From contig NZ_JARXNQ010000002.1 of assembly GCF_029872055.1 (NCBI RefSeq), forward strand, positions 186,001-250,000: 64,000 nucleotides of DNA, written 5' to 3'. Positions 1 to 64,000 of this stretch are shown here, piece by piece. The notes beneath the pieces are model-generated. The model was not told where the DNA came from. It saw only the letters and a program-made list of their open reading frames with translations, and searched no databases. The DNA is from Sulfurimonas sp. C5. GTDB lineage: Bacteria; Campylobacterota; Campylobacteria; Campylobacterales; Sulfurimonadaceae. A program made the translations under genes and the position numbers. Positions within the stretch are counted from its first letter, which is position 1. The number at the start of each line of letters is the position of its first letter.

Positions 1-141
1 CTTCATCCTTTTTTTATTAAAAGGCGATTATAATGTCACTGGTGATGAACCAATGTCCTTGTGACACTATCACTGCCTAGCGGCAACTGGTACTTGCCGC
101 TTCGTTTGTCCTTAGACACCTACCCCTTTAAGACTTACGAT
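1..141. other. spacer downstream of soxB with hairpins
   Basis: No gene was recognised here. A hairpin with perfect 8-bp arms AGCGGCAA/TTGCCGCT lies at 79-101, and a weaker AT-rich one (CCTTTT/AAAAGG) at 7-24. The first is a candidate end of the sox transcript, but no T-run follows it on the minus strand. A TATAAT sits at 29-34 on the plus strand, so a short plus-strand RNA is possible but unsupported. Confidence 0.3.
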
Positions 142-1902
142 CTAACAACCGCGAGAGCCTTTTTCAGGACATCCACACTCATAGTCTACAAGTGTTACAT
201 TCCCTTTATTGCTTACATTTATTACCTTTTGGCGTTTAATGTAATCTCTGACAATGTCATATACCGGTCTAATCTTATCTTTACGTAGATTTGCACCTGC
301 ATTTTGCAAGTTACCACCCCAAGAAGAGACCACATACGTTTTGTTTAGATCTATTGGTTTACCTCCTACTTTAAGATTAGATATTCTCTGACCCGCTTTG
401 TTTGCAACGGCAATACTATATGTTACACCGCCTAAACGACTCATATCCCCACCTTGTTGGTAGAGTGGATTTGCATTAAATACATTATCCGCAATATCTT
501 CTAATAAAGTAGCGATTTTTGCACCTTTTAACTCAAACGTATAAACGTTCGGGTATGTAATACCACACATCTCATAAACATTTTCCATTAAAACATCTTC
601 ACCTGCTAAAACGGTAGTACCCCATCTATAGCCAGGAGTAAATGAGATATCACATTTCATTTCATCCATGATCGCATCATTAATGAGTTGATCGAAAGTT
701 GAGAAGAATGTATCTCTTTTGTAAAGAATATTTTTTGTTTGTCCCAATACTTCGTTAAACTCTGAAGCAAACGGTGCATAAAGTTCATCAATTAACTTAA
801 CGCCTTGTTCATCAGCAGGAATAAGATTGGAAGCGATAGGAACAAGTTTATACTCGTAATCTTTCACTTTACCGTCTTGAATATCAAGGTCTAAACGTCC
901 TACATATTTTCCGTGACTTCCTGCAATAACGATAACAGTATTGTTGATTGTAATCGGTTTTGGTGAAGGGTCATGTGTATGTCCGCTTAAGATAAAGTCA
1001 ATACCGTGAACTTTACGAGCTACCTCTTGATCCACGCTGAATCCATCATGTGAAAGTACAACGACACAATCAACTTTATGTTCATTTCTTAATTCATCTA
1101 CATACTCTTGAAGTGTATCTAAACGAAGACCGAAACTCCATCCTTGAGTAAACTCTTTAGGGTTTGCAGTTGAAGTGAACGGGAACGATTGACCAATAAT
1201 ACCGATTTTTGCTCCGCCACGCTCTTCGATTGTGTATGGTTCAAAAATAAGCTCTTCATACTCATCAGAGAACGGATCGTCACCAACAACATTTTGAGAA
1301 ATAAATTTTGCATCAAGTTGTTCGATCAGTTTTCTTACTTGCTCTTTACCGTATGTAAATTCCCAGTGACCAACCATTACGTCAACACCAAGATAATTTT
1401 GCGCTTTAACAATAGCTTCACCGTCAGTTTTAAGTGCTACACCAGTACCTTGCCAAGTATCACCTGAATCAAGGAACAGCACATTTTCAGCACCACGCTC
1501 TGCACGAACACGATCTAAGTAAGTTTTCATATGAGCTACACCACCCATTTTTCCAAACTTTTTCGCTAAAGCTTCAAAATCGATACAAGTATCAAAATAA
1601 GCATCTAAAGAACTTGGCTCAAGTCCGTAATGTTTTGCAAATGCTTCACCACATAAAAATCCAGGAGTCCCTACAAGATTCGGTGCAGAAATTAATGTAG
1701 ACGGCTCTCTCCAGTAAAGTGGTTTTAAGTGGGCATGTAAATCACACATATGTAAAAGTGTTACATTCCCTTTAGCATTAAAGTCATAGATATCTTTAAG
1801 AGATATCTGTGAAACTGCTTTTGGCTTTGCACAACCTGCAACAGCGGCACTTAAACCGAAAATTGCTGCGATGTGCATAAAATCTCTTCTTGAAATATCC
1901 AT
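142..1902 (-). CDS. soxB: SoxB, sulfate thiohydrolase of the Sox complex
   Basis: SoxB is the periplasmic dimanganese enzyme that hydrolyses sulfate from the cysteine-bound sulfane on SoxYZ during thiosulfate oxidation. The 586 residues start with a twin-arginine signal (RRDF at 5-8, ending near Cys24). The metallophosphoesterase domain follows: DLHAH (54-58), a DSGDTWQGTG loop near 145, the SoxB-type GHWEF in place of GNHE near 180, and SGHTHDP near 308. The C-terminal half is the 5'-nucleotidase-like domain, with NDAIM. It is the last gene of soxXYZAB and starts 9 bases after soxA ends, with an AGGATAA ribosome site. The length is normal and no key residue is missing. Confidence 0.96.
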   Translation of the reverse strand: MDISRRDFMHIAAIFGLSAAVAGCAKPKAVSQISLKDIYDFNAKGNVTLLHMCDLHAHLKPLYWREPSTLISAPNLVGTPGFLCGEAFAKHYGLEPSSLDAYFDTCIDFEALAKKFGKMGGVAHMKTYLDRVRAERGAENVLFLDSGDTWQGTGVALKTDGEAIVKAQNYLGVDVMVGHWEFTYGKEQVRKLIEQLDAKFISQNVVGDDPFSDEYEELIFEPYTIEERGGAKIGIIGQSFPFTSTANPKEFTQGWSFGLRLDTLQEYVDELRNEHKVDCVVVLSHDGFSVDQEVARKVHGIDFILSGHTHDPSPKPITINNTVIVIAGSHGKYVGRLDLDIQDGKVKDYEYKLVPIASNLIPADEQGVKLIDELYAPFASEFNEVLGQTKNILYKRDTFFSTFDQLINDAIMDEMKCDISFTPGYRWGTTVLAGEDVLMENVYEMCGITYPNVYTFELKGAKIATLLEDIADNVFNANPLYQQGGDMSRLGGVTYSIAVANKAGQRISNLKVGGKPIDLNKTYVVSSWGGNLQNAGANLRKDKIRPVYDIVRDYIKRQKVINVSNKGNVTLVDYECGCPEKGSRGC

Positions 1903-1911
1903 TATATTATC

Positions 1912-2685
1912 CTATCTTTTTAGTCCAGGGATTGCTACTTTAGCCCCTTTTGCTTTATCTGTTATATAAACTTCTAAAGCCACCATTTCAGGTGAACCTA
2001 AAGGGATTACAGCTAAAAGTGCATTTTGCATACACCCTTGGAAACGACGTTGAAGTGTTCTTAATGACGATTTTGTCATTCTGTATGCAGGCCAAGTTGC
2101 AGCAGCTGCATTTCCTGGATGACCAAGTTCCGGAAGAGGTTGTGTTCTAAGAACTGTACCAATAACATCTTGGCTATGACAGCTTAAACATGCTAATCCT
2201 CTACCACCTCTTTTTGTTTCAAATACCTCTTTACCAAGTGCATATGCAGCTTTCATTTGAGGATTTGCATTCACATCGATGTTAATTGCTTCATCGTTAG
2301 CCAAAGATTTAGCGTAAGCAATCATGTCAAACATCTCTTTGCTTTTAAGAGCAAAAGGCTTATGACCATTGTCATGCATAATTGCTTGCATTACTTGACC
2401 AAGTCCTGCAACCATATCTAATTTTTTAATATATCTAGGAAAGCCCGCGATATATTTTGGTAAGTTGTCTTCACTTACACCTAGAAATTTTGCAAGACCA
2501 GCATCACCGCCGCAGTTCTCTTCAACTAAACCACTACCAGTTTCTACATTGATATCAGCCGGGTTTGCTTCTAAAAGTTCTGCATAAAGAGCACGGTCTT
2601 TATCACTCATTGCAAACTGCTCACCTGCAAATGTTACAGATGCAAGAAGGGCAGTAGAGAGTGTTATTGTTAGTAAATTTTTCAT
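1912..2685 (-). CDS. soxA: SoxA, monoheme c-type cytochrome of SoxAX
   Basis: SoxA pairs with SoxX to join thiosulfate oxidatively to the SoxY cysteine. The 257-residue protein has a Sec signal peptide (about 1-20), a single CLSCH heme site at 166-170, and the RRFQGCM segment with Cys218, the position that carries the cysteine (persulfide) heme ligand in SoxA proteins. Cys58 has no CxxCH partner, so this is a one-heme SoxA, unlike the diheme form of some alphaproteobacteria. An AAAGGATAATCT ribosome site precedes the ATG. It lies 3 bases after soxZ and 9 before soxB. Confidence 0.93.
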   Translation of the reverse strand: MKNLLTITLSTALLASVTFAGEQFAMSDKDRALYAELLEANPADINVETGSGLVEENCGGDAGLAKFLGVSEDNLPKYIAGFPRYIKKLDMVAGLGQVMQAIMHDNGHKPFALKSKEMFDMIAYAKSLANDEAINIDVNANPQMKAAYALGKEVFETKRGGRGLACLSCHSQDVIGTVLRTQPLPELGHPGNAAAATWPAYRMTKSSLRTLQRRFQGCMQNALLAVIPLGSPEMVALEVYITDKAKGAKVAIPGLKR

Positions 2686-2688
2686 AGA

Positions 2689-3024
2689 TTATCCTTTAGG
2701 TTTAATCTTGATACTTTTTTCATAAACTTCACCGGCATTATCAGTAAATGTAACAGTTAATGTCCCTTTACCGTTAATTTTCATATTTGTAGTAAATACC
2801 GGATTAGCTGATACAGATTCCCAAACAGTCATGTTAGTAATGATTTGTCCGTTATAGTCAAACTTGATGCTGTTGATATAACTTGCAGGAACAATTTGTC
2901 CAGTTTTTTTATCTTTACGCATACCTGTTTCCATCGGATGGATAACCATAAAGTTTACTTTAACGATATCGCCGTCTTTATATTTTTTTGGTTTAATTTT
3001 AATTAATGATTGTATTTTTCCCAT
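2689..3024 (-). CDS. soxZ: SoxZ, scaffold partner of SoxY
   Basis: SoxZ forms the SoxYZ carrier on which the sulfur substrate is held between reaction steps. The 111-residue protein has no signal peptide, as is usual, since it is exported with the Tat-bearing SoxY. Its all-beta, immunoglobulin-like sequence (KVNFMVIHPMETGMRKD, then TVTFTDNAGE) is typical of the family. An AAAGGATCT ribosome site precedes the start. The gene sits between soxY and soxA in the usual order. Confidence 0.93.
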   Translation of the reverse strand: MGKIQSLIKIKPKKYKDGDIVKVNFMVIHPMETGMRKDKKTGQIVPASYINSIKFDYNGQIITNMTVWESVSANPVFTTNMKINGKGTLTVTFTDNAGEVYEKSIKIKPKG

Positions 3025-3066
3025 TTTAGATCCTTTAATTTTTTTGTTGTTTCATTGTGTCTGAAA

Positions 3067-3534
3067 TCAACCACATCCACCGATTGTTACTTTAACGCTT
3101 TGAGAAGCTACTAAAAAGTCACCGTTGCTAAGTTCAACAAGAGCAGCAACTTCTTGAGTTTGTCCAAGTTTTACACGTGTTGCTAACATAGCTTTACCGT
3201 TTGCAGGCGTTAAATATGTATCTAAACAACGAACGTTAGAGTTTTTTGTTGCGAAAATATGGATCGCTTTTACATAATCATCAGCAGTCATAGGTGAATC
3301 TACTTCTACAGTTACAGGTACAACAGCACCATTTTCCGCAATTTCAGGTACTTTAAGATGTATTTTGTCTGATTTTACAGGTGTTTTTCCGCCAGTAATT
3401 GCTTCTAAAGCTTGTGCATAAGTAAAAGCATTTGGTCCTTTTGGTTTTGTTTCAGCTGCAAAACCCATTACAGGTAAAGCTGCACCTACAGCTACCGCAG
3501 ATGTTAATTTTTTGAAAAAATCTCTTCTTTGCAT
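3067..3534 (-). CDS. soxY: SoxY, sulfur-carrier protein with swinging-arm cysteine
   Basis: SoxY carries the pathway intermediates as adducts on a C-terminal cysteine. The 155 residues begin with a twin-arginine signal (MQRRDFFKK, then a hydrophobic stretch to about residue 27) and end in VTIGGCG, the defining swinging arm with Cys154 as the carrier residue. The lone extra Cys near 108 is not part of a known motif. It is followed by soxZ after 42 bases, and both products would leave the cell together through the Tat system. Confidence 0.95.
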   Translation of the reverse strand: MQRRDFFKKLTSAVAVGAALPVMGFAAETKPKGPNAFTYAQALEAITGGKTPVKSDKIHLKVPEIAENGAVVPVTVEVDSPMTADDYVKAIHIFATKNSNVRCLDTYLTPANGKAMLATRVKLGQTQEVAALVELSNGDFLVASQSVKVTIGGCG

Positions 3535-3546
3535 TTTTCTTCCTTT

Positions 3547-4071
3547 TTATTTTGGTGATACGATATATGAAGTAATGTCACATATCTCTCTTTCAGTAAA
3601 TAAACCAGTTGTTAAATTAATAGTCATATGTGTCGTCGGATTGTCAACACGTGCATCAGCAATTTTTTGATAAACAAATTGATTGTCTCTTGCACCGCTA
3701 TCAATAAAGTTAGTTTTATAGTTGCTGAGATCAGGACCAACATTTCCTGCTCCATTAGCACCTTCAATGTTATGGCATGCTACACAGTTACCATACTGTT
3801 TTGCAGAACCGTCACTATTTTTTTTACTTAACCCTTTTGGTGGTGTTTTTTTAGCTTTACTACCGTTTAGGTTATGAAAAATAAATTTTCCTCTTGCAAT
3901 AGCTTCGGGATTATTTGTTATACATCCTTGAGGCATTGCATACTCTTTTGCCGGAGCCAATAGGTCTTTTTCAATAATCTTACTTGCATTTGGATTTTCA
4001 ACTACACCGCTGTAATCAGCAGCAAAAAGTGAGCATCCAAGAAGTATAGAAGCTGTTAGACTCTTACGCAT
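3547..4071 (-). CDS. soxX: SoxX, monoheme c-type cytochrome of SoxAX
   Basis: SoxX takes electrons from SoxA and passes them to the respiratory chain. The 174-residue protein has a short Sec signal (cleavage near LFAADY), one CVACH heme site at 96-100 and a C-terminal THMTINL segment that can supply the distal methionine. It is the first gene of the sox operon. A very strong ribosome site (GGAGGAAGG, 4075-4084) lies a few bases before the ATG. The 82-base gap to the upstream kinase holds the candidate regulated promoter described separately. Confidence 0.92.
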   Translation of the reverse strand: MRKSLTASILLGCSLFAADYSGVVENPNASKIIEKDLLAPAKEYAMPQGCITNNPEAIARGKFIFHNLNGSKAKKTPPKGLSKKNSDGSAKQYGNCVACHNIEGANGAGNVGPDLSNYKTNFIDSGARDNQFVYQKIADARVDNPTTHMTINLTTGLFTEREICDITSYIVSPK

Positions 4072-4102
4072 GATTCCTTCCTCCTAATCAATTTCAGGAA
4101 CA

Positions 4103-4134
4103 AGTTTATCAGTGAACTGTAAAATTTGTGTAAA
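4103..4134 (-). promoter_or_regulatory. candidate response-regulator operator and promoter of soxX
   Basis: On the minus strand two copies of ATTTTACA stand 11 bases apart, with TTTACA cores at 4129-4134 and 4118-4123. After 9 bases comes a TAAACT hexamer (4103-4108) that can act as -10. This half-site/half-site/9-base/-10 geometry matches PhoB/OmpR-type activation and is the same as in the candidate pho boxes of this window, with a different half-site sequence. The OmpR-type regulator gene lies just upstream. The site is seen in the sequence; binding is inferred. Confidence 0.5.
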
Positions 4135-4153
4135 ATAAAAAAAATTTATGTAA

Positions 4154-5317
4154 TTATTTTTTGATGCAGAGCTTGGTTGGGAATTTATAGGTAAATGTAG
4201 AGCCGTTTTTTAGCTTGGAATCTATATCTAATTCGATGTCATATTCGTCAATAATTGATTTTACTATATTTAAACCGATACCGAAGCCACCTTTGTTTTT
4301 GTCTTCTCTGTAGTAACGTTTAAATATCTTATCAACATCTTTTATACCGATACCGTAATCGCGTACACTTAAATAACAGCCATCTTTCTGTGTAAAAAGA
4401 TAGACTTCGATAATATTATTCTCAAATGAGTATTTAATGGCATTGGAGATATTGTTATCAACGATTTTGCGTAATTTTTTAGGATTCATAACAATGAAGA
4501 GTTGAGCTTGCAGGTGCATGTTGATTGTGATATCTTTCATCCTCGCTACATCTGTAAAGTATTCTATTCTCTCTCTTACGAACTGGCTTAAATTGATCTC
4601 TTCATCAAGATAATCCAAACGGTTATATTTAATAAGGTAGTCCATATCGTCATAAATATTTGAGAGCACTTTTGTCGCTGCTTTAATTCTTTGAAAATAT
4701 TTATTTGGTTCATTTTTTCTATTATAAAGATCAATGTTTACATTAATAATAGATAAGGGTGTGTTGATCTCATGAATAGAATCTTTAATAAAACTGTCAA
4801 GTTGTTTATTGAGAGCTTTAAAGGGTTCGGCAAAACGATTAAGAAAAAGCATACTGAGTAAAAACACGAGAACGGTAATTGATAAAAGTATGACGGCAAC
4901 ATTCATATATAAGGTAGAGTAGGAAATTTTATTACTGAGTATGAGGTATTCTGCCCCGAAGTATCTCGATTTTGGCAATTGAATTGTTAAATATGCCTGT
5001 GTCCCTTCTGTATAATAACCGTTTTTAAAAGCAGGTATATTGGAATCTATTAGTGTGAAAATTGGTTTGAACCTTGCATCGTAAAGACCTGATTTTAAAG
5101 TGTTGAAACGCGGGTACTCAAAATAAACTTCGTTTTGATCATACTCTTCCATAGATTTTATAATGAGAAGAGATTTCTCTTTTAGAAAGATTTCATTTTG
5201 AATGGAGTATATATTTTTCATATACAGCAGGTATATTACAAGAGGTGCTAAAAGTATAATAGCAATTAATGATGTATAAAACAGAGCATTTTGAATCGCA
5301 TATCTATTGTCGTTCAA
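4154..5317 (-). CDS. two-component sensor histidine kinase next to sox
   Basis: A 387-residue membrane kinase. Segments at about 10-33 and 135-158 span the membrane and bracket a small periplasmic domain of about 100 residues. The phospho-acceptor is His182 in HEINTPLS; NNISNAIKYS (N box), DYGIGIKD (G1) and GGFGIGLNIVK (G2) form the ATPase domain. It overlaps the response-regulator gene by 14 bases, so the two are translationally coupled and almost certainly partners. The next gene downstream is soxX. Control of sulfur oxidation is inferred from position. The signal is unknown. Confidence 0.9.
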   Translation of the reverse strand: MNDNRYAIQNALFYTSLIAIILLAPLVIYLLYMKNIYSIQNEIFLKEKSLLIIKSMEEYDQNEVYFEYPRFNTLKSGLYDARFKPIFTLIDSNIPAFKNGYYTEGTQAYLTIQLPKSRYFGAEYLILSNKISYSTLYMNVAVILLSITVLVFLLSMLFLNRFAEPFKALNKQLDSFIKDSIHEINTPLSIINVNIDLYNRKNEPNKYFQRIKAATKVLSNIYDDMDYLIKYNRLDYLDEEINLSQFVRERIEYFTDVARMKDITINMHLQAQLFIVMNPKKLRKIVDNNISNAIKYSFENNIIEVYLFTQKDGCYLSVRDYGIGIKDVDKIFKRYYREDKNKGGFGIGLNIVKSIIDEYDIELDIDSKLKNGSTFTYKFPTKLCIKK

Positions 5318-5960
5318 TTATATATCCTACCGAGCGTCTGTTTACTATAATCCCTTCAGGAATTTTTTGACGGAGATTTTTTAACTGTACACGGATAGTC
5401 GCCGGTTCAACATACTCACCCCATACTTCATCTTGAAACATATCAATTGAAACAACGGCATTTTTATGTTTAATAAGTACTTTTAAAAGGTCATTTTCTG
5501 TTTTTCTCAGCACTACCTCTTTATCGTTTACAAACAATTGCTCTTTGTTCATATCATATAAAGCATTATGTCCAAGATCAATCATATCTGCATTATCTGC
5601 ATAAAAACTTTTGCATGCTTGATTAATACGCACTTCCAGCTCTTCAAGATCAAATGGTTTGCGTATATAGTCACAACAGCCTCTTTCATACCCCTCCTTG
5701 AGACTTCGGATATCCGTCATTGACGTTAGAAAGATGGTTGGAATCTTTCTATTGCTTTTGCGAAGGTTTTCAAGCAGTTCAAAACCGTTCATAGAAGGAA
5801 CGTTTACATCCAACAGGAGAAGATCATAACTTTTTTCATGAATAGCACTGTATGCTTCAAAGCCATCCATAAAACACTCTACGTCATAGCCTAAATCTTC
5901 TAAAAATTCTTTAATACTGATTCGTAATGAATACTCATCTTCTAATAGTAAAATTTTCAT
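5304..5960 (-). CDS. OmpR/PhoB-family response regulator next to sox
   Basis: A 218-residue regulator with an N-terminal receiver domain (acidic pair ED at 7-8, phospho-acceptor Asp51 in LLLLDVNVP, conserved Lys in IRKPFD near 102) and a C-terminal winged-helix domain (about 125-218, with VWGEYVEPATIRVQLKNLRQKI and the end RRSVGYII). Regulators of this family bind tandem direct repeats. An 11-bp direct repeat of the right geometry lies before soxX. Its gene overlaps the Cache gene by 4 bases and the kinase gene by 14. Confidence 0.92.
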   Translation of the reverse strand: MKILLLEDEYSLRISIKEFLEDLGYDVECFMDGFEAYSAIHEKSYDLLLLDVNVPSMNGFELLENLRKSNRKIPTIFLTSMTDIRSLKEGYERGCCDYIRKPFDLEELEVRINQACKSFYADNADMIDLGHNALYDMNKEQLFVNDKEVVLRKTENDLLKVLIKHKNAVVSIDMFQDEVWGEYVEPATIRVQLKNLRQKIPEGIIVNRRSVGYIIERQ

Positions 5961-7051
5961 TTTATTTTCCCGTCGATCCTGTGTGTGATTTTATTTTTCA
6001 AAAGAAGTTGTATCAATTCATCTTTTGAATAGCCTTCAAGCTTTTTATACGCCTCTTGTGTATATTTCTTTTTATCTTCATCAGAAATAGCATTCTGTAA
6101 TAAAAGAAGTTCTCTAGGAGTATAATCTGCAAACATATCTTCTTTATAGTATTTTGTTTTTTCAACTTTGTACAATGTGCTTCTGGTAACATTTATTAAA
6201 AATGAAATATCATCTTCTGGATCATTAAAATAGTCAAGATATTTGTTTGGTAGAACAAATACAAAAGCACCTATAATATCTCCTGCACCGTTTTTCATGG
6301 TTTCATAAAATATATGAAGTCCTTTGCTGTAAAGCATTCTGTTTGCTTTTAATGTTTTAAAGTCGATTGAATTTAGAACATTTAAATAATTGGCATTGTA
6401 GTTTGTATTTGCAATAATGTATTGATTGATAGTTTTATTCTCTTGCATGAAAATAGCTGTCTGAAAATATTTGTCATCCATCAGTACATAGAGATCGATA
6501 CCTTGTGTTCTAAAGAGTTCGGTCATCGGTTCAAAAAAGTCAATAACCTCTACAAAACCGAGTAGTGTATCGTTTTTGTAAATGGGCACGGTTGCTTTAA
6601 AGCCTAAACGACGTCCTACCTCTATAGATGTTCTTGGAGTATTGTGTGTTTTAAAATAATTTAGGTCGGTTCTGTAGTTTCCAAGAGGCATTCCTGCATA
6701 AACGGTATCCCAGCTTCGTGCAAAGATAAGATAATCGGCAGTAATGACTTGAGAGCGGACATGTTTGTGTGTATATTGTTCAATTGCATTTGTAATAGTA
6801 GAAAGGATTCGATACCCTTGATCTTCATCATCATTATCCAGCGCATTAACGAGTGCACTGTTTTGGGAAAGGACTAGGGCAAACTCCAACGCACCGAGTT
6901 GATTTACACGTAATTGAGCATTGAGTTCAGATGTTATTTGATCAAAAATATGGTTAAGTTTTTCCTCTTTACTTTCATATCTAAAATAAAAAAATATAGT
7001 TATAATTATGAATATAACGAAAGTAAAAAGTATCAAAAGTATCTTTTTCAT
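5957..7051 (-). CDS. membrane-anchored Cache-type sensor without output domain
   Basis: The 364-residue protein has one N-terminal membrane helix (about 5-23) followed by an extracytoplasmic region with the look of a double Cache sensor (YLIFARSWDTVYAGMPLGNYRTDL, then GRRLGFKATVPIYKNDTLLGFVEVIDFF). After about residue 285 comes a charged tail with the YTPRELLLLQNAISDEDKKKYTQ helix. No kinase, GGDEF or methyl-accepting domain is present and I see no second membrane helix. It therefore probably binds a ligand and passes the signal to the coupled kinase. No Shine-Dalgarno is present; a -10-like TACAAT ends 6 bases before the ATG. Confidence 0.75.
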   Translation of the reverse strand: MKKILLILFTFVIFIIITIFFYFRYESKEEKLNHIFDQITSELNAQLRVNQLGALEFALVLSQNSALVNALDNDDEDQGYRILSTITNAIEQYTHKHVRSQVITADYLIFARSWDTVYAGMPLGNYRTDLNYFKTHNTPRTSIEVGRRLGFKATVPIYKNDTLLGFVEVIDFFEPMTELFRTQGIDLYVLMDDKYFQTAIFMQENKTINQYIIANTNYNANYLNVLNSIDFKTLKANRMLYSKGLHIFYETMKNGAGDIIGAFVFVLPNKYLDYFNDPEDDISFLINVTRSTLYKVEKTKYYKEDMFADYTPRELLLLQNAISDEDKKKYTQEAYKKLEGYSKDELIQLLLKNKITHRIDGKIK

Positions 7052-7057
7052 GCGGCA

Positions 7058-7064
7058 ATTGTAT
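7058..7064 (-). promoter_or_regulatory. candidate leaderless promoter of the Cache gene
   Basis: The coding strand reads TGATACAAT, an extended -10, then six bases, then ATG. A transcript starting the normal distance from this -10 would begin at the start codon. A second hexamer, TATAAT at about 7084-7089 on the same strand, is an alternative that would give a short leader. Confidence 0.4.
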
Positions 7065-7239
7065 CAAAAAATCATTAAAAAAAATTATAGTGATTCTGTT
7101 TTCTTAGAAACTAATTAGAGGAAAATAGCTTTGAATAGTTAGAGGTATACTTAAGAGAAACAATTGTAAACTTCCAAAGCTGATTATATCAATATTTTGT
7201 ATAGATAAAATTTTTAGATTTAATTCTGACAGAGAAATC

Positions 7240-7261
7240 TTCCTAGACATAAAACTAGGAA
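7240..7261 (+). promoter_or_regulatory. inverted repeat before the formate-dehydrogenase-like gene
   Basis: A perfect 7-bp inverted repeat TTCCTAG/CTAGGAA with an 8-base spacer lies 40 bases before the ATG at 7301. It may be an operator or a leader hairpin. The rest of the 249-base divergent spacer between the Cache gene and this gene is AT-rich with no other feature I can name. Confidence 0.35.
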
Positions 7262-7300
7262 TTAAACCTAAAAATTTTGAATATGATGTGGGGAAAAGTT

Positions 7301-9373
7301 ATGGATAACATTGAAACGATAGACAGTGTTTGTACATATTGTGGTGTAGGTTGTGATATAGCAGCGAATGTAGATACTGTGGAGAATAAAATTGTAAAAA
7401 TCTTCGCTCATCCTGATGGTGTGGTTTCTCAGGGGAAACTTTGTATAAAAGGGAAGTATGGTTACGATTTTGTGGATGCTGAAGACAGACTGCGCATTCC
7501 TCGTATTAGAAAAAGTTTCTTAGAAAATAACCCAGCTATTAAAGATGCCGTGGCGTCGGCACTTAAAGATTTTGATGATACATGGTATGAGTGTGATTTA
7601 GATGCTGCAACGACTGCATGTGCAATGAAACTCAAAGAGATTCAAGAAAAGTACGGCAGAAAATCGGTAGCTTCTATCGGGGGTGCAAGAACTTCTTGTG
7701 AATCATCATATCTTTTCCAAAAGTTCACGCGTCATACTTTAAATTCACCTCACGTAGACAACTGTGCGCGTGTTTGTCATTCACCGTCACTCAAAGGGAT
7801 GCGTGCAACTATAGGTGAGGGTGCTGCAACTAATCCATATAACGATATTTACAATGTTGAATTTATGATTGTAATCGGTTCAAATACAACTGAAGCACAC
7901 CCGATTATCTCTAACCGTATCTTGGATGTAGCCCGTGAACATGATAATTTGGCTGTATTTGACGTACGTGAAATTAAACTGCACCGTTTTGCAAAATATA
8001 AGGCAATTATCCCACACGAGACAAACTTGATGGTGCTTAATATGCTTGCATATACGATCATTGATGAAGAGTTATACGATGATAGTTTTATTGGAGATCG
8101 TACAAAAGGGTTCTTAGAGTTTAAAGAAAAAATTCTTAGCGATCCGTATGCAAAACCTGAATATTTTGAAAATATTGCAGGGTATGAATATATGGCAAAA
8201 ATGATCAGAAAAGTTGCTCGTGAATATGCTCTGAAAAAATCTATGATTTTCTGGGGACTTGGTATTACGGAACACCTTGACGGTTCATACGCGGTAATGG
8301 CAATTACTCACTTGGCACTTATGACTGGTAATGTTGGAAAAAGCGGAGCAGGATTAATGCCTTTACGTGGACAAAACAATGTTCAAGGTACGTGTGACAT
8401 GGGTATGCTTCCATATTATGATCCTGATTATCAAGAACCGAAAGAGATAGGTTTAATGACGCCTCAATTAGTTGATGAGATGTTAGAAGGACGTCTAAAA
8501 GCGGTTCTTAACATCGGTGAGGATTTAACACATATTCATCCTAATCTGAACAAGATAGATAAAGCGTTTAACGAACTGGAACTTCTCTTTGTACAAGAAC
8601 TGTTTATGACAGATGTAGCAGAGCGTGCAGATATCGTAGTAGGTGTAAAATCTGCATATGAAAAAACAGGTGTATATGTAAATGCTATGAGAAGACTTCA
8701 CCTTTCTCAACCCCTTGTAAAATCTGATCTTCCTGATGACTGGGAAGTATTACAGATACTCGATAACAAAATGGGCGGTAGTGCAAATTACCAAAGCTCA
8801 AAAGATGTTTGGGATGAGGTACGTGAAGTTGCTTACCGCCGTTTTAGCGGGGCAGAGTATTCACGTTTAGAGCGTCATAGAAAACGTGGATTGCAGTGGC
8901 CTGTACATACAGAAGATACTCCAATCTTACATCAACTGGACTTTAGAACTGAAGACGGTTACGGATATTTCAAATATAAACAATATGAACCGCGCAATAT
9001 GGTTCAAGAAATTCTTGATAACAAATTAACAGGGTACTATTTAACAACTGGTAGAACATTGGCACACTATAACAATGCTGCGCAAACAAAACGTTCAGAT
9101 AAGCTCAATGACAGATATGATGAAGATATTTTACTCGTAAGTGAGAGTGACGCAGCTGATTTTCCAACTGAAAAAGTGGTATTAAAAAGTGAGTTCGGTG
9201 AGACGACACCGCTTACTGTAAAGATTACGGATAAGATTAAACCAAATACTTTATTTTGTACATTCCACCATGCAAAATCTAAGATCAACAATCTCTTCGG
9301 CGATGCCAGAGATGAGTTGATCTTAACTGCAGCCTTCAAATCGATTAAGGTTGAAGTGCTTCCTTGCCGCTAG
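7301..9373 (+). CDS. formate-dehydrogenase-like molybdopterin oxidoreductase, cysteine type
   Basis: A catalytic subunit of the formate dehydrogenase H/FdhA group, which binds bis-MGD and one [4Fe-4S] cluster. The cluster motif CTYCGVGC is at 11-18 with the fourth Cys in KLCIKGKYG. The active-site segment NCARVCHSPSLKGM has Cys where selenoproteins have selenocysteine. The C-terminal dinucleotide-binding domain has YYLTTGRTLAHYNN. The ATG at 7301 is chosen because GGGGAAAAG precedes it; a TTG 24 bases upstream is open but has no such site. The 690-residue protein has no Tat signal, so it is probably cytoplasmic. No iron-sulfur or cytochrome b subunit lies nearby, and its electron partner is unknown. 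Confidence 0.85.
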   Translation: MDNIETIDSVCTYCGVGCDIAANVDTVENKIVKIFAHPDGVVSQGKLCIKGKYGYDFVDAEDRLRIPRIRKSFLENNPAIKDAVASALKDFDDTWYECDLDAATTACAMKLKEIQEKYGRKSVASIGGARTSCESSYLFQKFTRHTLNSPHVDNCARVCHSPSLKGMRATIGEGAATNPYNDIYNVEFMIVIGSNTTEAHPIISNRILDVAREHDNLAVFDVREIKLHRFAKYKAIIPHETNLMVLNMLAYTIIDEELYDDSFIGDRTKGFLEFKEKILSDPYAKPEYFENIAGYEYMAKMIRKVAREYALKKSMIFWGLGITEHLDGSYAVMAITHLALMTGNVGKSGAGLMPLRGQNNVQGTCDMGMLPYYDPDYQEPKEIGLMTPQLVDEMLEGRLKAVLNIGEDLTHIHPNLNKIDKAFNELELLFVQELFMTDVAERADIVVGVKSAYEKTGVYVNAMRRLHLSQPLVKSDLPDDWEVLQILDNKMGGSANYQSSKDVWDEVREVAYRRFSGAEYSRLERHRKRGLQWPVHTEDTPILHQLDFRTEDGYGYFKYKQYEPRNMVQEILDNKLTGYYLTTGRTLAHYNNAAQTKRSDKLNDRYDEDILLVSESDAADFPTEKVVLKSEFGETTPLTVKITDKIKPNTLFCTFHHAKSKINNLFGDARDELILTAAFKSIKVEVLPCR

Positions 9374-9668
9374 ATATTTTTAGCGGTTTTAGGTGAAATT
9401 TGTAATAACGCCCGTTGAGATATTTTGAGACGCTTTGAACGTCCTCCTCAAACCATCCTGCATAAGTATTATCTGCACATACTTTTACCTGATGGTGTAA
9501 CTTTTTAAAGCTATTTACCTTTTCCTCTCTTACTTGAAAATCAGTTATCGCATGACAACGCATACAGTCTGCTTCGTCCATCAACTCCTGAGGAGTATGA
9601 TGTTCTGCGCAAACAACTACGGGAAAAAGGATCGGGTATAATAAGCATAAGGATTTAAATTTACACAT
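9345..9668 (-). CDS. small periplasmic c-type cytochrome
   Basis: A 107-residue protein with a signal peptide (about 1-21, ending VVVCAEHH) and one CMRCH heme motif at about 35-39. A histidine pair (LHHQVKVC) follows and could give a distal ligand. It starts with a clear GGAGG ribosome site. It runs toward the formate-dehydrogenase-like gene, and the two 3' ends overlap by 29 bases. No specific cytochrome family is recognised. Electron transfer with a periplasmic partner is inferred. Confidence 0.75.
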   Translation of the reverse strand: MCKFKSLCLLYPILFPVVVCAEHHTPQELMDEADCMRCHAITDFQVREEKVNSFKKLHHQVKVCADNTYAGWFEEDVQSVSKYLNGRYYKFHLKPLKISSGKEALQP

Positions 9669-9756
9669 CGCAATCCTCCGTATTGAAGTAAATCAGTATA
9701 GCACTTAGTGATACTAATACACTTAAAAATTTGATCTTAGTTAAGAATTAAAGGTT

Positions 9757-10089
9757 ATGATGAGCAGGGAAAAGGGAAATATAGCTGAGAGTAAAGCTGT
9801 AAGCTTTTTACAAGAATCAGGTTATGAGATATTAGAGCAAAATTTTTATAGTCGTTTTGGTGAAATAGACATTATCGTTATGAAAGACAATGCTCTGCAT
9901 TTTGTTGAAGTAAAAAGCGGTGAAGACTATGAAAGTGCAATATATAACATTACACCTCAAAAGCTCTCTCGCATTATTAAAACGGCACAAGTGTATATGA
10001 AAAAACATAATTTTGACAGTGACTATGTTTTTGATGCCGTTGTAGTAACTCCCGACAAACTATTATTAGTTGAAAATATAACTTTATAA
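9757..10089 (+). CDS. YraN/UPF0102 family nuclease-fold protein
   Basis: A 110-residue member of the UPF0102 (YraN) family, which has a Holliday-junction-resolvase-like PD-(D/E)xK fold. Seen here: the opening G-x-x-x-E motif (KGNIAESKAVSFL), RFGEIDIIV with the Glu and Asp of the core, and FVEVKSG with the Glu-x-Lys pair. The cellular role of the family is not settled. Two ATGs lie in tandem; the second (9760) has slightly better spacing from AAAGG. Confidence 0.88.
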   Translation: MMSREKGNIAESKAVSFLQESGYEILEQNFYSRFGEIDIIVMKDNALHFVEVKSGEDYESAIYNITPQKLSRIIKTAQVYMKKHNFDSDYVFDAVVVTPDKLLLVENITL

Positions 10090-10143
10090 ACTTTTAATTA
10101 TTAAATGAGTAATATTGTCAAAAGTAACTCTTAAGGATATTGA

Positions 10144-10527
10144 ATGAAAAAATTAATGTTAGCATTGGCTTTGACTTCTGTTGCAACTTTTGCAGCTGAC
10201 ACTACAATTACGGCAACAATGCAGTTGATGGAAAAAGGGATGGAGCAAGTACAAAAAGGTTTCATGTATAATTCAAAACAAGACATTATGCAAGGTATTG
10301 AAACATTACAAAACTCTGATGCAATCTTTAAAAAAGTGGATGTAACAACTTTTATTCCAAACAATAAAAAAGTTCGTGTAACGCAAAACATTACGGATAA
10401 TCTTGGTGAAGATTTAGTAATTTTGAAAAAAGCTATCGAAAACAATGAGTTTACAACGGCAACAGAAAAGTACGGAAAAGTTTTAAACGACTGTGTAGCT
10501 TGCCATACAACTATCAGAGGCTGGTAG
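10144..10527 (+). CDS. cytochrome c'-like monoheme protein
   Basis: A 127-residue exported protein with a signal peptide (about 1-18, ending TFAAD), a helical body, and a single heme motif CVACHTTIRGW at the very C-terminus. The C-terminal position of CxxCH in a four-helix-sized protein is the layout of class II cytochromes (c'). Role in gas binding or electron transfer is unknown. AAGGATATTGA gives the ribosome site. It stands alone between yraN and the aldehyde dehydrogenase gene. Confidence 0.75.
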   Translation: MKKLMLALALTSVATFAADTTITATMQLMEKGMEQVQKGFMYNSKQDIMQGIETLQNSDAIFKKVDVTTFIPNNKKVRVTQNITDNLGEDLVILKKAIENNEFTTATEKYGKVLNDCVACHTTIRGW

Positions 10528-10556
10528 TTTACAAGCTTTTATTTAATTCTTAATGG

Positions 10557-10562
10557 TATAAT
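10557..10562 (+). promoter_or_regulatory. -10 box for the aldehyde dehydrogenase gene
   Basis: A perfect TATAAT in T-rich DNA, 26 bases before the ATG at 10589, with an AAAGGGAA ribosome site between them. Confidence 0.55.
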
Positions 10563-10588
10563 TTTTCCATTATATCAAAGGGAATTAG

Positions 10589-12004
10589 ATGGAAGCAAAA
10601 ATATTTTTCGGCTCTAAAGAAGCCACAAAAGATACTTTCAATGAAAGAAAATCACCATATAACGGTGAGATAGTTTCAAAGTCTCCTGTTTGTGATGCCG
10701 AAGATGCTCACAAAGCACTTCAAATAGCTCAAGCAGCAGCAAAATCTGCAAAACTTTCAACTCTCTCTCAAAGATGCAACTGGATTTTAGATGTTGTAAG
10801 CAAGTTAAAAGAACACAAAGAAGATATTGCAAAAACAATTACGGATGAAGTTGGAAAACCTATAGCATTTGCCCGTGTTGAAGTTGAGCGTTGTATTGAG
10901 ACACTTACTCTCTCAGCGGAGACAATGAGAACGATGCACGGTGAGACTATCAATACGGATGCAATGCCAAGCGGAAAAAAAACACTCAGTATGTTCCGTC
11001 GTGAACCTGTAGGTGTTGTTGTAGCTATCACTCCGTTTAACTTTCCGTTAAATCTTGTAGCACATAAACTGGGACCTGCACTTGTTGCGGGTAACGCAGT
11101 TGTATTAAAGCCGACACCTGAAGCACCGCTTACTGCTTATAAATTTGCTAAATTGTTTGTAGAGAGCGAGTACGCGATCAAAGATGCTTTAAGTGTTGTT
11201 TACGGTGATGCAGAAGTCGGTTCAGCACTTATTACTTCGGAAATTCCAAGGGTTGTCAGTTTTACGGGAAGCGTACCTGTAGGAAATATTATTACAAAAA
11301 ATGCAGGGATTAAAAAAGTTGGACTGGAACTTGGCGGTAATGCTGCGACATTCATTGAGAAAACGGCAGACCTATCACTTGCAGCTCAGAGATGTGCGCT
11401 TGGTGCATTTGTAAACTCCGGACAGGTATGTATCAGCTTACAGAGAATTTATGTTGATGATTCGGTATATGATGAGTTTGCTCAGCTTATGGCTGAGGAG
11501 ACTAAAAAGCTCAAAGTAGGCTCTCCATATGAAGATGAAACTTTTATGGGACCGCTTATTGATGATGATGCGTGTGAACGTGCGATGAACTGGGTAGAAT
11601 CAGCTATAGAAGAGGGCGCTGTACCGATGTTGCCACCGCACCGTGAAGGGCGCATTTTTTATCCGTGTGTAATGACGGAAGTGCATGATGCTATGGCAAT
11701 TGTATGTGAAGAGGTATTTGCTCCTATAGTTTCACTTGTAAGAGTAAACGGTTTTGATGATGCACTGCCTAGAATGAACAATTCACCTTACGGATTACAG
11801 TTTTCAGTATTTACAAATGATCTAAGTATTACAAACCGTGCAATTGATGAACTGGATGCTGGTGGAATTGTGATTAACGATATGCCTACACTTCGTTTTG
11901 ATATTCAGCCGTACGGCGGTGTAAAATTAAGTGGTGTTGGACGTGAAGGTCCTAGATTTGCCATTGAAGAGATGACAGAAATTAAATCAATTGTTATCTG
12001 TTAG
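10589..12004 (+). CDS. NAD(P)-dependent aldehyde dehydrogenase
   Basis: A 471-residue aldehyde dehydrogenase superfamily member. The cofactor-binding segment contains TPFNFPLNL and FTGSVPVG. The general base lies in LELGGNA near 247, and the catalytic cysteine in NSGQVCIS near 280. EEVFAPIV and the C-terminal PYGGVKLSGVGREG are also present. The substrate cannot be read from the sequence. Lactaldehyde, succinate semialdehyde and non-phosphorylating glyceraldehyde-3-phosphate dehydrogenases are all close relatives. It has its own promoter and converges on the FapA-like gene with a 4-base overlap. Confidence 0.88.
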   Translation: MEAKIFFGSKEATKDTFNERKSPYNGEIVSKSPVCDAEDAHKALQIAQAAAKSAKLSTLSQRCNWILDVVSKLKEHKEDIAKTITDEVGKPIAFARVEVERCIETLTLSAETMRTMHGETINTDAMPSGKKTLSMFRREPVGVVVAITPFNFPLNLVAHKLGPALVAGNAVVLKPTPEAPLTAYKFAKLFVESEYAIKDALSVVYGDAEVGSALITSEIPRVVSFTGSVPVGNIITKNAGIKKVGLELGGNAATFIEKTADLSLAAQRCALGAFVNSGQVCISLQRIYVDDSVYDEFAQLMAEETKKLKVGSPYEDETFMGPLIDDDACERAMNWVESAIEEGAVPMLPPHREGRIFYPCVMTEVHDAMAIVCEEVFAPIVSLVRVNGFDDALPRMNNSPYGLQFSVFTNDLSITNRAIDELDAGGIVINDMPTLRFDIQPYGGVKLSGVGREGPRFAIEEMTEIKSIVIC

Positions 12005-13797
12005 GTCTTAATTATCCTATTTTCTTTTTTATCGAGTCCAAGGGAAATAACTTCGACCTTCCCTTGCGGCATATAGACTATCTCTTCTCCATATTGAGGA
12101 TCGACAAATATCACTTTCGTGTGTCCGTCATAGAGTGAGTTGGTTCTTATTTGAGCGTGTAAATCTTGTTCAAGTAACCTGTCGAGTTCACGTTTTAATT
12201 CGGCTATAGCCTGGTCTTTATATTTAAGCCCGTCTTGTCTATCTTGTAATTCTTGCGCTTTTCTTTTGTATTCTCTAACTCTGATCATATCCTGTTTTGT
12301 TGGTGCTTTTCCAGCAGCTTGAGCCGCTAAAATACGTTTTTGAAATGTCTTGATTCTATCGATTTGCTCTGAGTGCTCTTTAGTTTTTGATTTTATGAAA
12401 GCAACCTCTTCATCATACTCTTCTTTATGTTTTCGAATCTCATCCTCAAGATGTTCTTTTTCTTTATGGTAAGCATCAATTTTATCAGGATTAATGATTA
12501 AAGTATTATTTGAACCTCTGATACTTTTGATCTCTATAAGTTCTGAAGCTATAACTTTTGCATTGGAAACCAGTTCATCTATATATATTTTAGGGGCAAT
12601 GAGTTCTCCACCGATAACTTTTTTTACATGGATAGATTTATTTGCTTTAATTCTTCCTGTTTCTACAGTTTCAATCTCTGCATGGTCTGTCATGAGATCG
12701 CCTCTATGAAGTTTTATATTTGCTTTATCTGAAACTGATAGTGTTGTTTTTTGATGTGTCTGTGCATCAATATTTATACTTTGTGCAGATATATTTACGT
12801 TTGCTCCGATACTGCCATTAACATTTAAGTCTTTTACATCAACTTTTAAACCCGCTCCAATTGCATCATCATATGCTTCTCTGTTATGTTTAATGTCAAC
12901 ACTGATTTCATTGTTAAGGTCTTTTGCATCTAAATTACCTGTTGTTTTCTGGCAGGCACCTTCGAGTTGGATCGTTTTAGAGATTTTAAGAGAATCGTTA
13001 GTATATTCGACAAAACCGTTATCATTGGCGTAAAACTCAATATAGTCTTTATTCTCTTTGAGAACAATAGTTTCGTCAACTTCAGGAATAGTGAAGTCTT
13101 CAGCTTGACCTTCTGGAATATAAATACCTTCACAAGAACGTCCGCCACGACCATTTTTCGGTTTTGTATAGCGTAGTATAATCTCGCCTTTTTTCACGCC
13201 GTCTATATAATTTTTCTCTTCATCTTCGCGAAGATAAAGTTTTTCAAGTTTTCCATTGTTGGGTGAAATTGGATCAAGACTTGTCGCTACAGTGAATTTT
13301 ACATCTTTTGGGAGTTTTTTACCGTAAGGTAAAATTTGAGAGAGTTTTTCTAACTGTTTTTGTAAACCTGTTTCAAAGACACCTACCAAAAAGCCTGCCG
13401 AGAGTTTTTTGTGCCATATCTCATTTAAAAGTTTTTGCGCTAAATTATCATCTTTGGCAAACACGCTTCCCGCTTTTATTACGGCTATCACTTTTGTTTT
13501 TTGCTTGTTTGCTGCCAAGCTTATTTTATAAGTAGATGTATCCAGATCGGAAGGAGATATTTTTATATCGTAGCGTTGATAGATTCTTACGTTTTTATCA
13601 AATAACATCTCTTCATCAAGATTACTTGTATCCTCTAAAACAATATCTTTTTCCAGACCTTTTCGTCGAATACAAGTTTCATAGGTTTCGAGTGTAAAGT
13701 CAATACTTTTTATGCTAATATTTTTCTCTTTGGCAACGTTGCCGAGAGTTTTTGGTATCGATACTGTCTTTTTTGTAATCGGTGCAAAAGAAATCAT
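12001..13797 (-). CDS. FapA/DUF342 family protein
   Basis: About 598 residues. The centre is a long run of short beta-strand repeats (KADVKDLNVNGSIGANVNISAQSINIDA and onward), the polymer-forming DUF342 domain of FapA proteins. A coiled coil follows (EKEHLEDEIRKHKEEYDEE and later ELKRELDRLLEQDL). FapA-type proteins have been linked to flagellar assembly and surface signalling; a role here is not shown. The ATG at 13797 is chosen over a TTG further upstream. It has no Shine-Dalgarno, but TATTAT ends exactly 6 bases before it. Confidence 0.75.
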   Translation of the reverse strand: MISFAPITKKTVSIPKTLGNVAKEKNISIKSIDFTLETYETCIRRKGLEKDIVLEDTSNLDEEMLFDKNVRIYQRYDIKISPSDLDTSTYKISLAANKQKTKVIAVIKAGSVFAKDDNLAQKLLNEIWHKKLSAGFLVGVFETGLQKQLEKLSQILPYGKKLPKDVKFTVATSLDPISPNNGKLEKLYLREDEEKNYIDGVKKGEIILRYTKPKNGRGGRSCEGIYIPEGQAEDFTIPEVDETIVLKENKDYIEFYANDNGFVEYTNDSLKISKTIQLEGACQKTTGNLDAKDLNNEISVDIKHNREAYDDAIGAGLKVDVKDLNVNGSIGANVNISAQSINIDAQTHQKTTLSVSDKANIKLHRGDLMTDHAEIETVETGRIKANKSIHVKKVIGGELIAPKIYIDELVSNAKVIASELIEIKSIRGSNNTLIINPDKIDAYHKEKEHLEDEIRKHKEEYDEEVAFIKSKTKEHSEQIDRIKTFQKRILAAQAAGKAPTKQDMIRVREYKRKAQELQDRQDGLKYKDQAIAELKRELDRLLEQDLHAQIRTNSLYDGHTKVIFVDPQYGEEIVYMPQGKVEVISLGLDKKENRIIKT

Positions 13798-13803
13798 TTC
13801 AAG

Positions 13804-13809
13804 ATAATA
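13804..13809 (-). promoter_or_regulatory. candidate leaderless promoter of the FapA-like gene
   Basis: The coding strand reads TATTAT, six bases, ATG. There is no purine-rich ribosome site between. Confidence 0.35.
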
Positions 13810-13838
13810 GCGAAAAAAACTGTAATTTAGGTGCAAAT

Positions 13839-14285
13839 ATGAAGAAAAAAGTGATTATTTCGGCGTGTTTATTAGGTGACTTTTGTCGTTATGACGGAAA
13901 AACAAAAAAATTCGATTCAATTATAAACTATTTTAATAAGTATGAGATTATCCCTTTTTGTCCCGAGGCACCATTGTTTGGTACTCCAAGAGAAAGGATA
14001 AATGTTGTCGAAATCGATGGAAAAAAAAGGATAATAACCGATGAAACAAATAAGGATGTAACAGCTCTCTTAACAGAAGAGATCGAAGCATTTATAAAAC
14101 AAAATGAAAATGTTGATGCAATAGTCTTAAAATCAAAATCACCATCTTGCGGTTATAAAACCACACCGATTTTAGACGAAAATAAAAAAATTTTGAGGAA
14201 CGAAAATGGCATAGCTGCAGAGGTTTTTGAAAGCCACTATAAAGCCCTAAAAATCAAAGATGAGTTAAATTTTAGGGATTTTTAG
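13839..14285 (+). CDS. DUF523 family protein
   Basis: A 148-residue DUF523 protein. The family marks are VIISACLLGDFCRYDGK at the N-terminus, FCPEAPLFGTPRE, and KSKSPSCGY with conserved cysteines that may bind metal. Biochemical function is not established for the family. The ATG at 13839 follows TTAGGTGCAAAT. An upstream in-frame extension would overlap the FapA gene and is rejected. The gene is divergent from the FapA gene with about 40 bases between, and its end holds the alaS promoter. Confidence 0.85.
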   Translation: MKKKVIISACLLGDFCRYDGKTKKFDSIINYFNKYEIIPFCPEAPLFGTPRERINVVEIDGKKRIITDETNKDVTALLTEEIEAFIKQNENVDAIVLKSKSPSCGYKTTPILDENKKILRNENGIAAEVFESHYKALKIKDELNFRDF

Positions 14286-14286
14286 A

Positions 14287-14292
14287 TATAAT
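14287..14292 (+). promoter_or_regulatory. -10 box for alaS
   Basis: A perfect TATAAT just after the DUF523 stop codon and 29 bases before the alaS ATG. It is probably also the first promoter of the long gene run to 28.5 kb. Confidence 0.55.
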
Positions 14293-14320
14293 CGCACAAT
14301 TTTATAAAAAGAGTACATAA

Positions 14321-16873
14321 ATGGATATTAGAGAAGAGTTTCTTAAATTTTTTGAATCGAAACAACACGAAAGAGTAGCTTCTGCACCATTAGTTCCGGA
14401 TGATGCGACGCTGCTTTTTAACAATGCCGGAATGGTGCCGTTTAAAACGATTTTCACAGGAGAGGTTCCCGTTCCAGAAAATCCGCGTGCTACATCATGT
14501 CAGACATGTATCCGTGCAGGTGGTAAACACAACGATTTAGAAAACGTAGGACATACTGCAAGACACCATACGTTTTTTGAGATGTTGGGGAACTTTAGCT
14601 TCGGTGATTATTTCAAAGAGGAAGCTATTGCATACGGTTGGGAGTTCATTACAGAAGTTTTAGAACTGCCTGTGGAAAAGTTATGGGTTACTGTACACGA
14701 AAGTGATGATGAAGCTGAAGAAATTTGGCAGAAATACGTATCAAAAGATCGTATTATGCGTCTTGGTGACAAAGATAACTTTTGGGCAATGGGTGACACT
14801 GGACCATGTGGACCGTGTAGTGAGATTTTTTACGATCAGGGTGAAGAGCATTTTAATGGACCTGAAGACTACATGGGTGGAGACGGTGATAGATTTTTAG
14901 AGATCTGGAATCTGGTTTTCATGCAGTTTGAAGTGAAAACTCCAGGCGGAGAAAGAATTCCATTAGCAAAACCTTCAATTGATACGGGTATGGGATTAGA
15001 ACGTGTTGTTGCAATTAAAGAGGGTGCTCTTAGTAACTACGGTTCAAGCTTGTTCATGCCGTTAATCAGAAAAGTTGAAGAGCTTATCGGTAACGAATAC
15101 GAGTATGCTACGGGAGCAAGTTATCGTGTTATTGCTGACCATATCAGAACAACTGTATTTTTACTTTCTCAAGGTGTGAATTTCTCAAACGAAGGGCGTG
15201 GATATGTACTTCGTCGTATCCTTCGTCGTGCTGTGAGACACGGGTATCTTTTAGGCTTTAGAGAGCCATTTATGTACAAAGTTGTAGATACTCTAGTAAG
15301 CCTAATGAAAGGACAATATGACTATTTAGAGGCAAAAGCTGAAGTTGTAAAAGAGCAGATTGAACTAGAAGAAGCAAGATTCTTTAAAACTATCGAAAAC
15401 GGTATTGCATTGTTTGAAAAAGAACTTGAAAATACAAAAGATGTATTCTCAGGTGAAGTTGCATTTAAACTTTACGATACTTTCGGTTTCCCGTTAGACT
15501 TAACTGAAGATATGCTTCGTGAAAAAGGTTTAGGTCTAGATACTGAGAAGTTCGAAACACTTATGAATGAGCAAAAACAACTTGGAAAAGCTAACTGGAA
15601 AGGGAGTGGTGACGCTGCTGCTCACGGTGACTTTAAAGCACTGATCGAAGAATTCGGTGAGAATGTTTTTGTTGGTTACGATTTCACAGAACACTCAGGT
15701 GAAGTAAAAGCTCTTTTAAATGAAGAGTTCCATAGAGTTGATACACTGAAATCTGGTGAGAAAGGATGGGTGTTTTTAGATATCACACCTTTTTATGCTG
15801 AGAGTGGTGGACAATGTGGAGATAGCGGTGTACTTGAAGAGTTTGCTGATGTAACAGATACGAAAAAATTCTTTGACTTAAACCTTTCTGCAATCGAAGT
15901 GAAAAAAGATCTAAGCGTAGGAATGGTAGTTGATTCTCATGTAGATATTTCAAGAAATGAGATCACAAAACATCACTCTGCAACACACTTGCTTCATGCA
16001 GTACTTTATGATGTACTCGGTGAGCATATCTCTCAAGCGGGTTCACTTGTTGAAGCTGATCGTTTACGTTTTGACTTCTCACATCCAAAAGCGGTTGAGC
16101 ACAATGAGCTAGCAGAGATCGAGCAACGTGTAAATGCACTTATTTCACGTGGAATTGAAAGAAAAACAGAAGTTTTACCGATTGAGGAAGCAAAAAATTC
16201 TGGTGCAAAAAGCCAGTTCGGTGAGAAATACGGCGATGAAGTAAGAGTTGTTAGCTTTGAGAAAGCTAGTGTTGAGTTCTGTGGGGGTGTTCACGTTGAC
16301 AATACTGCAAATATCGGAAGCTTTATTATTACAAAAGAGAGCGGTGTAAGTGCAGGTGTAAGACGTATTGAAGCAGTATGTGGTAAAGCTGCGTACGATT
16401 ACTTCTGTGAGCAAAGAATGCTACTTAAACGTGTAGAGATGGAAGTAAAAAATCTTGATGTTCTCGCTGGTATTAACAGACTTAAATCTAATATTGAAGA
16501 GTTGAAGCTTGAAGTAAAAGAAGCACAAGAAGCTGCAAAAGTTGAGATTAAAGCAGATGAGATTAACGGTGTGACTGTTATTGTTGATGAGCTTCCAAGT
16601 GGTGATATCAAAGAGAAAATTGATGAACTGAAAAATCAACACGACAAAGTAGCGGCAATGCTTTTCCAAGTAAAAGGGGACAAAGTATTAATTGCAGCTG
16701 GTATCAAAGATTGTAGTGCTAAAGCAGGTGACTGGATTAAACAAATCGCTCCGATTTTAGGCGGTGGCGGTGGTGGTCGCCCTGACTTTGCACAAGCGGG
16801 TGGAAAAGATACGACAAAAGTACCTGAAGCTAAAGAAGCATCACTTAAATATATTCAAGAGGTATTAGGGTAA
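14321..16873 (+). CDS. alaS: alanyl-tRNA synthetase
   Basis: Charges tRNA-Ala with alanine and edits mischarged serine and glycine. The 850-residue protein is full length. The class II aminoacylation domain begins [25 protein letters not shown] and contains [18 protein letters not shown]. The editing domain has HHSATHLLH and a later CGGVH, the zinc-site residues. The C-Ala domain ends in a [15 protein letters not shown] segment. The stop codon overlaps the next ATG by one base. Confidence 0.97.
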
Positions 16874-17406
16874 TGAAAGAATTTTTAGTAGAGCTTTTTG
16901 CAGAGCATAAGACAATTATAGTTTTTTTACATATTTTAAGTGCTGTTGTATGGGTTGGTGGAATGATCGCAATGCGTTTTGCTGCACACCATTCATTTAT
17001 GGAACTTGAACCTGCACAAAGACTACCGAGAGTTGCACACGGTTTAAAAAGATTGTTTACGATTGTTTCACCTTTTGTTCTAGTACTTATTATCACTGCG
17101 GTAATTATGGCAGTAGGTCTTGGTTTTCGTGCTGCTGCTGTTGATGCAAACGGTAATGTAATTGATGATTATGCAATGCATATTTACAACCTTGTACATG
17201 TAAAAGAGGTTATTTGGATGCTTATGGCAGTGAACTTGGGTGCTATGATCCTAAGACGGAATAAAGCACAAAAGCTTATAGAAACAGGTGACATGGCGGG
17301 TGCTAAAAGAGCATTAGAGCTTATCGGAAAATATATGGTCCCTGTAAATATCATTTTAGGAATAGTAGCAATTTATTTAGGGGTAACTCTTAGAAATGCC
17401 TATTAG
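16873..17406 (+). CDS. CopD-like four-helix membrane protein
   Basis: A 177-residue integral membrane protein with about four membrane helices (roughly 17-38, 65-90, 112-132, 152-172). The first helix has the FLHILSAVVWVGGMIA pattern with an embedded histidine, as seen in CopD/DUF2269-like proteins that may bind heme or copper. Function is not established. It overlaps alaS by 1 base and maf by 11, so it is translated as part of this operon. Confidence 0.7.
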   Translation: MKEFLVELFAEHKTIIVFLHILSAVVWVGGMIAMRFAAHHSFMELEPAQRLPRVAHGLKRLFTIVSPFVLVLIITAVIMAVGLGFRAAAVDANGNVIDDYAMHIYNLVHVKEVIWMLMAVNLGAMILRRNKAQKLIETGDMAGAKRALELIGKYMVPVNIILGIVAIYLGVTLRNAY

Positions 17407-17944
17407 ACTTGCTTCTTCATCTGAAACTCGTGCACTACTGTTAAGAAACGCAGGGATAGATTTTATCCAAGAGAGTGTAGAATTCGATGAAGAAACTATT
17501 GTCGCAACTTCTCCAAAAAACTTTGTGTATCAGGCAACTTTAGGAAAATATGAAGCAAATTATAAAGCTTTCGGGATAGAAGATTATCCCCTTTTAGTTG
17601 CTGATACGGTTGTAACTTCTCAAAATCAAATTCTTAGAAAAGCAAAGTGTGTTGATGATGCCCGTAATATTTTAATGACACAAAGCGGAAATATTACGAG
17701 TATCATTACCTGTCTTATTTATCATTCAACAAAGCAAAAAATCATAGATATCTCAAAAACAGACTATATCTTTGCAGATTTTAATCAAGATGCTTTAGAT
17801 GCATACCTTCAAAGTGGAGAATGGCGTGGTAAAGCCGGTGCTTGTATGGTTGAAGGTTTTTGTAAATCGTATATAAAAGAAGTACGTGGATATGAGAGTA
17901 CGGCTATGGGACTAAGTGTAGAAGTACTCAAGAGGTTTATATAA
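17396..17944 (+). CDS. maf: Maf family nucleotide pyrophosphatase
   Basis: Maf proteins hydrolyse non-canonical or modified nucleoside triphosphates (dTTP/UTP or m7GTP, depending on subgroup) and were first linked to septum arrest. In the 182 residues are the opening phosphate loop IRLASSSETRALLLRNAG, the ADTVV motif (about 64-68) and WRGKAGACMVEG near the C-terminus. The subgroup cannot be assigned with confidence. Overlaps the upstream CopD-like gene by 11 bases. Confidence 0.9.
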   Translation: MPIRLASSSETRALLLRNAGIDFIQESVEFDEETIVATSPKNFVYQATLGKYEANYKAFGIEDYPLLVADTVVTSQNQILRKAKCVDDARNILMTQSGNITSIITCLIYHSTKQKIIDISKTDYIFADFNQDALDAYLQSGEWRGKAGACMVEGFCKSYIKEVRGYESTAMGLSVEVLKRFI

Positions 17945-17945
17945 T

Positions 17946-19763
17946 ATGAATATTTTTAGTAATAAAAAAATATATATATTCCTAGCACTTTTTCTAATAA
18001 CGTTAATATTTTTTTCGTTTATCTATTTTTATTACGTAAACAATAAAAAACTTTATATTCAAGAGGTGAATTACGAGGCGCAGGAAAAAAGTATGAAGTC
18101 TCGTGTCGCTCAAATGATATATGAAAAACAAAAAGCGACTACAGCAATTGGTCTGGTACTTGTACAAGATAAACATTTGATTCAAGAGATCAAAAACAGA
18201 ACAGTGAAAGATACTTTTTATAAGGAACTAGTGGCAAGACTGAGAAAAGACACTGAATATAAAAATATCTGGGTACATATTGTCGATAAAGATCTAAATT
18301 CTATCTATAGAAGTTGGACTAAGAAAAAAGGTGACAATTTAAAACATGCCCGACCTGATTTGCTGAAAGTTTTAAACACAAAAGATGTAACAAACACACT
18401 CAGCTCAGGAAAATTTTCCGTTACTATTAAAGCTTCAATACCTGTAATAGAAGATGGAAAAGTAGTAGGTATTTTAGAACTTATTTCACATTTTAATTCT
18501 ATAGCTGTTACATTAGAAAAATTTCATATAGATTCGGTTGTAGTTCTCAATAAACACTATACGCAAAACCTGCAGTACCCTTTCACCGAAAAGTTTATAG
18601 ACGGTTATTATGTAGCAAACTTTGCTGCTCCTCAGGAGAAGTTAGAGTATCTTCAAAAACATGGTATTGAGAACTATTTTAAATCAGGCTATATAATTGA
18701 AAACGGGCAAATAATAACAAACTATCCGCTTGTTTCTTATAATGGGAAAACTTTAGGGTATTACATCATGTTCAAGTCTTTGGCAAATGTATCAAAAACT
18801 GATGAGGATTTTTTTCTTTTTAAATGGCTGGCAATAGGGTTTATTTTCATTCTGATTTTAGCAGGTATCGTAAATATGGTATTGTTATATATCATGGCGA
18901 AACAAAAAGCATATGTCAAAAATATTATAGATTCCTCTACAAATATTGTAATTATTAACGATAAGAAGTCAATATTAGATGTGAATCAATCTTTTTTCAA
19001 GTACTTTAACAAAGAAAAAAATCTGGATGATTTTAGAAAAAAATATGCTTGCGTATGTGACTTGTTCAGTAATGAAGAGGGGTATGTTCATAAAGAAACG
19101 GAAGGGATGTTGTGGATTGATTATATCCTTGCAAACCGCGACAAAATGCATAAGGTAAAAATAAACTATGATGACAAGATTTACTATTTTACTGTAGGTG
19201 TGTCATTAATTGCTCCAGAGCAACATTATTATAGTGCTGTCTTTACCGATGTAACAAAAGAGGAGATGTACAAGCTTGAACTTGAGAAGCTTACGATTAC
19301 CGATTCGCTTACAAATATAGGTAACAGACGTTTTTACAATACAAAAATAGAAGAAAGCATCTCTCTTGCTAAACGTTATAAATTTCCATTGTCTGTCATT
19401 ATGGCTGATATCGACCATTTCAAAAACGTGAATGACCAGTATGGACACGGAGTGGGTGACAATGTTCTTATTGAGTACACAAAATTAATTGTTACTATGA
19501 TTAGAGAGGCGGATATATTCTGTCGACTCGGCGGTGAAGAGTTTATTATTATTGTTCCGTATGCAGATTGCAATAAGGCAGAAAAACTGGCAGAGAAAAT
19601 TAGAAAACGTGTTGCGGAACATAAGGTTGTTTTACCTATTACAATGAGTTTCGGGGTAACGGAATATGTACAGGGTGAAGATGCCGATCACATTTTAACA
19701 AGAGTTGACGAGGCCTTGTATAAAGCAAAATCAAACGGTAGAAATCAAGTAGTCTGTAAATGA
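17946..19763 (+). CDS. membrane diguanylate cyclase with Cache and PAS regions
   Basis: A 605-residue protein predicted to make cyclic di-GMP. A membrane helix at about 9-30, a double-Cache-like periplasmic sensor (about 35-290) and a second helix (about 292-318) are followed by a PAS-like stretch (NIVIINDKKSILDVNQSFFKYF) and a C-terminal GGDEF domain. The catalytic motif is GGEEF near 529 and is intact. READ five residues before it is a classical inhibitory RxxD site, so product feedback is likely. It starts two bases after maf and overlaps bioF by 4 bases. Confidence 0.9.
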   Translation: MNIFSNKKIYIFLALFLITLIFFSFIYFYYVNNKKLYIQEVNYEAQEKSMKSRVAQMIYEKQKATTAIGLVLVQDKHLIQEIKNRTVKDTFYKELVARLRKDTEYKNIWVHIVDKDLNSIYRSWTKKKGDNLKHARPDLLKVLNTKDVTNTLSSGKFSVTIKASIPVIEDGKVVGILELISHFNSIAVTLEKFHIDSVVVLNKHYTQNLQYPFTEKFIDGYYVANFAAPQEKLEYLQKHGIENYFKSGYIIENGQIITNYPLVSYNGKTLGYYIMFKSLANVSKTDEDFFLFKWLAIGFIFILILAGIVNMVLLYIMAKQKAYVKNIIDSSTNIVIINDKKSILDVNQSFFKYFNKEKNLDDFRKKYACVCDLFSNEEGYVHKETEGMLWIDYILANRDKMHKVKINYDDKIYYFTVGVSLIAPEQHYYSAVFTDVTKEEMYKLELEKLTITDSLTNIGNRRFYNTKIEESISLAKRYKFPLSVIMADIDHFKNVNDQYGHGVGDNVLIEYTKLIVTMIREADIFCRLGGEEFIIIVPYADCNKAEKLAEKIRKRVAEHKVVLPITMSFGVTEYVQGEDADHILTRVDEALYKAKSNGRNQVVCK

Positions 19764-20866
19764 ATTTCTATGAAAATGAACTCAAAGCCCTGAAACGCTC
19801 AGGACGTTACAGAACACGTGAAGTTTTAAACTATCAGTTTAAAGATTTTGCCTCAAACGATTATCTCGGACTTGCACATAAGAAAAAGCTCCATCGAGAG
19901 ACATGTGAAGTTATGGAAAACTTAGATGTTAACAGTTCAAAAGCCTCTTTACTGGTTAACGGTTATCACCAAATACATAAAGATTTTGAAGATAAGTTAT
20001 GTGAAGTAAACGGGTTTGAAGCTGCAGTTGTAGTAGGCAGCGGCTTTAATGCCAACATAGCTTTAATCGAGTCTTTAGTGCGTAAAGGGGATATGCTCTT
20101 TATGGATGAGTTGTACCATGCTTCGGGAGTATTGGCAACAAATTTGGAAGATGTTAATGTTACTTTTTTCAAACACAACGATATGGCAGAGCTCGAAGGA
20201 TTACTAAAAAATTCAACGGCAAAAAGAAATATCGTCGCAGTTGAAGGGATCTACTCAATGGATGGTGATCTGTGTCCAAAAGAGGTTTTTTCACTTTGCG
20301 ATCAATATAATGCAGTTTTAATAGTGGATGAAGCACATAGCAGCGGAGTTGTTGGTGAGAATTTAATGGGTGTGTATGATCTTTATGATATCGACATTAA
20401 ATCAAACCACATCAAAATGGGAACTTTAGGCAAAGCGTACGGAAGTTTCGGTGCGTATATTTTATCTTCTGCACATATTAACGAGTATCTTATCAACCGT
20501 GCAAAGCCGCTTATATACGCAACATCTCTCTCTTTATACGATACGCTTTTAGGTCATTATGCCTTAAGATATATACTTGAGAATAAAGAGGAACTAAAAG
20601 AGGAAATTCAAAAGCGTCAAGCTATCGTAAAAGAGATATTAAATATTGAAATTGACGGTTTGATCCTCCCTGTTGTTATAGGTGATAACCGTAAAGTAAT
20701 CGAGATTAAGGATAAACTTTTAGCACAAGGCTACAGCATAGGTGCAATTCGCCAGCCGACTGTAGAGCGTGCAATCCTTAGAGTGATTGCAAGGTTAGGT
20801 GAAAGTACTAAAGATTTACAAAAAGTTTGTACAATGATCCAATCCGAGGTGTCTTGTGAAAATTAA
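19760..20866 (+). CDS. bioF: 8-amino-7-oxononanoate synthase (BioF-like)
   Basis: A PLP-dependent alpha-oxoamine synthase that condenses pimeloyl thioester with alanine in biotin synthesis. Visible marks in 368 residues: NDYLGLAHKKKLH near the N-terminus, VDEAHSSGVVGENLMG with the PLP aspartate, and HIKMGTLGKAYGSFGAYI with the lysine that binds PLP. Other bio genes are not in the window. A 2-amino-3-ketobutyrate CoA ligase would look similar, but length and motifs fit BioF. Overlaps the next gene by 11 bases. Confidence 0.85.
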   Translation: MNFYENELKALKRSGRYRTREVLNYQFKDFASNDYLGLAHKKKLHRETCEVMENLDVNSSKASLLVNGYHQIHKDFEDKLCEVNGFEAAVVVGSGFNANIALIESLVRKGDMLFMDELYHASGVLATNLEDVNVTFFKHNDMAELEGLLKNSTAKRNIVAVEGIYSMDGDLCPKEVFSLCDQYNAVLIVDEAHSSGVVGENLMGVYDLYDIDIKSNHIKMGTLGKAYGSFGAYILSSAHINEYLINRAKPLIYATSLSLYDTLLGHYALRYILENKEELKEEIQKRQAIVKEILNIEIDGLILPVVIGDNRKVIEIKDKLLAQGYSIGAIRQPTVERAILRVIARLGESTKDLQKVCTMIQSEVSCEN

Positions 20867-21545
20867 AAAACTCAGTATTGATTATCAAGACAAAAAGTTG
20901 GTTGATATTTCATTTGAAGTAAACAAATCATTGGCACTTGTTGGTCAAAGCGGAAGCGGAAAAAGTTTAACACTAAAAGCTCTTTTAGAACTTTTGCCAA
21001 ACGGAATGCAATCTAAAATTGAAATAGACAGTGATGTAAAGATTGGAAGAAGCGGTGATGTCGCTTTAGTTGTACAAAATCCTTTTACGGCACTCTCACC
21101 TCTGACAAAAATAAAAAAACAGTTTTTTGCTCCTAAGGAGAGGATAGAGCAGCTTTTTAATGAGCTTGGACTTGATTTGGCTTTATTGGAAAGATTTCCT
21201 CCGGAACTTTCAGGCGGGCAGCTGCAACGTGTAGTAATTGCTATTGCTATTAGTCAAAAGCCTAAACTTTTACTATTGGATGAACCGACGACTGCACTTG
21301 ATCCACAGACAAGAATTTCTATAATTGAACTTCTAAAAGAGTTACAGGAAAAAGAGAATTTTAAAATGTTATTTGTAACTCATGATATCGCTTCAGCTCA
21401 GAGTTTATGTGAAGATATATGTGTGATCAAGTTGGGGAAATTGGTTGAATGTGGTAAAATGACCAATGTAGTTAACAATCCTCAAAATGAATATACAAAA
21501 ACATTAATTGAAGCAAATTTTGCAAACAGGGAATACAGAAAATGA
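20856..21545 (+). CDS. orphan ABC transporter ATP-binding protein
   Basis: A 229-residue ATPase of the oligopeptide/nickel (DppD/NikD-like) type. The Walker A is GQSGSGKS (about 31-38), the Q-loop lies in VVQNPFTALSPL, the signature is LSGGQLQR, Walker B is LLLLDEPTTALDP, and the switch histidine is in VTHD. It lacks the C-terminal cysteine-rich extension of oligopeptide importers. There is no permease or binding protein beside it. It overlaps bioF by 11 bases and the PBP1A gene by 4, so its partner must be encoded elsewhere or its role is not transport. Confidence 0.85.
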   Translation: MKIKKLSIDYQDKKLVDISFEVNKSLALVGQSGSGKSLTLKALLELLPNGMQSKIEIDSDVKIGRSGDVALVVQNPFTALSPLTKIKKQFFAPKERIEQLFNELGLDLALLERFPPELSGGQLQRVVIAIAISQKPKLLLLDEPTTALDPQTRISIIELLKELQEKENFKMLFVTHDIASAQSLCEDICVIKLGKLVECGKMTNVVNNPQNEYTKTLIEANFANREYRK

Positions 21546-23548
21546 TAAAAAAGATAATAATTACACTTTTTATTTTAGGGTTTTTATCACCGTTTTTAGT
21601 ATTTGGTTATTACTATATTAAATTTAACTACGATGTATCTGAACTGGTAGATTATAAACCTGCACAAACAACAAGAATTTACGATAAAGACGGTGAAAAA
21701 ATAGCAAATATATTTGATGAAAAACACCGTTACTATGCATCGTTTGAAGAGATTCCTCCACGCGTTATAGAAGCACTGGTAGCTATTGAAGATACAACTT
21801 TTTTTGAACATCCCGGAGTGAATATAGATGCAATTTTTCGTGCAGCCATAAAAGTACTCAAAGCAGGGCATGCAGTAGAAGGTGCTAGTACTATCACGCA
21901 GCAATTGGTAAAAAATGTTCTTTTAACACGTGAGAAAAAACTCTCTCGTAAGATTAAAGAAGCTATCTATGCAATAAAAATAGAAAAACTTTTAACTAAA
22001 GAGCAGATTTTAGAAAGGTATCTTAATGAGATCTATTTTGGACACGGTTATTATGGAATTAAAACAGCAGCTGACGGCTATTTTCATAAAAAACTGAGTG
22101 AGTTAACTCTCAAAGAGATTGCTATTCTTGTAGGGCTTCCAAAAGCACCTTCATCGTATGCTCCGACAAAAAACTATGAGATCTCAATGGGACGTGGAAA
22201 CAGAGTTATAACAAGAATGCATGTCCTTGGGTGGATTGATGATGAAACATATGAAAAAGCACTTGCAGAAAATCCGGTTGTTTATGATGATACACTTACA
22301 CAAAACAAAGCACCTTTTATAGTTGACGAAGTTGCACGTCGTATGCGTGATTTAGGGATAACAGATTTAAGAACAGGTGGATATGAAATTCATACGACAA
22401 TCGATCTTAAACTTCAAAATGCGGCAAAAGAGTCGTTGACATATGCATATGATCAGTTTTTACAAAGAGTTGATAAGTATAAAGAAAATGAAGAAAAATA
22501 CCCTCCTCAACAAAAAGAGGGGGAAGATCATCTTTTATTGGCAAAAGATATAAATATTTCAAAAGTGAATGGGGCAATTGTTTCAATTGAACCAAGCAGT
22601 GGAGATATTTTGGCACTTGTAGGTTCTGTAGATTATACTGTATCTTCTTACAACCGTGCAACACAAGGACGCCGTCAACCGGGTTCTGCTTTTAAACCGT
22701 TTATATATCAAGTGGCATTAAACCTTGGATATTCTGGTGTTACACAATTAGTAGATATTGCAAAAACATATGACTATGAAAAAGATGGCGAAGAGATGAA
22801 GTGGCAGCCAAACAATTATGAGAAAAACTATAAAGGACTTATCCCTTTAAGAGAAGCACTAATTCACTCAAGAAACTTGGCAACTATCAATCTTGTAAAC
22901 GATATAGGATTGCCTCAGTTAATCTCAGAACTAAAAAAGTTTAATATAGAAAATCTACCGAATGATCTTTCTATTTCTTTGGGAACAATGTCTATTTCAC
23001 CTCTGCAGCTGGCACAATATTATACATCGTTTTCAAATTACGGTACACAAGTAAATACTCACCTCATTTCGTCAATTTACAAAAATGAGGAAAAAATTTA
23101 CCAAAAAGAAGATAAAAGAGAAGTGGTATCGCCTGCTACTCAAGCTTTTATAATGACAACGATTTTAAGAGATGTCGTACAACATGGTACTGGTAGAGGT
23201 GCAAGAGTAAAAGGTATTGAATTAGCAGGAAAAACTGGAACTACAAATAACAATATGGATGGTTGGTTTGCCGGATATTCTCCAACTATTGAAACTGTTG
23301 TATGGTTTGGAAATGATGACAATACCCCAATGTATAGAAGAGAAACGGGTGGTAGAATTGCGGCTCCTGGATTTAGATACTTTTTTGGAAAAGTTTTAGA
23401 ACTTTACCCACAGATTAAAAGAGAATTTGATATGCCTGAAGGTGTTAGAGAAGTAACAATTGATGGTAAAAAAGAGTATTTCAGTGAGATCTCAAAACCA
23501 CCGACAACTGAAAATCATTCAGATGCCGCAGAGGAATTATTATTTTGA
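21542..23548 (+). CDS. penicillin-binding protein 1A, bifunctional class A PBP
   Basis: A peptidoglycan glycosyltransferase and transpeptidase anchored in the inner membrane (668 residues). After the membrane helix (about 5-25) the GT51 domain has EDTTFFEHPGVN with the catalytic Glu and EGASTITQQLVKN. The transpeptidase has the active Ser in GSAFKPF, SRNLATIN as the SxN motif, and AGKTGTTNNNMDGWFAG as KTG. It is coupled to the preceding ABC ATPase by a 4-base overlap. Confidence 0.95.
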   Translation: MIKKIIITLFILGFLSPFLVFGYYYIKFNYDVSELVDYKPAQTTRIYDKDGEKIANIFDEKHRYYASFEEIPPRVIEALVAIEDTTFFEHPGVNIDAIFRAAIKVLKAGHAVEGASTITQQLVKNVLLTREKKLSRKIKEAIYAIKIEKLLTKEQILERYLNEIYFGHGYYGIKTAADGYFHKKLSELTLKEIAILVGLPKAPSSYAPTKNYEISMGRGNRVITRMHVLGWIDDETYEKALAENPVVYDDTLTQNKAPFIVDEVARRMRDLGITDLRTGGYEIHTTIDLKLQNAAKESLTYAYDQFLQRVDKYKENEEKYPPQQKEGEDHLLLAKDINISKVNGAIVSIEPSSGDILALVGSVDYTVSSYNRATQGRRQPGSAFKPFIYQVALNLGYSGVTQLVDIAKTYDYEKDGEEMKWQPNNYEKNYKGLIPLREALIHSRNLATINLVNDIGLPQLISELKKFNIENLPNDLSISLGTMSISPLQLAQYYTSFSNYGTQVNTHLISSIYKNEEKIYQKEDKREVVSPATQAFIMTTILRDVVQHGTGRGARVKGIELAGKTGTTNNNMDGWFAGYSPTIETVVWFGNDDNTPMYRRETGGRIAAPGFRYFFGKVLELYPQIKREFDMPEGVREVTIDGKKEYFSEISKPPTTENHSDAAEELLF

Positions 23549-23581
23549 TTTTTATGAGTAAATTATGGAGCTATTTGTAAG

Positions 23582-24307
23582 ATGAAAACATTACTGCTCA
23601 TTTCCTTATTTTATTGTTCATTGTTCGGAAGTGAAGCAGAAGATATTATAAAAAAACTCGATGATAATATGCGTGGAAATACGATACATATCGAGTTGAC
23701 AATGAAAGTAGTCTCCCATTCACACGAAAGGGTTATAAAACTTGAAAATTATGCCGAAGGGAATAAAAAAAGTTTTGTCAAAATAACCTATCCTCCAAGA
23801 GATGAAGGGATCACTTTTTTAAATCTCGATAATAATATGTGGCAGTATGTCCCTAAAATTGAAAGGGTTATAAAAATTCCCCCTTCGATGATGCTGCAAA
23901 AATGGATGGGAAGCGATATCAGCAATGACGATATAGTAAAACAAAGCTCGATCGTGGAAGACTATACTCCTAAAATTCTTTCCAAAAAAAACAATATAAC
24001 AACTTTAGAACTCACACCTAAAGAGGATGCAGCAGTAGTGTGGGGGAAAATAGTTTTAGAGATAGATACGAACACATATACATCAAATAAAGATACTTAC
24101 TATGATGAAGATGGAGAAATTGTCCGTTACTTCATCTATAAAGATGTAAAAAAATATGGAAAATATTTTATTCCTACTTATTGGCGGATTGAACCTGCCG
24201 ATAAAAAAGATCAATATACGGAGATTCTTTTAGACAAGGTTGCATACGATATTGATATCTCGCAAGAATACTTTACAAAAAGTGCACTTAAGAGATTTTC
24301 TAGATAA
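23582..24307 (+). CDS. LolA-like outer-membrane lipoprotein-sorting protein
   Basis: A 241-residue exported protein (signal about 1-16, ending LFGSEAED) in the group annotated as outer-membrane lipoprotein-sorting proteins, with the LolA/LolB half-barrel fold. The alternating hydrophobic strands (IELTMKVVSHSHERVIKLENYAEG, MWQYVPKIERVIKIPPSMM, YFIPTYWRIEP) fit. Such proteins often partner with an exporter and are thought to ferry lipid or lipoprotein across the periplasm. It opens a five-gene module with two FtsX permeases, an ATPase and an outer-membrane barrel. A GGAG ribosome site precedes the ATG. Confidence 0.8.
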   Translation: MKTLLLISLFYCSLFGSEAEDIIKKLDDNMRGNTIHIELTMKVVSHSHERVIKLENYAEGNKKSFVKITYPPRDEGITFLNLDNNMWQYVPKIERVIKIPPSMMLQKWMGSDISNDDIVKQSSIVEDYTPKILSKKNNITTLELTPKEDAAVVWGKIVLEIDTNTYTSNKDTYYDEDGEIVRYFIYKDVKKYGKYFIPTYWRIEPADKKDQYTEILLDKVAYDIDISQEYFTKSALKRFSR

Positions 24308-24313
24308 AAAGTG

Positions 24314-24319
24314 TAGAAT
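24314..24319 (+). promoter_or_regulatory. candidate leaderless promoter of the first FtsX-like gene
   Basis: TAGAAT, six bases, ATG, and no Shine-Dalgarno between. It could give extra expression of the permease pair inside the module. Confidence 0.25.
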
Positions 24320-24325
24320 ATATCT

Positions 24326-25546
24326 ATGTTCACTTTAGCACTGAAAAATATACTTTATTATAAATCCCGTTCAATCACCACTTTTATACTGACACTTCTT
24401 TCAACGCTTCTTTTTATTGTTTATGTCTCAATGATGGACGGTTCTCATAACTCTATGCTGAAAAACTCACTCAAAATATATACATCTGCAATACAGGTAT
24501 ATAAAATAGGATACAGGGATGAAGGGGGATATGACTACTTTTTAGAAGATGTACAAAAATTAAAAAATAAGATTATTACGATTCAGGGTGTCAAAGATAT
24601 CGCAGCTAGATATGAAACTTTCGGACTGCTCTCTTACAAAAACAATTCAAGTGCATCTTTAATTGTAGGGATTGAACCCGAAGCAGAAGTGAAAATAAGT
24701 GAGCTTAAATCGGCACTCATTAAAGGTGAGTACCTGTCAGATGAAAGTGGCAAATGTGCATATATGGGTGTTGATCTTGTAAAAAAACTTTCTTTGAAAC
24801 TAGGAGATGAGTTTTCGTTTATCGGCAGTGACAGTGAAGGTGGATTTGCGGCTGACATTTTTAAGTTATGCGGTGTCTTTAAAACGGGAATGGGTGAATT
24901 TGACGGAGGTGCTACATTTATTTCAAAAAAATATTTAGATACATTACTGTATTCGCAGAATAAAGCTTCCTATATAGTTGTTAACGTAGATAAGCTTGAA
25001 GATGTTGACCCTATAAACCAAGAGATAGAAAAGAGACTTTCCGATAAGACCTTAGAATCTGTAACGTGGAAAACTTTAATGAAGACGATGGTTGAAGCGA
25101 TGGAGGTTGACTCGATTTTCGGTTATATTTCACTGGCACTTTTTATGATCGTGATCTTTTTTGTGATTATGATCTACGGTTTTATTAATGTCAGTGCAAG
25201 AATCAAAGAGATAGGTGTTCTACGCTCAATCGGGCTCTCAAGAAAAAAAGTGTTTCAATTACTTTGGTATGAGATACTCATCTTAACTGCATTGGCACTT
25301 TTAATAGCAGTACCGATAGGGGCATATATATGTTACTACTACTCTGTCCATCCAATTGTTATAGAAGGGATAGCAGAGATGTATAAAGATTACGGGGTTA
25401 TTTCAGATGAGATACCTTTTGACTTTAATCTTTTTACAATTGCTTGGAATACGGTAGTTATTTTTATATTGAATTGTCTGAGTATTCTTTATCCGTATAT
25501 CTATGTAAATCTTTTTACTCCTATTGAGGCTAGTCATCATGTTTAA
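24326..25546 (+). CDS. FtsX/LolC-E-like ABC permease, first copy
   Basis: A 406-residue inner-membrane permease of the type VII ABC (MacB/LolCDE/FtsX) class. One membrane helix lies at about 16-36. A long periplasmic domain follows (about 40-265, with GVKDIAARYETFGLLSYKN and IVGIEPEAE). Three C-terminal helices (about 270-295, 320-345, 370-395) enclose the coupling region ARIKEIGVLRSIGLSRKKVFQL, the classical FtsX motif. No ribosome site is visible. The next permease overlaps its end by 8 bases. Confidence 0.88.
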   Translation: MFTLALKNILYYKSRSITTFILTLLSTLLFIVYVSMMDGSHNSMLKNSLKIYTSAIQVYKIGYRDEGGYDYFLEDVQKLKNKIITIQGVKDIAARYETFGLLSYKNNSSASLIVGIEPEAEVKISELKSALIKGEYLSDESGKCAYMGVDLVKKLSLKLGDEFSFIGSDSEGGFAADIFKLCGVFKTGMGEFDGGATFISKKYLDTLLYSQNKASYIVVNVDKLEDVDPINQEIEKRLSDKTLESVTWKTLMKTMVEAMEVDSIFGYISLALFMIVIFFVIMIYGFINVSARIKEIGVLRSIGLSRKKVFQLLWYEILILTALALLIAVPIGAYICYYYSVHPIVIEGIAEMYKDYGVISDEIPFDFNLFTIAWNTVVIFILNCLSILYPYIYVNLFTPIEASHHV

Positions 25547-26747
25547 TGTAGTATTACAGCTTGCCTGGAAAAACTCTTTTGCAAGAATATCTCGTACATT
25601 CTTACTTATTGTAATGATAGCAGTGAGTATGAGTATGATGCTTTCAATTCAAGGTCTATATGACGGAATGTCTGAAAACATGATCGATAAAAACAGACGT
25701 ATATATAGCGGTGATGTGAGCTTTTATGCAAAAGAGTATCTGACCGATAAAGAGATAAAGAAAAATATACAAGATTCCCAACTCCTTGAAGAGTTGCAAG
25801 AGACACAAGGGGTTGAGAAGATAGTTACACGTGTAGATACCGAAGGACTCCTTTCAACTGCAAGAAAATCTGCTTTTATAACGCTGGTAGGGATAGACCT
25901 GGAAAAAGAAAAAGAGTTTGGAAGGTTTGGAGAGTTTTTAAAACAAGGGGAATTAAAAACACAGAGAAATTCGGCACTCATTGGGATAGAACTTGCAAAA
26001 AAACTCAAAGTAAAACTGGGTTCAAAAGTTGTTTTCTCCACACAAGATATAAACGGAGAGATAGTTTCCGTTGCTTATAAGATCAGCGGTATTGTACAAA
26101 CAACAAACATAGCTTACGATTCACGTGCTATTTTTGTCGATAAAAGAAAGATACAAAAGCTTTTAGGCTTACATGCAAATCAAGTAACACAGATAGCTGT
26201 AATGGCATCAAATGAACAGGTTGTAAAACAATTACAGACAAGATATAAACAATATGACGTTAAAAGCTTTTTAGATCTGTTACCTATGATGAAACAAATG
26301 CAGGACATTATGCAGATTTTTAACTCTATTACTTTTGCCATAGTAATGGCTGTTGTTTTTGTAGGGATTTTTGGAGTAATGTATGTCTCTGTTTTAGATC
26401 GTATAAGAGAGTTTGGAATTATGCTGAGTGTAGGTTATTATTACAAGTATGTATGTTTACAGATCGTTTTAGAAGCTTTGATAGTCGGTATTTTAGGTTA
26501 TATTTTTGGTAGCATACTTGGAGTTGGATTATTATTATACCTTCAAATGGTGGGGCTTGACTTTAGTGCTTTTTCAGATGCTTTGGAGATGTGGGGATAT
26601 GAGTCAATGATATACGGGACTATAAAACTCCATTACTTTACAAGTACGTTCGTAGCAATTATGGTCGCATCAATATTAAGTATTATAATCCCGCTGATAA
26701 AGATCAAGAAATTAAATCCTGTCGATGTTATAAAGGTTGAAAAATGA
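25539..26747 (+). CDS. FtsX/LolC-E-like ABC permease, second copy
   Basis: A second permease of the same class (402 residues from the ATG at 25539, which GAGG precedes; a TTG 15 bases upstream is less likely). The layout is the same: N-terminal helix (about 12-32), periplasmic domain, three C-terminal helices and DRIREFGIMLSVGYYYKYVCLQI as the coupling segment. It differs enough from its neighbour to suggest a LolC/LolE-like heterodimer. It overlaps the ATPase gene by 4 bases. Confidence 0.88.
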   Translation: MFNVVLQLAWKNSFARISRTFLLIVMIAVSMSMMLSIQGLYDGMSENMIDKNRRIYSGDVSFYAKEYLTDKEIKKNIQDSQLLEELQETQGVEKIVTRVDTEGLLSTARKSAFITLVGIDLEKEKEFGRFGEFLKQGELKTQRNSALIGIELAKKLKVKLGSKVVFSTQDINGEIVSVAYKISGIVQTTNIAYDSRAIFVDKRKIQKLLGLHANQVTQIAVMASNEQVVKQLQTRYKQYDVKSFLDLLPMMKQMQDIMQIFNSITFAIVMAVVFVGIFGVMYVSVLDRIREFGIMLSVGYYYKYVCLQIVLEALIVGILGYIFGSILGVGLLLYLQMVGLDFSAFSDALEMWGYESMIYGTIKLHYFTSTFVAIMVASILSIIIPLIKIKKLNPVDVIKVEK

Positions 26748-27415
26748 TACGTATAGAAAATTTGCATAAATATTTTTATAAAGATGAACCTAGAGAAGTA
26801 CATGCTTTAGATAATATCAATATAACTATCAAAGATGGAGAGTTCACACTTTTAAGCGGACCTTCCGGTTGCGGGAAATCAACTTTACTTAATCTTATCG
26901 GTGCACTGGATGATGTGGATGAAGGAAAGATCTATTTTGACAGTGATGAGGTAAGTTCTCTTAATGAAGAGCAAAAAACAACTCTTAGACTTGAACATAT
27001 CGGTTTTGTTTTTCAGGCATATAATCTCATTCCTGTTTTAAATGTACGTGAAAATATTGCCTTTATTATGCGTTTAAGAGGTTTTGAAAATGAGTTTATA
27101 GTTCAGAGAGTTCAGGAATTGGCAAAAATACTGGATATTGAAGATAAGCTTGATGCTTTGCCGAACAATCTCAGTGGCGGAGAACAGCAACGCGTAGCAG
27201 TTGCACGTGCAGTTGCCAGTAAACCGAAAGTTATTTTGGCAGACGAGCCTACTGCAAATTTGGATTCTAAAAACTCTCAAATACTTATAGATATGATGCG
27301 TTCTTTAAATGAAAAAGAGGGTGTGACTATTATCTTCGCTTCACACGATGAGATGGTAAGAGAAAACGTAAGGCGAGTAATTCATATGTATGATGGCGAA
27401 ATAGTTGATGAGTAA
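26744..27415 (+). CDS. LolD/MacB-type ABC ATPase
   Basis: The 223-residue ATPase that powers the two FtsX-like permeases. Walker A GPSGCGKS (about 39-46), Q-loop [14 protein letters not shown], signature [14 protein letters not shown], Walker [14 protein letters not shown] and the switch histidine in ASHDEM are all present and canonical for the LolD family. Its start overlaps the second permease and its end overlaps the barrel gene by 8 bases. Confidence 0.93.
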
Positions 27416-28508
27416 AATATTTTTTCTGTTATTGATATTCTCGAGTGAAGTTCTTTTCGCAGAAATAGATTTTAAAACAGAAAATACAAATATTACGATC
27501 AAAGAGGATGCATATACTTACAATTACGATCGTCTCCGCTTTAGTCTTAATTGGAAAGAAGATGGCTATTTTACAACGCTTATAGCAGACGGTGTAAATT
27601 ACTATGGAAACAAATATATAGATTCGGACCTTTATCACATAAGAAAACTAGTGCAGTCAAATACCCCTTTTAAAACACAAACAGATTATCTTAAATATAA
27701 AAGCGGAGAAGCGTATGCAAAAGTTTACAGAGCATACGGAGGGTACGAAGATCAAAACAACAGAGTGATTGTAGGATTGCAAAATATTTCTATGGGAGTA
27801 GGGCGTATTTGGCAGCCTACAAATATCTATAATCCAATAAATATTTATGCTCTTGAACCGGATGAGACTTTTGGGGTGATGGGTGTACTCTATACAAGAT
27901 ATTTTGACGAAACATCTCATCTAAGCGGTATAGTTTCTATTGACCGAAATGACAAACCGGCCTATGCACTTCGTTATCAGGCTTTTTTAGAAGTTGCTGA
28001 TGTAGCAATAGATCTCATCAGTACCGATGAGACAAAAATGGCAGGGTATGAGATTGACGGCAGCATAGGTTCAATTGGAATGGGAATTCGAAGCGAAGGG
28101 GCTTATTTTGACAACAAGAATTCAAACTTTTTTCAAGGACTAGTCGGTTTGGATTACGGTTTTGAAAACGGTTTGACAGTCGTTCTTGAAGGTTTGTACA
28201 CGTCTAAAATTTTTACTGCTCAAGATGTTCTGAATAATCTACATACAGATATTTTACAAAATATGGTGAATGCCCATTTTTTTAGTGCACTTTCGGCAAC
28301 TTATCCGTTTAATATCTATCTTGAAGGCTCTTGTGTGTATATAGAGAGTTTTGACGGGATTAAATCCAGATTTTATTCACCACAGTTAAAATATACCTTG
28401 AATGATTATAATACCTTTACTTTGGGTACTATGATTTATGACAGTAATGTTGTGAGTAGTTATGAAAACTCGGAAAGATATTTTGTTAAATGGAATTTAG
28501 CGTTTTGA
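27408..28508 (+). CDS. predicted outer-membrane beta-barrel of the FtsX/LolA-like module
   Basis: A 366-residue exported protein (signal about 1-18, ending LFAEIDF) rich in alternating strands and aromatic girdle residues, ending in ERYFVKWNLAF, a typical barrel C-terminus. The stretch VGLQNISMGVGRIWQPTNIYNP resembles the G-R-Q-x-I-x-W-G...P-T-D pattern of DUF1302-like outer-membrane proteins. Its coupling to the ATPase gene suggests it is the outer-membrane end of the same pathway. It has no sure family. The ATG at 27408 is preferred to the TTG just before it. A strong terminator follows. Confidence 0.7.
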   Translation: MSKIFFLLLIFSSEVLFAEIDFKTENTNITIKEDAYTYNYDRLRFSLNWKEDGYFTTLIADGVNYYGNKYIDSDLYHIRKLVQSNTPFKTQTDYLKYKSGEAYAKVYRAYGGYEDQNNRVIVGLQNISMGVGRIWQPTNIYNPINIYALEPDETFGVMGVLYTRYFDETSHLSGIVSIDRNDKPAYALRYQAFLEVADVAIDLISTDETKMAGYEIDGSIGSIGMGIRSEGAYFDNKNSNFFQGLVGLDYGFENGLTVVLEGLYTSKIFTAQDVLNNLHTDILQNMVNAHFFSALSATYPFNIYLEGSCVYIESFDGIKSRFYSPQLKYTLNDYNTFTLGTMIYDSNVVSSYENSERYFVKWNLAF

Positions 28509-28536
28509 TTCTCTAAGAGGAAGAACTCTTAGAGAA
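28509..28536 (+). terminator. terminator after the envelope module
   Basis: A perfect 11-bp hairpin TTCTCTAAGAG/CTCTTAGAGAA with a 6-base loop, followed by ATTTTTAG on the plus strand. It lies between convergent genes and may also help end leuA. Confidence 0.8.
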
Positions 28537-28540
28537 ATTT

Positions 28541-30202
28541 TTAGTTGTTAAACGTTCTGTTAAGCGCACAGAAAAGCGCTTTGATAGAAGCGATAGTGAT
28601 GTCGTTATTACGTCCAACACCAAAGCGAGAGATAACTTCAGGCGTTTTGATCTCGATGTAAGCAACAGCTTTTGCCGAGCTTTGATCTCCGCAAGAGTGT
28701 TCAGAGTAAGATTTTACAGTGAACTGGTTTTTATACTCTTTCATCAATGCATTTTTACACGCATCGATCGGTCCGTTACCTTGACCATCTGAAACGATAG
28801 TTTTTCCATTGTACTCGTATGTAAGGGTACAAGTTACCACTTTATTCTGAGTAGATGAAGTGAAGTCTTTGAACTTAATGTGTTGATCCATTTCAAAGTA
28901 CTCAGCTTTAAATACATTGTAGATCTCTTCGGCTGACAATTCACGACCCTCTACATCACTTAAAGTCTGTACAGCACGACCGATCTCAGGATGCATAGCT
29001 TTTGGAAGCTGGTAACCGTAAGTTTGCTCTAAAATGTACGCTACACCACCTTTCCCAGATTGTGAGTTGATACGGATGATCGACTCATAGTTACGTCCAA
29101 CATCGGCAGGATCGATCGGTAAGTATGGAACTTCCCAAAACGGTTGCTCTTTTGCCTGTTGGTATGCCAACCCTTTGTTGATCGCATCTTGGTGTGAACC
29201 TGAGAATGCAGTATATACAAGATCACCAACGTAAGGATGTCTTGGGTGCGTCGGTAACTCAGTTACACGCTCAACCACATCTACAACTTCGTTTACGTTA
29301 GAGAAATCTAAACCGCTCTCAACACCTTGAGTAGTCATGTTAAGCGCCAAAGTGATGATGTCAACATTACCCGTACGCTCACCGTTACTTAAAAGTGTCC
29401 CTTCAACTCTGTCAGCTCCTGCTAAAAGTGCTAACTCTGTTGCAGCGATAGAAGTACCTCTGTCATTATGCGTATGAGTAGAGATAAGAACATGTTCACG
29501 GTTATCTAAATGTCTGCTCATCCACTCAATTTGATCAGCATAGATATTTGGCGTTGCCATTTCAACCGTTGCCGGTAAATTGATGATTACAGGACGCTCA
29601 GCGCTTATCCCCCAACGAGCAGTTACCGCATTTGAGATTTTTGCAGCAAATTCCAATTCAGTTCCCGTGAAACTCTCAGGTGAATATTCTAAGAAGATTT
29701 TCCCGTCGTGATCCGCTTCGTATTTTTTTACAAGGTCAACACCCTCTAAAGCAAGCTCTATGATCTCTTCTTGAGATTTACCGAAAACGATCTTTCTTTG
29801 AGCGATTGAAGTTGAGTTGTAAAGATGCACAGTCGCTTTTTTTACACCTTTTAACGCTTCAAAAGTTTTTGCGATAAGATGCTCTCTAGCTTGTACTAGA
29901 ACTTGGACAGTAACGTCATCAGGGATCAAGTTGTCGTCAACCAACCTACGTAAGAAGTCAAATTCAACTTTCGATGCAGATGGAAAACCTACTTCGATCT
30001 CCTTAAATCCAAGTTTGAGTAAGAGTGTAAAAAGTTCAAGTTTTTTCTCCATGTTCATCGGGTTGATAAGTGCTTGATTACCGTCACGTAAATCTACACT
30101 ACACCAGATTGGAGCTTTTGTAATAGTATTGTCAGGCCATTGTCTATTTGGCAAGTCTATTTTTGGATATGGCTGGTATTTGCCACTTGGAATATGTTTC
30201 AT
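28541..30202 (-). CDS. leuA: 2-isopropylmalate synthase
   Basis: Catalyses the first committed step of leucine synthesis, condensing 2-oxoisovalerate with acetyl-CoA. The 553-residue protein is of the long form found in yeast and many proteobacteria, beginning IPSGKYQPYPKIDLPNRQWPD. The catalytic TIM barrel has WCSVDLRDGNQALINPM, THTHNDRGT and EGTLLSNGERTGNVDI. The C-terminal half is the LeuA allosteric domain that gives leucine feedback. AGAGG precedes the ATG. It stands alone with its own promoter. Confidence 0.96.
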   Translation of the reverse strand: MKHIPSGKYQPYPKIDLPNRQWPDNTITKAPIWCSVDLRDGNQALINPMNMEKKLELFTLLLKLGFKEIEVGFPSASKVEFDFLRRLVDDNLIPDDVTVQVLVQAREHLIAKTFEALKGVKKATVHLYNSTSIAQRKIVFGKSQEEIIELALEGVDLVKKYEADHDGKIFLEYSPESFTGTELEFAAKISNAVTARWGISAERPVIINLPATVEMATPNIYADQIEWMSRHLDNREHVLISTHTHNDRGTSIAATELALLAGADRVEGTLLSNGERTGNVDIITLALNMTTQGVESGLDFSNVNEVVDVVERVTELPTHPRHPYVGDLVYTAFSGSHQDAINKGLAYQQAKEQPFWEVPYLPIDPADVGRNYESIIRINSQSGKGGVAYILEQTYGYQLPKAMHPEIGRAVQTLSDVEGRELSAEEIYNVFKAEYFEMDQHIKFKDFTSSTQNKVVTCTLTYEYNGKTIVSDGQGNGPIDACKNALMKEYKNQFTVKSYSEHSCGDQSSAKAVAYIEIKTPEVISRFGVGRNNDITIASIKALFCALNRTFNN

Positions 30203-30230
30203 AAGAAACCTCTTTTAACTTGAAATTTTT

Positions 30231-30271
30231 AATAAGACACTCTTACACATCTTATTAATTTTGGAATTATA
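30231..30271 (-). promoter_or_regulatory. leuA promoter and leader hairpin
   Basis: On the minus strand a perfect TATAAT (30266-30271) is followed by a short leader with a 7-bp hairpin, AATAAGA/TCTTATT with a 12-base loop (30231-30256). No leucine-rich leader peptide is visible, so classical attenuation is not supported. Confidence 0.5.
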
Positions 30272-30342
30272 GCAAAACTAAGGTTAGAAAAGTTTTTGAT
30301 AAAGTGAAATGGGTGGTTTTAATAAAGTTTATGTAAAGATTG

Positions 30343-30389
30343 AAATGCTAATTTTTAAGTAAATATCACTTATATCTAAATTAGCATTT
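30343..30389 (-). terminator. long hairpin after the 196-residue gene
   Basis: Perfect 12-bp arms AAATGCTAATTT/AAATTAGCATTT enclose a 23-base region with a smaller AAGT/ACTT stem. It lies 26 bases past the stop of the 196-residue gene and upstream of leuA. There is no clean T-run, so it could be a terminator or a transcript-stabilising end. Confidence 0.45.
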
Positions 30390-30414
30390 TAAAAGATAAA
30401 CTTTTTGGTAAATG

Positions 30415-31005
30415 TTATCCCATCAAAGAAAAAAGCTGCAAAGTGTTTTTTGTTGCTTCTAATGTGATGCTTTGCTCTGATCGAAACATTGCATGGGATA
30501 TTTTTTCAACACATGTATATACATCGTCAAACTCATGTTTTGGATAGCCGCTTTGTAGAACAATTTTTTTCATAGAGAGTTTGTTCAGTTCATCGTTATC
30601 AAAGAGATCTACACTGCCTGGGCTGATACTTACAAAAAAGTTTTCTAATTCTTCATGCCCTTTTGTAGCATTGAGAATGATCCCTTTATGATTGTCCAGT
30701 GCTTTGTAAAATTCTTCATTTAGATTGGATTCTTCGATCATAAGTACACGCTCTTCCAAACCTTCAAGCTCTTCAATAGTAGATATATATACACCGACAC
30801 ATTTATTACATGCTTTGTCTAAAAGTTCTAAAGGGAGGGCATAAAAAATATTATTATGCTCGTCCGATAACTCCTGTACCTCTTCTAGCTCATTTAAATC
30901 TTTTGGATGTAAAACAAACATCTGTACAAGAGTGTCTTCTATAATATCTTCTATCCCGTTTATAAACGCATCATCGTAGTTGCTTACACATACATCAACC
31001 GTCAT
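30415..31005 (-). CDS. hypothetical protein, 196 residues
   Basis: I recognise no family. The protein is acidic and soluble with no signal peptide or membrane helix. It has a Cys-x-x-Cys-like spot (ACNKCVGVY) near 66 and alternating strand/helix blocks that would suit an alpha/beta fold. Its start overlaps the preceding 61-residue gene by 11 bases, so the two are probably co-translated. They may be the tail of the plcP-patatin transcript. Confidence 0.6.
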   Translation of the reverse strand: MTVDVCVSNYDDAFINGIEDIIEDTLVQMFVLHPKDLNELEEVQELSDEHNNIFYALPLELLDKACNKCVGVYISTIEELEGLEERVLMIEESNLNEEFYKALDNHKGIILNATKGHEELENFFVSISPGSVDLFDNDELNKLSMKKIVLQSGYPKHEFDDVYTCVEKISHAMFRSEQSITLEATKNTLQLFSLMG

Positions 31006-31180
31006 TTTTCTCCCTTGCTTTCATCGATCGCTTAATTCGACCCAGATTTTTGAAAAAGCAGCCCCCTCTATACTCTTTAGAATCAAAGTTGCCGTAATGT
31101 TGTCGCATCAGATTCAAATCTTCTTGACGTACCTGATACTCTGTTTTACAATGGTGACAATATAAGGACTGCATACTCAT
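30995..31180 (-). CDS. small CxxC protein, 61 residues
   Basis: A short basic protein with a YCHHCKTEYQV zinc-ribbon-like start and a later Cys in YRGGCFFKNLGRIKRS. With only two or three cysteines it could bind zinc as a dimer or use the histidines. A second in-frame ATG lies 6 bases further in (31174), and neither has a good ribosome site. Its 11-base overlap with the 196-residue gene supports it as a real gene. Confidence 0.5.
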   Translation of the reverse strand: MSMQSLYCHHCKTEYQVRQEDLNLMRQHYGNFDSKEYRGGCFFKNLGRIKRSMKAREKNDG

Positions 31181-31210
31181 AAAATCGTATATGCAAGTTT
31201 TATTCGCTAA

Positions 31211-31972
31211 TCAATTCTCACTGAATAATGTTTTCTTCGCTTCTTGGTATCCAAGTTCAAATAAGGCATCAAAATTTTTTAGCGAAAAAATAGAATAATC
31301 TGTAATCTTCGGTGATTCTATAAAATAATCGCATAACTCTTTTGCTTTTTGCGTATTTTTCTGCATAGTAGAGGTTATAGATCTTTTTAAATAAGAAAAA
31401 AGACTCAAAGGGTTTACATTTTTTACAAATGGATGAAGATTGACGCCTAGAATAGGTACTTTACAGTTAATAAGCGGTGCAATCGGAATGTGATTAAAAA
31501 CGCCGCCGTCAATGTAAGTTTTTTCCTCAATTTTAACAGGTTGAAAAAAAGGTATAAGTGCCGAGGATGCTTGACAAAGCTGATATATATCCCCTTTATT
31601 AAAAACTCTCTCTTGTGCTTCGTCTAGATCAACGGCAGTGATATAAACAGGAATGCTTAGTTGAGACATATCAGTCAACGGAACAAGTTTTTTAAGTATA
31701 GCAGCATTTGTATCGATGTTAAAAACAGAAGTTTTAAACCAGTTGAATTTAAAAAGTTTTTTCACCTCTTTGGACTTTAAAATCTCCAGTTGCTGTTTTG
31801 GAGATATACCCGCTGCATAACTGGTTGCGACGATTGAACCGATCGAAGTTGCACAGATCGCTTTTACTTTAATATTGTGTTCATCAAGATAATGTAACAC
31901 ACCTAAATGATACGCCCCGCGAGCACCTCCGCCTGAAAGTGCCAATACTATCTCTTTTATCTCTCGTGCCAA
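31211..31972 (-). CDS. patatin-like phospholipase
   Basis: A 253-residue cytoplasmic patatin/RssA-family lipase. The oxyanion-hole motif GGGARGAYHLG is at about 15-25. The nucleophile serine is in ATSIGSIVATSYAAG, where the first Gly of GxSxG is Ala. The catalytic aspartate is in IDGGVFNHIP. It begins with TTG, supported by GAGG seven bases upstream, and overlaps the metallophosphoesterase gene by 16 bases. Tight coupling to a PlcP-like gene with a pho-type promoter suggests phospholipid turnover. The substrate is not known. Confidence 0.82.
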   Translation of the reverse strand: MAREIKEIVLALSGGGARGAYHLGVLHYLDEHNIKVKAICATSIGSIVATSYAAGISPKQQLEILKSKEVKKLFKFNWFKTSVFNIDTNAAILKKLVPLTDMSQLSIPVYITAVDLDEAQERVFNKGDIYQLCQASSALIPFFQPVKIEEKTYIDGGVFNHIPIAPLINCKVPILGVNLHPFVKNVNPLSLFSYLKRSITSTMQKNTQKAKELCDYFIESPKITDYSIFSLKNFDALFELGYQEAKKTLFSEN

Positions 31973-32694
31973 TGTAATACCTCAAACTTTCCGTCGAAAT
32001 GTTCAACGATGCAACTGCAAGACTCTACCCAGTCACCACAGTTTAAATATTCAATATTTTCAATCATCTTTGCTTCGGCTTTATGTATATGTCCGCAGAT
32101 GACACCTTCAAAACCCTGTCTTTGTGCATGGTTTGCCAAAATTCCTTCAAAATCGGTAATAAAACTCACAGAACTTTTAACATTATCTTTTACATATTTT
32201 GAAAGTGACCAGTATTTTTTTATTTTAAAAAGCTTACGAATCTTGTTCAAAATATGGTTGAGATAAAGGATAAAATCGTATCCCATGTCTCCAAGTAGTG
32301 CGAGCCATTTTTTTGTCATAGTAATACTGTCAAAAAAATCTCCATGTGTTATGAGATAGCGTTTTTTATTGACAGCTTTGTATTCTGTTTCAGTGATTAT
32401 TTTGAGATTTTCACCCATTAATATAGGAGAAAACGGGCGTAAAAATTCATCATGGTTACCTGTGATAAAGAACACCTGAGTCCCTTTTCTTGCCTTACGC
32501 AAGATCTTTTGTATGACATCTGAATGGGTTTGATGCCATTTGAATTTTCTTCTGATGGCCCAGCCGTCAATAATGTCACCGACTAAAAAAAGATTTTCAC
32601 TTTCTGTGTTTTTGAGAAAATCTAAGAACTGATCCGCTTGAGAAAAGCGAGTACCTAAATGGATATCCGATACAAATATTGACTTATATTTCAT
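31957..32694 (-). CDS. PlcP/LpxH-type metallophosphoesterase (candidate phospholipase C)
   Basis: A 245-residue calcineurin-fold enzyme: FVSDIHLGT, LVGDIIDGW, FITGNHDEFLR, THGDFFD and CGHIHKAE give the dimetal site. Such proteins are commonly annotated UDP-2,3-diacylglucosamine diphosphatase. However, the blocks VIQKILRKARKGT, YWSLSKYVKDNVK and NCGDWVESCSCIVEH are also typical of PlcP, the phosphate-starvation phospholipase C known in Sinorhizobium and marine bacteria, which removes phospholipid head groups. A pho-type box before the gene and a patatin after it favour lipid remodelling. The ATG at 32694 has no ribosome site and lies 6 bases from the -10. Confidence 0.75.
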   Translation of the reverse strand: MKYKSIFVSDIHLGTRFSQADQFLDFLKNTESENLFLVGDIIDGWAIRRKFKWHQTHSDVIQKILRKARKGTQVFFITGNHDEFLRPFSPILMGENLKIITETEYKAVNKKRYLITHGDFFDSITMTKKWLALLGDMGYDFILYLNHILNKIRKLFKIKKYWSLSKYVKDNVKSSVSFITDFEGILANHAQRQGFEGVICGHIHKAEAKMIENIEYLNCGDWVESCSCIVEHFDGKFEVLHWHER

Positions 32695-32700
32695 GCGCAA

Positions 32701-32732
32701 AGTGTAATCTAATAAGGTTACAGATTTATTGC
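32701..32732 (-). promoter_or_regulatory. candidate pho box and leaderless promoter of the plcP-like gene
   Basis: The coding strand reads GCAATA-AATCT-GTAACC (32716-32732), nine bases, then TACACT (32701-32706), six bases, ATG. The spacer AATCT and right half-site equal those of pstS, and the nine-base gap is the same. The left half-site is degenerate (4 of 6). The position of the -10 predicts an mRNA beginning at or next to the start codon. Confidence 0.6.
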
Positions 32733-32766
32733 AAAAAAAGTTTTTGAAAAAGAGTTATTTGGAAAT

Positions 32767-33729
32767 TTATAGGGGAAGGGGAATTTTTAGTTGAAATATA
32801 GCACCGTTGTCACCGTTTCTTACACTTAAAACACCACCGAGTTTTTGTGCAATCTGGGTACTCATGTAAAGTCCAATACCAGTTCCTTTACCTTCAGGTT
32901 TTGTTGTAACTTCTGGTTTGAAAATATCTCTAATGATCTTTTCCGGAATTCCTCCGGCATTGTCTTTGATCTCTAAATATGTGCATTTGTCGTCTTTCAT
33001 GAAATCTATAGTGATTTCACGGTTTTCGACATTTCTTTCATTGAAAGCATCTTTTGCATTGTTGATAATATTTAAAACAAGGTGCTTAAACTCATTTTCA
33101 TTACCGTATATGAGAAGTTCATAGTCAGGAAGGATTTTAATATTGATATTATTTTTTAAAAACTCATCTTTTACCAAAAGTGTTACACTTTGACTTGAAC
33201 GTTTAATGCCGAAAGTTTCATTTTTCTCTTTTGGACGGAAAAAGTTTCTAAACTCTGAAAGGGTAGTTACCATATGATCTATTTGTGCTTGCATATCTTC
33301 ACGCATCTCTTTAAGAGACTCTAATGTTAGATCTCCGGATTCATAGTCTGAAACCAAAAGATCACCCATCATTGAAAGAGCATTGAGAGGTTGTTTCCAT
33401 TGATGGGCAACTGCATCCATCATTTCACCCATGGCTGCCATTTTGGCTTGCTGTTCATAACGTTTATGATAAGTTTTACTTTTTTGAACTTCTGTCTTAA
33501 TTCTTTGTTCCAATTCTTTATTAAGTTGATCAAGTTCATCTTGGCGGGCATTATAACGATCTAAGAAGATTTCAAGGAGAATGTCAAGATCTGCCCTGTG
33601 TGTTGAGTGGGCACTTTTTTTTACAGCATCTAAAAGTTCTGTCGTATTTAAGTGTGCATATTCACCCTTAGGGTTTTTACGACGTTTAATAACAATGTCA
33701 TTTGCTTTACTAAATGGATTGTTTTTCAT
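32767..33729 (-). CDS. soluble sensor histidine kinase
   Basis: A 320-residue kinase with no membrane helix. An N-terminal region with a coiled coil (about 60-105, LDQLNKELEQRIKTEVQKSK) leads into AMGEMMDAVAHQWKQPLNAL with the phospho-histidine, the form common in Campylobacterota. The ATPase domain follows (NIINNAKDAF, DNAGGIPE, GKGTGIGLYMS). No sensor domain or partner regulator is adjacent. The start at ATG 33729 has TATAAT seven bases upstream and no ribosome site; an upstream in-frame extension is less likely. Confidence 0.85.
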   Translation of the reverse strand: MKNNPFSKANDIVIKRRKNPKGEYAHLNTTELLDAVKKSAHSTHRADLDILLEIFLDRYNARQDELDQLNKELEQRIKTEVQKSKTYHKRYEQQAKMAAMGEMMDAVAHQWKQPLNALSMMGDLLVSDYESGDLTLESLKEMREDMQAQIDHMVTTLSEFRNFFRPKEKNETFGIKRSSQSVTLLVKDEFLKNNINIKILPDYELLIYGNENEFKHLVLNIINNAKDAFNERNVENREITIDFMKDDKCTYLEIKDNAGGIPEKIIRDIFKPEVTTKPEGKGTGIGLYMSTQIAQKLGGVLSVRNGDNGAIFQLKIPLPL

Positions 33730-33736
33730 AGTAATT

Positions 33737-33742
33737 ATTATA
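33737..33742 (-). promoter_or_regulatory. candidate leaderless promoter of the soluble kinase gene
   Basis: A perfect TATAAT on the coding strand ends seven bases before the ATG, with no purine-rich site between. Confidence 0.4.
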
Positions 33743-33800
33743 ACCAAAAATTATTTTAAAAAAGAAGTAAAAAGATCTAAAATGTGGAAAAAAAGAAAGC

Positions 33801-33829
33801 GTATCTATATGCATTTTGCATATAGATAC
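33801..33829 (-). terminator. glnA terminator
   Basis: A perfect 13-bp hairpin GTATCTATATGCA/TGCATATAGATAC with a 3-base loop directly after glnA. It is followed on the minus strand by GCTTTCTTTTTTTCC, a standard Rho-independent terminator. Confidence 0.88.
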
Positions 33830-33836
33830 TAAAAAA

Positions 33837-35267
33837 CTAGCATTGGTAAGTTGTTTTGAACTCGTATGCTGTTGGACGACCTTCATCTGGCCAAATTTGG
33901 CGCTCGAATTGGTAGTGTTGGAATGTATCGATAAACTCTTGAGTAAATACTGGTTTAAGGAAGTCATTATCTGCGATAAGACCTTCAACTGCTTCACGTA
34001 AAGTGTGTGGCATTTGAACGATACCTTTTTCACGAATTTCATCTAATGAAAGTTCGAATAAATCGATATCCATTGGACCAGTTGGAATAGTTTTGTTTGC
34101 GATACCGTCAAGACCAGCCATCATCATAGCAGCGAATGCTAAGTATGGACATGCACTTGAATCCGGGAATCTCATCTCGATACGAGTAGCTTTTTCACCT
34201 GCACCGTAAGGGATACGACAAGCAGCTGAACGGTTTTGAGAAGAGTAAGTTAAGATACTTGGAGCTTCGAAACCTGGTAAAAGTCTTTTGTACGAGTTTG
34301 TTGATGGATTAGTTAATGCAGCAACAGCTTTCGCATGTTTAAAGATACCACCAGCATAGTGAAGAGCCATCTCAGAAAGATTACCGTAACCACCTTCTTT
34401 GTAGAATAAGTTTTTACCGTCTTTCCATAAAGATTGGTGAACGTGCATACCGTTACCATTGTCACCAAATAATGGTTTTGGCATAAATGTAGCAGTTTTA
34501 CCGTTTAGGTGTGCTACCATTTTTACAACATATTTATATTTTTGAACGTTGTCAGCTGCACCGATAATGTCAGAGAAAACAACACCGATTTCACCTTGAC
34601 CTTGAGCAACTTCGTGGTGACCAAGAACAACTTCTAAACCAACTTGCTCTAATATTTGCATCATCTCAGCACGTAAATCTACCATTGAATCAGTTGGAGC
34701 TACTGGGAAATAACCACCTTTTGTACCTGGACGGTGAGCTGTATTGTACATATCTTCATATGCAGTGTGAGAGTTCCATTCACCCTCTTCAGTATCGATT
34801 TTGTAACCAGCTTCATTTATATTATCGATGAAACGTACATCGTCAAAAATGAAAAATTCATTTTCTGGACCAAAGTATGCAGCATCAGCAATTCCTAAAG
34901 AATCAGCATGAGCAAGTGCCGCTTTTGCCATTGAACGTGGACATTTTTCATATGCTTGACCTTTGTAAATGTCATAAACATCACAGAATACGATGATAGT
35001 CGGATCTGCAGTAAAAGGGTCTAAGAAAGCAGTTGGAACATCTGGTTTTAAAAGCATATCAGATTTGTTGATTGGCTGCCAAGCTTCGATTGATGAACCG
35101 TCAAACGGAAGACCATTATTTAAAATATCAGCACTTACAGCACTCATTCTGTAAGTTACGTGGTGCCATGCACCTTTAATGTCTGTAAATCTGAAGTCTA
35201 CAAACTGAACGTCATTTTCTTCACAAAATGTGAAAAACTCTTCTACACTATTAACGAATTTTCCCAT
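33837..35267 (-). CDS. glnA: type I glutamine synthetase
   Basis: Makes glutamine from glutamate and ammonia, the main ammonia-assimilation step. The 476-residue protein has [32 protein letters not shown] and the adenylate-binding [11 protein letters not shown]. The loop that carries the adenylylated tyrosine in enteric enzymes (NLYDLP) reads DIDLFELS here, with Phe for Tyr, so control by adenylyltransferase GlnE is not expected. As I recall, Helicobacter pylori GlnA also has Phe at this place. TTTAGGAGAGAA precedes the ATG. Confidence 0.96.
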
Positions 35268-35297
35268 TATAATTCTCTCCTAAAATTTTCTACCGTT

Positions 35298-35303
35298 AGT
35301 ATA
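35298..35303 (-). promoter_or_regulatory. -10 box of glnA
   Basis: TATACT on the minus strand, 31 bases before the glnA ATG, and 29 bases downstream of the palindrome at 35333-35355. Confidence 0.5.
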
Positions 35304-35332
35304 GCTGAATTTGCAATAAAGCACTAGCCCTA

Positions 35333-35355
35333 AAATGATTAAAATTTAATCATTT
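35333..35355. promoter_or_regulatory. 23-bp palindrome upstream of glnA
   Basis: Two perfect 11-bp arms, AAATGATTAAA and TTTAATCATTT, meet at one central A. CCC and GGG flank the arms, and ten T's follow on the plus strand. It may be the operator of glnA (centre about 53 bases upstream of the expected start point). It may instead be the terminator of an unknown plus-strand transcript. Both readings fit. Confidence 0.5.
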
Positions 35356-35411
35356 GGGATTTTTTTTTGATTTTAAGACAAATTTGTTGCTTAAAAATTA
35401 ATCAGTAGTTT

Positions 35412-37172
35412 TTAGAGAAGAGATGATGAAACTATTCTATTTTGGTCTGTTTTAGCTATTTTTTTCTGATCGGAAAGAATATTATTAATTAGATTTGTAT
35501 ATTGAGAGGAATTATTTGGATTTACATATAAAACAGATGCACTGACACTTAATAGTTTAAACTCTTTTTTCTTCCCTTCTCTGTCTGTACTTGTTATATG
35601 ACCTCGCTTGCGATCTTCCGGGGAATAGAATGTTTTTGCTTGGTTTTCAAAAGTAGCAAGGATTGATTCTATCTGTTTATATTCTTCCTCTTGAGTCACT
35701 TCGGAACATACAAAAAAGTCATCGCCTCCAATATGTCCTTTGAAAAAAGAGGATGGAAGATATTTTTGCAGAATATCTGCAAAAAGTTGAATGATCCTAT
35801 CTCCGTTTCTAAAACCGTATTTGTCGTTATATGCTTTAAAATTATCTAAGTCAAAATAACATAATATATGAGGTTTGTGGCATGAAAGTGTAGAGATAGT
35901 TTTCTCAACAACTCTGTTACCAGGCATTTTTGTCAATGGGTTTTGATCGCGTGCTGCTAACAGATTTTCTTCATGCATTATTTTAATAATGTTACTTGCC
36001 GACAAGAAACCAACATAGCTTGTATTTTGTGTGATAATAATACCGCTTGATTCTGCATTGTTTGAGTATAGTTCAATGATTGTTGTAATGTCACTGCGAA
36101 TATCTGTAGAAGGACATTTGACAATAAAGTTTTTTAGCCTTGAAGTATCTTTGTTTTCATTTAACAAGAGTGACATACCGTAAGGAGAATAGAGATACTC
36201 TTTGATCTGAGACTCGTAAAAAATGCCGACTGGCTCGTTACTGTTATTGACTACAGGTACGACAGGAATATTCTTTTTTTCTTTAAAGTATTCTACTACT
36301 TTTTGCATTGAATATTTCGATTTTATCGGTTCGATATGATCGATGTATTTGAGAATATTTCCACCTTTTTTTTCCCGTTTGTCGTTTTTGATAACCTCTA
36401 CAACATGAGGATATTTTTTCTGGATTTCTTCGACATTAAGAGTCGGTTTTTGAATAAAATATCCTTGGGCAAAATGGCATCCGATCTCTTTACAGGTAAG
36501 ATATTCTTTTTCAGTTTCAACACCTTCTGCAATCACTTTGATTCCCAGATCTATGGCAAGATGTGTAATACTTTTTACCATCATCTTTTTCTTGGTATCT
36601 TTCTCTATGTTTTGTAAAAAATATCTATCGATTTTAATAATATCTGGAGTAGAATCAAAAAGCAGTTTATAACCTGCATAACCTACACCAAAGTCATCTA
36701 TAGCAATACAGTAATTAGAATTTTTATAGTGTTGCAGTACTTGTTCCATACCAAAAATATCTGCTACTTCGTGGCGTTCTGAGATCTCAAAACATATATT
36801 TTCTTGTTTAATATTGAGTTCTTGTAAAATTTTACTTGTATTTCCGGGAGTAAAGTCAGACATCTCAAAAAGTCTGTTGTCAAGATTGTAAAATAGTTTT
36901 AGATTGTCATAGTTTTCAATTAGAGTAAATTTTTTAATCGCTTTTCTTCTGAGGGCTAAATCAAAGCAATAGAGACGTCCCTCTTTATACATTATGTCAA
37001 ATACTTCGAAGATTGAACGACAGCCAATATCTCTAAAGTTTCTAAGGAGTGCCTCAACCGCATATATTTTTCCTGTATTTATATTTACAATCGGTTGAAA
37101 GGCTATATCCAGTAATTCAAGTTTTTCTTTACAATCATCATGGATATGACATTCGGTACTTTTATAGTCCAA
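35412..37172 (-). CDS. EAL-CBS-GGDEF cyclic di-GMP protein
   Basis: A cytoplasmic 586-residue protein. An EAL phosphodiesterase domain comes first (AVEALLRNF, CFEISER, IAIDDFGVGYAG, IKIDRYFLQ), then a CBS pair (about 270-400), then a C-terminal GGDEF-like domain whose signature is GGDDF, with Asp for the usual Glu. The EAL residues look intact, so it probably degrades cyclic di-GMP, with the GGDDF domain sensory. The start is taken as the TTG at 37172, because AAAGGATAG lies 8 bases before it and the overlap with olsF is then only 11 bases. No closer ATG is in frame. CBS pairs often bind adenosine nucleotides. Confidence 0.85.
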   Translation of the reverse strand: MDYKSTECHIHDDCKEKLELLDIAFQPIVNINTGKIYAVEALLRNFRDIGCRSIFEVFDIMYKEGRLYCFDLALRRKAIKKFTLIENYDNLKLFYNLDNRLFEMSDFTPGNTSKILQELNIKQENICFEISERHEVADIFGMEQVLQHYKNSNYCIAIDDFGVGYAGYKLLFDSTPDIIKIDRYFLQNIEKDTKKKMMVKSITHLAIDLGIKVIAEGVETEKEYLTCKEIGCHFAQGYFIQKPTLNVEEIQKKYPHVVEVIKNDKREKKGGNILKYIDHIEPIKSKYSMQKVVEYFKEKKNIPVVPVVNNSNEPVGIFYESQIKEYLYSPYGMSLLLNENKDTSRLKNFIVKCPSTDIRSDITTIIELYSNNAESSGIIITQNTSYVGFLSASNIIKIMHEENLLAARDQNPLTKMPGNRVVEKTISTLSCHKPHILCYFDLDNFKAYNDKYGFRNGDRIIQLFADILQKYLPSSFFKGHIGGDDFFVCSEVTQEEEYKQIESILATFENQAKTFYSPEDRKRGHITSTDREGKKKEFKLLSVSASVLYVNPNNSSQYTNLINNILSDQKKIAKTDQNRIVSSSLL

Positions 37173-38877
37173 AGTATCTATCCTTTTGTTTTTGTTTGAT
37201 CTTATCGATTGAGACAACGATAAAACTGTCAATACAGTCTGAGAAGTCAGGATCTACATTATATGCACAAAATTGTATACCTCCTTCTTCACATAACTCA
37301 CTGTATTGTTTATAAAGTGTAGGGACACTAGCTCCTATAGAACTCAGAGATCTTTTCAGTATTTTAAAATTTTCTTTTTGATCGTCTGAAGCGAATTCTT
37401 TTGTAAGCGTTTTAGTCAAATCTTTGTCACTTTTAAAGTTGTAAGGAATTTTTGCAGTAACCAGGTTTTGTGTGTCTTTATAAGTTTGATCGTAAAAATA
37501 AAGGATCATGTCTTTTGCAGTTTTCGGTAAGGCTGCACTGAGTGAAACAGGACCAAACATATAGTGAATCTGTGGATTGTTTTTGAGGTATGCTCCAATT
37601 CCATACCATAGATAATCTAGTGCACGGCTTCCCCAGTATTTAGGTTGAACAAAACTGCGTCCAAGTTCTATGGCATCATCTAGATAAGGTAAAAAGTTTT
37701 CATTAAAATCAAAGAGAGTTGTCGTATAAAGTGCTTCAACACCTTTTGTTTCAACAATCTCTTTACACTCTGCTATTCTATAAGCTCCTACAATTTCAAG
37801 CTCTTCATTGTCCCATAAAATGATATGTTTGTAATATCTGTCATACTTGTCTATATCACGTTTTTTATTGATACCTTCACCAACTTTTCTAAATGATACT
37901 TCTCTTAAACGGCCAATCTCATTGATCACAATAGAGTTTTTATCATCACTTGAATAAAGGTAGATAGACTTTCCGTCTTTCGTTTCACCCAGAAGTTGAG
38001 AGCTTTTTAACTCTTTTCTTAACATTTTAGGATTTTCAGGATGGGCTATCGCCTTTTGAGTTAAAAAGTAGTTTTTTTTAGACTTAAGGCTATAGAGGTG
38101 TTTCTTGTAAAGATCGATCAATTGCTCTTGTTCAATCCCTTTAGGCATAGTGTTTTCTGAAGGAATAAGTTCACCAACAACCATCTCAATTGTATTGTTT
38201 CTTTGTTTGAACATCTCATTTGGCAGAAGTGCAGTTGAGAGTTTTTTGTTTAGCGCAGAAACCGAATAAAAAGTTTTTGAGTTTTTCCCGCCGATATAGA
38301 TAGGAAGTATTGGTGAGTGTGTTCTATATGCAAATTTTAGAAAACCTTTCTTCCATTTTTTATCTTTAATTCCTGTTGGTGTAGCACGACTTACTTCACC
38401 TGAAGGGAAGATGATGATTGCTTCTTCGTTTTCTAGTGCTTCATATACTTTTTCGATAGATTCCTTCTTCTGTTTTGCAGTAAAAGCATTGACATTCAGA
38501 AGAAGAGGACGAAGGTTTTCAAAGATATCTAGAAAATCATTTGCTACCACCTTAATATCTTTTCTCACTTTTGAAACAAGTTTGATAAGTGAAAGTGCAT
38601 CAAGGGCACCTAAAGGATGATTTGCGATGATTACAACACGCCCTGTTGCAGGAATGTTTTCAATCTCTTTATCGTTTACATAGAAATTGAAGTTAAAGTA
38701 TTCTAATACTTCATCAATAAACTCGTAACTACCGAGATGAACATTTTTTTCCATAAATTTGTTGATTTCGTCTTGGTGAATTACAGAATCTGCAAATTTT
38801 GAAACGGCAGATTTTATAAGTTTTGAGTTTTTAAGTCTTGGGTATTTGTTTAGCAGCGTTTGTTCTATATCTATCAT
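37162..38877 (-). CDS. OlsF-like bifunctional ornithine lipid synthase
   Basis: A 571-residue fusion of two acyltransferases. The N-terminal half is PlsC-like (IANHPLGALDALSLIKL near 85, IIIFPSGEVSR near 160). The C-terminal half is an OlsB/hemolysin-like N-acyltransferase (GAYRIAECKEIV, AIELGRSFVQPKYWGSRALDYLW, YMFGPVSLSAAL). This order and length match OlsF of Serratia proteamaculans, known to make ornithine lipids alone, with relatives in epsilon-group bacteria. Ornithine lipid has no phosphorus and often rises in phosphate limitation. The gene follows a pho-type box and lies beside pst-phoU, which fits. A plain lysophospholipid acyltransferase remains possible. Its ATG overlaps the upstream stop by one base. 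Confidence 0.78.
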   Translation of the reverse strand: MIDIEQTLLNKYPRLKNSKLIKSAVSKFADSVIHQDEINKFMEKNVHLGSYEFIDEVLEYFNFNFYVNDKEIENIPATGRVVIIANHPLGALDALSLIKLVSKVRKDIKVVANDFLDIFENLRPLLLNVNAFTAKQKKESIEKVYEALENEEAIIIFPSGEVSRATPTGIKDKKWKKGFLKFAYRTHSPILPIYIGGKNSKTFYSVSALNKKLSTALLPNEMFKQRNNTIEMVVGELIPSENTMPKGIEQEQLIDLYKKHLYSLKSKKNYFLTQKAIAHPENPKMLRKELKSSQLLGETKDGKSIYLYSSDDKNSIVINEIGRLREVSFRKVGEGINKKRDIDKYDRYYKHIILWDNEELEIVGAYRIAECKEIVETKGVEALYTTTLFDFNENFLPYLDDAIELGRSFVQPKYWGSRALDYLWYGIGAYLKNNPQIHYMFGPVSLSAALPKTAKDMILYFYDQTYKDTQNLVTAKIPYNFKSDKDLTKTLTKEFASDDQKENFKILKRSLSSIGASVPTLYKQYSELCEEGGIQFCAYNVDPDFSDCIDSFIVVSIDKIKQKQKDRYFGL

Positions 38878-39107
38878 TATGCAATTCTTTGAATATTAAC
38901 ATACCAATCTTCATTGAAATATCTTACTTTGTCTATCAGTTTGATATACAATGCATTTTCTGTTAATTCTAAATTTTTTATATATTCTTGAGGAACATCA
39001 AGTTCATAATACAAATGATCTTCGATAACATTGAGGCTTAGTTCTTCTTGAGCATATCCCAAGTATTCCAGCTTCTTAGTTTGTATGCTAAACTCACGCA
39101 TTTTCAT
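38877..39107 (-). CDS. hypothetical protein, 76 residues, before olsF
   Basis: A small soluble protein of predicted beta-alpha make-up with no family I recognise (YLGYAQEELSLNVIEDHLYYELDVPQEY). It starts with ATG preceded by AAGGAATAAAC, a good ribosome site, and its stop overlaps the olsF ATG. It is the first gene after a candidate pho box, so it should be made under phosphate limitation together with the OlsF-like enzyme. Confidence 0.72.
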   Translation of the reverse strand: MKMREFSIQTKKLEYLGYAQEELSLNVIEDHLYYELDVPQEYIKNLELTENALYIKLIDKVRYFNEDWYVNIQRIA

Positions 39108-39132
39108 GTTTATTCCTTAGAAATATTATGAA

Positions 39133-39164
39133 ATGATAAGCTAGCTAGATTACATTTGGATTAC
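39133..39164 (-). promoter_or_regulatory. candidate pho box and promoter of the olsF unit
   Basis: On the coding strand GTAATC-CAAAT-GTAATC (39148-39164), nine bases, then TATCAT (39133-39138) as -10. It sits in the 69-base gap between the PhoR-like gene and the 76-residue gene. Confidence 0.7.
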
Positions 39165-39176
39165 AAAAAGAGTTGA

Positions 39177-40556
39177 TTAGAAGTGGATTGTAAAAGTGGA
39201 ACCTTTATTTTCTTCACTTGCTATTGTGAGTTTAAAACTATGTAGTTTAATGATGTTGTCAACCAAGAATAGTCCCAGTCCAAGAGAATTGTTCCAAGTG
39301 TTTTTATGTACACGGTAAAACTTGCTAGTGATATTTTCAAGGTCTTTTTGACTAATACCGATTCCGGTATCGATGATGTCAATATGTAAATGATCAAAAT
39401 TGATGACGACTTCATCTTCAGAGTATTTAATTGCATTTTCTATTAAATTAGAAAAGACGATACTCATCATTGTAGGATCTGCATGGATCTGTTGTTCTTT
39501 TGGACCGTTAATAAGTATTTCACGACCTGGATAGTTAATCTTGATATTTTCTGCACAATCTTCAAGAAGTTCACCTAAACTGAATGTACTTACTTTTAAA
39601 GACTGTTGATGTGAATCGAGTTTTAGTGAAAGACGAAGCGTATCAATAAGTTCACTCAGTTTTGTTCCGTTATTATGGATCTTTGTTAAAAATTTTTGTC
39701 GGATGTTTTGATTAATGTTAGGATCTTCAAGTAAAGTTTGGGAATATCCATTTACAATGGCAATAGGATTTTTAAATTCATGAGAAATTGCCGAGATAAT
39801 GTCATCTTTTTGTTTATTAAGATCTTTGAGTTTATTTGTATATTTTGATTTTTTCTTCTCTTGTTTTACAATGATTTGAGAAACTTTTGTTAAGAGTTTT
39901 GTAATGAGTGCAAATTCCTGTGAATACTCTGATTGAATGAAAGTCGATTTTTGTTTTTTTACCATCGATTTTAAAAAATTGATAATGTTGCTTACTTCAT
40001 GTTCAACTTGGGAATTGATTTTATATGTCACGTAAAAGATAGCAATAAAAAAGAGTGTCAGGGCAGAAAATATTTTTAGAGCAAGCTGAAGCATTTTTTC
40101 TATGATTCCTCGAAGTTCTACTGCCATTCTAACGTAAATTGTTTTCTCTTGAATAGTATATTTTTTTGCTACATAAAGCAGATCGAGATTCAGTGTGTTT
40201 GAGTGCCTTTTTTTAAAACCGTACTCCTCTAAATCGGCTTGCATAATCTCTTCGCGGTAACGATGATTTTCCATTTGGGTTTTGTCTTTGTGTGATTCGG
40301 CTATTACAATACCATCTGCATCGATAATCGTTATTCTAATACCGAGCTGTTCTTTGACCTGTTGTACAAGCTTATCAAGATCGGTATCTTTATTAATTTG
40401 AAGAGTAATAAGCTGAATATCTTGTAGAAGAGATTTTTTTGTGTTTTCAAGGTAAAAATCGTATTCCCAGAAATAGACGATACTGCCTATGATTACAGAG
40501 AGTACGAAGAAAAGTGCTAAAAATTTTCTTAGAACTATTTCATGAAACTTTAGCAC
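39177..40556 (-). CDS. PhoR-like membrane histidine kinase
   Basis: A 459-residue kinase with membrane helices at about 10-30 and 158-182, a periplasmic domain of about 125 residues, a coiled-coil linker, and an intact kinase core: SAISHEFKNPIAIVNGYS with the histidine, NLIENAIKYS, DTGIGIS, NSLGLGLFLV. It follows phoU by 14 bases at the end of the pst operon, the usual place for a phosphate sensor kinase. The matching PhoB-type regulator is not in this window. A periplasmic domain is more than enteric PhoR has. Confidence 0.82.
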   Translation of the reverse strand: MLKFHEIVLRKFLALFFVLSVIIGSIVYFWEYDFYLENTKKSLLQDIQLITLQINKDTDLDKLVQQVKEQLGIRITIIDADGIVIAESHKDKTQMENHRYREEIMQADLEEYGFKKRHSNTLNLDLLYVAKKYTIQEKTIYVRMAVELRGIIEKMLQLALKIFSALTLFFIAIFYVTYKINSQVEHEVSNIINFLKSMVKKQKSTFIQSEYSQEFALITKLLTKVSQIIVKQEKKKSKYTNKLKDLNKQKDDIISAISHEFKNPIAIVNGYSQTLLEDPNINQNIRQKFLTKIHNNGTKLSELIDTLRLSLKLDSHQQSLKVSTFSLGELLEDCAENIKINYPGREILINGPKEQQIHADPTMMSIVFSNLIENAIKYSEDEVVINFDHLHIDIIDTGIGISQKDLENITSKFYRVHKNTWNNSLGLGLFLVDNIIKLHSFKLTIASEENKGSTFTIHF

Positions 40557-40570
40557 TTTTTACCCTTGTC

Positions 40571-41236
40571 TTATGAAGCTTGTAATGAGCCGCCTACGTT
40601 AGCGTAGAGCAGGAGATTTGCCATAGAAATAGCACGGCCAGCAATTTTTTCGCTTTTTCTTAAAGCTCTTAACATTCTATGGTATTTTTCAAATTCTCCA
40701 CTTGATGTTTCCGCTTTTTGAATTAGATTTTTCTCAATCATTGAGTAAAGATCGTCAGTTTTATTCTCTTCGATTAACACTTCTTCATATCTTTCTCTTA
40801 ATTCATCAGAATCATTACAGCTTATCATGCTTACAGCAGTTTTAACAGCTCTGATTGTAGAGTTTTGCATAGGGATAGCATATTCAGAAATAGTATCTTC
40901 TTCCAAATCAGTACAAATATCCGTAAAACCTCTGATGAAGCTTCTCGTATTTGCACATGCACGAGAAAGTTCGTTAGTGATTTTAAAATAAGCCACTACT
41001 TGTCTAAGATCTTTTGCTTCCGGTGTATATAGAGCTAAAATTTTGATAATCAGGTTATCTATTTCATTTGTTTTTGAAGAGATGTTTTTAATATAATCTC
41101 TTGCATTATTGAATTTTTCTACATTACAGTCTGTAATAGCGTCAACGATGATCTCATTCGCCGTTACAAGATCATTTCCAATATTGATAAGTTTCTCTTG
41201 AACTTCATTTACGCTTGTTTTAAATGTTTGTAACAT
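40571..41236 (-). CDS. phoU: PhoU-family phosphate regulator
   Basis: A 221-residue all-helical protein with the two-repeat PhoU build (TANEIIVDAITDCNVEKFNNARDYI and a second IPMQNSTIRAVKTAVSMI half). PhoU links the state of PstSCAB to the sensor kinase and limits phosphate uptake. It lies 14 bases after pstB and before the PhoR-like kinase. Sequence identity to enteric PhoU looks low, so the call rests on size, helical pattern and position. Confidence 0.82.
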   Translation of the reverse strand: MLQTFKTSVNEVQEKLINIGNDLVTANEIIVDAITDCNVEKFNNARDYIKNISSKTNEIDNLIIKILALYTPEAKDLRQVVAYFKITNELSRACANTRSFIRGFTDICTDLEEDTISEYAIPMQNSTIRAVKTAVSMISCNDSDELRERYEEVLIEENKTDDLYSMIEKNLIQKAETSSGEFEKYHRMLRALRKSEKIAGRAISMANLLLYANVGGSLQAS

Positions 41237-41250
41237 CTCATCTCTCCTTT

Positions 41251-42033
41251 TTATCCAAAACGACCAGTAATATAGTCTTCTGTTTGTTTTTCTGTAGGAT
41301 TTAAGAATATAGTTTCTGTTTTGTCATATTCTATCAAATCACCTAAATACATAAATGCAGTGTAATCACTGATACGGCTTGCTTGCTGCATGTTGTGTGT
41401 AACGATAGCGATACTTACTTCATTTTTCAGCTCTACAATTAGCTCTTCAATTGCACCAGTTGAAATAGGGTCTAGTGCAGAAGTTGGTTCGTCAAAAAGT
41501 AAAACTTCAGGTTTTACTGCAACAGCCCTTGCAATACAAAGACGTTGTTGCTGCCCACCTGAAAGACCCATTGCAGACTTATCAAGTCTGTCGTGAACCT
41601 CTTTCCAAAGAGCAGAACCTTTTAAAGCTGCTTCAACCCTGTCTTGAAGTTCTGTTTTATTTTTGATACCTGCAATTTTAAGACCATAAGCGACATTATC
41701 AAAAATACTCATTGGAAATGGAGTTGGTTTTTGAAAAATCATTCCTACTTGTTGACGAAGTTTGATAAATTCATTCTCTTTTTTGATATCTAAGATATTG
41801 TTGTATTTTCCGCTTTCTAGATCAAGAAGTTCAATTTTTCCGTCATATTTATTTCCAGGGTATAGATCATGGATTCTATTTAGCGAGCGAAGCAGTGTTG
41901 ATTTTCCACAACCACTCGGACCGATAAGAGCTGTAATTTTATTTTGCTCGATCGGTAGATTGATGTTTTTTAATGATGGGTTATCCACACCTGCGTATGT
42001 AAAAGAGAACTTTTTAATTTTCATAATTGCCAT
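41251..42033 (-). CDS. pstB: phosphate ABC transporter ATPase
   Basis: The ATPase of the high-affinity phosphate importer (260 residues). Walker A GPSGCGKS (about 37-44), Q-loop [23 protein letters not shown], signature [14 protein letters not shown], Walker [14 protein letters not shown] and [25 protein letters not shown] are all standard for PstB. A second in-frame ATG lies 9 bases inside. 12 bases separate it from pstA. Confidence 0.96.
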
Positions 42034-42045
42034 ATTGCTATATCC

Positions 42046-42849
42046 TTATTTCTTATGTCTTGTGATATATCTACCACTTAAATTGATGATCAGAACTAAA
42101 ACTGTTAGTATAAATGAAGCTGCCCAAGCTAAATCTCTACTAGATTGTTCTGGTTCGTTCGCTAAGTTATAAATACTTACCGAAAGTGACGGGAAACTCT
42201 CTGTAAGATTCAAGCTAAAATAGTTTGATGTCTCAGATGTAAAAAGAAGCGGTGCTGTTTCCCCTATAATTCTTGCAAATGCAAGTAAAATACCTGTCAT
42301 TATACCTACTTTAGCCGCTTTTATAACAATGTTGATAATTACTTTGTATTTACTGGCTCCAAGTGCAATTCCAGCTTCACGTAGTTCACGAGGGACAAGT
42401 GAAAGCATAGAATCGGTTGTATTAATAACAACGGGAATCATCATAATGGCAAGTGCAATAGAACCTGCATATCCACTTGTACCACCAGTTGGTACAACAA
42501 TAACTGCATATACGAATGCCCCGATTACAATTGAAGGTGCAGACATCATCACATCACTAAGGTCTCTGATGAAAGATGCATATCTTCCACGACCGTATTC
42601 TTGAATATAAATACCGGCAGTCATACCGATTGGAATACCGATTAATGAAGCAAGAGCGGCTAAAATCAATTGTCCAATAATAAGGTTACGTAAACCACCT
42701 TCAACCAAGTCATTTAAAAAGAGGCTAAAGTGAAAAGAACTTAATCCTTTTATAAACAGAGTAACTAAAATCCATCCTAAAAATGCAAGACCTATCAGTG
42801 CTGAAAGGATAGAGAGTGCTAAAAAGATTTTATTTAAAAGAAGTCTCAT
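42046..42849 (-). CDS. pstA: phosphate ABC transporter permease PstA
   Basis: A 267-residue inner-membrane permease with about six helices and the binding-protein-dependent transport loop PRELREAGIALGASKYKVIINIVIKAAKVGIMTG, which contacts PstB. Its start overlaps the pstC stop by one base. Confidence 0.93.
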   Translation of the reverse strand: MRLLLNKIFLALSILSALIGLAFLGWILVTLFIKGLSSFHFSLFLNDLVEGGLRNLIIGQLILAALASLIGIPIGMTAGIYIQEYGRGRYASFIRDLSDVMMSAPSIVIGAFVYAVIVVPTGGTSGYAGSIALAIMMIPVVINTTDSMLSLVPRELREAGIALGASKYKVIINIVIKAAKVGIMTGILLAFARIIGETAPLLFTSETSNYFSLNLTESFPSLSVSIYNLANEPEQSSRDLAWAASFILTVLVLIINLSGRYITRHKK

Positions 42850-43793
42850 TATTTAGCCTTTCTAAGAAAATAAAATTTCGCAAGTGAAATAACACAGAAA
42901 CTGATCACAAAAAGTAAAAGTGCCAAATAAAACAGTGCACTCTCTCCCATACCACTTGCTTCACCGAAGTTATTTGCCATAGCAACAGGAATAGAAATTG
43001 TCGGATCGTTAATTGCACCCGGTAAAGAAAAAACAGAACCGATTAGAAACGCTACAGCCATTGTTTCCCCAAGAGCACGTCCTAGGGCTAAAATAATTGA
43101 ACCTATTATACCTACTTTAGAGTATGGAAAAATAATATCTTTAATAACTTCAAATTTTGTAGCACCAAGTGCATACGCGGATTCTTTTAAAACACTCGGT
43201 GTAGTATTCATACTATCACGTGTGATTGCTGCCATAAACGGTAAGATCATAACGCCAAGAACAAGACCTGCCGTTAAAAGTGAAACTTGATAGCCACCTA
43301 CGATATCAGCGATAATAGGTGCAAAATAGTAAAGTCCCCACATACCGAAAATAATCGACGGAATAGCTGCTAAAAGCTCAATGGCAATACCTACTATATT
43401 TGAGATATTTTTAGGTGCAATTTCTGATAAAAATACGGCAATACCCATTGCTATAGGTAAAGCGAAAATAAGGGCAATAAGTGTTGAAAGAATTGAACCG
43501 ACAATTGGGATCCATCCACCATACACCGTTTTTGTATTTTTATTCAGTAAGCCATCATCTAACATCCAATCATCTTCATCAGCAGTTTCATCTGTATTGG
43601 TTGTTGTAGCAGGAGTCACAGGAGCATTGTCGATAACTACCTCTTTATTCCAATCGGGATCTGTTATAAAGCCCAAACCAAATTCATCTATTGCAGGCTT
43701 AGCAGCATGAAATAAAGTAATGAATATCCCGATAAGAATAACGAGAACTAAAGAAGCACTACTCAATGAGAGTTTTTGAAATATTTTTTCCAT
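42849..43793 (-). CDS. pstC: phosphate ABC transporter permease PstC
   Basis: A 314-residue permease with a first helix at about 15-35, a periplasmic loop with an unusual low-complexity acidic and threonine stretch (TPATTTNTDETADEDDWMLDD, about 60-80), then five further helices. The coupling loop is PSVLKESAYALGATKFEVIKDIIFPYSKVGI. The ATG at 43793 is chosen, with AGG eight bases upstream; a TTG two codons earlier lacks support. The gene has its own candidate pho box. Confidence 0.92.
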   Translation of the reverse strand: MEKIFQKLSLSSASLVLVILIGIFITLFHAAKPAIDEFGLGFITDPDWNKEVVIDNAPVTPATTTNTDETADEDDWMLDDGLLNKNTKTVYGGWIPIVGSILSTLIALIFALPIAMGIAVFLSEIAPKNISNIVGIAIELLAAIPSIIFGMWGLYYFAPIIADIVGGYQVSLLTAGLVLGVMILPFMAAITRDSMNTTPSVLKESAYALGATKFEVIKDIIFPYSKVGIIGSIILALGRALGETMAVAFLIGSVFSLPGAINDPTISIPVAMANNFGEASGMGESALFYLALLLFVISFCVISLAKFYFLRKAK

Positions 43794-43824
43794 CGACAAA
43801 CCTAAAAATTAAAAAAATTACGGA

Positions 43825-43857
43825 ATTATATATAAAATAAGATTACAAGAGGATTAC
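43825..43857 (-). promoter_or_regulatory. candidate pho box and promoter of pstC
   Basis: The coding strand reads GTAATC-CTCTT-GTAATC (43841-43857), ten bases, then TATAAT (43825-43830). It lies between the pstS terminator and pstC, giving pstCAB-phoU a promoter of its own. Confidence 0.7.
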
Positions 43858-43877
43858 ACGAAAAAGGGGAGGGGGTG

Positions 43878-43903
43878 AAAAAGGTATTATTTAATACCTT
43901 TTT
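43878..43903 (-). terminator. terminator overlapping the pstS stop codon
   Basis: A perfect 12-bp hairpin AAAAAGGTATTA/TAATACCTTTTT with a 2-base loop. The pstS stop codon lies inside it, and its last arm supplies the T-run on the minus strand. It would cut off most pstS transcripts before pstC. Confidence 0.85.
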
Positions 43904-44891
43904 CTGCCCAGTATGTGTCAATTTTAGCTGTTAAAGATTCAGGAAGTGGAACGAAACCTAAACTTTTAGCAATCTCTTGACCATTTTTGTATGACCATGC
44001 ATAGAATGTAGTTACTTTTTTATCCATGTCAGCTTTTTCTGCTGGAACTAAGATGAATGTAGCAGCTACCATTGGGTAAGAATCTTCACCAGCTGGGTCA
44101 GCGATTACTGCATAGAAATCTTTAGCAGGATTTAAATCAGCTTTAGCAGCAGCAGCTTGGAAGTATTTTAGTTCTGGTTTAATATATTTACCAGCTTTGT
44201 TTTCTACAGCAGCCATTGCAATATTGTTGTTTTTAGCATCAGCATAATCCATATAACCAACAGAGAATGGAGTTTGTTTGATAAGTGCAGCTACACCAGA
44301 GTTTGTTTTACCACCGATATGTTGTGAACCTGGCCAGTTAAGTGCTTTTTTCGCACCAAATTCAGCTCTCCAGTCTTTAGATACTTTTGAAAGGAAGTAA
44401 GTGTAGTTGTATGTAGTACCACTACCGTCAGCACGGTGAACGAAAGTTACTTTTTCGTGTGGAAGTTTCATACCTTTGTTAGCAGATGCGATTACTGCAT
44501 CATCCCAGTAAGCAACTTTACCGCTTGAGATTGCAACGATAGCGTCACGGCTTAATTGAAGGTTTTCAAGACCTGGAACATTGTAACCCATTGTGATAGC
44601 ACCAACTACACCAGGGAATTGGTAAAGTTTGTTTTCTTTTAAGTCTTTTGGAGAAAGAGGAGCATCAGTTCCAGCAAAATCAACTGCACGTGCTTGAGCA
44701 TCTTTGATTCCTTTTGAAGAACCTTTTTTGATATAGTCAATTTTTACACCAGTTTCTTTGTTGTATGCTTTAATCCATTTTTGGTAAACACTATAAGGGA
44801 AAGAAGCACCACTACCTTTGATAACATCACTAGCACTTAAGCCACCAGCTAATACTGTTGCAGCAAGAGCAATTTTAACCATTTTTGTCAT
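43887..44891 (-). CDS. pstS: periplasmic phosphate-binding protein
   Basis: The 334-residue solute-binding protein of the Pst importer. The signal peptide ends near GGLSASD. Ligand-loop motifs are IKGSGASFPYSVYQKW, FAGTDAPLSP, and VHRADGSGTTYNYTYFLSK with the RxDxSGT signature of PstS. The 137-base gap upstream holds a candidate pho box, and its own terminator follows. High separate expression of PstS relative to PstCAB is expected from this layout. Confidence 0.96.
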   Translation of the reverse strand: MTKMVKIALAATVLAGGLSASDVIKGSGASFPYSVYQKWIKAYNKETGVKIDYIKKGSSKGIKDAQARAVDFAGTDAPLSPKDLKENKLYQFPGVVGAITMGYNVPGLENLQLSRDAIVAISSGKVAYWDDAVIASANKGMKLPHEKVTFVHRADGSGTTYNYTYFLSKVSKDWRAEFGAKKALNWPGSQHIGGKTNSGVAALIKQTPFSVGYMDYADAKNNNIAMAAVENKAGKYIKPELKYFQAAAAKADLNPAKDFYAVIADPAGEDSYPMVAATFILVPAEKADMDKKVTTFYAWSYKNGQEIAKSLGFVPLPESLTAKIDTYWAEKGIK

Positions 44892-44926
44892 TTTGAATTA
44901 CCTTCTTGTTTTTTTTAAGATGCGAA

Positions 44927-44958
44927 AGTATAAAACAATAAGGTTACAGATTGATTAC
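44927..44958 (-). promoter_or_regulatory. candidate pho box and promoter of pstS
   Basis: The coding strand reads GTAATC-AATCT-GTAACC (44942-44958), nine bases, then TATACT (44927-44932) followed by TTCGCA. This is the clearest member of the motif set and gives its reading frame. Confidence 0.75.
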
Positions 44959-44973
44959 ATATGAAGAGTATAC

Positions 44974-44988
44974 CCAGACAGAGTCTGG
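44974..44988 (-). terminator. short hairpin between the porin gene and pstS
   Basis: A perfect 6-bp hairpin CCAGAC/GTCTGG with a 3-base loop. No strong T-run follows, so termination is uncertain. Confidence 0.35.
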
Positions 44989-44995
44989 ATATATT

Positions 44996-45027
44996 GATTA
45001 AGGAGAAATGAAATTTGAAATTTGTTT
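44996..45027. repeat. 32-bp inverted repeat, copy next to the minus-strand porin gene
   Basis: This stretch is the exact reverse complement of 48178-48209. It begins one base past the porin stop codon. The other copy lies in the same place after the plus-strand porin gene, so both genes share their 3' untranslated sequence. Confidence 0.85.
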
Positions 45028-45028
45028 A

Positions 45029-46228
45029 TTAGAATTTTATAATTGCATCTAATTGCACACGCTCATAGTCTGCAGCTGGTTTAGTAGAACCATTTCTTTG
45101 TCCATAAAGTGTGTTATAAAAGAATGTTCCAGCAAGGTATGTATTTTTGCCAAATTTATATTTTGTTCTAATCGCATGTCCTCTAGCAGCACTACCACCA
45201 CCGAAGTTATCAGAGTCACTATGATCACCAAGTACAGCATCTTCTTGAATATCAGTATAAGAATACTTCACTTGCCAATCATGAACATTTTTTGCTTTAC
45301 CTATTTGAAAAGCTAAATCATATCCAAAGTTTTTATTGCTTGCTGCAGCATTGTATGCTACTCCAGCAGCAACTGTAAAAGGTTTACCAAATACATCTTT
45401 AAATTTTAACTCTGCAAACCCTTCAACAATGTGGAAATCGTTTTCATATACATCAGCTCCAGATAAATCTGTTACAAATGTATTACCCATTTTTTTACCA
45501 TCGTCTTCAGGATAATACATAGCAGTATTCCCTTTTAAACCGTCATAGTAATAAATACCTGCACCTAAGTTTAATTGAGAGTTGTCAAATTTCATTTTCT
45601 CAACATATTGTGCAAAATATAGATTAACATTATCTCTTGAGTTGATTCTTTCAGCATATGTTGGTTGATTAGCACCTACGTTAATGATTCTAGAGTCATT
45701 TTCATAGTTATAACTTAAACCATTGAACGATAAGTCGTTATCCCAAATAAGCTGTGACTTGATTGGTCTATATATCATATACGGGTGTCTACCAACTTTT
45801 ACTGTAGAGTCTCCATTTTTATATGTAAGGTTTAAAATATTAAATCTCATTGATTGCCACATGTAATCACTTAAAGCTTTGTCATTTGAAAATGTCTGAT
45901 TACCTGAAGTTGGATTTGCATATCCACTTCTCATTCCAGCTTCAAATGTTAAATTTTCAGTTAAATCTACAGCTCCAATTAATCTTAATCTATATCTATT
46001 GTGATAAGTGTACTTATTTGTAGTCTCAGTACCATCTCTGTAGTACGTTTCTTTACTCTCATATCTTAATCTCAAGTCACCTGAAAAATGGATTCTTTCA
46101 AGAATATCATGCTCAATACCAGTTACCTTAGCAACATTTTTTGGTTCAAGAGTTGGATTTGGAGTTGCTTCTGCAGCAACCACACCTAAAGTTAAAGCAG
46201 CTAAAGCTGATAATACAATTTTATTCAT
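45029..46228 (-). CDS. outer-membrane porin
   Basis: A 399-residue exported beta-barrel. The start is set at MNKIVLSALAALTLG, the signal peptide, with AAAGGAATTC upstream; a longer reading upstream would hide the signal. Alternating strands (IHFSGDLRLRYESKETYY, HNRYRLRLIGAVDL, NLTFEAGMRSGY) and the terminal RVQLDAIIKF mark a porin. The signal and 5' region are nearly identical to those of the plus-strand porin, but the mature proteins differ. No pho-type box is seen before it, so it may be a general porin. It reads toward pstS. Confidence 0.85.
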   Translation of the reverse strand: MNKIVLSALAALTLGVVAAEATPNPTLEPKNVAKVTGIEHDILERIHFSGDLRLRYESKETYYRDGTETTNKYTYHNRYRLRLIGAVDLTENLTFEAGMRSGYANPTSGNQTFSNDKALSDYMWQSMRFNILNLTYKNGDSTVKVGRHPYMIYRPIKSQLIWDNDLSFNGLSYNYENDSRIINVGANQPTYAERINSRDNVNLYFAQYVEKMKFDNSQLNLGAGIYYYDGLKGNTAMYYPEDDGKKMGNTFVTDLSGADVYENDFHIVEGFAELKFKDVFGKPFTVAAGVAYNAAASNKNFGYDLAFQIGKAKNVHDWQVKYSYTDIQEDAVLGDHSDSDNFGGGSAARGHAIRTKYKFGKNTYLAGTFFYNTLYGQRNGSTKPAADYERVQLDAIIKF

Positions 46229-46280
46229 TTTATGAATTCCTTTTTTTATTTTATTTTTTTGCTTTGTAAACATTGTATAT

Positions 46281-46470
46281 GCAAAGCTGAACTCATAGAT
46301 AAGGAATTCAATAAGGTGAACAAACAAACGAAAACGTTATCTATGAATTTAGCCTTGAATAACAGTGAAAAATTTTGTGTATATTGCAAAGCTGAATTCA
46401 TAGACAAGGAATCCAAAAAGGTGAACAAACATAGAAAAACATTATCTATGAAGTCAAACTTTGAATATAA
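46281..46470. repeat. tandem 105-bp imperfect repeat with internal inverted repeats
   Basis: Two copies with a 105-bp period start at 46281 and 46386 (both GCAAAGCTGAA), alike over about 75-80 bp. Each holds an inverted repeat: TCATAGATAA/TTATCTATGA at 46293-46346 in the first copy, and the same with one change at 46398-46451 in the second. It fills most of the 263-base gap upstream of the minus-strand porin gene. It may be a duplicated leader or two small structured RNAs; no protein is convincing. Confidence 0.7.
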
Positions 46471-46491
46471 CGAATGATTAAGTTGTATGAA

Positions 46492-46806
46492 TTAAAGTAT
46501 TGGAGGTTTTAATAAAGACGCGTTAGTGCGATATGTATGTGATTGGATTTGATATGTTGGTTGTGCACCATTAGAATAGATGTTAGATAATGAAAAGTAG
46601 CTAAGAAAAAATGCATTTTTGCTTTCTTCTTCATTTTCTTCTTCAGCTTCTTCTAACTCTACTTCTTCAGATTCCATTTCAATATCTAGCATGATTTTAC
46701 TAGCATTAGTCATATCAAAAGTAAGTGTATTTACAATAGGATTGGCAAAGATTAAAAATGAAAAGATTAGTACAGAAAGTAATTCTTTTATATTGTTATA
46801 TTTCAT
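46492..46806 (-). CDS. small acidic exported protein, pho-type promoter
   Basis: A 104-residue protein with a hydrophobic N-terminal signal or anchor (about 8-28), a short very acidic run (EMESEEVELEEAEEENEEES, about 46-65), and a Tyr/Ser-rich tail ending LLKPPIL. No family is recognised. It is supported as a gene by AAAAGGAGCAAAGTT before the ATG and by a clear promoter with a pho-type direct repeat. It is divergent from the phosphate-type porin, so both should respond to phosphate. It could chelate cations or assist the porin. Confidence 0.65.
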   Translation of the reverse strand: MKYNNIKELLSVLIFSFLIFANPIVNTLTFDMTNASKIMLDIEMESEEVELEEAEEENEEESKNAFFLSYFSLSNIYSNGAQPTYQIQSHTYRTNASLLKPPIL

Positions 46807-46837
46807 AACTTTGCTCCTTTTGTAAATTGTTGGCGAA

Positions 46838-46868
46838 ATAATAAAACAGCAAGGTTACAAAAAGGTTA
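46838..46868 (-). promoter_or_regulatory. candidate pho box and promoter of the acidic protein
   Basis: The coding strand reads GTAACC-TTTT-GTAACC (46853-46868), nine bases, then TATTAT (46838-46843) and TTCGCC. The repeat period is 10 rather than 11 bases. The rest matches the pstS promoter. Confidence 0.6.
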
Positions 46869-46885
46869 CGAAATAAGGGTTGTTT

Positions 46886-46917
46886 TGTAATCATTGTGTA
46901 ACCTTGCTAATTTATAC
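46886..46917 (+). promoter_or_regulatory. candidate pho box and promoter of the phosphate-type porin
   Basis: GTAATC-ATTGT-GTAACC (46886-46902), nine bases, then TATACT (46912-46917) followed by TTCGCC. It is the mirror image of the box for the acidic protein, with 17 bases between the two boxes. Confidence 0.72.
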
Positions 46918-46957
46918 TTTCGCCGAACAAACAAAAACGAAAAAAAGGAATTCAAAA

Positions 46958-48169
46958 ATGAATAAAATTGTTTTATCAGCATTAGCTGCTTTAACTTTAG
47001 GTTCAGCTGCTGCTTCAGCATCTGATGTAAAACTTTTCCAAGATGCAAATGGTCAAGTATTCACTCAAGGTGGTGAAGGTCGTACAGAGATTAAATCTTC
47101 AACTTCAGTATTTTCTCATGCTGACAAATTAAAATTTTCAGGTTTAACATACCTTGGTTATGTATATAATGATAGAGATAAAACATTATCTGATGGTACT
47201 GAAAACACTTCAACAGACTCGTCTGAATTTCAAATTCGTCGTGCATATTTTCAATTAAAAGCATATCTTCTTGATGATCCAAAATCATACTATCGTGTAA
47301 CATTCGATATGAGTAAAGATGTGACTGGAGATGAAAAAATCCGTGCTAAATATGCTTACTTATACTTAAATGATATTCTTCCATATACAGGTGTTGAAAT
47401 CGGTTTGGCTCACAGACCATGGCATGACTATGAAGAGCACAACTCTTGGTATTTCCGTGATATCTCTAAAGTACTTATCGAGTCAAAAAGAGATGGTGAC
47501 TTATCTAACTCAGCAGACTTTGGTGTAATGACAAAAACAAAAACTAAATATTTTGATGCTGATATCGGTCTTTTCAACGGTGAAGGTTACCATGCATATC
47601 AAGCAGGAACAGACATGAGTTTTGAGTGGAGAACTACTGCTCACATTCTTGGTGTTAACGGTAAAGACAAGCAAGATACTTTAACTTATTGGGATGCATC
47701 TTTCTATGGTCAATACAATAAAGCACACAAAGCTGGTGCAATTGCTGGTAAAAACGATGATTTAGTTTTCTACGGTTTCCATACTGTATATAACCAACCA
47801 TCATTCTTATTATCTGCTCAATACGTAAAATCTGAAGATACTGCTGAGAATTCAACTTACGTTTCTAAACAAGCTGGTAAAGGTTACTCTTTCAATGGTG
47901 AATACCGTTTAGGTGCTGAAAAACAATATAGAATCCTTGGTCGTTATGACAGCTGGACTCCAAAAGCAAACCAAGGTGCAATGGTTGTATCTGGAACAAA
48001 AGAATATGAGAAAAAATCTTATATCGCTGGTTTCGCATGGGACATGAACAGAAACGTTCAATGGGTAGCTAACGTTATCGTTACTGATAATGAAGGTGAC
48101 ATGACTAATACAGCTCATACTAACGAAAATGGTACTCAATATATGCTAACTGCTCAAGTTGAGTTCTAA
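46958..48169 (+). CDS. phosphate-selective (OprO/OprP-like) porin
   Basis: A 403-residue outer-membrane porin. The signal peptide MNKIVLSALAALTLG is cut near ASASD. SEFQIRRAYFQLKAYLLDDPKSYYRVTFDMSKD and YAYLYLNDILPYTGVEIGLAHRPWHDYEEHNSW are typical of the OprO/P family, which favours phosphate or polyphosphate. It ends YMLTAQVEF with the terminal Phe of barrels. The ATG at 46958 has AAGGAATTC before it. The pho-type promoter agrees with phosphate uptake. True ion preference cannot be read from the sequence. Confidence 0.85.
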   Translation: MNKIVLSALAALTLGSAAASASDVKLFQDANGQVFTQGGEGRTEIKSSTSVFSHADKLKFSGLTYLGYVYNDRDKTLSDGTENTSTDSSEFQIRRAYFQLKAYLLDDPKSYYRVTFDMSKDVTGDEKIRAKYAYLYLNDILPYTGVEIGLAHRPWHDYEEHNSWYFRDISKVLIESKRDGDLSNSADFGVMTKTKTKYFDADIGLFNGEGYHAYQAGTDMSFEWRTTAHILGVNGKDKQDTLTYWDASFYGQYNKAHKAGAIAGKNDDLVFYGFHTVYNQPSFLLSAQYVKSEDTAENSTYVSKQAGKGYSFNGEYRLGAEKQYRILGRYDSWTPKANQGAMVVSGTKEYEKKSYIAGFAWDMNRNVQWVANVIVTDNEGDMTNTAHTNENGTQYMLTAQVEF

Positions 48170-48177
48170 AATATAAA

Positions 48178-48209
48178 AAACAAATTTCAAATTTCATTTC
48201 TCCTTAATC
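48178..48209. repeat. 32-bp inverted repeat, copy after the plus-strand porin gene
   Basis: Exact reverse complement of 44996-45027, beginning 9 bases past the stop codon. The repeats enclose both porin genes and their promoters in inverted orientation, about 3.2 kb apart. Confidence 0.85.
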
Positions 48210-48211
48210 TG

Positions 48212-48244
48212 CAAGAAGCAAGCCTTACCCCGCTTGCTTTCTTG
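48212..48244 (+). terminator. terminator of the phosphate-type porin gene
   Basis: A stem of 12-13 bp with one bulged base (CAAGAAGCAAGC/GCTTGCTTTCTTG, 8-base loop), followed by TAATCCCTTTTT. The following bases up to about 48390 are AT-rich and hold nothing else I can name. Confidence 0.75.
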
Positions 48245-48395
48245 TAATCCCTTTTTAAAAAAATTTTCTTTTAATATTTTGAAAACTTCAAGTAAATTAT
48301 AGTACTTTTAATGCATATTTTTTTAGTTTAAAATAGTTTTTTACTCCCATTTTATTCCTCTAGAATTTTTAATATAAGTTAAACGTCATTTAGGG

Positions 48396-48401
48396 TACAA
48401 T
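48396..48401 (+). promoter_or_regulatory. -10 box of ilvE
   Basis: TACAAT, 39 bases before the ilvE ATG, with TTGGAGAA as ribosome site. Confidence 0.4.
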
Positions 48402-48440
48402 AACACAATTTTATATGTAATTCTTATTGGAGAAAACTAA

Positions 48441-49361
48441 ATGGACGCAGCCAAATATATTTGGATGAATGGCGAATTTGTAGCATGGGATAATGCTAAA
48501 ACACACGTACTTTCACACACACTACACTATGGAAACGGTGTTATTGAAGGAACAAAAGCATACAAGACTGCAAAAGGGTATGCAATTTTTCGTTTAAATG
48601 ACCATACGAAAAGATTAAAAGAGTCTGCAAAAATGACACTTATGGATATTCCATATTCTGTTGAAGAGATGAATGAAGCACAAATTGAACTTCTTAGAAA
48701 AAATGAATTCACTGGAGATAACGTTTATATCAGACCATTTGCATTTTTAGGTTACGGTGTAATGGGTGTTTATCATAAAAATGCTCCTGTTGAAACTGTA
48801 ATGGCTGCATGGGAATGGGGCGCATATCTTGGAGAAGAGGGTCTTAAAAAAGGTATCAAGCTGAAAATTGCTTCTATGACTAGACCTGCTAATACTTCAA
48901 ATATGGGTAAAGCAAAAGCTACTGCAAACTACCTAAACTCACAAATGGCAAAATATGAAGCTATTGATTGTGGATATGATGAAGCACTTTTATTGGATGA
49001 TCAAGGTTATGTTGCAGAAGCAAGCGGTGCATCATTTTTCATGATCAAAGACGGTGAGATTATTACACCTCCAAGTGACAATGCTTTAGCATCTATTACA
49101 CAAAAAACTGTTATTGAAATTGCACAAGATATGGGATATACAGTATCTCGTCGCCGTATTACTCGTGAAGAAGTATATGTTGCAGATGAAGCATTCTTAA
49201 CAGGTACAGCTGCAGAAATTACTCCAGTTGCACAAGTTGATGCTAGAGCAATCGGTATCGGTTCTCGTGGTGAGATTACAGAGAAACTTCAAAGTACATA
49301 TTTTGATATTGTTTTTGGACGTAATGCGAAATACGAGCACTACCTTACATATATTGACTAG
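48441..49361 (+). CDS. ilvE: branched-chain amino acid aminotransferase
   Basis: A PLP fold type IV aminotransferase that makes or breaks down leucine, isoleucine and valine (306 residues). Seen are WMNGEFVAWDNAKTHVLSHTLHYGNGVIEGTKAY, YIRPFAFLGYG, RPANTSNMGKAKATANYLNSQMAK with the catalytic Lys, EALLLDDQGYVAEASGASFF, and LTGTAAEITPVAQVD. All match IlvE of the bacterial group I type. It stands alone with its own promoter and is followed by a structured spacer. Confidence 0.95.
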   Translation: MDAAKYIWMNGEFVAWDNAKTHVLSHTLHYGNGVIEGTKAYKTAKGYAIFRLNDHTKRLKESAKMTLMDIPYSVEEMNEAQIELLRKNEFTGDNVYIRPFAFLGYGVMGVYHKNAPVETVMAAWEWGAYLGEEGLKKGIKLKIASMTRPANTSNMGKAKATANYLNSQMAKYEAIDCGYDEALLLDDQGYVAEASGASFFMIKDGEIITPPSDNALASITQKTVIEIAQDMGYTVSRRRITREEVYVADEAFLTGTAAEITPVAQVDARAIGIGSRGEITEKLQSTYFDIVFGRNAKYEHYLTYID

Positions 49362-49362
49362 G

Positions 49363-49458
49363 TAAAAGAAGTAAGTTCTTTTAGACCGCTCAGGTCATAA
49401 AACAAGGGAATCGTTCGCTTTTGCGATGTTTCCTTGAAAAGTTTGACATCAAGATGTC
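49363..49458 (+). other. structured spacer between ilvE and the SPFH gene
   Basis: Four hairpins follow one another: AAAAGAA/TTCTTTT just after ilvE, GACC/GGTC (49384-49396), a longer stem beginning CAAGG and ending CCTTG with ATCG/CGAT inside (49403-49436), and GACATC/GATGTC (49445-49458). It may be an ilvE end structure, an RNA leader for the SPFH gene, or a processed intergenic RNA. No known riboswitch is recognised. Confidence 0.45.
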
Positions 49459-49487
49459 AGAAACAGAAGGAAGAAGGAAAGATTAAA

Positions 49488-50603
49488 ATGAAAGAAGAGA
49501 GTATTAAAATGGCCTCAGATATGAATGATTATTTTAACAAGAAAAAAAGTGAAAGCGGCTATAAAAAAACATCATCAAACTCAGGTGGCGGCAATAACGG
49601 TCCAAAAGGTCCTCAAATGCCTAATATTGAGTTTAACTTTGGTGGTGGAAAAGCGGGACTTTTATATTTTATCATTGCTATTGTAATTGTTTTAGTTCTT
49701 GCAAAACCTTTTACAATTATTGAAGAGGGACAAAGAGGTATTTTAAGTACAAATGGTAAGTATGAAGACCAAGCACTTTTACCGGGACTTCATTTCATCA
49801 TCCCAATCATTCAAAAAGTATATCTTGTAGATACAAAAGTACGTGTAATAAACTATGCAAGTAAAATTGAAGCTACTTCAAATACTTCAGGGATCTTAAC
49901 AAAACCTGCTATTACGGTACTTGATAAACGTGGTTTACCGGTAAGCATCGAATTAACTGTTCAATATCGTCTGAACTCTCAATTAGCAGCACAAACAATC
50001 TCTAACTGGGGATTTAGCTGGGAAGATAAAATCATCAATCCTGTTGTTCGTGACGTGGTACGTAATGTTGTAGGTAAATATGAAGCTGAATTATTACCTC
50101 GTGAAAGAAATACAATAGCTCGTGCTATTGAAACAGGTATTAGAGAAAACATTGAAGGTTTAGAAAACTCACCTGCAATTTTACAATCAGTACAACTTCG
50201 TGAGATAGTACTTCCACAAAAAGTAAAAGATCAAATTGAACGTGTACAAGTTGCAAAGCAAGAAGTTGAACGTGCACAACAAGAAGTACAACGTGCAAAA
50301 CAAGATGCATTAAAACGTGCAGCTGAAGCACAAGGTGTTGCAGATAAAGCACGTATTGAAGCACAAGGTAAAGCAGATGCAGTTATGATTGAAGCAAAAT
50401 CTCGTGCTAAAGCAAATGATTTAATTTCTAAGTCATTAACAACGAAACTTTTACAATTAGAGCAGATTAAAGTACAAGGGCAATTTAATGATGCGCTTCG
50501 TGAGAATAAAGACGCTAAAATTTTCTTAACGCCTGGTGGAGCAACACCAAATATCTGGGTAGATATGAAAAATGCTCAACAAAGAACATCTACGGCACAA
50601 TAA
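49488..50603 (+). CDS. SPFH/prohibitin-family membrane protein
   Basis: A 371-residue protein: a Lys/Ser/Gly-rich cytoplasmic start, one membrane helix (about 50-72, LLYFIIAIVIVLVLAKPF), an SPFH domain (IIEEGQRGILSTNGKYEDQALLPGLHFIIPI onward), and a long coiled coil (QVAKQEVERAQQEVQRAKQDALKRAAE). Such proteins form ring cages that organise membrane proteases or lipid domains. It resembles prohibitin and HflK/HflC, but there is no second family member here. The ATG at 49488 has AAGGAAAG before it; ATG 49509 is also possible. Confidence 0.88.
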   Translation: MKEESIKMASDMNDYFNKKKSESGYKKTSSNSGGGNNGPKGPQMPNIEFNFGGGKAGLLYFIIAIVIVLVLAKPFTIIEEGQRGILSTNGKYEDQALLPGLHFIIPIIQKVYLVDTKVRVINYASKIEATSNTSGILTKPAITVLDKRGLPVSIELTVQYRLNSQLAAQTISNWGFSWEDKIINPVVRDVVRNVVGKYEAELLPRERNTIARAIETGIRENIEGLENSPAILQSVQLREIVLPQKVKDQIERVQVAKQEVERAQQEVQRAKQDALKRAAEAQGVADKARIEAQGKADAVMIEAKSRAKANDLISKSLTTKLLQLEQIKVQGQFNDALRENKDAKIFLTPGGATPNIWVDMKNAQQRTSTAQ

Positions 50604-50605
50604 TA

Positions 50606-51289
50606 ATGCAAGAGATATTAAATAGAATAGATTGGGAGAAGCAAGAGCTTCTTCCTGTTATCGTACAAGATGTGGCAACTAATGAAGTGCTTATGATGGC
50701 TTATATGAATAAAGAAGCACTCAAACTTTCATTGGAAACAAAAACAGCTCACTATTTCTCTAGAAGTAAACAAAGACTTTGGAAAAAAGGGGAGAGCAGC
50801 GGGCATATACAAACAATCCATTCATTTAATATCGACTGCGATAACGATACTCTTTTGATCAAAGTGACACAAGAAGGTGTGGCATGCCATACGGGCAGAA
50901 AATCTTGCTTTTTTACAGAGCTTGAGAGTGGAGAAACTATTAGTGAAGTAGAAGTAGATACTACAGCTGCATATGGTGTAATAGATACACTTTATCACAC
51001 TATCCAAGAGCGTAAAAATTCAGATCCGAGTGAATCTTGGACGGCAAAACTTTTACATAAGGGTGAAAATACCATCCTTAAAAAAGTTGTCGAAGAAGCG
51101 GGTGAATATTGTTTCGCACACAAAGACAACGATGAAGAAGAGATGGTTTATGAAGCAGCCGATCTGACATATCACATGTTGGTTGCCCTTGCAAGTAAAA
51201 ACATCTCTCCTGATCGTATCAAGCAAGAACTTGCTCGTCGTTTCGGTATGAGCGGTATTGCTGAAAAAAATTCGAGGGACGATAAGTAG
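50606..51289 (+). CDS. hisIE: bifunctional phosphoribosyl-AMP cyclohydrolase / phosphoribosyl-ATP diphosphatase
   Basis: Carries out the second and third steps of histidine synthesis. The HisI domain (about 1-110) has HYFSRSKQRLWKKGESSGH, the metal-binding DCDNDTLL and ACHTGRKSCFF. The HisE domain (about 125-227) has EEAGEYCFAHK and EAADLTYHMLVAL. It starts 2 bases after the SPFH gene and is followed by two DUF2393 genes, an arrangement I associate with Campylobacterota. Confidence 0.95.
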   Translation: MQEILNRIDWEKQELLPVIVQDVATNEVLMMAYMNKEALKLSLETKTAHYFSRSKQRLWKKGESSGHIQTIHSFNIDCDNDTLLIKVTQEGVACHTGRKSCFFTELESGETISEVEVDTTAAYGVIDTLYHTIQERKNSDPSESWTAKLLHKGENTILKKVVEEAGEYCFAHKDNDEEEMVYEAADLTYHMLVALASKNISPDRIKQELARRFGMSGIAEKNSRDDK

Positions 51290-51294
51290 TCCTG

Positions 51295-51810
51295 ATGAGA
51301 AGCAGTAAATTCCAAAACTTTGTTGATGGACTCGTTACTCAGGACTTTATACTCTTTGGAAGTATATTAGTCCTTTTTATTCTTCTGATTGTTTTAGCTC
51401 TTTTCATGAGAGAGAAACTAAAAACAGCCATATTCTTAGTTCTTCTTGCTTTTACTATTGTAGTCCTTGGCCCAAGCTATGGATATATAAAATTACACGA
51501 GTACATTTTTAAAAACAAAGTGGAATTCTTAAGTCAAAAAAAACTTAATTTTGTTGAAGCGGTAGTTGTAAAAGGGAAAGTGACAAACATTTCAACTAGA
51601 GATTTTAGAGAATGTAGAGTTAGCGCTTATGTATTTAAAGCTTCAAGCAATAAATTTAAAAATTACATCTATGGATTAAAGCCATTGCAAAAAATGTCGA
51701 TAGATATAGATGGACTCTTACAAAATGAAACGAAAGAGTTCAAAATCATTGTTGAACCATTTAAGTATGAGTATAACTATAATATTTCTTTAGAGGCTGA
51801 TTGTCAATGA
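51295..51810 (+). CDS. DUF2393-type membrane protein, first copy
   Basis: A 171-residue protein with two N-terminal membrane helices (about 16-40 and 45-65), then an extracytoplasmic domain of about 100 residues with beta character (VVVKGKVTNISTRDFRECRVSAYVFK). It resembles the DUF2393 family, whose function is unknown. The TGA overlaps the next ATG. Confidence 0.7.
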   Translation: MRSSKFQNFVDGLVTQDFILFGSILVLFILLIVLALFMREKLKTAIFLVLLAFTIVVLGPSYGYIKLHEYIFKNKVEFLSQKKLNFVEAVVVKGKVTNISTRDFRECRVSAYVFKASSNKFKNYIYGLKPLQKMSIDIDGLLQNETKEFKIIVEPFKYEYNYNISLEADCQ

Positions 51811-52355
51811 CCGAATTAAATTACGTACACTATATAACTTTTTTTATAATATTTCTTCTTTTTCTCTTTGGTGTATATAAGTCACTACAACAAAAGAAGA
51901 CTTCATTAAAAACTTCAATGTTATTTTCAGTAACCCTTATTACTCTATTTTTATTTATATTAAGTGTGATTGTTGTTGATAAATATACTAAGAAAGTTCA
52001 GCTCTCTAAATTAAAAAATAAACGACTTTTATCTGTTGAGAAGATAGTTTACACGGGTATTGTACAAAACACAGGAAATTTTACGATTGGAAAAGTAACA
52101 ATTGAAATAAAGCTTGTAAACCGTGGTCATGCTACAGGTAATGTAAAAGGTGAAAACTTTTTTCAATCAACAGGCTTATTTAAATTCCTGAATGAAGGGA
52201 TGGGAATAGATAAAGATAAACCTCAAACTATAACTAAAGAGTTTGTAATTGCAGAGAAATTAGGTGCAGGCAAAGCAAAACAGTTCAGAGTATACTTTGA
52301 TTACCCGCCTTATTTTAGAAACGTATCAGATTTTGTTAGTGTCAAAGCTCACTAA
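51807..52355 (+). CDS. DUF2393-type membrane protein, second copy
   Basis: A 182-residue paralogue of the preceding gene: two membrane helices (about 8-26 and 38-60), then IVYTGIVQNTGNFTIGKVTIEIKLVNRGH in a beta-rich outer domain. An ATGA overlap with the first copy shows translational coupling and suggests that the two act together. Its 3' end overlaps the convergent radical SAM gene by 4 bases. Confidence 0.7.
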   Translation: MTELNYVHYITFFIIFLLFLFGVYKSLQQKKTSLKTSMLFSVTLITLFLFILSVIVVDKYTKKVQLSKLKNKRLLSVEKIVYTGIVQNTGNFTIGKVTIEIKLVNRGHATGNVKGENFFQSTGLFKFLNEGMGIDKDKPQTITKEFVIAEKLGAGKAKQFRVYFDYPPYFRNVSDFVSVKAH

Positions 52356-53311
52356 TATTTTAAGCCTACTTTTTTCAAAGCAGCATTAATATGTCGTACT
52401 TGCTCATTTTTATCTCTACACCACTGTGGTGCTAAGAGAGAATTGTCATCTATCCCTGCAGTGATTCTTTGTACGTTGACATTAGCAGGTTTCATCTCAA
52501 TTGCTTTTAAAAGAGTATCAAGGTAAAGCTCTTCACTGATGGGCTGGAACTCTCCACGTGCATACTCATTCGCCAGTGCTGTTCTTTTAACGACATAAAG
52601 AGGATGATATTTAACAGAGTCTATACCCCATTCATATGCCTGTTTTGCAGTCTCTAACATCATTTCTTGAGTCTCACCCGGTAAACCGAAGATAAGATGC
52701 CCACAAACATGTAAGCCTGCTGCTTTTGACTTAAGTATCCATTCTTTTACATTTGCACTGTCATGTCCGCGGTTGATACGCTCTAATGTTTCATCGTAAA
52801 CCGATTGTATTCCAAATTCAATCCAGATCTCTTTTTTACGTGAGAGTTCAGACAAATATTCTAAGGTCTCATCTGTAATAGAATCACTTCTTGTCCCGAT
52901 GCTCAGACCTACAACATTCTCAAATGTTAAGGCTTTATCGTAAAGTGCTTTGAGGGTTTCAAAAGGAGCATAGGTATTTGTAAATGATTGAAAATATACA
53001 AGAAACTTTTCAGCCCCGTACTCTTTTTTTTGTCTTGCCGAGATTGCTTGAAACTGCTGTTCAAGTTGTAAAAGCTGTTTTTCTAAAAAAGGATTTTCTT
53101 GAGAATTGAGATTGAGATGAAACCCTTTTAATTCTTGTACCTGATCGGTACTAGCACTAAAAGAGTCATTTTCACAAAAGGTACAACCCCCTTTTGCTAC
53201 TGTTCCATCTATATTTGGGCATGTAAATCCCGAGATGTTTATACCAACTTTATAAACTTTGCAGCCAAACTTATCTTTTAAGTAGCTGCCAAATGTATAG
53301 ATTTGTTGCAT
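52352..53311 (-). CDS. TIGR01212 (YhcC-like) radical SAM protein
   Basis: A 319-residue radical SAM enzyme of the TIGR01212 group, substrate unknown. The cluster-binding segment CPNIDGTVAKGGCTFC is typical of the group in place of a simple CxxxCxxC. IGTRSDSITDETLEYLSEL and HLIFGLPGET follow in the barrel. It overlaps the purF stop codon by one base. Confidence 0.88.
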   Translation of the reverse strand: MQQIYTFGSYLKDKFGCKVYKVGINISGFTCPNIDGTVAKGGCTFCENDSFSASTDQVQELKGFHLNLNSQENPFLEKQLLQLEQQFQAISARQKKEYGAEKFLVYFQSFTNTYAPFETLKALYDKALTFENVVGLSIGTRSDSITDETLEYLSELSRKKEIWIEFGIQSVYDETLERINRGHDSANVKEWILKSKAAGLHVCGHLIFGLPGETQEMMLETAKQAYEWGIDSVKYHPLYVVKRTALANEYARGEFQPISEELYLDTLLKAIEMKPANVNVQRITAGIDDNSLLAPQWCRDKNEQVRHINAALKKVGLKY

Positions 53312-54666
53312 TAAACGATATATTTACCTGTAAAACAAGCTGTACAATATGTCTCTTCTTCAGCATTTACACTACGAAGTAATGCTGCTTCATCAAGATA
53401 AGCTAATGAATCTGCTTCAATATATTTACAGATCTCATCTACACTCATATTTGCTGCGATCAGTTTATCTTTATCCGGAGTATCAACACCGTAGAAACAT
53501 GGATCTGTTGTCGGTGGAGAAGAGATACGCATATGAACTTCAGCAGCACCTGCTTCTTTTAGCATTCTAACGATTCTTCTTGAAGTAGTACCACGAACGA
53601 TAGAATCATCAATCACGATTACACGTTTACCTTTAATTACTTCAGGCATTGGAGAAAGTTTCATTTTTACTTTAAGATCACGCATCTCTTGAGTAGGTTC
53701 GATAAACGTACGGCCGATGTAGTGATTTCTCATGATACCCATTTCGTAAGGGATACCACTCTCTTGCGCATAACCGATTGCAGCAGGAACACCACCATCT
53801 GGAACAGGGATAACTACATCAGCTTCAATTGGCTCAATTTTCGCTAATTCTTTCCCCATATTTTTTCTTGTTTTATACACAGACTGACCAAATACAGTTG
53901 AGTCCGGACGAGCAAAATAAACATACTCAAAAATACAGTGTTTTGGAGTAGGCTCAAATACTTTAATACTTTGAGGTGCTTTTCCCTCTTCAAACACAAG
54001 TAATTCACCCGGTTCTACGTCACGGATAAAAGTAGCACCTACAAGGTCAAATGCACATGTCTCACTAGCAACTATGTATCCACCGTTTGATAAACGACCA
54101 AGACTTAGTGGTCTAAAGCCATGACGATCACGCATAGCGAACATTTTTGTTCTACTTAAAAATACTAATGAGAAAGCACCTTCGATTTTTTCAACTGCAT
54201 CGATAATTCTGTCAAGCAGTTTCTCTTTTGAACTTTTTGCAATCAGGTGAATTAAATTTTCCGTATCCATAAATGTTTGGAAAATAGCACCTTTTTCAAT
54301 TAAAGAGTCTCTTACCTCTTGAGCATTTGTAAGGTTTCCGTTGTGAACGATTGCCATTTCACCAAGATCGTATCTTGCAAAAACTGGTTGTGCATCTAAG
54401 ATTGAGTCATCACCTGCAGTTGAGTATCTTGTATGACCTACTGCACTAGTTCCTCTTAAAGTTTCTAGTTTTTTCTCATTAAAAACTTTCATAACTAAAC
54501 CGCGATCTTTGATAGTGTGTACTTTTTGACCGTCTGCAGAAGAGATACCTGCAGCTTCTTGACCACGATGTTGGAGAGAATGGAGAGAGAAATAAGCTAG
54601 TTTAGAAGCTTCCTCATGACCAAAAATCCCAACAACTGCACATTTTTCATTCATGTTTTCACGCAA
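53311..54666 (-). CDS. purF: amidophosphoribosyltransferase
   Basis: First enzyme of purine synthesis; transfers glutamine amide nitrogen to PRPP. The N-terminal nucleophile Cys is in CAVVGIFGHEE after a short propeptide. HRGQEAAGI marks the glutaminase, VIVIDDSIVRGTTSRRIV the PRPP loop, and YCTACFTGKY near the end the cysteines of the iron-sulfur type. The TTG at 54666 has AAGGA seven bases upstream. The ATG at 54654, giving a 4-residue propeptide, is the alternative. Confidence 0.95.
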   Translation of the reverse strand: MRENMNEKCAVVGIFGHEEASKLAYFSLHSLQHRGQEAAGISSADGQKVHTIKDRGLVMKVFNEKKLETLRGTSAVGHTRYSTAGDDSILDAQPVFARYDLGEMAIVHNGNLTNAQEVRDSLIEKGAIFQTFMDTENLIHLIAKSSKEKLLDRIIDAVEKIEGAFSLVFLSRTKMFAMRDRHGFRPLSLGRLSNGGYIVASETCAFDLVGATFIRDVEPGELLVFEEGKAPQSIKVFEPTPKHCIFEYVYFARPDSTVFGQSVYKTRKNMGKELAKIEPIEADVVIPVPDGGVPAAIGYAQESGIPYEMGIMRNHYIGRTFIEPTQEMRDLKVKMKLSPMPEVIKGKRVIVIDDSIVRGTTSRRIVRMLKEAGAAEVHMRISSPPTTDPCFYGVDTPDKDKLIAANMSVDEICKYIEADSLAYLDEAALLRSVNAEEETYCTACFTGKYIV

Positions 54667-54779
54667 AATAGAGTCCTTGTTTGTTTCTACTTAAATTAAT
54701 ATTGCAATTATACTCAAAAAAACTATAAAGAAGATGAAAGAAGAATTTCGTAGATCTTTCGAACAAGACAGTTTTAAGA

Positions 54780-54785
54780 TATAAT
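54780..54785 (+). promoter_or_regulatory. -10 box of the J-domain gene
   Basis: A perfect TATAAT 52 bases before the ATG, in the 171-base divergent spacer with purF. Confidence 0.5.
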
Positions 54786-54837
54786 AATTGGAACTATATT
54801 TGCTTTTTTAAGACATCAAACTAAAGAGGTAGGCAAT

Positions 54838-55641
54838 ATGGATATCGTACTACGCGACAATCTTATTCTTATTACTACAGACTTTGATACTCTAAATACA
54901 CCGTGGATGCGGGAATTTTTAAACCATCACACACGTGGCATGCTCTTTTTGCCTAAAGCTGTTTTGGTATTTAGAAATGAGTCTTTAAAGCAAATTCGAG
55001 AAGATTTTTTACATAAACTGAGTGAACATCATGCAAAAGTGCACGACTTCAATCATCAATTTTTTCTCCGTTCAATGCTCAAGTACGGTTCTCAACCTAT
55101 TAAAATCGTAATGAATAAAATGGAAGAACCTGAAACCGTAAAGGTTAACCTTTATGCATACGATAAAAATACAGTACTTATATCCCTTGACCAACCAAAT
55201 GCCTGGATAATAAATTATATGCGTTCACAACTTGAAGTTTATGTTGAGAGGGGGACGGATATTTCACTTGTTGTTGACGTGAGTGACTTTAAAGCGAAAT
55301 CAAGATTGGAAAAAGCACTCAATAAAAAGCATATTCTCCACTATCAAATTCAGTACACTTTCGATAATAAGTTTATGTCAAAACTCTATAGTGACTTTGC
55401 AAGTTTCAGCTTTGGTGATCTTGTAAAAGAGAATACTATAGAAGAGAAAAAACACTTCTATACGATCTTAGAATGCCCGATAGGTGCGAGTCAAGATGCA
55501 TTAAAGAAAAGTTATAAGAAGCTGACAAAAGTGTATCATCCCGATAAAGTATTCCATGAAGCACCTCATATGGTGGAACATTACACGAATAAATTCCAGC
55601 TTCTACAAGAAGCATATGAAGCATTAAGGATTGTTAGCTAA
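54838..55641 (+). CDS. J-domain protein with a C-terminal DnaJ domain
   Basis: A 267-residue protein with an unassigned N-terminal domain (about 1-200) and a C-terminal J domain (about 205-267): HFYTILECPIGASQDALKKSYKKL, then YHPDK with the HPD motif that stimulates Hsp70 ATPase, and FQLLQEAYEAL. There are no zinc-finger or substrate-binding domains of DnaJ, so it probably brings DnaK to a special client. GAGGTAGG precedes the ATG. The end overlaps the convergent gene by 8 bases. Confidence 0.82.
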   Translation: MDIVLRDNLILITTDFDTLNTPWMREFLNHHTRGMLFLPKAVLVFRNESLKQIREDFLHKLSEHHAKVHDFNHQFFLRSMLKYGSQPIKIVMNKMEEPETVKVNLYAYDKNTVLISLDQPNAWIINYMRSQLEVYVERGTDISLVVDVSDFKAKSRLEKALNKKHILHYQIQYTFDNKFMSKLYSDFASFSFGDLVKENTIEEKKHFYTILECPIGASQDALKKSYKKLTKVYHPDKVFHEAPHMVEHYTNKFQLLQEAYEALRIVS

Positions 55642-56575
55642 AAAGCATTTTTGGATTGGAACCTTTTGGGTTGCTTTTGACAAGTGCTTTAAAATCCTCA
55701 CTTGAATAAAGTGCCAGGTTTACCCCCGCCATCGCTTCGAGTTCTTTGGAAAAACCTCTTTTTGAAAAAAGCACGATCTGGGTAGGGACTATGTTAAGTC
55801 TTTGACATTTGTCATTGATCTTATGCAGTTCTTTTTTATTTATTTTGTGATTTGTCCACTTACATTCACCTACGTATATTCTCTGATTTTCTGTTACTGT
55901 CAAGATATCTATCTCAACATTGGCATCCCAATAACTTCCTGAGCTGATAATATGCGCATCTCTAAGATTATAGTTTAGTAACAGTTCAGATAACTCTTCA
56001 TATACAAGACTTGTGTATGAGTTATGTCTAAGCTCAAAGTCTTCCAGTACTTTTTCAAAATCTCCTTCTTGAATAGCTTTAAAATTGGGACTTATAAAAT
56101 AAAACCAAAAGCGTATAAAAGGATAAGTAAAAAAGACTTTATGAGAAATTCTGTGTTTTGCATCTGCACGTTTGAGTTTTGCTTTGGGAGACTCTTGTCT
56201 TGGATGGACTTCACGAGAGTATTCCATTTCGATAAGACCTTTTTCCTGCAAGTAGTTCAGTGCAGCACCACCATTACCGTTATTTAATCCTGCCCGGTTA
56301 AAAGCTGAAAAGATTTTGCGATCACCGACTGCCAAAGCACGAAGTAAGCGTTTGTAGGATTTATCACCGAGTGTAAGTTCCTGCACTTTTTCATAGAGTT
56401 CGTCAAAGTTTTCCAGTACTAAAGTGTGGATAAGTTCTTTGAGGCTTTTTGTGGTGTCAATATCCCAGTCAAGTCCGCCGAAAACAGCGAAGTAAGAGAT
56501 CTGTGTTTCCATATCATCGGGATAGTTTTTAAAGTAAAACGAGCGAAACTGCTCAAGAAGCCTTAAGTTTGTCAT
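55634..56575 (-). CDS. DUF234-type protein with nuclease-like C-terminus
   Basis: A 313-residue protein. The N-terminal part is helical with a winged-helix look (NGNGGAALNYLQEKGLIEMEY). The C-terminal part, DANVEIDILTVTENQRIYVGECKW, has the spaced Asp and Glu-x-Lys of a PD-(D/E)xK nuclease fold, as in DUF234 domains that usually follow an AAA ATPase. Here no ATPase is fused or adjacent. The start is set at ATG 56575, with TGCTACAAT six bases upstream and no ribosome site; a longer reading would cover the promoter. Confidence 0.65.
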   Translation of the reverse strand: MTNLRLLEQFRSFYFKNYPDDMETQISYFAVFGGLDWDIDTTKSLKELIHTLVLENFDELYEKVQELTLGDKSYKRLLRALAVGDRKIFSAFNRAGLNNGNGGAALNYLQEKGLIEMEYSREVHPRQESPKAKLKRADAKHRISHKVFFTYPFIRFWFYFISPNFKAIQEGDFEKVLEDFELRHNSYTSLVYEELSELLLNYNLRDAHIISSGSYWDANVEIDILTVTENQRIYVGECKWTNHKINKKELHKINDKCQRLNIVPTQIVLFSKRGFSKELEAMAGVNLALYSSEDFKALVKSNPKGSNPKMLFS

Positions 56576-56581
56576 GGAAGT

Positions 56582-56587
56582 ATTGTA
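56582..56587 (-). promoter_or_regulatory. candidate leaderless promoter of the DUF234-type gene
   Basis: TACAAT with an extended TGC before it ends six bases from the ATG on the coding strand. Confidence 0.45.
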
Positions 56588-56703
56588 GCATAAGTTCTGT
56601 TTTTTGATTATAGCTTTTTCTATTTTTGTTACTATGTATAATAAGCCCTGTTCATGAGTTCCAGTGAACATTTTGTTTCAAAAACGTTTCTTGCACTCAA
56701 GGC

Positions 56704-57978
56704 TTATTGCATTTCACTACCCCATTTGACAGCATCTATTCCATATTTTTGACGTAACAATTGTGAGGAGAGTGTGAGGCGGTGCATTTTTTGCTCATCA
56801 AAAAAGTTCAAAAGAGAGAGTTCCCTTTTTGAATGTTTTGTAAAGTTTCCTGCCTGAATACTCAGTCTAATAACACGAAGTCTTCTCTGTGTGTCGGCTT
56901 GAGTAAACAGGTCTATACATAAAGTGTCAAACTTCTTGTCTGTGAACACTTCTGCCAAAGAGATATTAGCATGAGATTTTTGACTTAGTTCATAGGCTAT
57001 TGAAAGATGAAAAGTGGTGGGTATTACATCGAGTTTCATAATTGCAAAACTAAGGTGGCGTGCTAAAATATGTACGCGTCTACGTAATTCCACTCTATCG
57101 AAAATGGGTTCAATAGTACGGGAGATTCCAATCGATTTTCTCTCACGCTTTGTCTGAATTTCACCATCAACCTCTCCATTAACACGTTTATAAAGCTCCT
57201 TTGCATAAGGTCCCCATGACTCTAGCGTTCCACGTCTTTTTCTAAGCTCTCCGAGTGTATGTATCTGCACTGAGTGAAGTTTTTGCCGCATACTTCTGCC
57301 GATACCGGCAAAATCCTCTACCTTGATCGGATTTACGAATTTGTCAAAATCCCATGGATAAATAGCTTTAGAGCCAAAAGGTTTAGCATAGGAGGTTGCC
57401 AGTTTTGCGATGTAACGTGTCGAAGCTGCTCCGATAGAGACGGGAATATTTAAATCTTTTTTGATCTCGTGACGCAGGGTGTCTATAAAATAAGGCACAT
57501 CTTCATCTTCGATCCACCCTTTGAGATCACCGTAAAACTCATCAATACTTGCCTGCTCAATCAACGGAATCCTTAGCATCAGGTACTCATGCAGTTTATG
57601 GGAGAGTTCTTGATACAAACTCATATTCGGTGCTTTTATAATAAGATCTGGACACAGTCCTAGGGCTTCTTCGATCCGCATTGCAGTTTTGACACCGTAC
57701 GCTCTTGCTTCATAACTAGAAGTTGTCAGGATCCCGCGTATTTTTCCGTCACTATCGCGAAAGCTGTCAAGATCATCATCTTTTTCCTCATATGCTTTAA
57801 AAAAAGTGGGTACGAAACTTCCGGAGTTTTCAAAGTTGACGGTTTGATTTTTGGCACTTGTATCAAATATTTTTGTATCGCTTCGTCCACCAATTGCAAC
57901 TGGCTTATGTTCCAGACTTGGATCTATGGTACGAATGGCGCTAACAAAAAAACAGTCTATATCTATATGTATTTTCAT
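56704..57978 (-). CDS. Y-family DNA polymerase (DinB/UmuC-like)
   Basis: A 424-residue translesion polymerase. The catalytic carboxylates are in IDIDCFFVSA near the N-terminus and SIDEFYGDL near 150. SYEARAYGVKTAM is the fingers motif. A helix-hairpin region DFAGIGRSMRQKL and a little-finger domain follow. A stretch of about 40 residues between the first motif and the fingers (DTKIFDTSAKNQTVNFENSG...) is longer than in DinB of E. coli. The ATG at 57978 has TACAAT six bases upstream and no ribosome site. Confidence 0.88.
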   Translation of the reverse strand: MKIHIDIDCFFVSAIRTIDPSLEHKPVAIGGRSDTKIFDTSAKNQTVNFENSGSFVPTFFKAYEEKDDDLDSFRDSDGKIRGILTTSSYEARAYGVKTAMRIEEALGLCPDLIIKAPNMSLYQELSHKLHEYLMLRIPLIEQASIDEFYGDLKGWIEDEDVPYFIDTLRHEIKKDLNIPVSIGAASTRYIAKLATSYAKPFGSKAIYPWDFDKFVNPIKVEDFAGIGRSMRQKLHSVQIHTLGELRKRRGTLESWGPYAKELYKRVNGEVDGEIQTKRERKSIGISRTIEPIFDRVELRRRVHILARHLSFAIMKLDVIPTTFHLSIAYELSQKSHANISLAEVFTDKKFDTLCIDLFTQADTQRRLRVIRLSIQAGNFTKHSKRELSLLNFFDEQKMHRLTLSSQLLRQKYGIDAVKWGSEMQ

Positions 57979-57984
57979 AAGTGG

Positions 57985-57990
57985 ATTGTA
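57985..57990 (-). promoter_or_regulatory. candidate leaderless promoter of the Y-family polymerase gene
   Basis: TACAAT, six bases, ATG on the coding strand. No LexA-type palindrome was seen beside it. Confidence 0.4.
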
Positions 57991-58041
57991 TGAAAAAAAA
58001 AGAGTAATTTTTTGTTTTATGTCAATTTGCAAAAAATTTAC

Positions 58042-58047
58042 TATAAT
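58042..58047 (+). promoter_or_regulatory. -10 box of the lipoprotein/nfo unit
   Basis: A perfect TATAAT 32 bases before the lipoprotein ATG, in the spacer shared with the divergent polymerase gene. Confidence 0.5.
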
Positions 58048-58079
58048 TTGGAAAATTTTCTTTGAAAGTACACTATTTT

Positions 58080-58547
58080 ATGAAGTATCTACTCGTTTTT
58101 TTAGTTCTTTTTTTCAGTGCCTGCAGTGTGAAGCAGCTTGAAAAAAGTTCTAAGATGGTTGTTTTTAAAACGCAAAATATTCGCTTTTCCGATCTTGGGT
58201 ATATCGGTGTAGACGACAAGAGTGTAGAGATCGATCTCTATGTTGTCGGTAAGGCGTTTAAAAAGATCACGATTGACGGGATGATCTGTATTGAGGGGGA
58301 AGGGTGTATGAGAAAATCCTCTTTTAATGAAGAGTACCTCTCAAGTGCATATCCCGATGACCTGCTAAAAAATGTTTTTTTAGCAAAACCTATTTATGAG
58401 GGAAAAAATTTACTCAAAACAAATTTAGGCTTTGTACAAATTATTCAGGGTAACGGTGTAGATATTGTATATAAAGTAGAATTAGACGAAATCTATTTCA
58501 AAGACAGAGAAAACAAAATATTAATAAAGATAAAGGACGTACAATAA
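58080..58547 (+). CDS. predicted lipoprotein, 155 residues
   Basis: A lipoprotein with a clear lipobox (signal [15 protein letters not shown], Cys15). The mature part is beta-rich ([29 protein letters not shown]) with two further cysteines, one Cys-x(5)-Cys pair that could form a disulfide. The family is unknown. The ATG at 58080 is used since a TTG further upstream would spoil the signal. Its TAA overlaps the nfo ATG. Confidence 0.75.
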
Positions 58548-59431
58548 TGGCAAAATTTGTTGGAGCACATACAAGTGCAAGCGGCGGCGTATATAATGCG
58601 ATCACAAATGCACAAGAGATAGGGGCAAAAGCATTTGCACTTTTTACAAAAAACCAAAAAAGATGGGATGCGAAACCTTTTGATGCAAAAACATTGGATA
58701 TTTGGTTTGATACACTGGAAAAATCGGGAATTTTACCAAAACATATTTTGCCGCACGATTCATATTTAATTAATCTCGGGCATCCTGAAGCAGATAAGCT
58801 GGAGAAAAGCCGTGAAGCATTTATAGATGAATTACAACGTTGTGAGATTCTAGGCCTTGACAGACTCAATTTTCATCCGGGAAGTCATCTTGTAAAACTC
58901 TCTGCAAAAGAGAAAAAAGATTTAGATTATTTAGCAAAAGTGGAAAATGAGTGTCTTGATGTAATCGCAGAATCTATTAACTTTGCACTTGACAAAACAA
59001 GCGGTGTAAAAGCGGTAATAGAAAACACTGCGGGACAAGGAACAAATTTAGGATACAAGTTTGAACATTTAGCACGCATTATTGATAAAGTAGAAGATAA
59101 ATCTCGTGTGGGTGTTTGTATAGATACTTGTCATATGTTTACGGCAGGGTACGACATTAGAACTCGCGAAGCATACGATAAAACTTGGAATGAATTTGGT
59201 GAAATAGTAGGATTTGAATATTTAAGCGGGATGCATATCAACGATTCTAAACCGCCACTTGGAAGCCGCGTGGACAGACACCACTCTTTAGGTAAAGGTG
59301 AGATTGGACTTGATGCCTTTAGATTTATTATGAATGATGAGAGAATGGATGATATTCCACTTGTGTTAGAGACGATTGATGAGTCTATCTGGAAAGATGA
59401 GATTGCACTTTTATATTCTTTTGTAGATTAA
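58547..59431 (+). CDS. nfo: endonuclease IV
   Basis: An apurinic/apyrimidinic endonuclease of base excision repair, a TIM barrel with three zinc ions (294 residues). Family motifs are [78 protein letters not shown] and VLETI. It is coupled to the lipoprotein gene by TAATG. Confidence 0.95.
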
Positions 59432-59456
59432 GTTTAGTTGCTGTAAGATAGACAGA

Positions 59457-59462
59457 TATAAT
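59457..59462 (+). promoter_or_regulatory. -10 box of the AAA ATPase gene
   Basis: A perfect TATAAT 13 bases before the TTG start. The expected mRNA would have a leader of only about 7 bases, with AAGGA at its 5' end. Confidence 0.45.
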
Positions 59463-59475
59463 TTTAAGGATTTTT

Positions 59476-61212
59476 TTGAAAACATTAGCAGATTTTTTAA
59501 ATACAAAAGATGTCGAAAAGAGTGGTATATTTATACACTTGAAATGTAGTGTAGATGAAGCAAAAATGCTTCGCTATGTTTTAAAAAAATATGTTGAAGG
59601 GCAAGATGATGTTTTGGTTTTTCAACTGCTTCAAGACCTTTATACTCATACAAATTTTGAGTATTTGGACAATTTACGAGGGGTAAAAAACCTTTTAGAA
59701 TTGGGATGGTTACATCAGCAAAGTTTTACTCCGATCAAGATAGCAGACGTAACACCTTTAGAGCTTTTAAACTCTGCCGTTGGACTAACACCGCCGTTTT
59801 TTAAACTTCTGCAAGAAGGCTCACTTGACCTTGACTTGCCGGAAATAAAACCGTACGCAGATCATCTTGAGTATCTTCAGGATCAGTTCTTTAGAATAGA
59901 GTTGTACCAAAAGATGAGCGTAATCCGCCAGAATGTACATGAGCACTCTTTAGGGATAGACCGTCTGCAAAACAAACTCAAACTTTTAGAAAAAAGAATT
60001 GATGAAAGAGTTGCACAAACATCGGAAGAGTTAGTACTTGACCGTTTCTTTAAACAAAAGAAGATGAACAATTACGAGCAGGTGATCTTTTTGGCACTGC
60101 TCCGCGAAGAGTACAGCTCAACTGATATTTCACTACGTGAGATGAATACTCTTATTGATCTGATTTCGTTAGATGAATATGAGAGAATTAAAAACCGTTC
60201 ACTTTTAGAAGACGGCTCAAACCTGATCGAAAGCGGTATTATAGATTATGAAGAGATGCTGAATCCTTTTGGTGGAATCTCTAGAGCTTTTTATATTGTT
60301 GATGAAGTACTTCAAAGTATTATGCATCCTCAAAAAACAAAAAAAGTAACGCGTTTGAAACTTAATGCTTTAATCGAAGAGCAAGATATTTTTGAGCTTG
60401 TAGAGCCTGAAAGCTCACTCGATGATGTAGTGCTGAATCCTAAAACGAGAGAAACCTTAGAAAACCTGATGAAACAAGTAGACAAAGAGGTGGTTGCACG
60501 TCTTGTAAAATGGGGTATAAAACAGAAAAAATCTGGAATCGATGCACGCATTATTTTTTACGGAGCAGCAGGTACCGGTAAAACAATGACTGCATATTCA
60601 CTCGCGAAGTCTTTAAAACGTCAGGTTTTAGCATTTGATTGTTCAAAAATTCTCTCTATGTATGTAGGTGAGAGTGAAAAGAACGTAAGAAAGATATTTG
60701 ATACTTTTTATGAGCTGACTGAAAAGACAAAAACTGAGCCTATTTTACTTTTAAATGAAGCAGATCAGTTTTTAGGTGCAAGAAGCAGCGGTAACATTAC
60801 GGGTTCTGATCAGATGCATAACCAGATGCAAAATATTTTTCTTGAACAGATAGAAAATTTCCGTGGAATGCTTATAGCAACGACAAACTTACTTGAGAAT
60901 ATAGATAGTGCATTTTCAAGAAGATTCAACTACAAAATTGAGTTTAAAAAGCCCGATTATGAGCAAAGAGTTCAATTATGGAAAAAGATGCTGCCAAAAG
61001 ATGCACCGTATGAAGAGGGCTTTAATAAAGAAGAACTTGCTGAGTACTCTTTAACAGGTGGACAGATCAACCTGATTATAAAAAATACGGCTTACAAAGT
61101 TGCTGTTAAAGAGGACCCAATCTTTTTAATGAAAGATTTTAAAGATGAGATTGGACGTGAGAAAACTGGAAGTTTTGACAATGAAAAGTCTATGGGATTT
61201 TTAAATAAATAA
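59476..61212 (+). CDS. AAA-family ATPase, 578 residues
   Basis: A stand-alone AAA ATPase. The N-terminal 300 residues are helical and unassigned. The AAA module has Walker A FYGAAGTGKTMTAYSLAKSL near 361, Walker B PILLLNEADQF near 424 (Asn for the usual first Asp, also seen in related ATPases), sensor-1 ATTNL and the arginine finger in AFSRRFNYKIEF. It begins with TTG, supported by AAGGA directly upstream; no ATG is near. The substrate is unknown, and remodelling of a protein complex is the general role of such enzymes. Confidence 0.82.
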   Translation: MKTLADFLNTKDVEKSGIFIHLKCSVDEAKMLRYVLKKYVEGQDDVLVFQLLQDLYTHTNFEYLDNLRGVKNLLELGWLHQQSFTPIKIADVTPLELLNSAVGLTPPFFKLLQEGSLDLDLPEIKPYADHLEYLQDQFFRIELYQKMSVIRQNVHEHSLGIDRLQNKLKLLEKRIDERVAQTSEELVLDRFFKQKKMNNYEQVIFLALLREEYSSTDISLREMNTLIDLISLDEYERIKNRSLLEDGSNLIESGIIDYEEMLNPFGGISRAFYIVDEVLQSIMHPQKTKKVTRLKLNALIEEQDIFELVEPESSLDDVVLNPKTRETLENLMKQVDKEVVARLVKWGIKQKKSGIDARIIFYGAAGTGKTMTAYSLAKSLKRQVLAFDCSKILSMYVGESEKNVRKIFDTFYELTEKTKTEPILLLNEADQFLGARSSGNITGSDQMHNQMQNIFLEQIENFRGMLIATTNLLENIDSAFSRRFNYKIEFKKPDYEQRVQLWKKMLPKDAPYEEGFNKEELAEYSLTGGQINLIIKNTAYKVAVKEDPIFLMKDFKDEIGREKTGSFDNEKSMGFLNK

Positions 61213-61231
61213 TTTTCAGGAATTGTAGAGA

Positions 61232-61828
61232 GTGTTTAATAAGTATAAAGATTTTATAAAACAGCATATATCTTTTAATCTTATTGAATGGAAAATTTTA
61301 GAATCAAAACTTGTAATAAAGAAGTTTAAAAAATCAGAGACAATTTTGTTTCAAGGTGATATCTGTAATCAAATATATTTTATTAACAGTGGTTTGGTAA
61401 GAGCTTACGTTATAGATGAAAACGGGAAAGATTTTACCTGGAGTGTTTTTTATAATGATGAAAATGCCGGTGTTACAAATCTTTTTGTAATAGATTATGA
61501 TAGTTTTTTACATCAAAAAGCGGCTACTATCAATATAGAAGCCTTAGAAGATACGGAAGTTGTAGCTATTAATTATACAGATGTACAGTTTTTATATAAT
61601 AACTTTAAAAAGTGGGAACGTTTTGGTCGTTTAATGACTGAAGCCGCTTATTCTTATTTGCATAATCAAACTATTCAAAGACAAACAAAAAGTGCCAATG
61701 AAAGGTTCGAGTTGTTTATGCAAGAAACGCCACATCTTTTAAATAAAGTCCCGCAGTATCATATTGCAACTTTTTTAGGAATTACTCCGCAGCATTTAAG
61801 TCGTCTGAAAAAAGAGTATAAAAATTAA
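61232..61828 (+). CDS. Crp/Fnr-family regulator (NssR-like size and site)
   Basis: A 198-residue regulator with an N-terminal cyclic-nucleotide-binding-like domain (FKKSETILFQGDICNQIYFINSGLVRAYVIDENGKDF), a dimer helix, and a C-terminal helix-turn-helix (QYHIATFLGITPQHLSRLKKEY). There are no clustered cysteines for an Fnr-type iron-sulfur cluster. It starts with GTG. A perfect palindrome containing TTAAC-N4-GTTAA, the form bound by Campylobacter NssR, covers its stop codon and precedes the exporter gene. Confidence 0.85.
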   Translation: MFNKYKDFIKQHISFNLIEWKILESKLVIKKFKKSETILFQGDICNQIYFINSGLVRAYVIDENGKDFTWSVFYNDENAGVTNLFVIDYDSFLHQKAATINIEALEDTEVVAINYTDVQFLYNNFKKWERFGRLMTEAAYSYLHNQTIQRQTKSANERFELFMQETPHLLNKVPQYHIATFLGITPQHLSRLKKEYKN

Positions 61829-61839
61829 CATATGTTAAT
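61824..61839. promoter_or_regulatory. palindromic operator before the RND gene
   Basis: ATTAACATATGTTAAT is a perfect 16-bp palindrome. It includes the regulator's stop codon and lies 50 bases before the RND start, with TATATT/TAATAT -10 candidates downstream. It is the natural operator of the adjacent Crp/Fnr regulator. Confidence 0.6.
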
Positions 61840-61889
61840 GACTTACTTTGTAATTTATATTAATATTGCGTCACCAAAAGGGAGAATGA

Positions 61890-64000
61890 ATGCATCATAA
61901 GTTAGAACAAAAATTAGGAAAATTTGGGGAGTTTATAGGTAAACACCCTTTTATAGTCATATTATTTGCACTTTTAGTAATTGCCTTTCCAATCTCAAAC
62001 GTTCCGAAAATTACAATGGATACTTCAACGGAAGGTTTTTTACATCCAGAAGATCCAATGCTTATCAAATATGAACAGTTCAAAGAGCAGTTCGGTCGTG
62101 ATGAGAGGATCTTGATTGCGATCGAAAACGATCATATCTTTTCAATCCCTTTTTTAACGAAGCTTAAAAAACTGCATAAAGAACTTGAAGACAATGTTCC
62201 TTATTTAGATGAGGTGACATCACTTGTCAATGTAAGAAATACACGCGGTGAAAAAGATCAGTTAATCGTTGAAGATTTACTGGAAAATTTCCCTCAAACA
62301 CAGGCTGATGCTGACAAGATTAAAAGTATTGCTATGGATAATGTTTTTTACAGAGATCTGTTTTTGTCACGCGACGGTAAAATCACTACGATTATGATCG
62401 AGACAAAGGCATTTGTTTCTGATAAACAAGAGAGTGTCGATGAGATGTTCAGCGATTTTGATGCACCTGCTGCCGCAGAAGAAGAGCGTAAGCCTCTGAC
62501 AGATATGCAAAATGCAGAGATTGTAAAAAAAGTAAGAGAGATCGTAAACAAATATTCAGATGATGACTTTAAGATCTATTATGCAGGAAGTGCTAGTGTT
62601 ATGGATGCACTCAAATCTATGATGAAAGAGGATATGCAGAAGTTTACTAGAGTGACGATAGCGATTATCTTAGTTTTCCTTTTTATAATTTTTAGACGTG
62701 TAAGTGCTACTGTCTATCCATTACTTGTAATTGTGTTGGCACTCTTAACAACTGTGGGGTCTATGGCTTATTTCGGTGTAGCATTTAAACTTCCTACTCA
62801 AATTGTCCCATCGCTTTTAATTGCCGTGAGTGTCGGTGCAACAGTGCATGTACTCTCAATCTTTTTTGACAAGTTTAATGAGAGTAAAGATAAGAAATCT
62901 GCAATCACTTTTACACTGGAGCACTCGGGGCTAGCAATTGCAATGACAGGTATAACGACTGCTATCGGTATTGCATCGTTTGCAGGAAGTGAAGTAGCAC
63001 CGATTGCCGATATGGGTAAATTTGCCTCTTTAGGTGTGTTGATTTCGCTGTTCTTAACATTGACACTTTTACCGGCACTGCTGATGATTACTCCGATGAA
63101 GCCAAAACCTGTAGATAAAAAACACTGGCTTGATCATGTGATGGAAAGATTTGCATATTTTCCTACACATCATCCAAAAAGTGTCGTGACGGTGAGTTTG
63201 CTTTTAGTTCTGCTTTCGATTATATTGGCGACAAATATCCGTCTATCTCACTATCCGCTTGAATGGTTTCCAAAAGATGATCCAAATTATGTAGGGACAC
63301 ATTACATAGACAAGAACCTATACGGTTCATTGACTATGGAAGTTGTAGCGGATACAAAACAGCAAAACGGCTGGCAGGATCCAAAACGTCTGCAGGAATT
63401 GGAGAATTTAAACAAAGAGTTAGAAAAATATGATGACGGCAAAGCGTATATCGGAAAGATTATGTCGCTTGATACGATTGTAAAAGAGAGTAACAAAGCA
63501 CTTCATGAAAACAATGAAAGTTTTTATACAATTCCATCGGATCAAGCGCTTGTTTCACAAGAACTGCTTCTTTTTGAAAACAGCGGAAGCGATGATCTTG
63601 AAGATGTTGTAGATTCACAATTTTCAAAACTTCGTGTAACTATTAAGGTGCCTTGGGTAGATAGTATACAGAGTGAAGATATGCTCGAGCATGTGCAAAA
63701 AAGATATAGTGAGACTTTTGCAGATCAAGATGTAACTGTGACGGGAATTATTCCATTATTGGTACACACTTTTACGCAGGCTATCCGCTCATCTGTAGAG
63801 AGTTACATCATTGCATTTACGCTGATTGCAATTACGATGATGTTTATTATGGGTAATGCAAGACTTGGACTTATCTCTATGATTCCAAACCTTACACCTG
63901 TAATTATAGGACTTAGTCTGATGTATATCTATGACATCCCTTTAGATATGTTTACACTTTTAATCGGCTCGATTGCGATCGGACTTGCGGTGGATGATAC
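61890..64000 (+). CDS. RND/MMPL-family exporter, 3' end outside the window
   Basis: At least 703 residues, open to the window end. A first membrane helix (about 20-38) is followed by a periplasmic domain (TSTEGFLHPEDPMLIKYEQFKEQFGRDERILIAIE), a block of helices (about 253-405, with VPSLLIAVSVGATVHVLSIFFDKF), a second periplasmic domain and the start of the second helix block. This is the COG1033 type of predicted RND exporter, which often acts with LolA-like carriers. GGGAG precedes the ATG at 61890. A candidate Crp/Fnr-type operator lies upstream. Confidence 0.9.
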   Translation, partial: MHHKLEQKLGKFGEFIGKHPFIVILFALLVIAFPISNVPKITMDTSTEGFLHPEDPMLIKYEQFKEQFGRDERILIAIENDHIFSIPFLTKLKKLHKELEDNVPYLDEVTSLVNVRNTRGEKDQLIVEDLLENFPQTQADADKIKSIAMDNVFYRDLFLSRDGKITTIMIETKAFVSDKQESVDEMFSDFDAPAAAEEERKPLTDMQNAEIVKKVREIVNKYSDDDFKIYYAGSASVMDALKSMMKEDMQKFTRVTIAIILVFLFIIFRRVSATVYPLLVIVLALLTTVGSMAYFGVAFKLPTQIVPSLLIAVSVGATVHVLSIFFDKFNESKDKKSAITFTLEHSGLAIAMTGITTAIGIASFAGSEVAPIADMGKFASLGVLISLFLTLTLLPALLMITPMKPKPVDKKHWLDHVMERFAYFPTHHPKSVVTVSLLLVLLSIILATNIRLSHYPLEWFPKDDPNYVGTHYIDKNLYGSLTMEVVADTKQQNGWQDPKRLQELENLNKELEKYDDGKAYIGKIMSLDTIVKESNKALHENNESFYTIPSDQALVSQELLLFENSGSDDLEDVVDSQFSKLRVTIKVPWVDSIQSEDMLEHVQKRYSETFADQDVTVTGIIPLLVHTFTQAIRSSVESYIIAFTLIAITMMFIMGNARLGLISMIPNLTPVIIGLSLMYIYDIPLDMFTLLIGSIAIGLAVDD

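Follow-up and report, generated by a model that had tools for sequence, protein, structure and literature searches.

A conserved set of three genes, for a Cache sensor, an OmpR/PhoB-type response regulator and a sensor histidine kinase, together with a tandem TTTACA repeat in front of soxX, very probably makes up the missing sox switch of the Campylobacterota. From gene order and promoter sequence it is highly likely that this system activates soxXYZAB through the repeat, in the manner of a PhoB-like class II activator. The Campylobacterota are leading oxidisers of sulfur at vents and redoxclines, and sox occurs in about 31% of their species (PMC10451225). A review of respiratory regulation in the phylum mentions sox once and names no regulator (PMC6682613). 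No earlier description of this regulator, nor of any campylobacterotal sox regulator, was found in the literature searched, subscription papers lying mostly outside it. With regulator, operator and sensor defined, the question of sox control becomes directly testable, and the operator can be used to predict which genomes control sox by way of this system.

Gene set and candidate operator

The window, a stretch of 64,000 nucleotides analysed from the 2.06 Mb genome of Sulfurimonas sp. C5, carries the sensor, regulator, kinase and sox genes all on its minus strand:

5957–7051, minus strand: Cache sensor, 364 amino acids; one N-terminal membrane anchor, a predicted double-Cache domain and a C-terminal tail, without output domain
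5304–5960, minus strand: OmpR/PhoB-type response regulator, 218 amino acids; receiver and winged helix (PF00072 and PF00486 above cut-off)
4154–5317, minus strand: sensor histidine kinase, 387 amino acids; PhoR-like HisKA/HATPase core, TTG start
4129–4134, minus strand: upstream half-site TTTACA of the candidate operator; first four bases invariant, C 96% and A 92% in 78 non-redundant promoters
4118–4123, minus strand: downstream half-site TTTACA at an 11-base period; 97–100% per column in the 78 promoters
4103–4108, minus strand: -10 box TAAACT (TAnnnT), 9 bases past the second half-site; first T, A and last T 100% in the 78 promoters
3547–4071, minus strand: soxX, thiosulfate-oxidising cytochrome subunit (TIGR04485), first gene of the putatively controlled operon
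3067–3534, minus strand: soxY (PF13501)
2689–3024, minus strand: soxZ (PF08770)
1912–2685, minus strand: soxA (TIGR04484)
142–1902, minus strand: soxB (TIGR04486)

Gene coordinates and profile matches bear out the order proposed in a sequence-only reading of this DNA, in which three overlapping genes for a Cache protein, an OmpR-type regulator and a kinase are followed by soxXYZAB. The Cache and regulator genes overlap by 4 bases and the regulator and kinase genes by 14, and the 82 bases between kinase and soxX hold the repeat and then a ribosome-binding site. By domain content the regulator and kinase would form an OmpR/PhoB-type two-component system. The kinase, with two membrane segments as judged from its sequence, scored above cut-off for PF02518 and marginally under it for HisKA (26.7 against 26.9 bits). 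Both proteins are nearest to the RprY/PhoB and PhoR models, yet far under their cut-offs, and the regulator is not the curated PhoB equivalog, as it scores 110 bits on TIGR02154, whose cut-off is 296. Its recognition-helix residues IRVQ are retained in the sox-linked orthologues and differ in two paralogues from its own genome. The Cache sensor had no significant match to any Pfam or NCBIfam family, including the Pfam dCache model; its predicted structure (pLDDT 84) matches double-Cache domains, the best solved structure being DctB (E 2e-8), and a dCache fold outside the membrane is predicted. A sensor signature of RSW, GxP and ExGR is conserved but is present too in a related chemoreceptor, and the ligand can therefore not be read from it.

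The whole element at 4103–4134 on the minus strand reads TTTACA-N5-TTTACA-N9-TAAACT. The 11-base-period repeat, the 9-base gap and the TAAACT had been described correctly; the positions first given for the repeat, 4129 and 4118, mark the 3'-terminal base of each core. A sigma-70 -35 box was rejected, being absent at a spacing of 16–18 from the soxX promoters, where the best match to TTGACA was mostly 2–3 of 6 bases. One of 78 promoters has the consensus -10, TATAAT; the other 77 depart from it. Such a repeat in place of a -35 box, some 9–10 bases before the -10, matches the architecture of a PhoB class II promoter. Three tandem TTTACA repeats in 11-base steps, instead of two, were seen upstream of soxX in three loci (L081, L114 and L126).

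Pho boxes in the same window, GTAATC-N5-GTAATC-N9-TATCAT at 39164 and GTAATC-N5-GTAATC-N10-TATAAT at 43857 (both minus strand), confirm that this geometry is shared with the pho system and that the half-site is different. A third repeat resembling a pho box, GTAACC-N5-GTAACC, lies at 46869 (minus strand), and all three are found around apparent phosphate-transport genes.

Conservation and decay of the operator across sox loci

Sixty loci fetched by place and 80 named genome loci were sampled, and 118 soxX promoters from Sulfurimonas, Sulfuricurvum, Sulfurovum and relatives were scored against a frame of the 15 fixed bases of the element. The order Cache-regulator-kinase-soxXYZAB is standard in these three genera, in Hydrogenimonas and in relatives. 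The soxX upstream regions matched the frame at 15/15 in 97 cases and at 14/15 in 19, thus in 116 of 118. One of the two exceptions (L128) has a 10-base gap and scores 14/15 in this N10 form and 11/15 in the N9 frame; the N10 form was also found in another five loci, all belonging to a single family (f7, genera g37 and g45). In the other exception (L306), a single block comprising the operator, the kinase and most of the regulator is missing, through either deletion or assembly error; in this Sulfurimonas MAG (SI060_bin9, L306:7095-7679) the first 20 codons of the regulator continue directly into soxX. Pairwise identity among 78 non-redundant loci was 98% in the motif columns, 49% in the spacers and 33% in the 52 bases upstream. 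Lack of conservation of the repeat where the regulator is conserved had been named as grounds for refutation; that test was run, and the repeat was present, in N9 or N10 form, at every scored soxX promoter in genomes with the regulator set. In L094, from a genome of the same family, soxX is annotated with a late start; the operator is intact (15/15), and a few hundred bases of inserted sequence, with what seem to be many inverted repeats, lie between it and the start of soxX.

The element tracks sox and not the end of the kinase gene. It is still found at soxX where the sensor genes lie 2–3 kb off (L092, L104, L350), where they are about 10 kb off and divergent (L127), and where they are on another contig (G433, G162, G374, G021), and no site was found 3' of the kinase where sox is not adjacent to the sensor genes (L297, L370, L103). 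A single Sulfurovum (L358/L101) is the exception, with a perfect site after the kinase (L358:5543, L101:4907) where soxX normally stands. There it precedes a short ORF and a 470-amino-acid ORF that by eye looks like a porin, and a further site stands at soxX in the distant sox cluster, which is on another contig.

Among 399 genomes of the order, the Cache protein was present in 67 of the 73 with SoxX and in 5 of the 326 without (Fisher p = 1.5e-62, with genomes counted as independent despite their relatedness). Two of the genomes with soxX and no Cache match (G193, G203) have kept regulator, kinase and site, and in a third (G017), which has kept at least a kinase fragment, both half-sites read TTTACG. 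The sister genomes G290 and G350, 99% complete and with soxX present, had no Cache protein and no kinase orthologue, their best kinase match of 1e-48 being at the level of a paralogue (5.5e-98 in G302 of the same family). In both, the half-sites are TTTAGG and TTTATA and the -10 is TATAAT. The G290 promoter, TTTAGG-ATTTT-TTTATA-TTTCTTTGT-TATAAT, can be compared with that of a relative that has the system (L099), TTTACA-ATTTT-TTTACA-CTTCTTTGT-TAAGAT: the spacers are almost alike, and in G290 both half-sites are disrupted and the -10 now fits the consensus. This is the pattern predicted for loss of an activator. A distant genome with soxX and no Cache protein (G007) lacked both the kinase orthologue and the site. 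The regulator itself was presumably lost as well in G290, G350 and G007, given that kinase and Cache protein are absent there. The cases in which the regulator set was lost and the site decayed comprise one sister pair, a distant genome and L306, a possible assembly artefact.

These promoters also bear on the direction of control. That the regulator binds the repeat as a repressor of sox, released on sensing of a sulfur compound, is unlikely, even if a dimer bound at about -38 to -22 could stand in the way of RNA polymerase and the alphaproteobacterial SoxR controls sox by repression (PMC10451225). A promoter without a -35 box and with a non-consensus -10, in the same geometry as the pho boxes of the window, argues against repression, as does the change of the -10 to TATAAT where kinase and Cache protein were lost, which compensates for a lost activator and not for a lost repressor.

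Other sites and sister sensor sets

The 15-base frame had three exact matches in the 2.06 Mb genome, the reversed control pattern none, and about 0.07 are predicted from base composition by hand estimate; in the window, where shuffles give 1.03 matches at two or fewer mismatches, the sox site is the sole exact match. All three sites are at sulfur genes: sox, a DUF302 gene and a gene for a YeeE/TsuA-like (PF04143) thiosulfate transporter. The DUF302 site precedes the DUF302 and DsrE-like genes that close the sox cluster, in which soxB is followed by an OprD-type porin, a beta-lactamase fold protein, a thioredoxin and DsrE, and the transporter site precedes the YeeE/TsuA-like gene and one for cytochrome b561. 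YeeE-like SoxT proteins of bacteria import sulfur that is used in oxidation and signalling (PMC11582611). Only the two closest relatives (G248 and G318) retain the yeeE and DUF302 sites, and sox is therefore taken to be the ancient core target.

A 14/15 copy of the operator was seen at a gene for a dCache_3 chemoreceptor with a zinc-binding domain (L168:3288-5417; site G000:C2:102219), which may sense the same compound in chemotaxis; the site scores 13/15 in two siblings and at background in nearly all others. A wide regulon was rejected, given three exact sites in the genome, yeeE and DUF302 sites confined to close relatives and a chemoreceptor site mostly at background. The idea that the sensor set controls its own expression via this site was rejected as well, since 124 upstream regions of Cache genes mostly score at background; with no site in front of them, the sensor genes are probably made independently of it.

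Sister sets of Cache, regulator and kinase genes, with Cache proteins 25–29% and regulators 50–55% identical to those of the sox set, precede genes for CxxCH proteins, and in several (L402, L403, L408) TTTACA repeats stand before the CxxCH-protein genes. The sequence-only reading had expected a half-site distinct from the pho box, as for a paralogous regulator; the difference from the pho boxes stands, but the half-site is not private to sox, being shared with these cytochrome-linked sets, so that cross-talk is possible. Four sister sets (L402, L403, L404 and L408, in G077, G090, G093 and G149), with regulators 52–53% identical, show TTTACA or TACAC direct repeats at an 11-base period ahead of the CxxCH-protein genes. 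A more distant paralogue in the own genome (regulator 42% identical, no adjoining Cache gene) has TTCACA-N5-TTCACA-N9-TATACT ahead of a gene for a small cytochrome c (L172:489-520; G000:C3, minus strand), which is the geometry of the sox operator with one base changed per half-site. The sox set therefore represents a single branch within a family of such sets, which appear to control periplasmic electron-transfer genes.

With sister regulators using the same half-site, the repeat might be thought the site of another, global factor, the kinase and regulator controlling something else, the more so as one conserved element and linkage do not amount to binding. This is improbable: just three exact sites occur in the genome, the site is degraded where kinase orthologue and Cache protein are missing, and the sox-linked regulators share recognition-helix residues that differ in the two paralogues. 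T tracts at a spacing of about 11 bases occur upstream of Campylobacterota sigma-70 promoters, and the region is A+T-rich; that the repeat is such a periodic T-rich stretch, or reflects shared ancestry, is nevertheless hardly credible when the C and A of TTTACA are 92–98% conserved with an exact N5 spacer against 33% in the upstream flank, Cache-gene upstream regions score at background, and the motif stood at 42 among the matches listed for 60 genomes against about 9 for the reversed-pattern control.

Proposed mechanism and relation to known systems

The probable course of sox activation by the Cache-kinase-regulator system is as follows. The membrane-anchored periplasmic double-Cache protein would sense some reduced sulfur compound, with thiosulfate or a related anion the likeliest candidate, and, as co-inheritance suggests, act via the co-encoded PhoR-like kinase, which would phosphorylate the regulator. 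Geometry points to a regulator dimer bound head-to-tail to TTTACA-N5-TTTACA at about -38 to -22. There it would stand in for the missing -35 box and recruit sigma-70 RNA polymerase to the weak -10, a class II activation, as by PhoB, that is inferred because the repeat is in the PhoB position, the -35 box is absent and the -10 is non-consensus. The same site would serve the YeeE/TsuA-like transporter and DUF302 genes in this genome and the two closest relatives. Thiosulfate is favoured as the signal because of the targets and because soxABXY1Z1 was expressed more on thiosulfate, and soxCDY2Z2 on sulfur, in a study that gives no mechanism (PMC10045233). Whether the stand-alone dCache protein is the true sulfur-compound receptor and signals to the kinase in the periplasm, in a module copied to other periplasmic electron-transfer genes, is an evenly balanced proposition. 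If it holds, sox in chemolithotrophic Campylobacterota is switched by substrate sensing outside the cytoplasm, unlike by SoxR.

SoxR and sHdrR share with the sox set the control of sox and thiosulfate oxidation but are one-component ArsR-type repressors that respond to sulfane sulfur (PMC10451225, PMC12423496), and SoxR is reported as confined to Proteobacteria (PMC10451225). Its absence here, as had been noted, agrees with a single ArsR-family protein over cut-off in the genome, of metalloregulator type, on another contig and not at sox. RsrS-RsrR and TspS-TspR of Acidithiobacillus caldus, of another bacterial class, are likewise two-component systems for thiosulfate oxidation beside tetH or sox clusters, and RsrR is EnvZ/OmpR-like; RsrR differs in binding a 19-bp inverted repeat at tetH and TspS-TspR in being sigma-54 dependent, and the parts of the source consulted mention no dCache protein (PMC5093147).

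The closest parallels in architecture are with PhoR-PhoB and the pho box of E. coli and others (PMC4415409), which likewise have an OmpR-family regulator, a PhoR-like kinase core and two direct repeats of 11-base period in the -35 position followed by a -10; the sox set differs in its TTTACA half-site (the pho motif here being GTAATC), the extra dCache protein and the sox target. Within the Campylobacterota, PceP/PceS of Sulfurospirillum also has an OmpR-family regulator and direct repeats at promoters of an electron-transfer operon; this system, tested by gel-shift, has short direct repeats with 6-base gaps (PMC7755780). It differs from the sox set in its CTATW motif, in a seven-membrane-helix kinase with no separate Cache protein reported, and in its target, organohalide genes.
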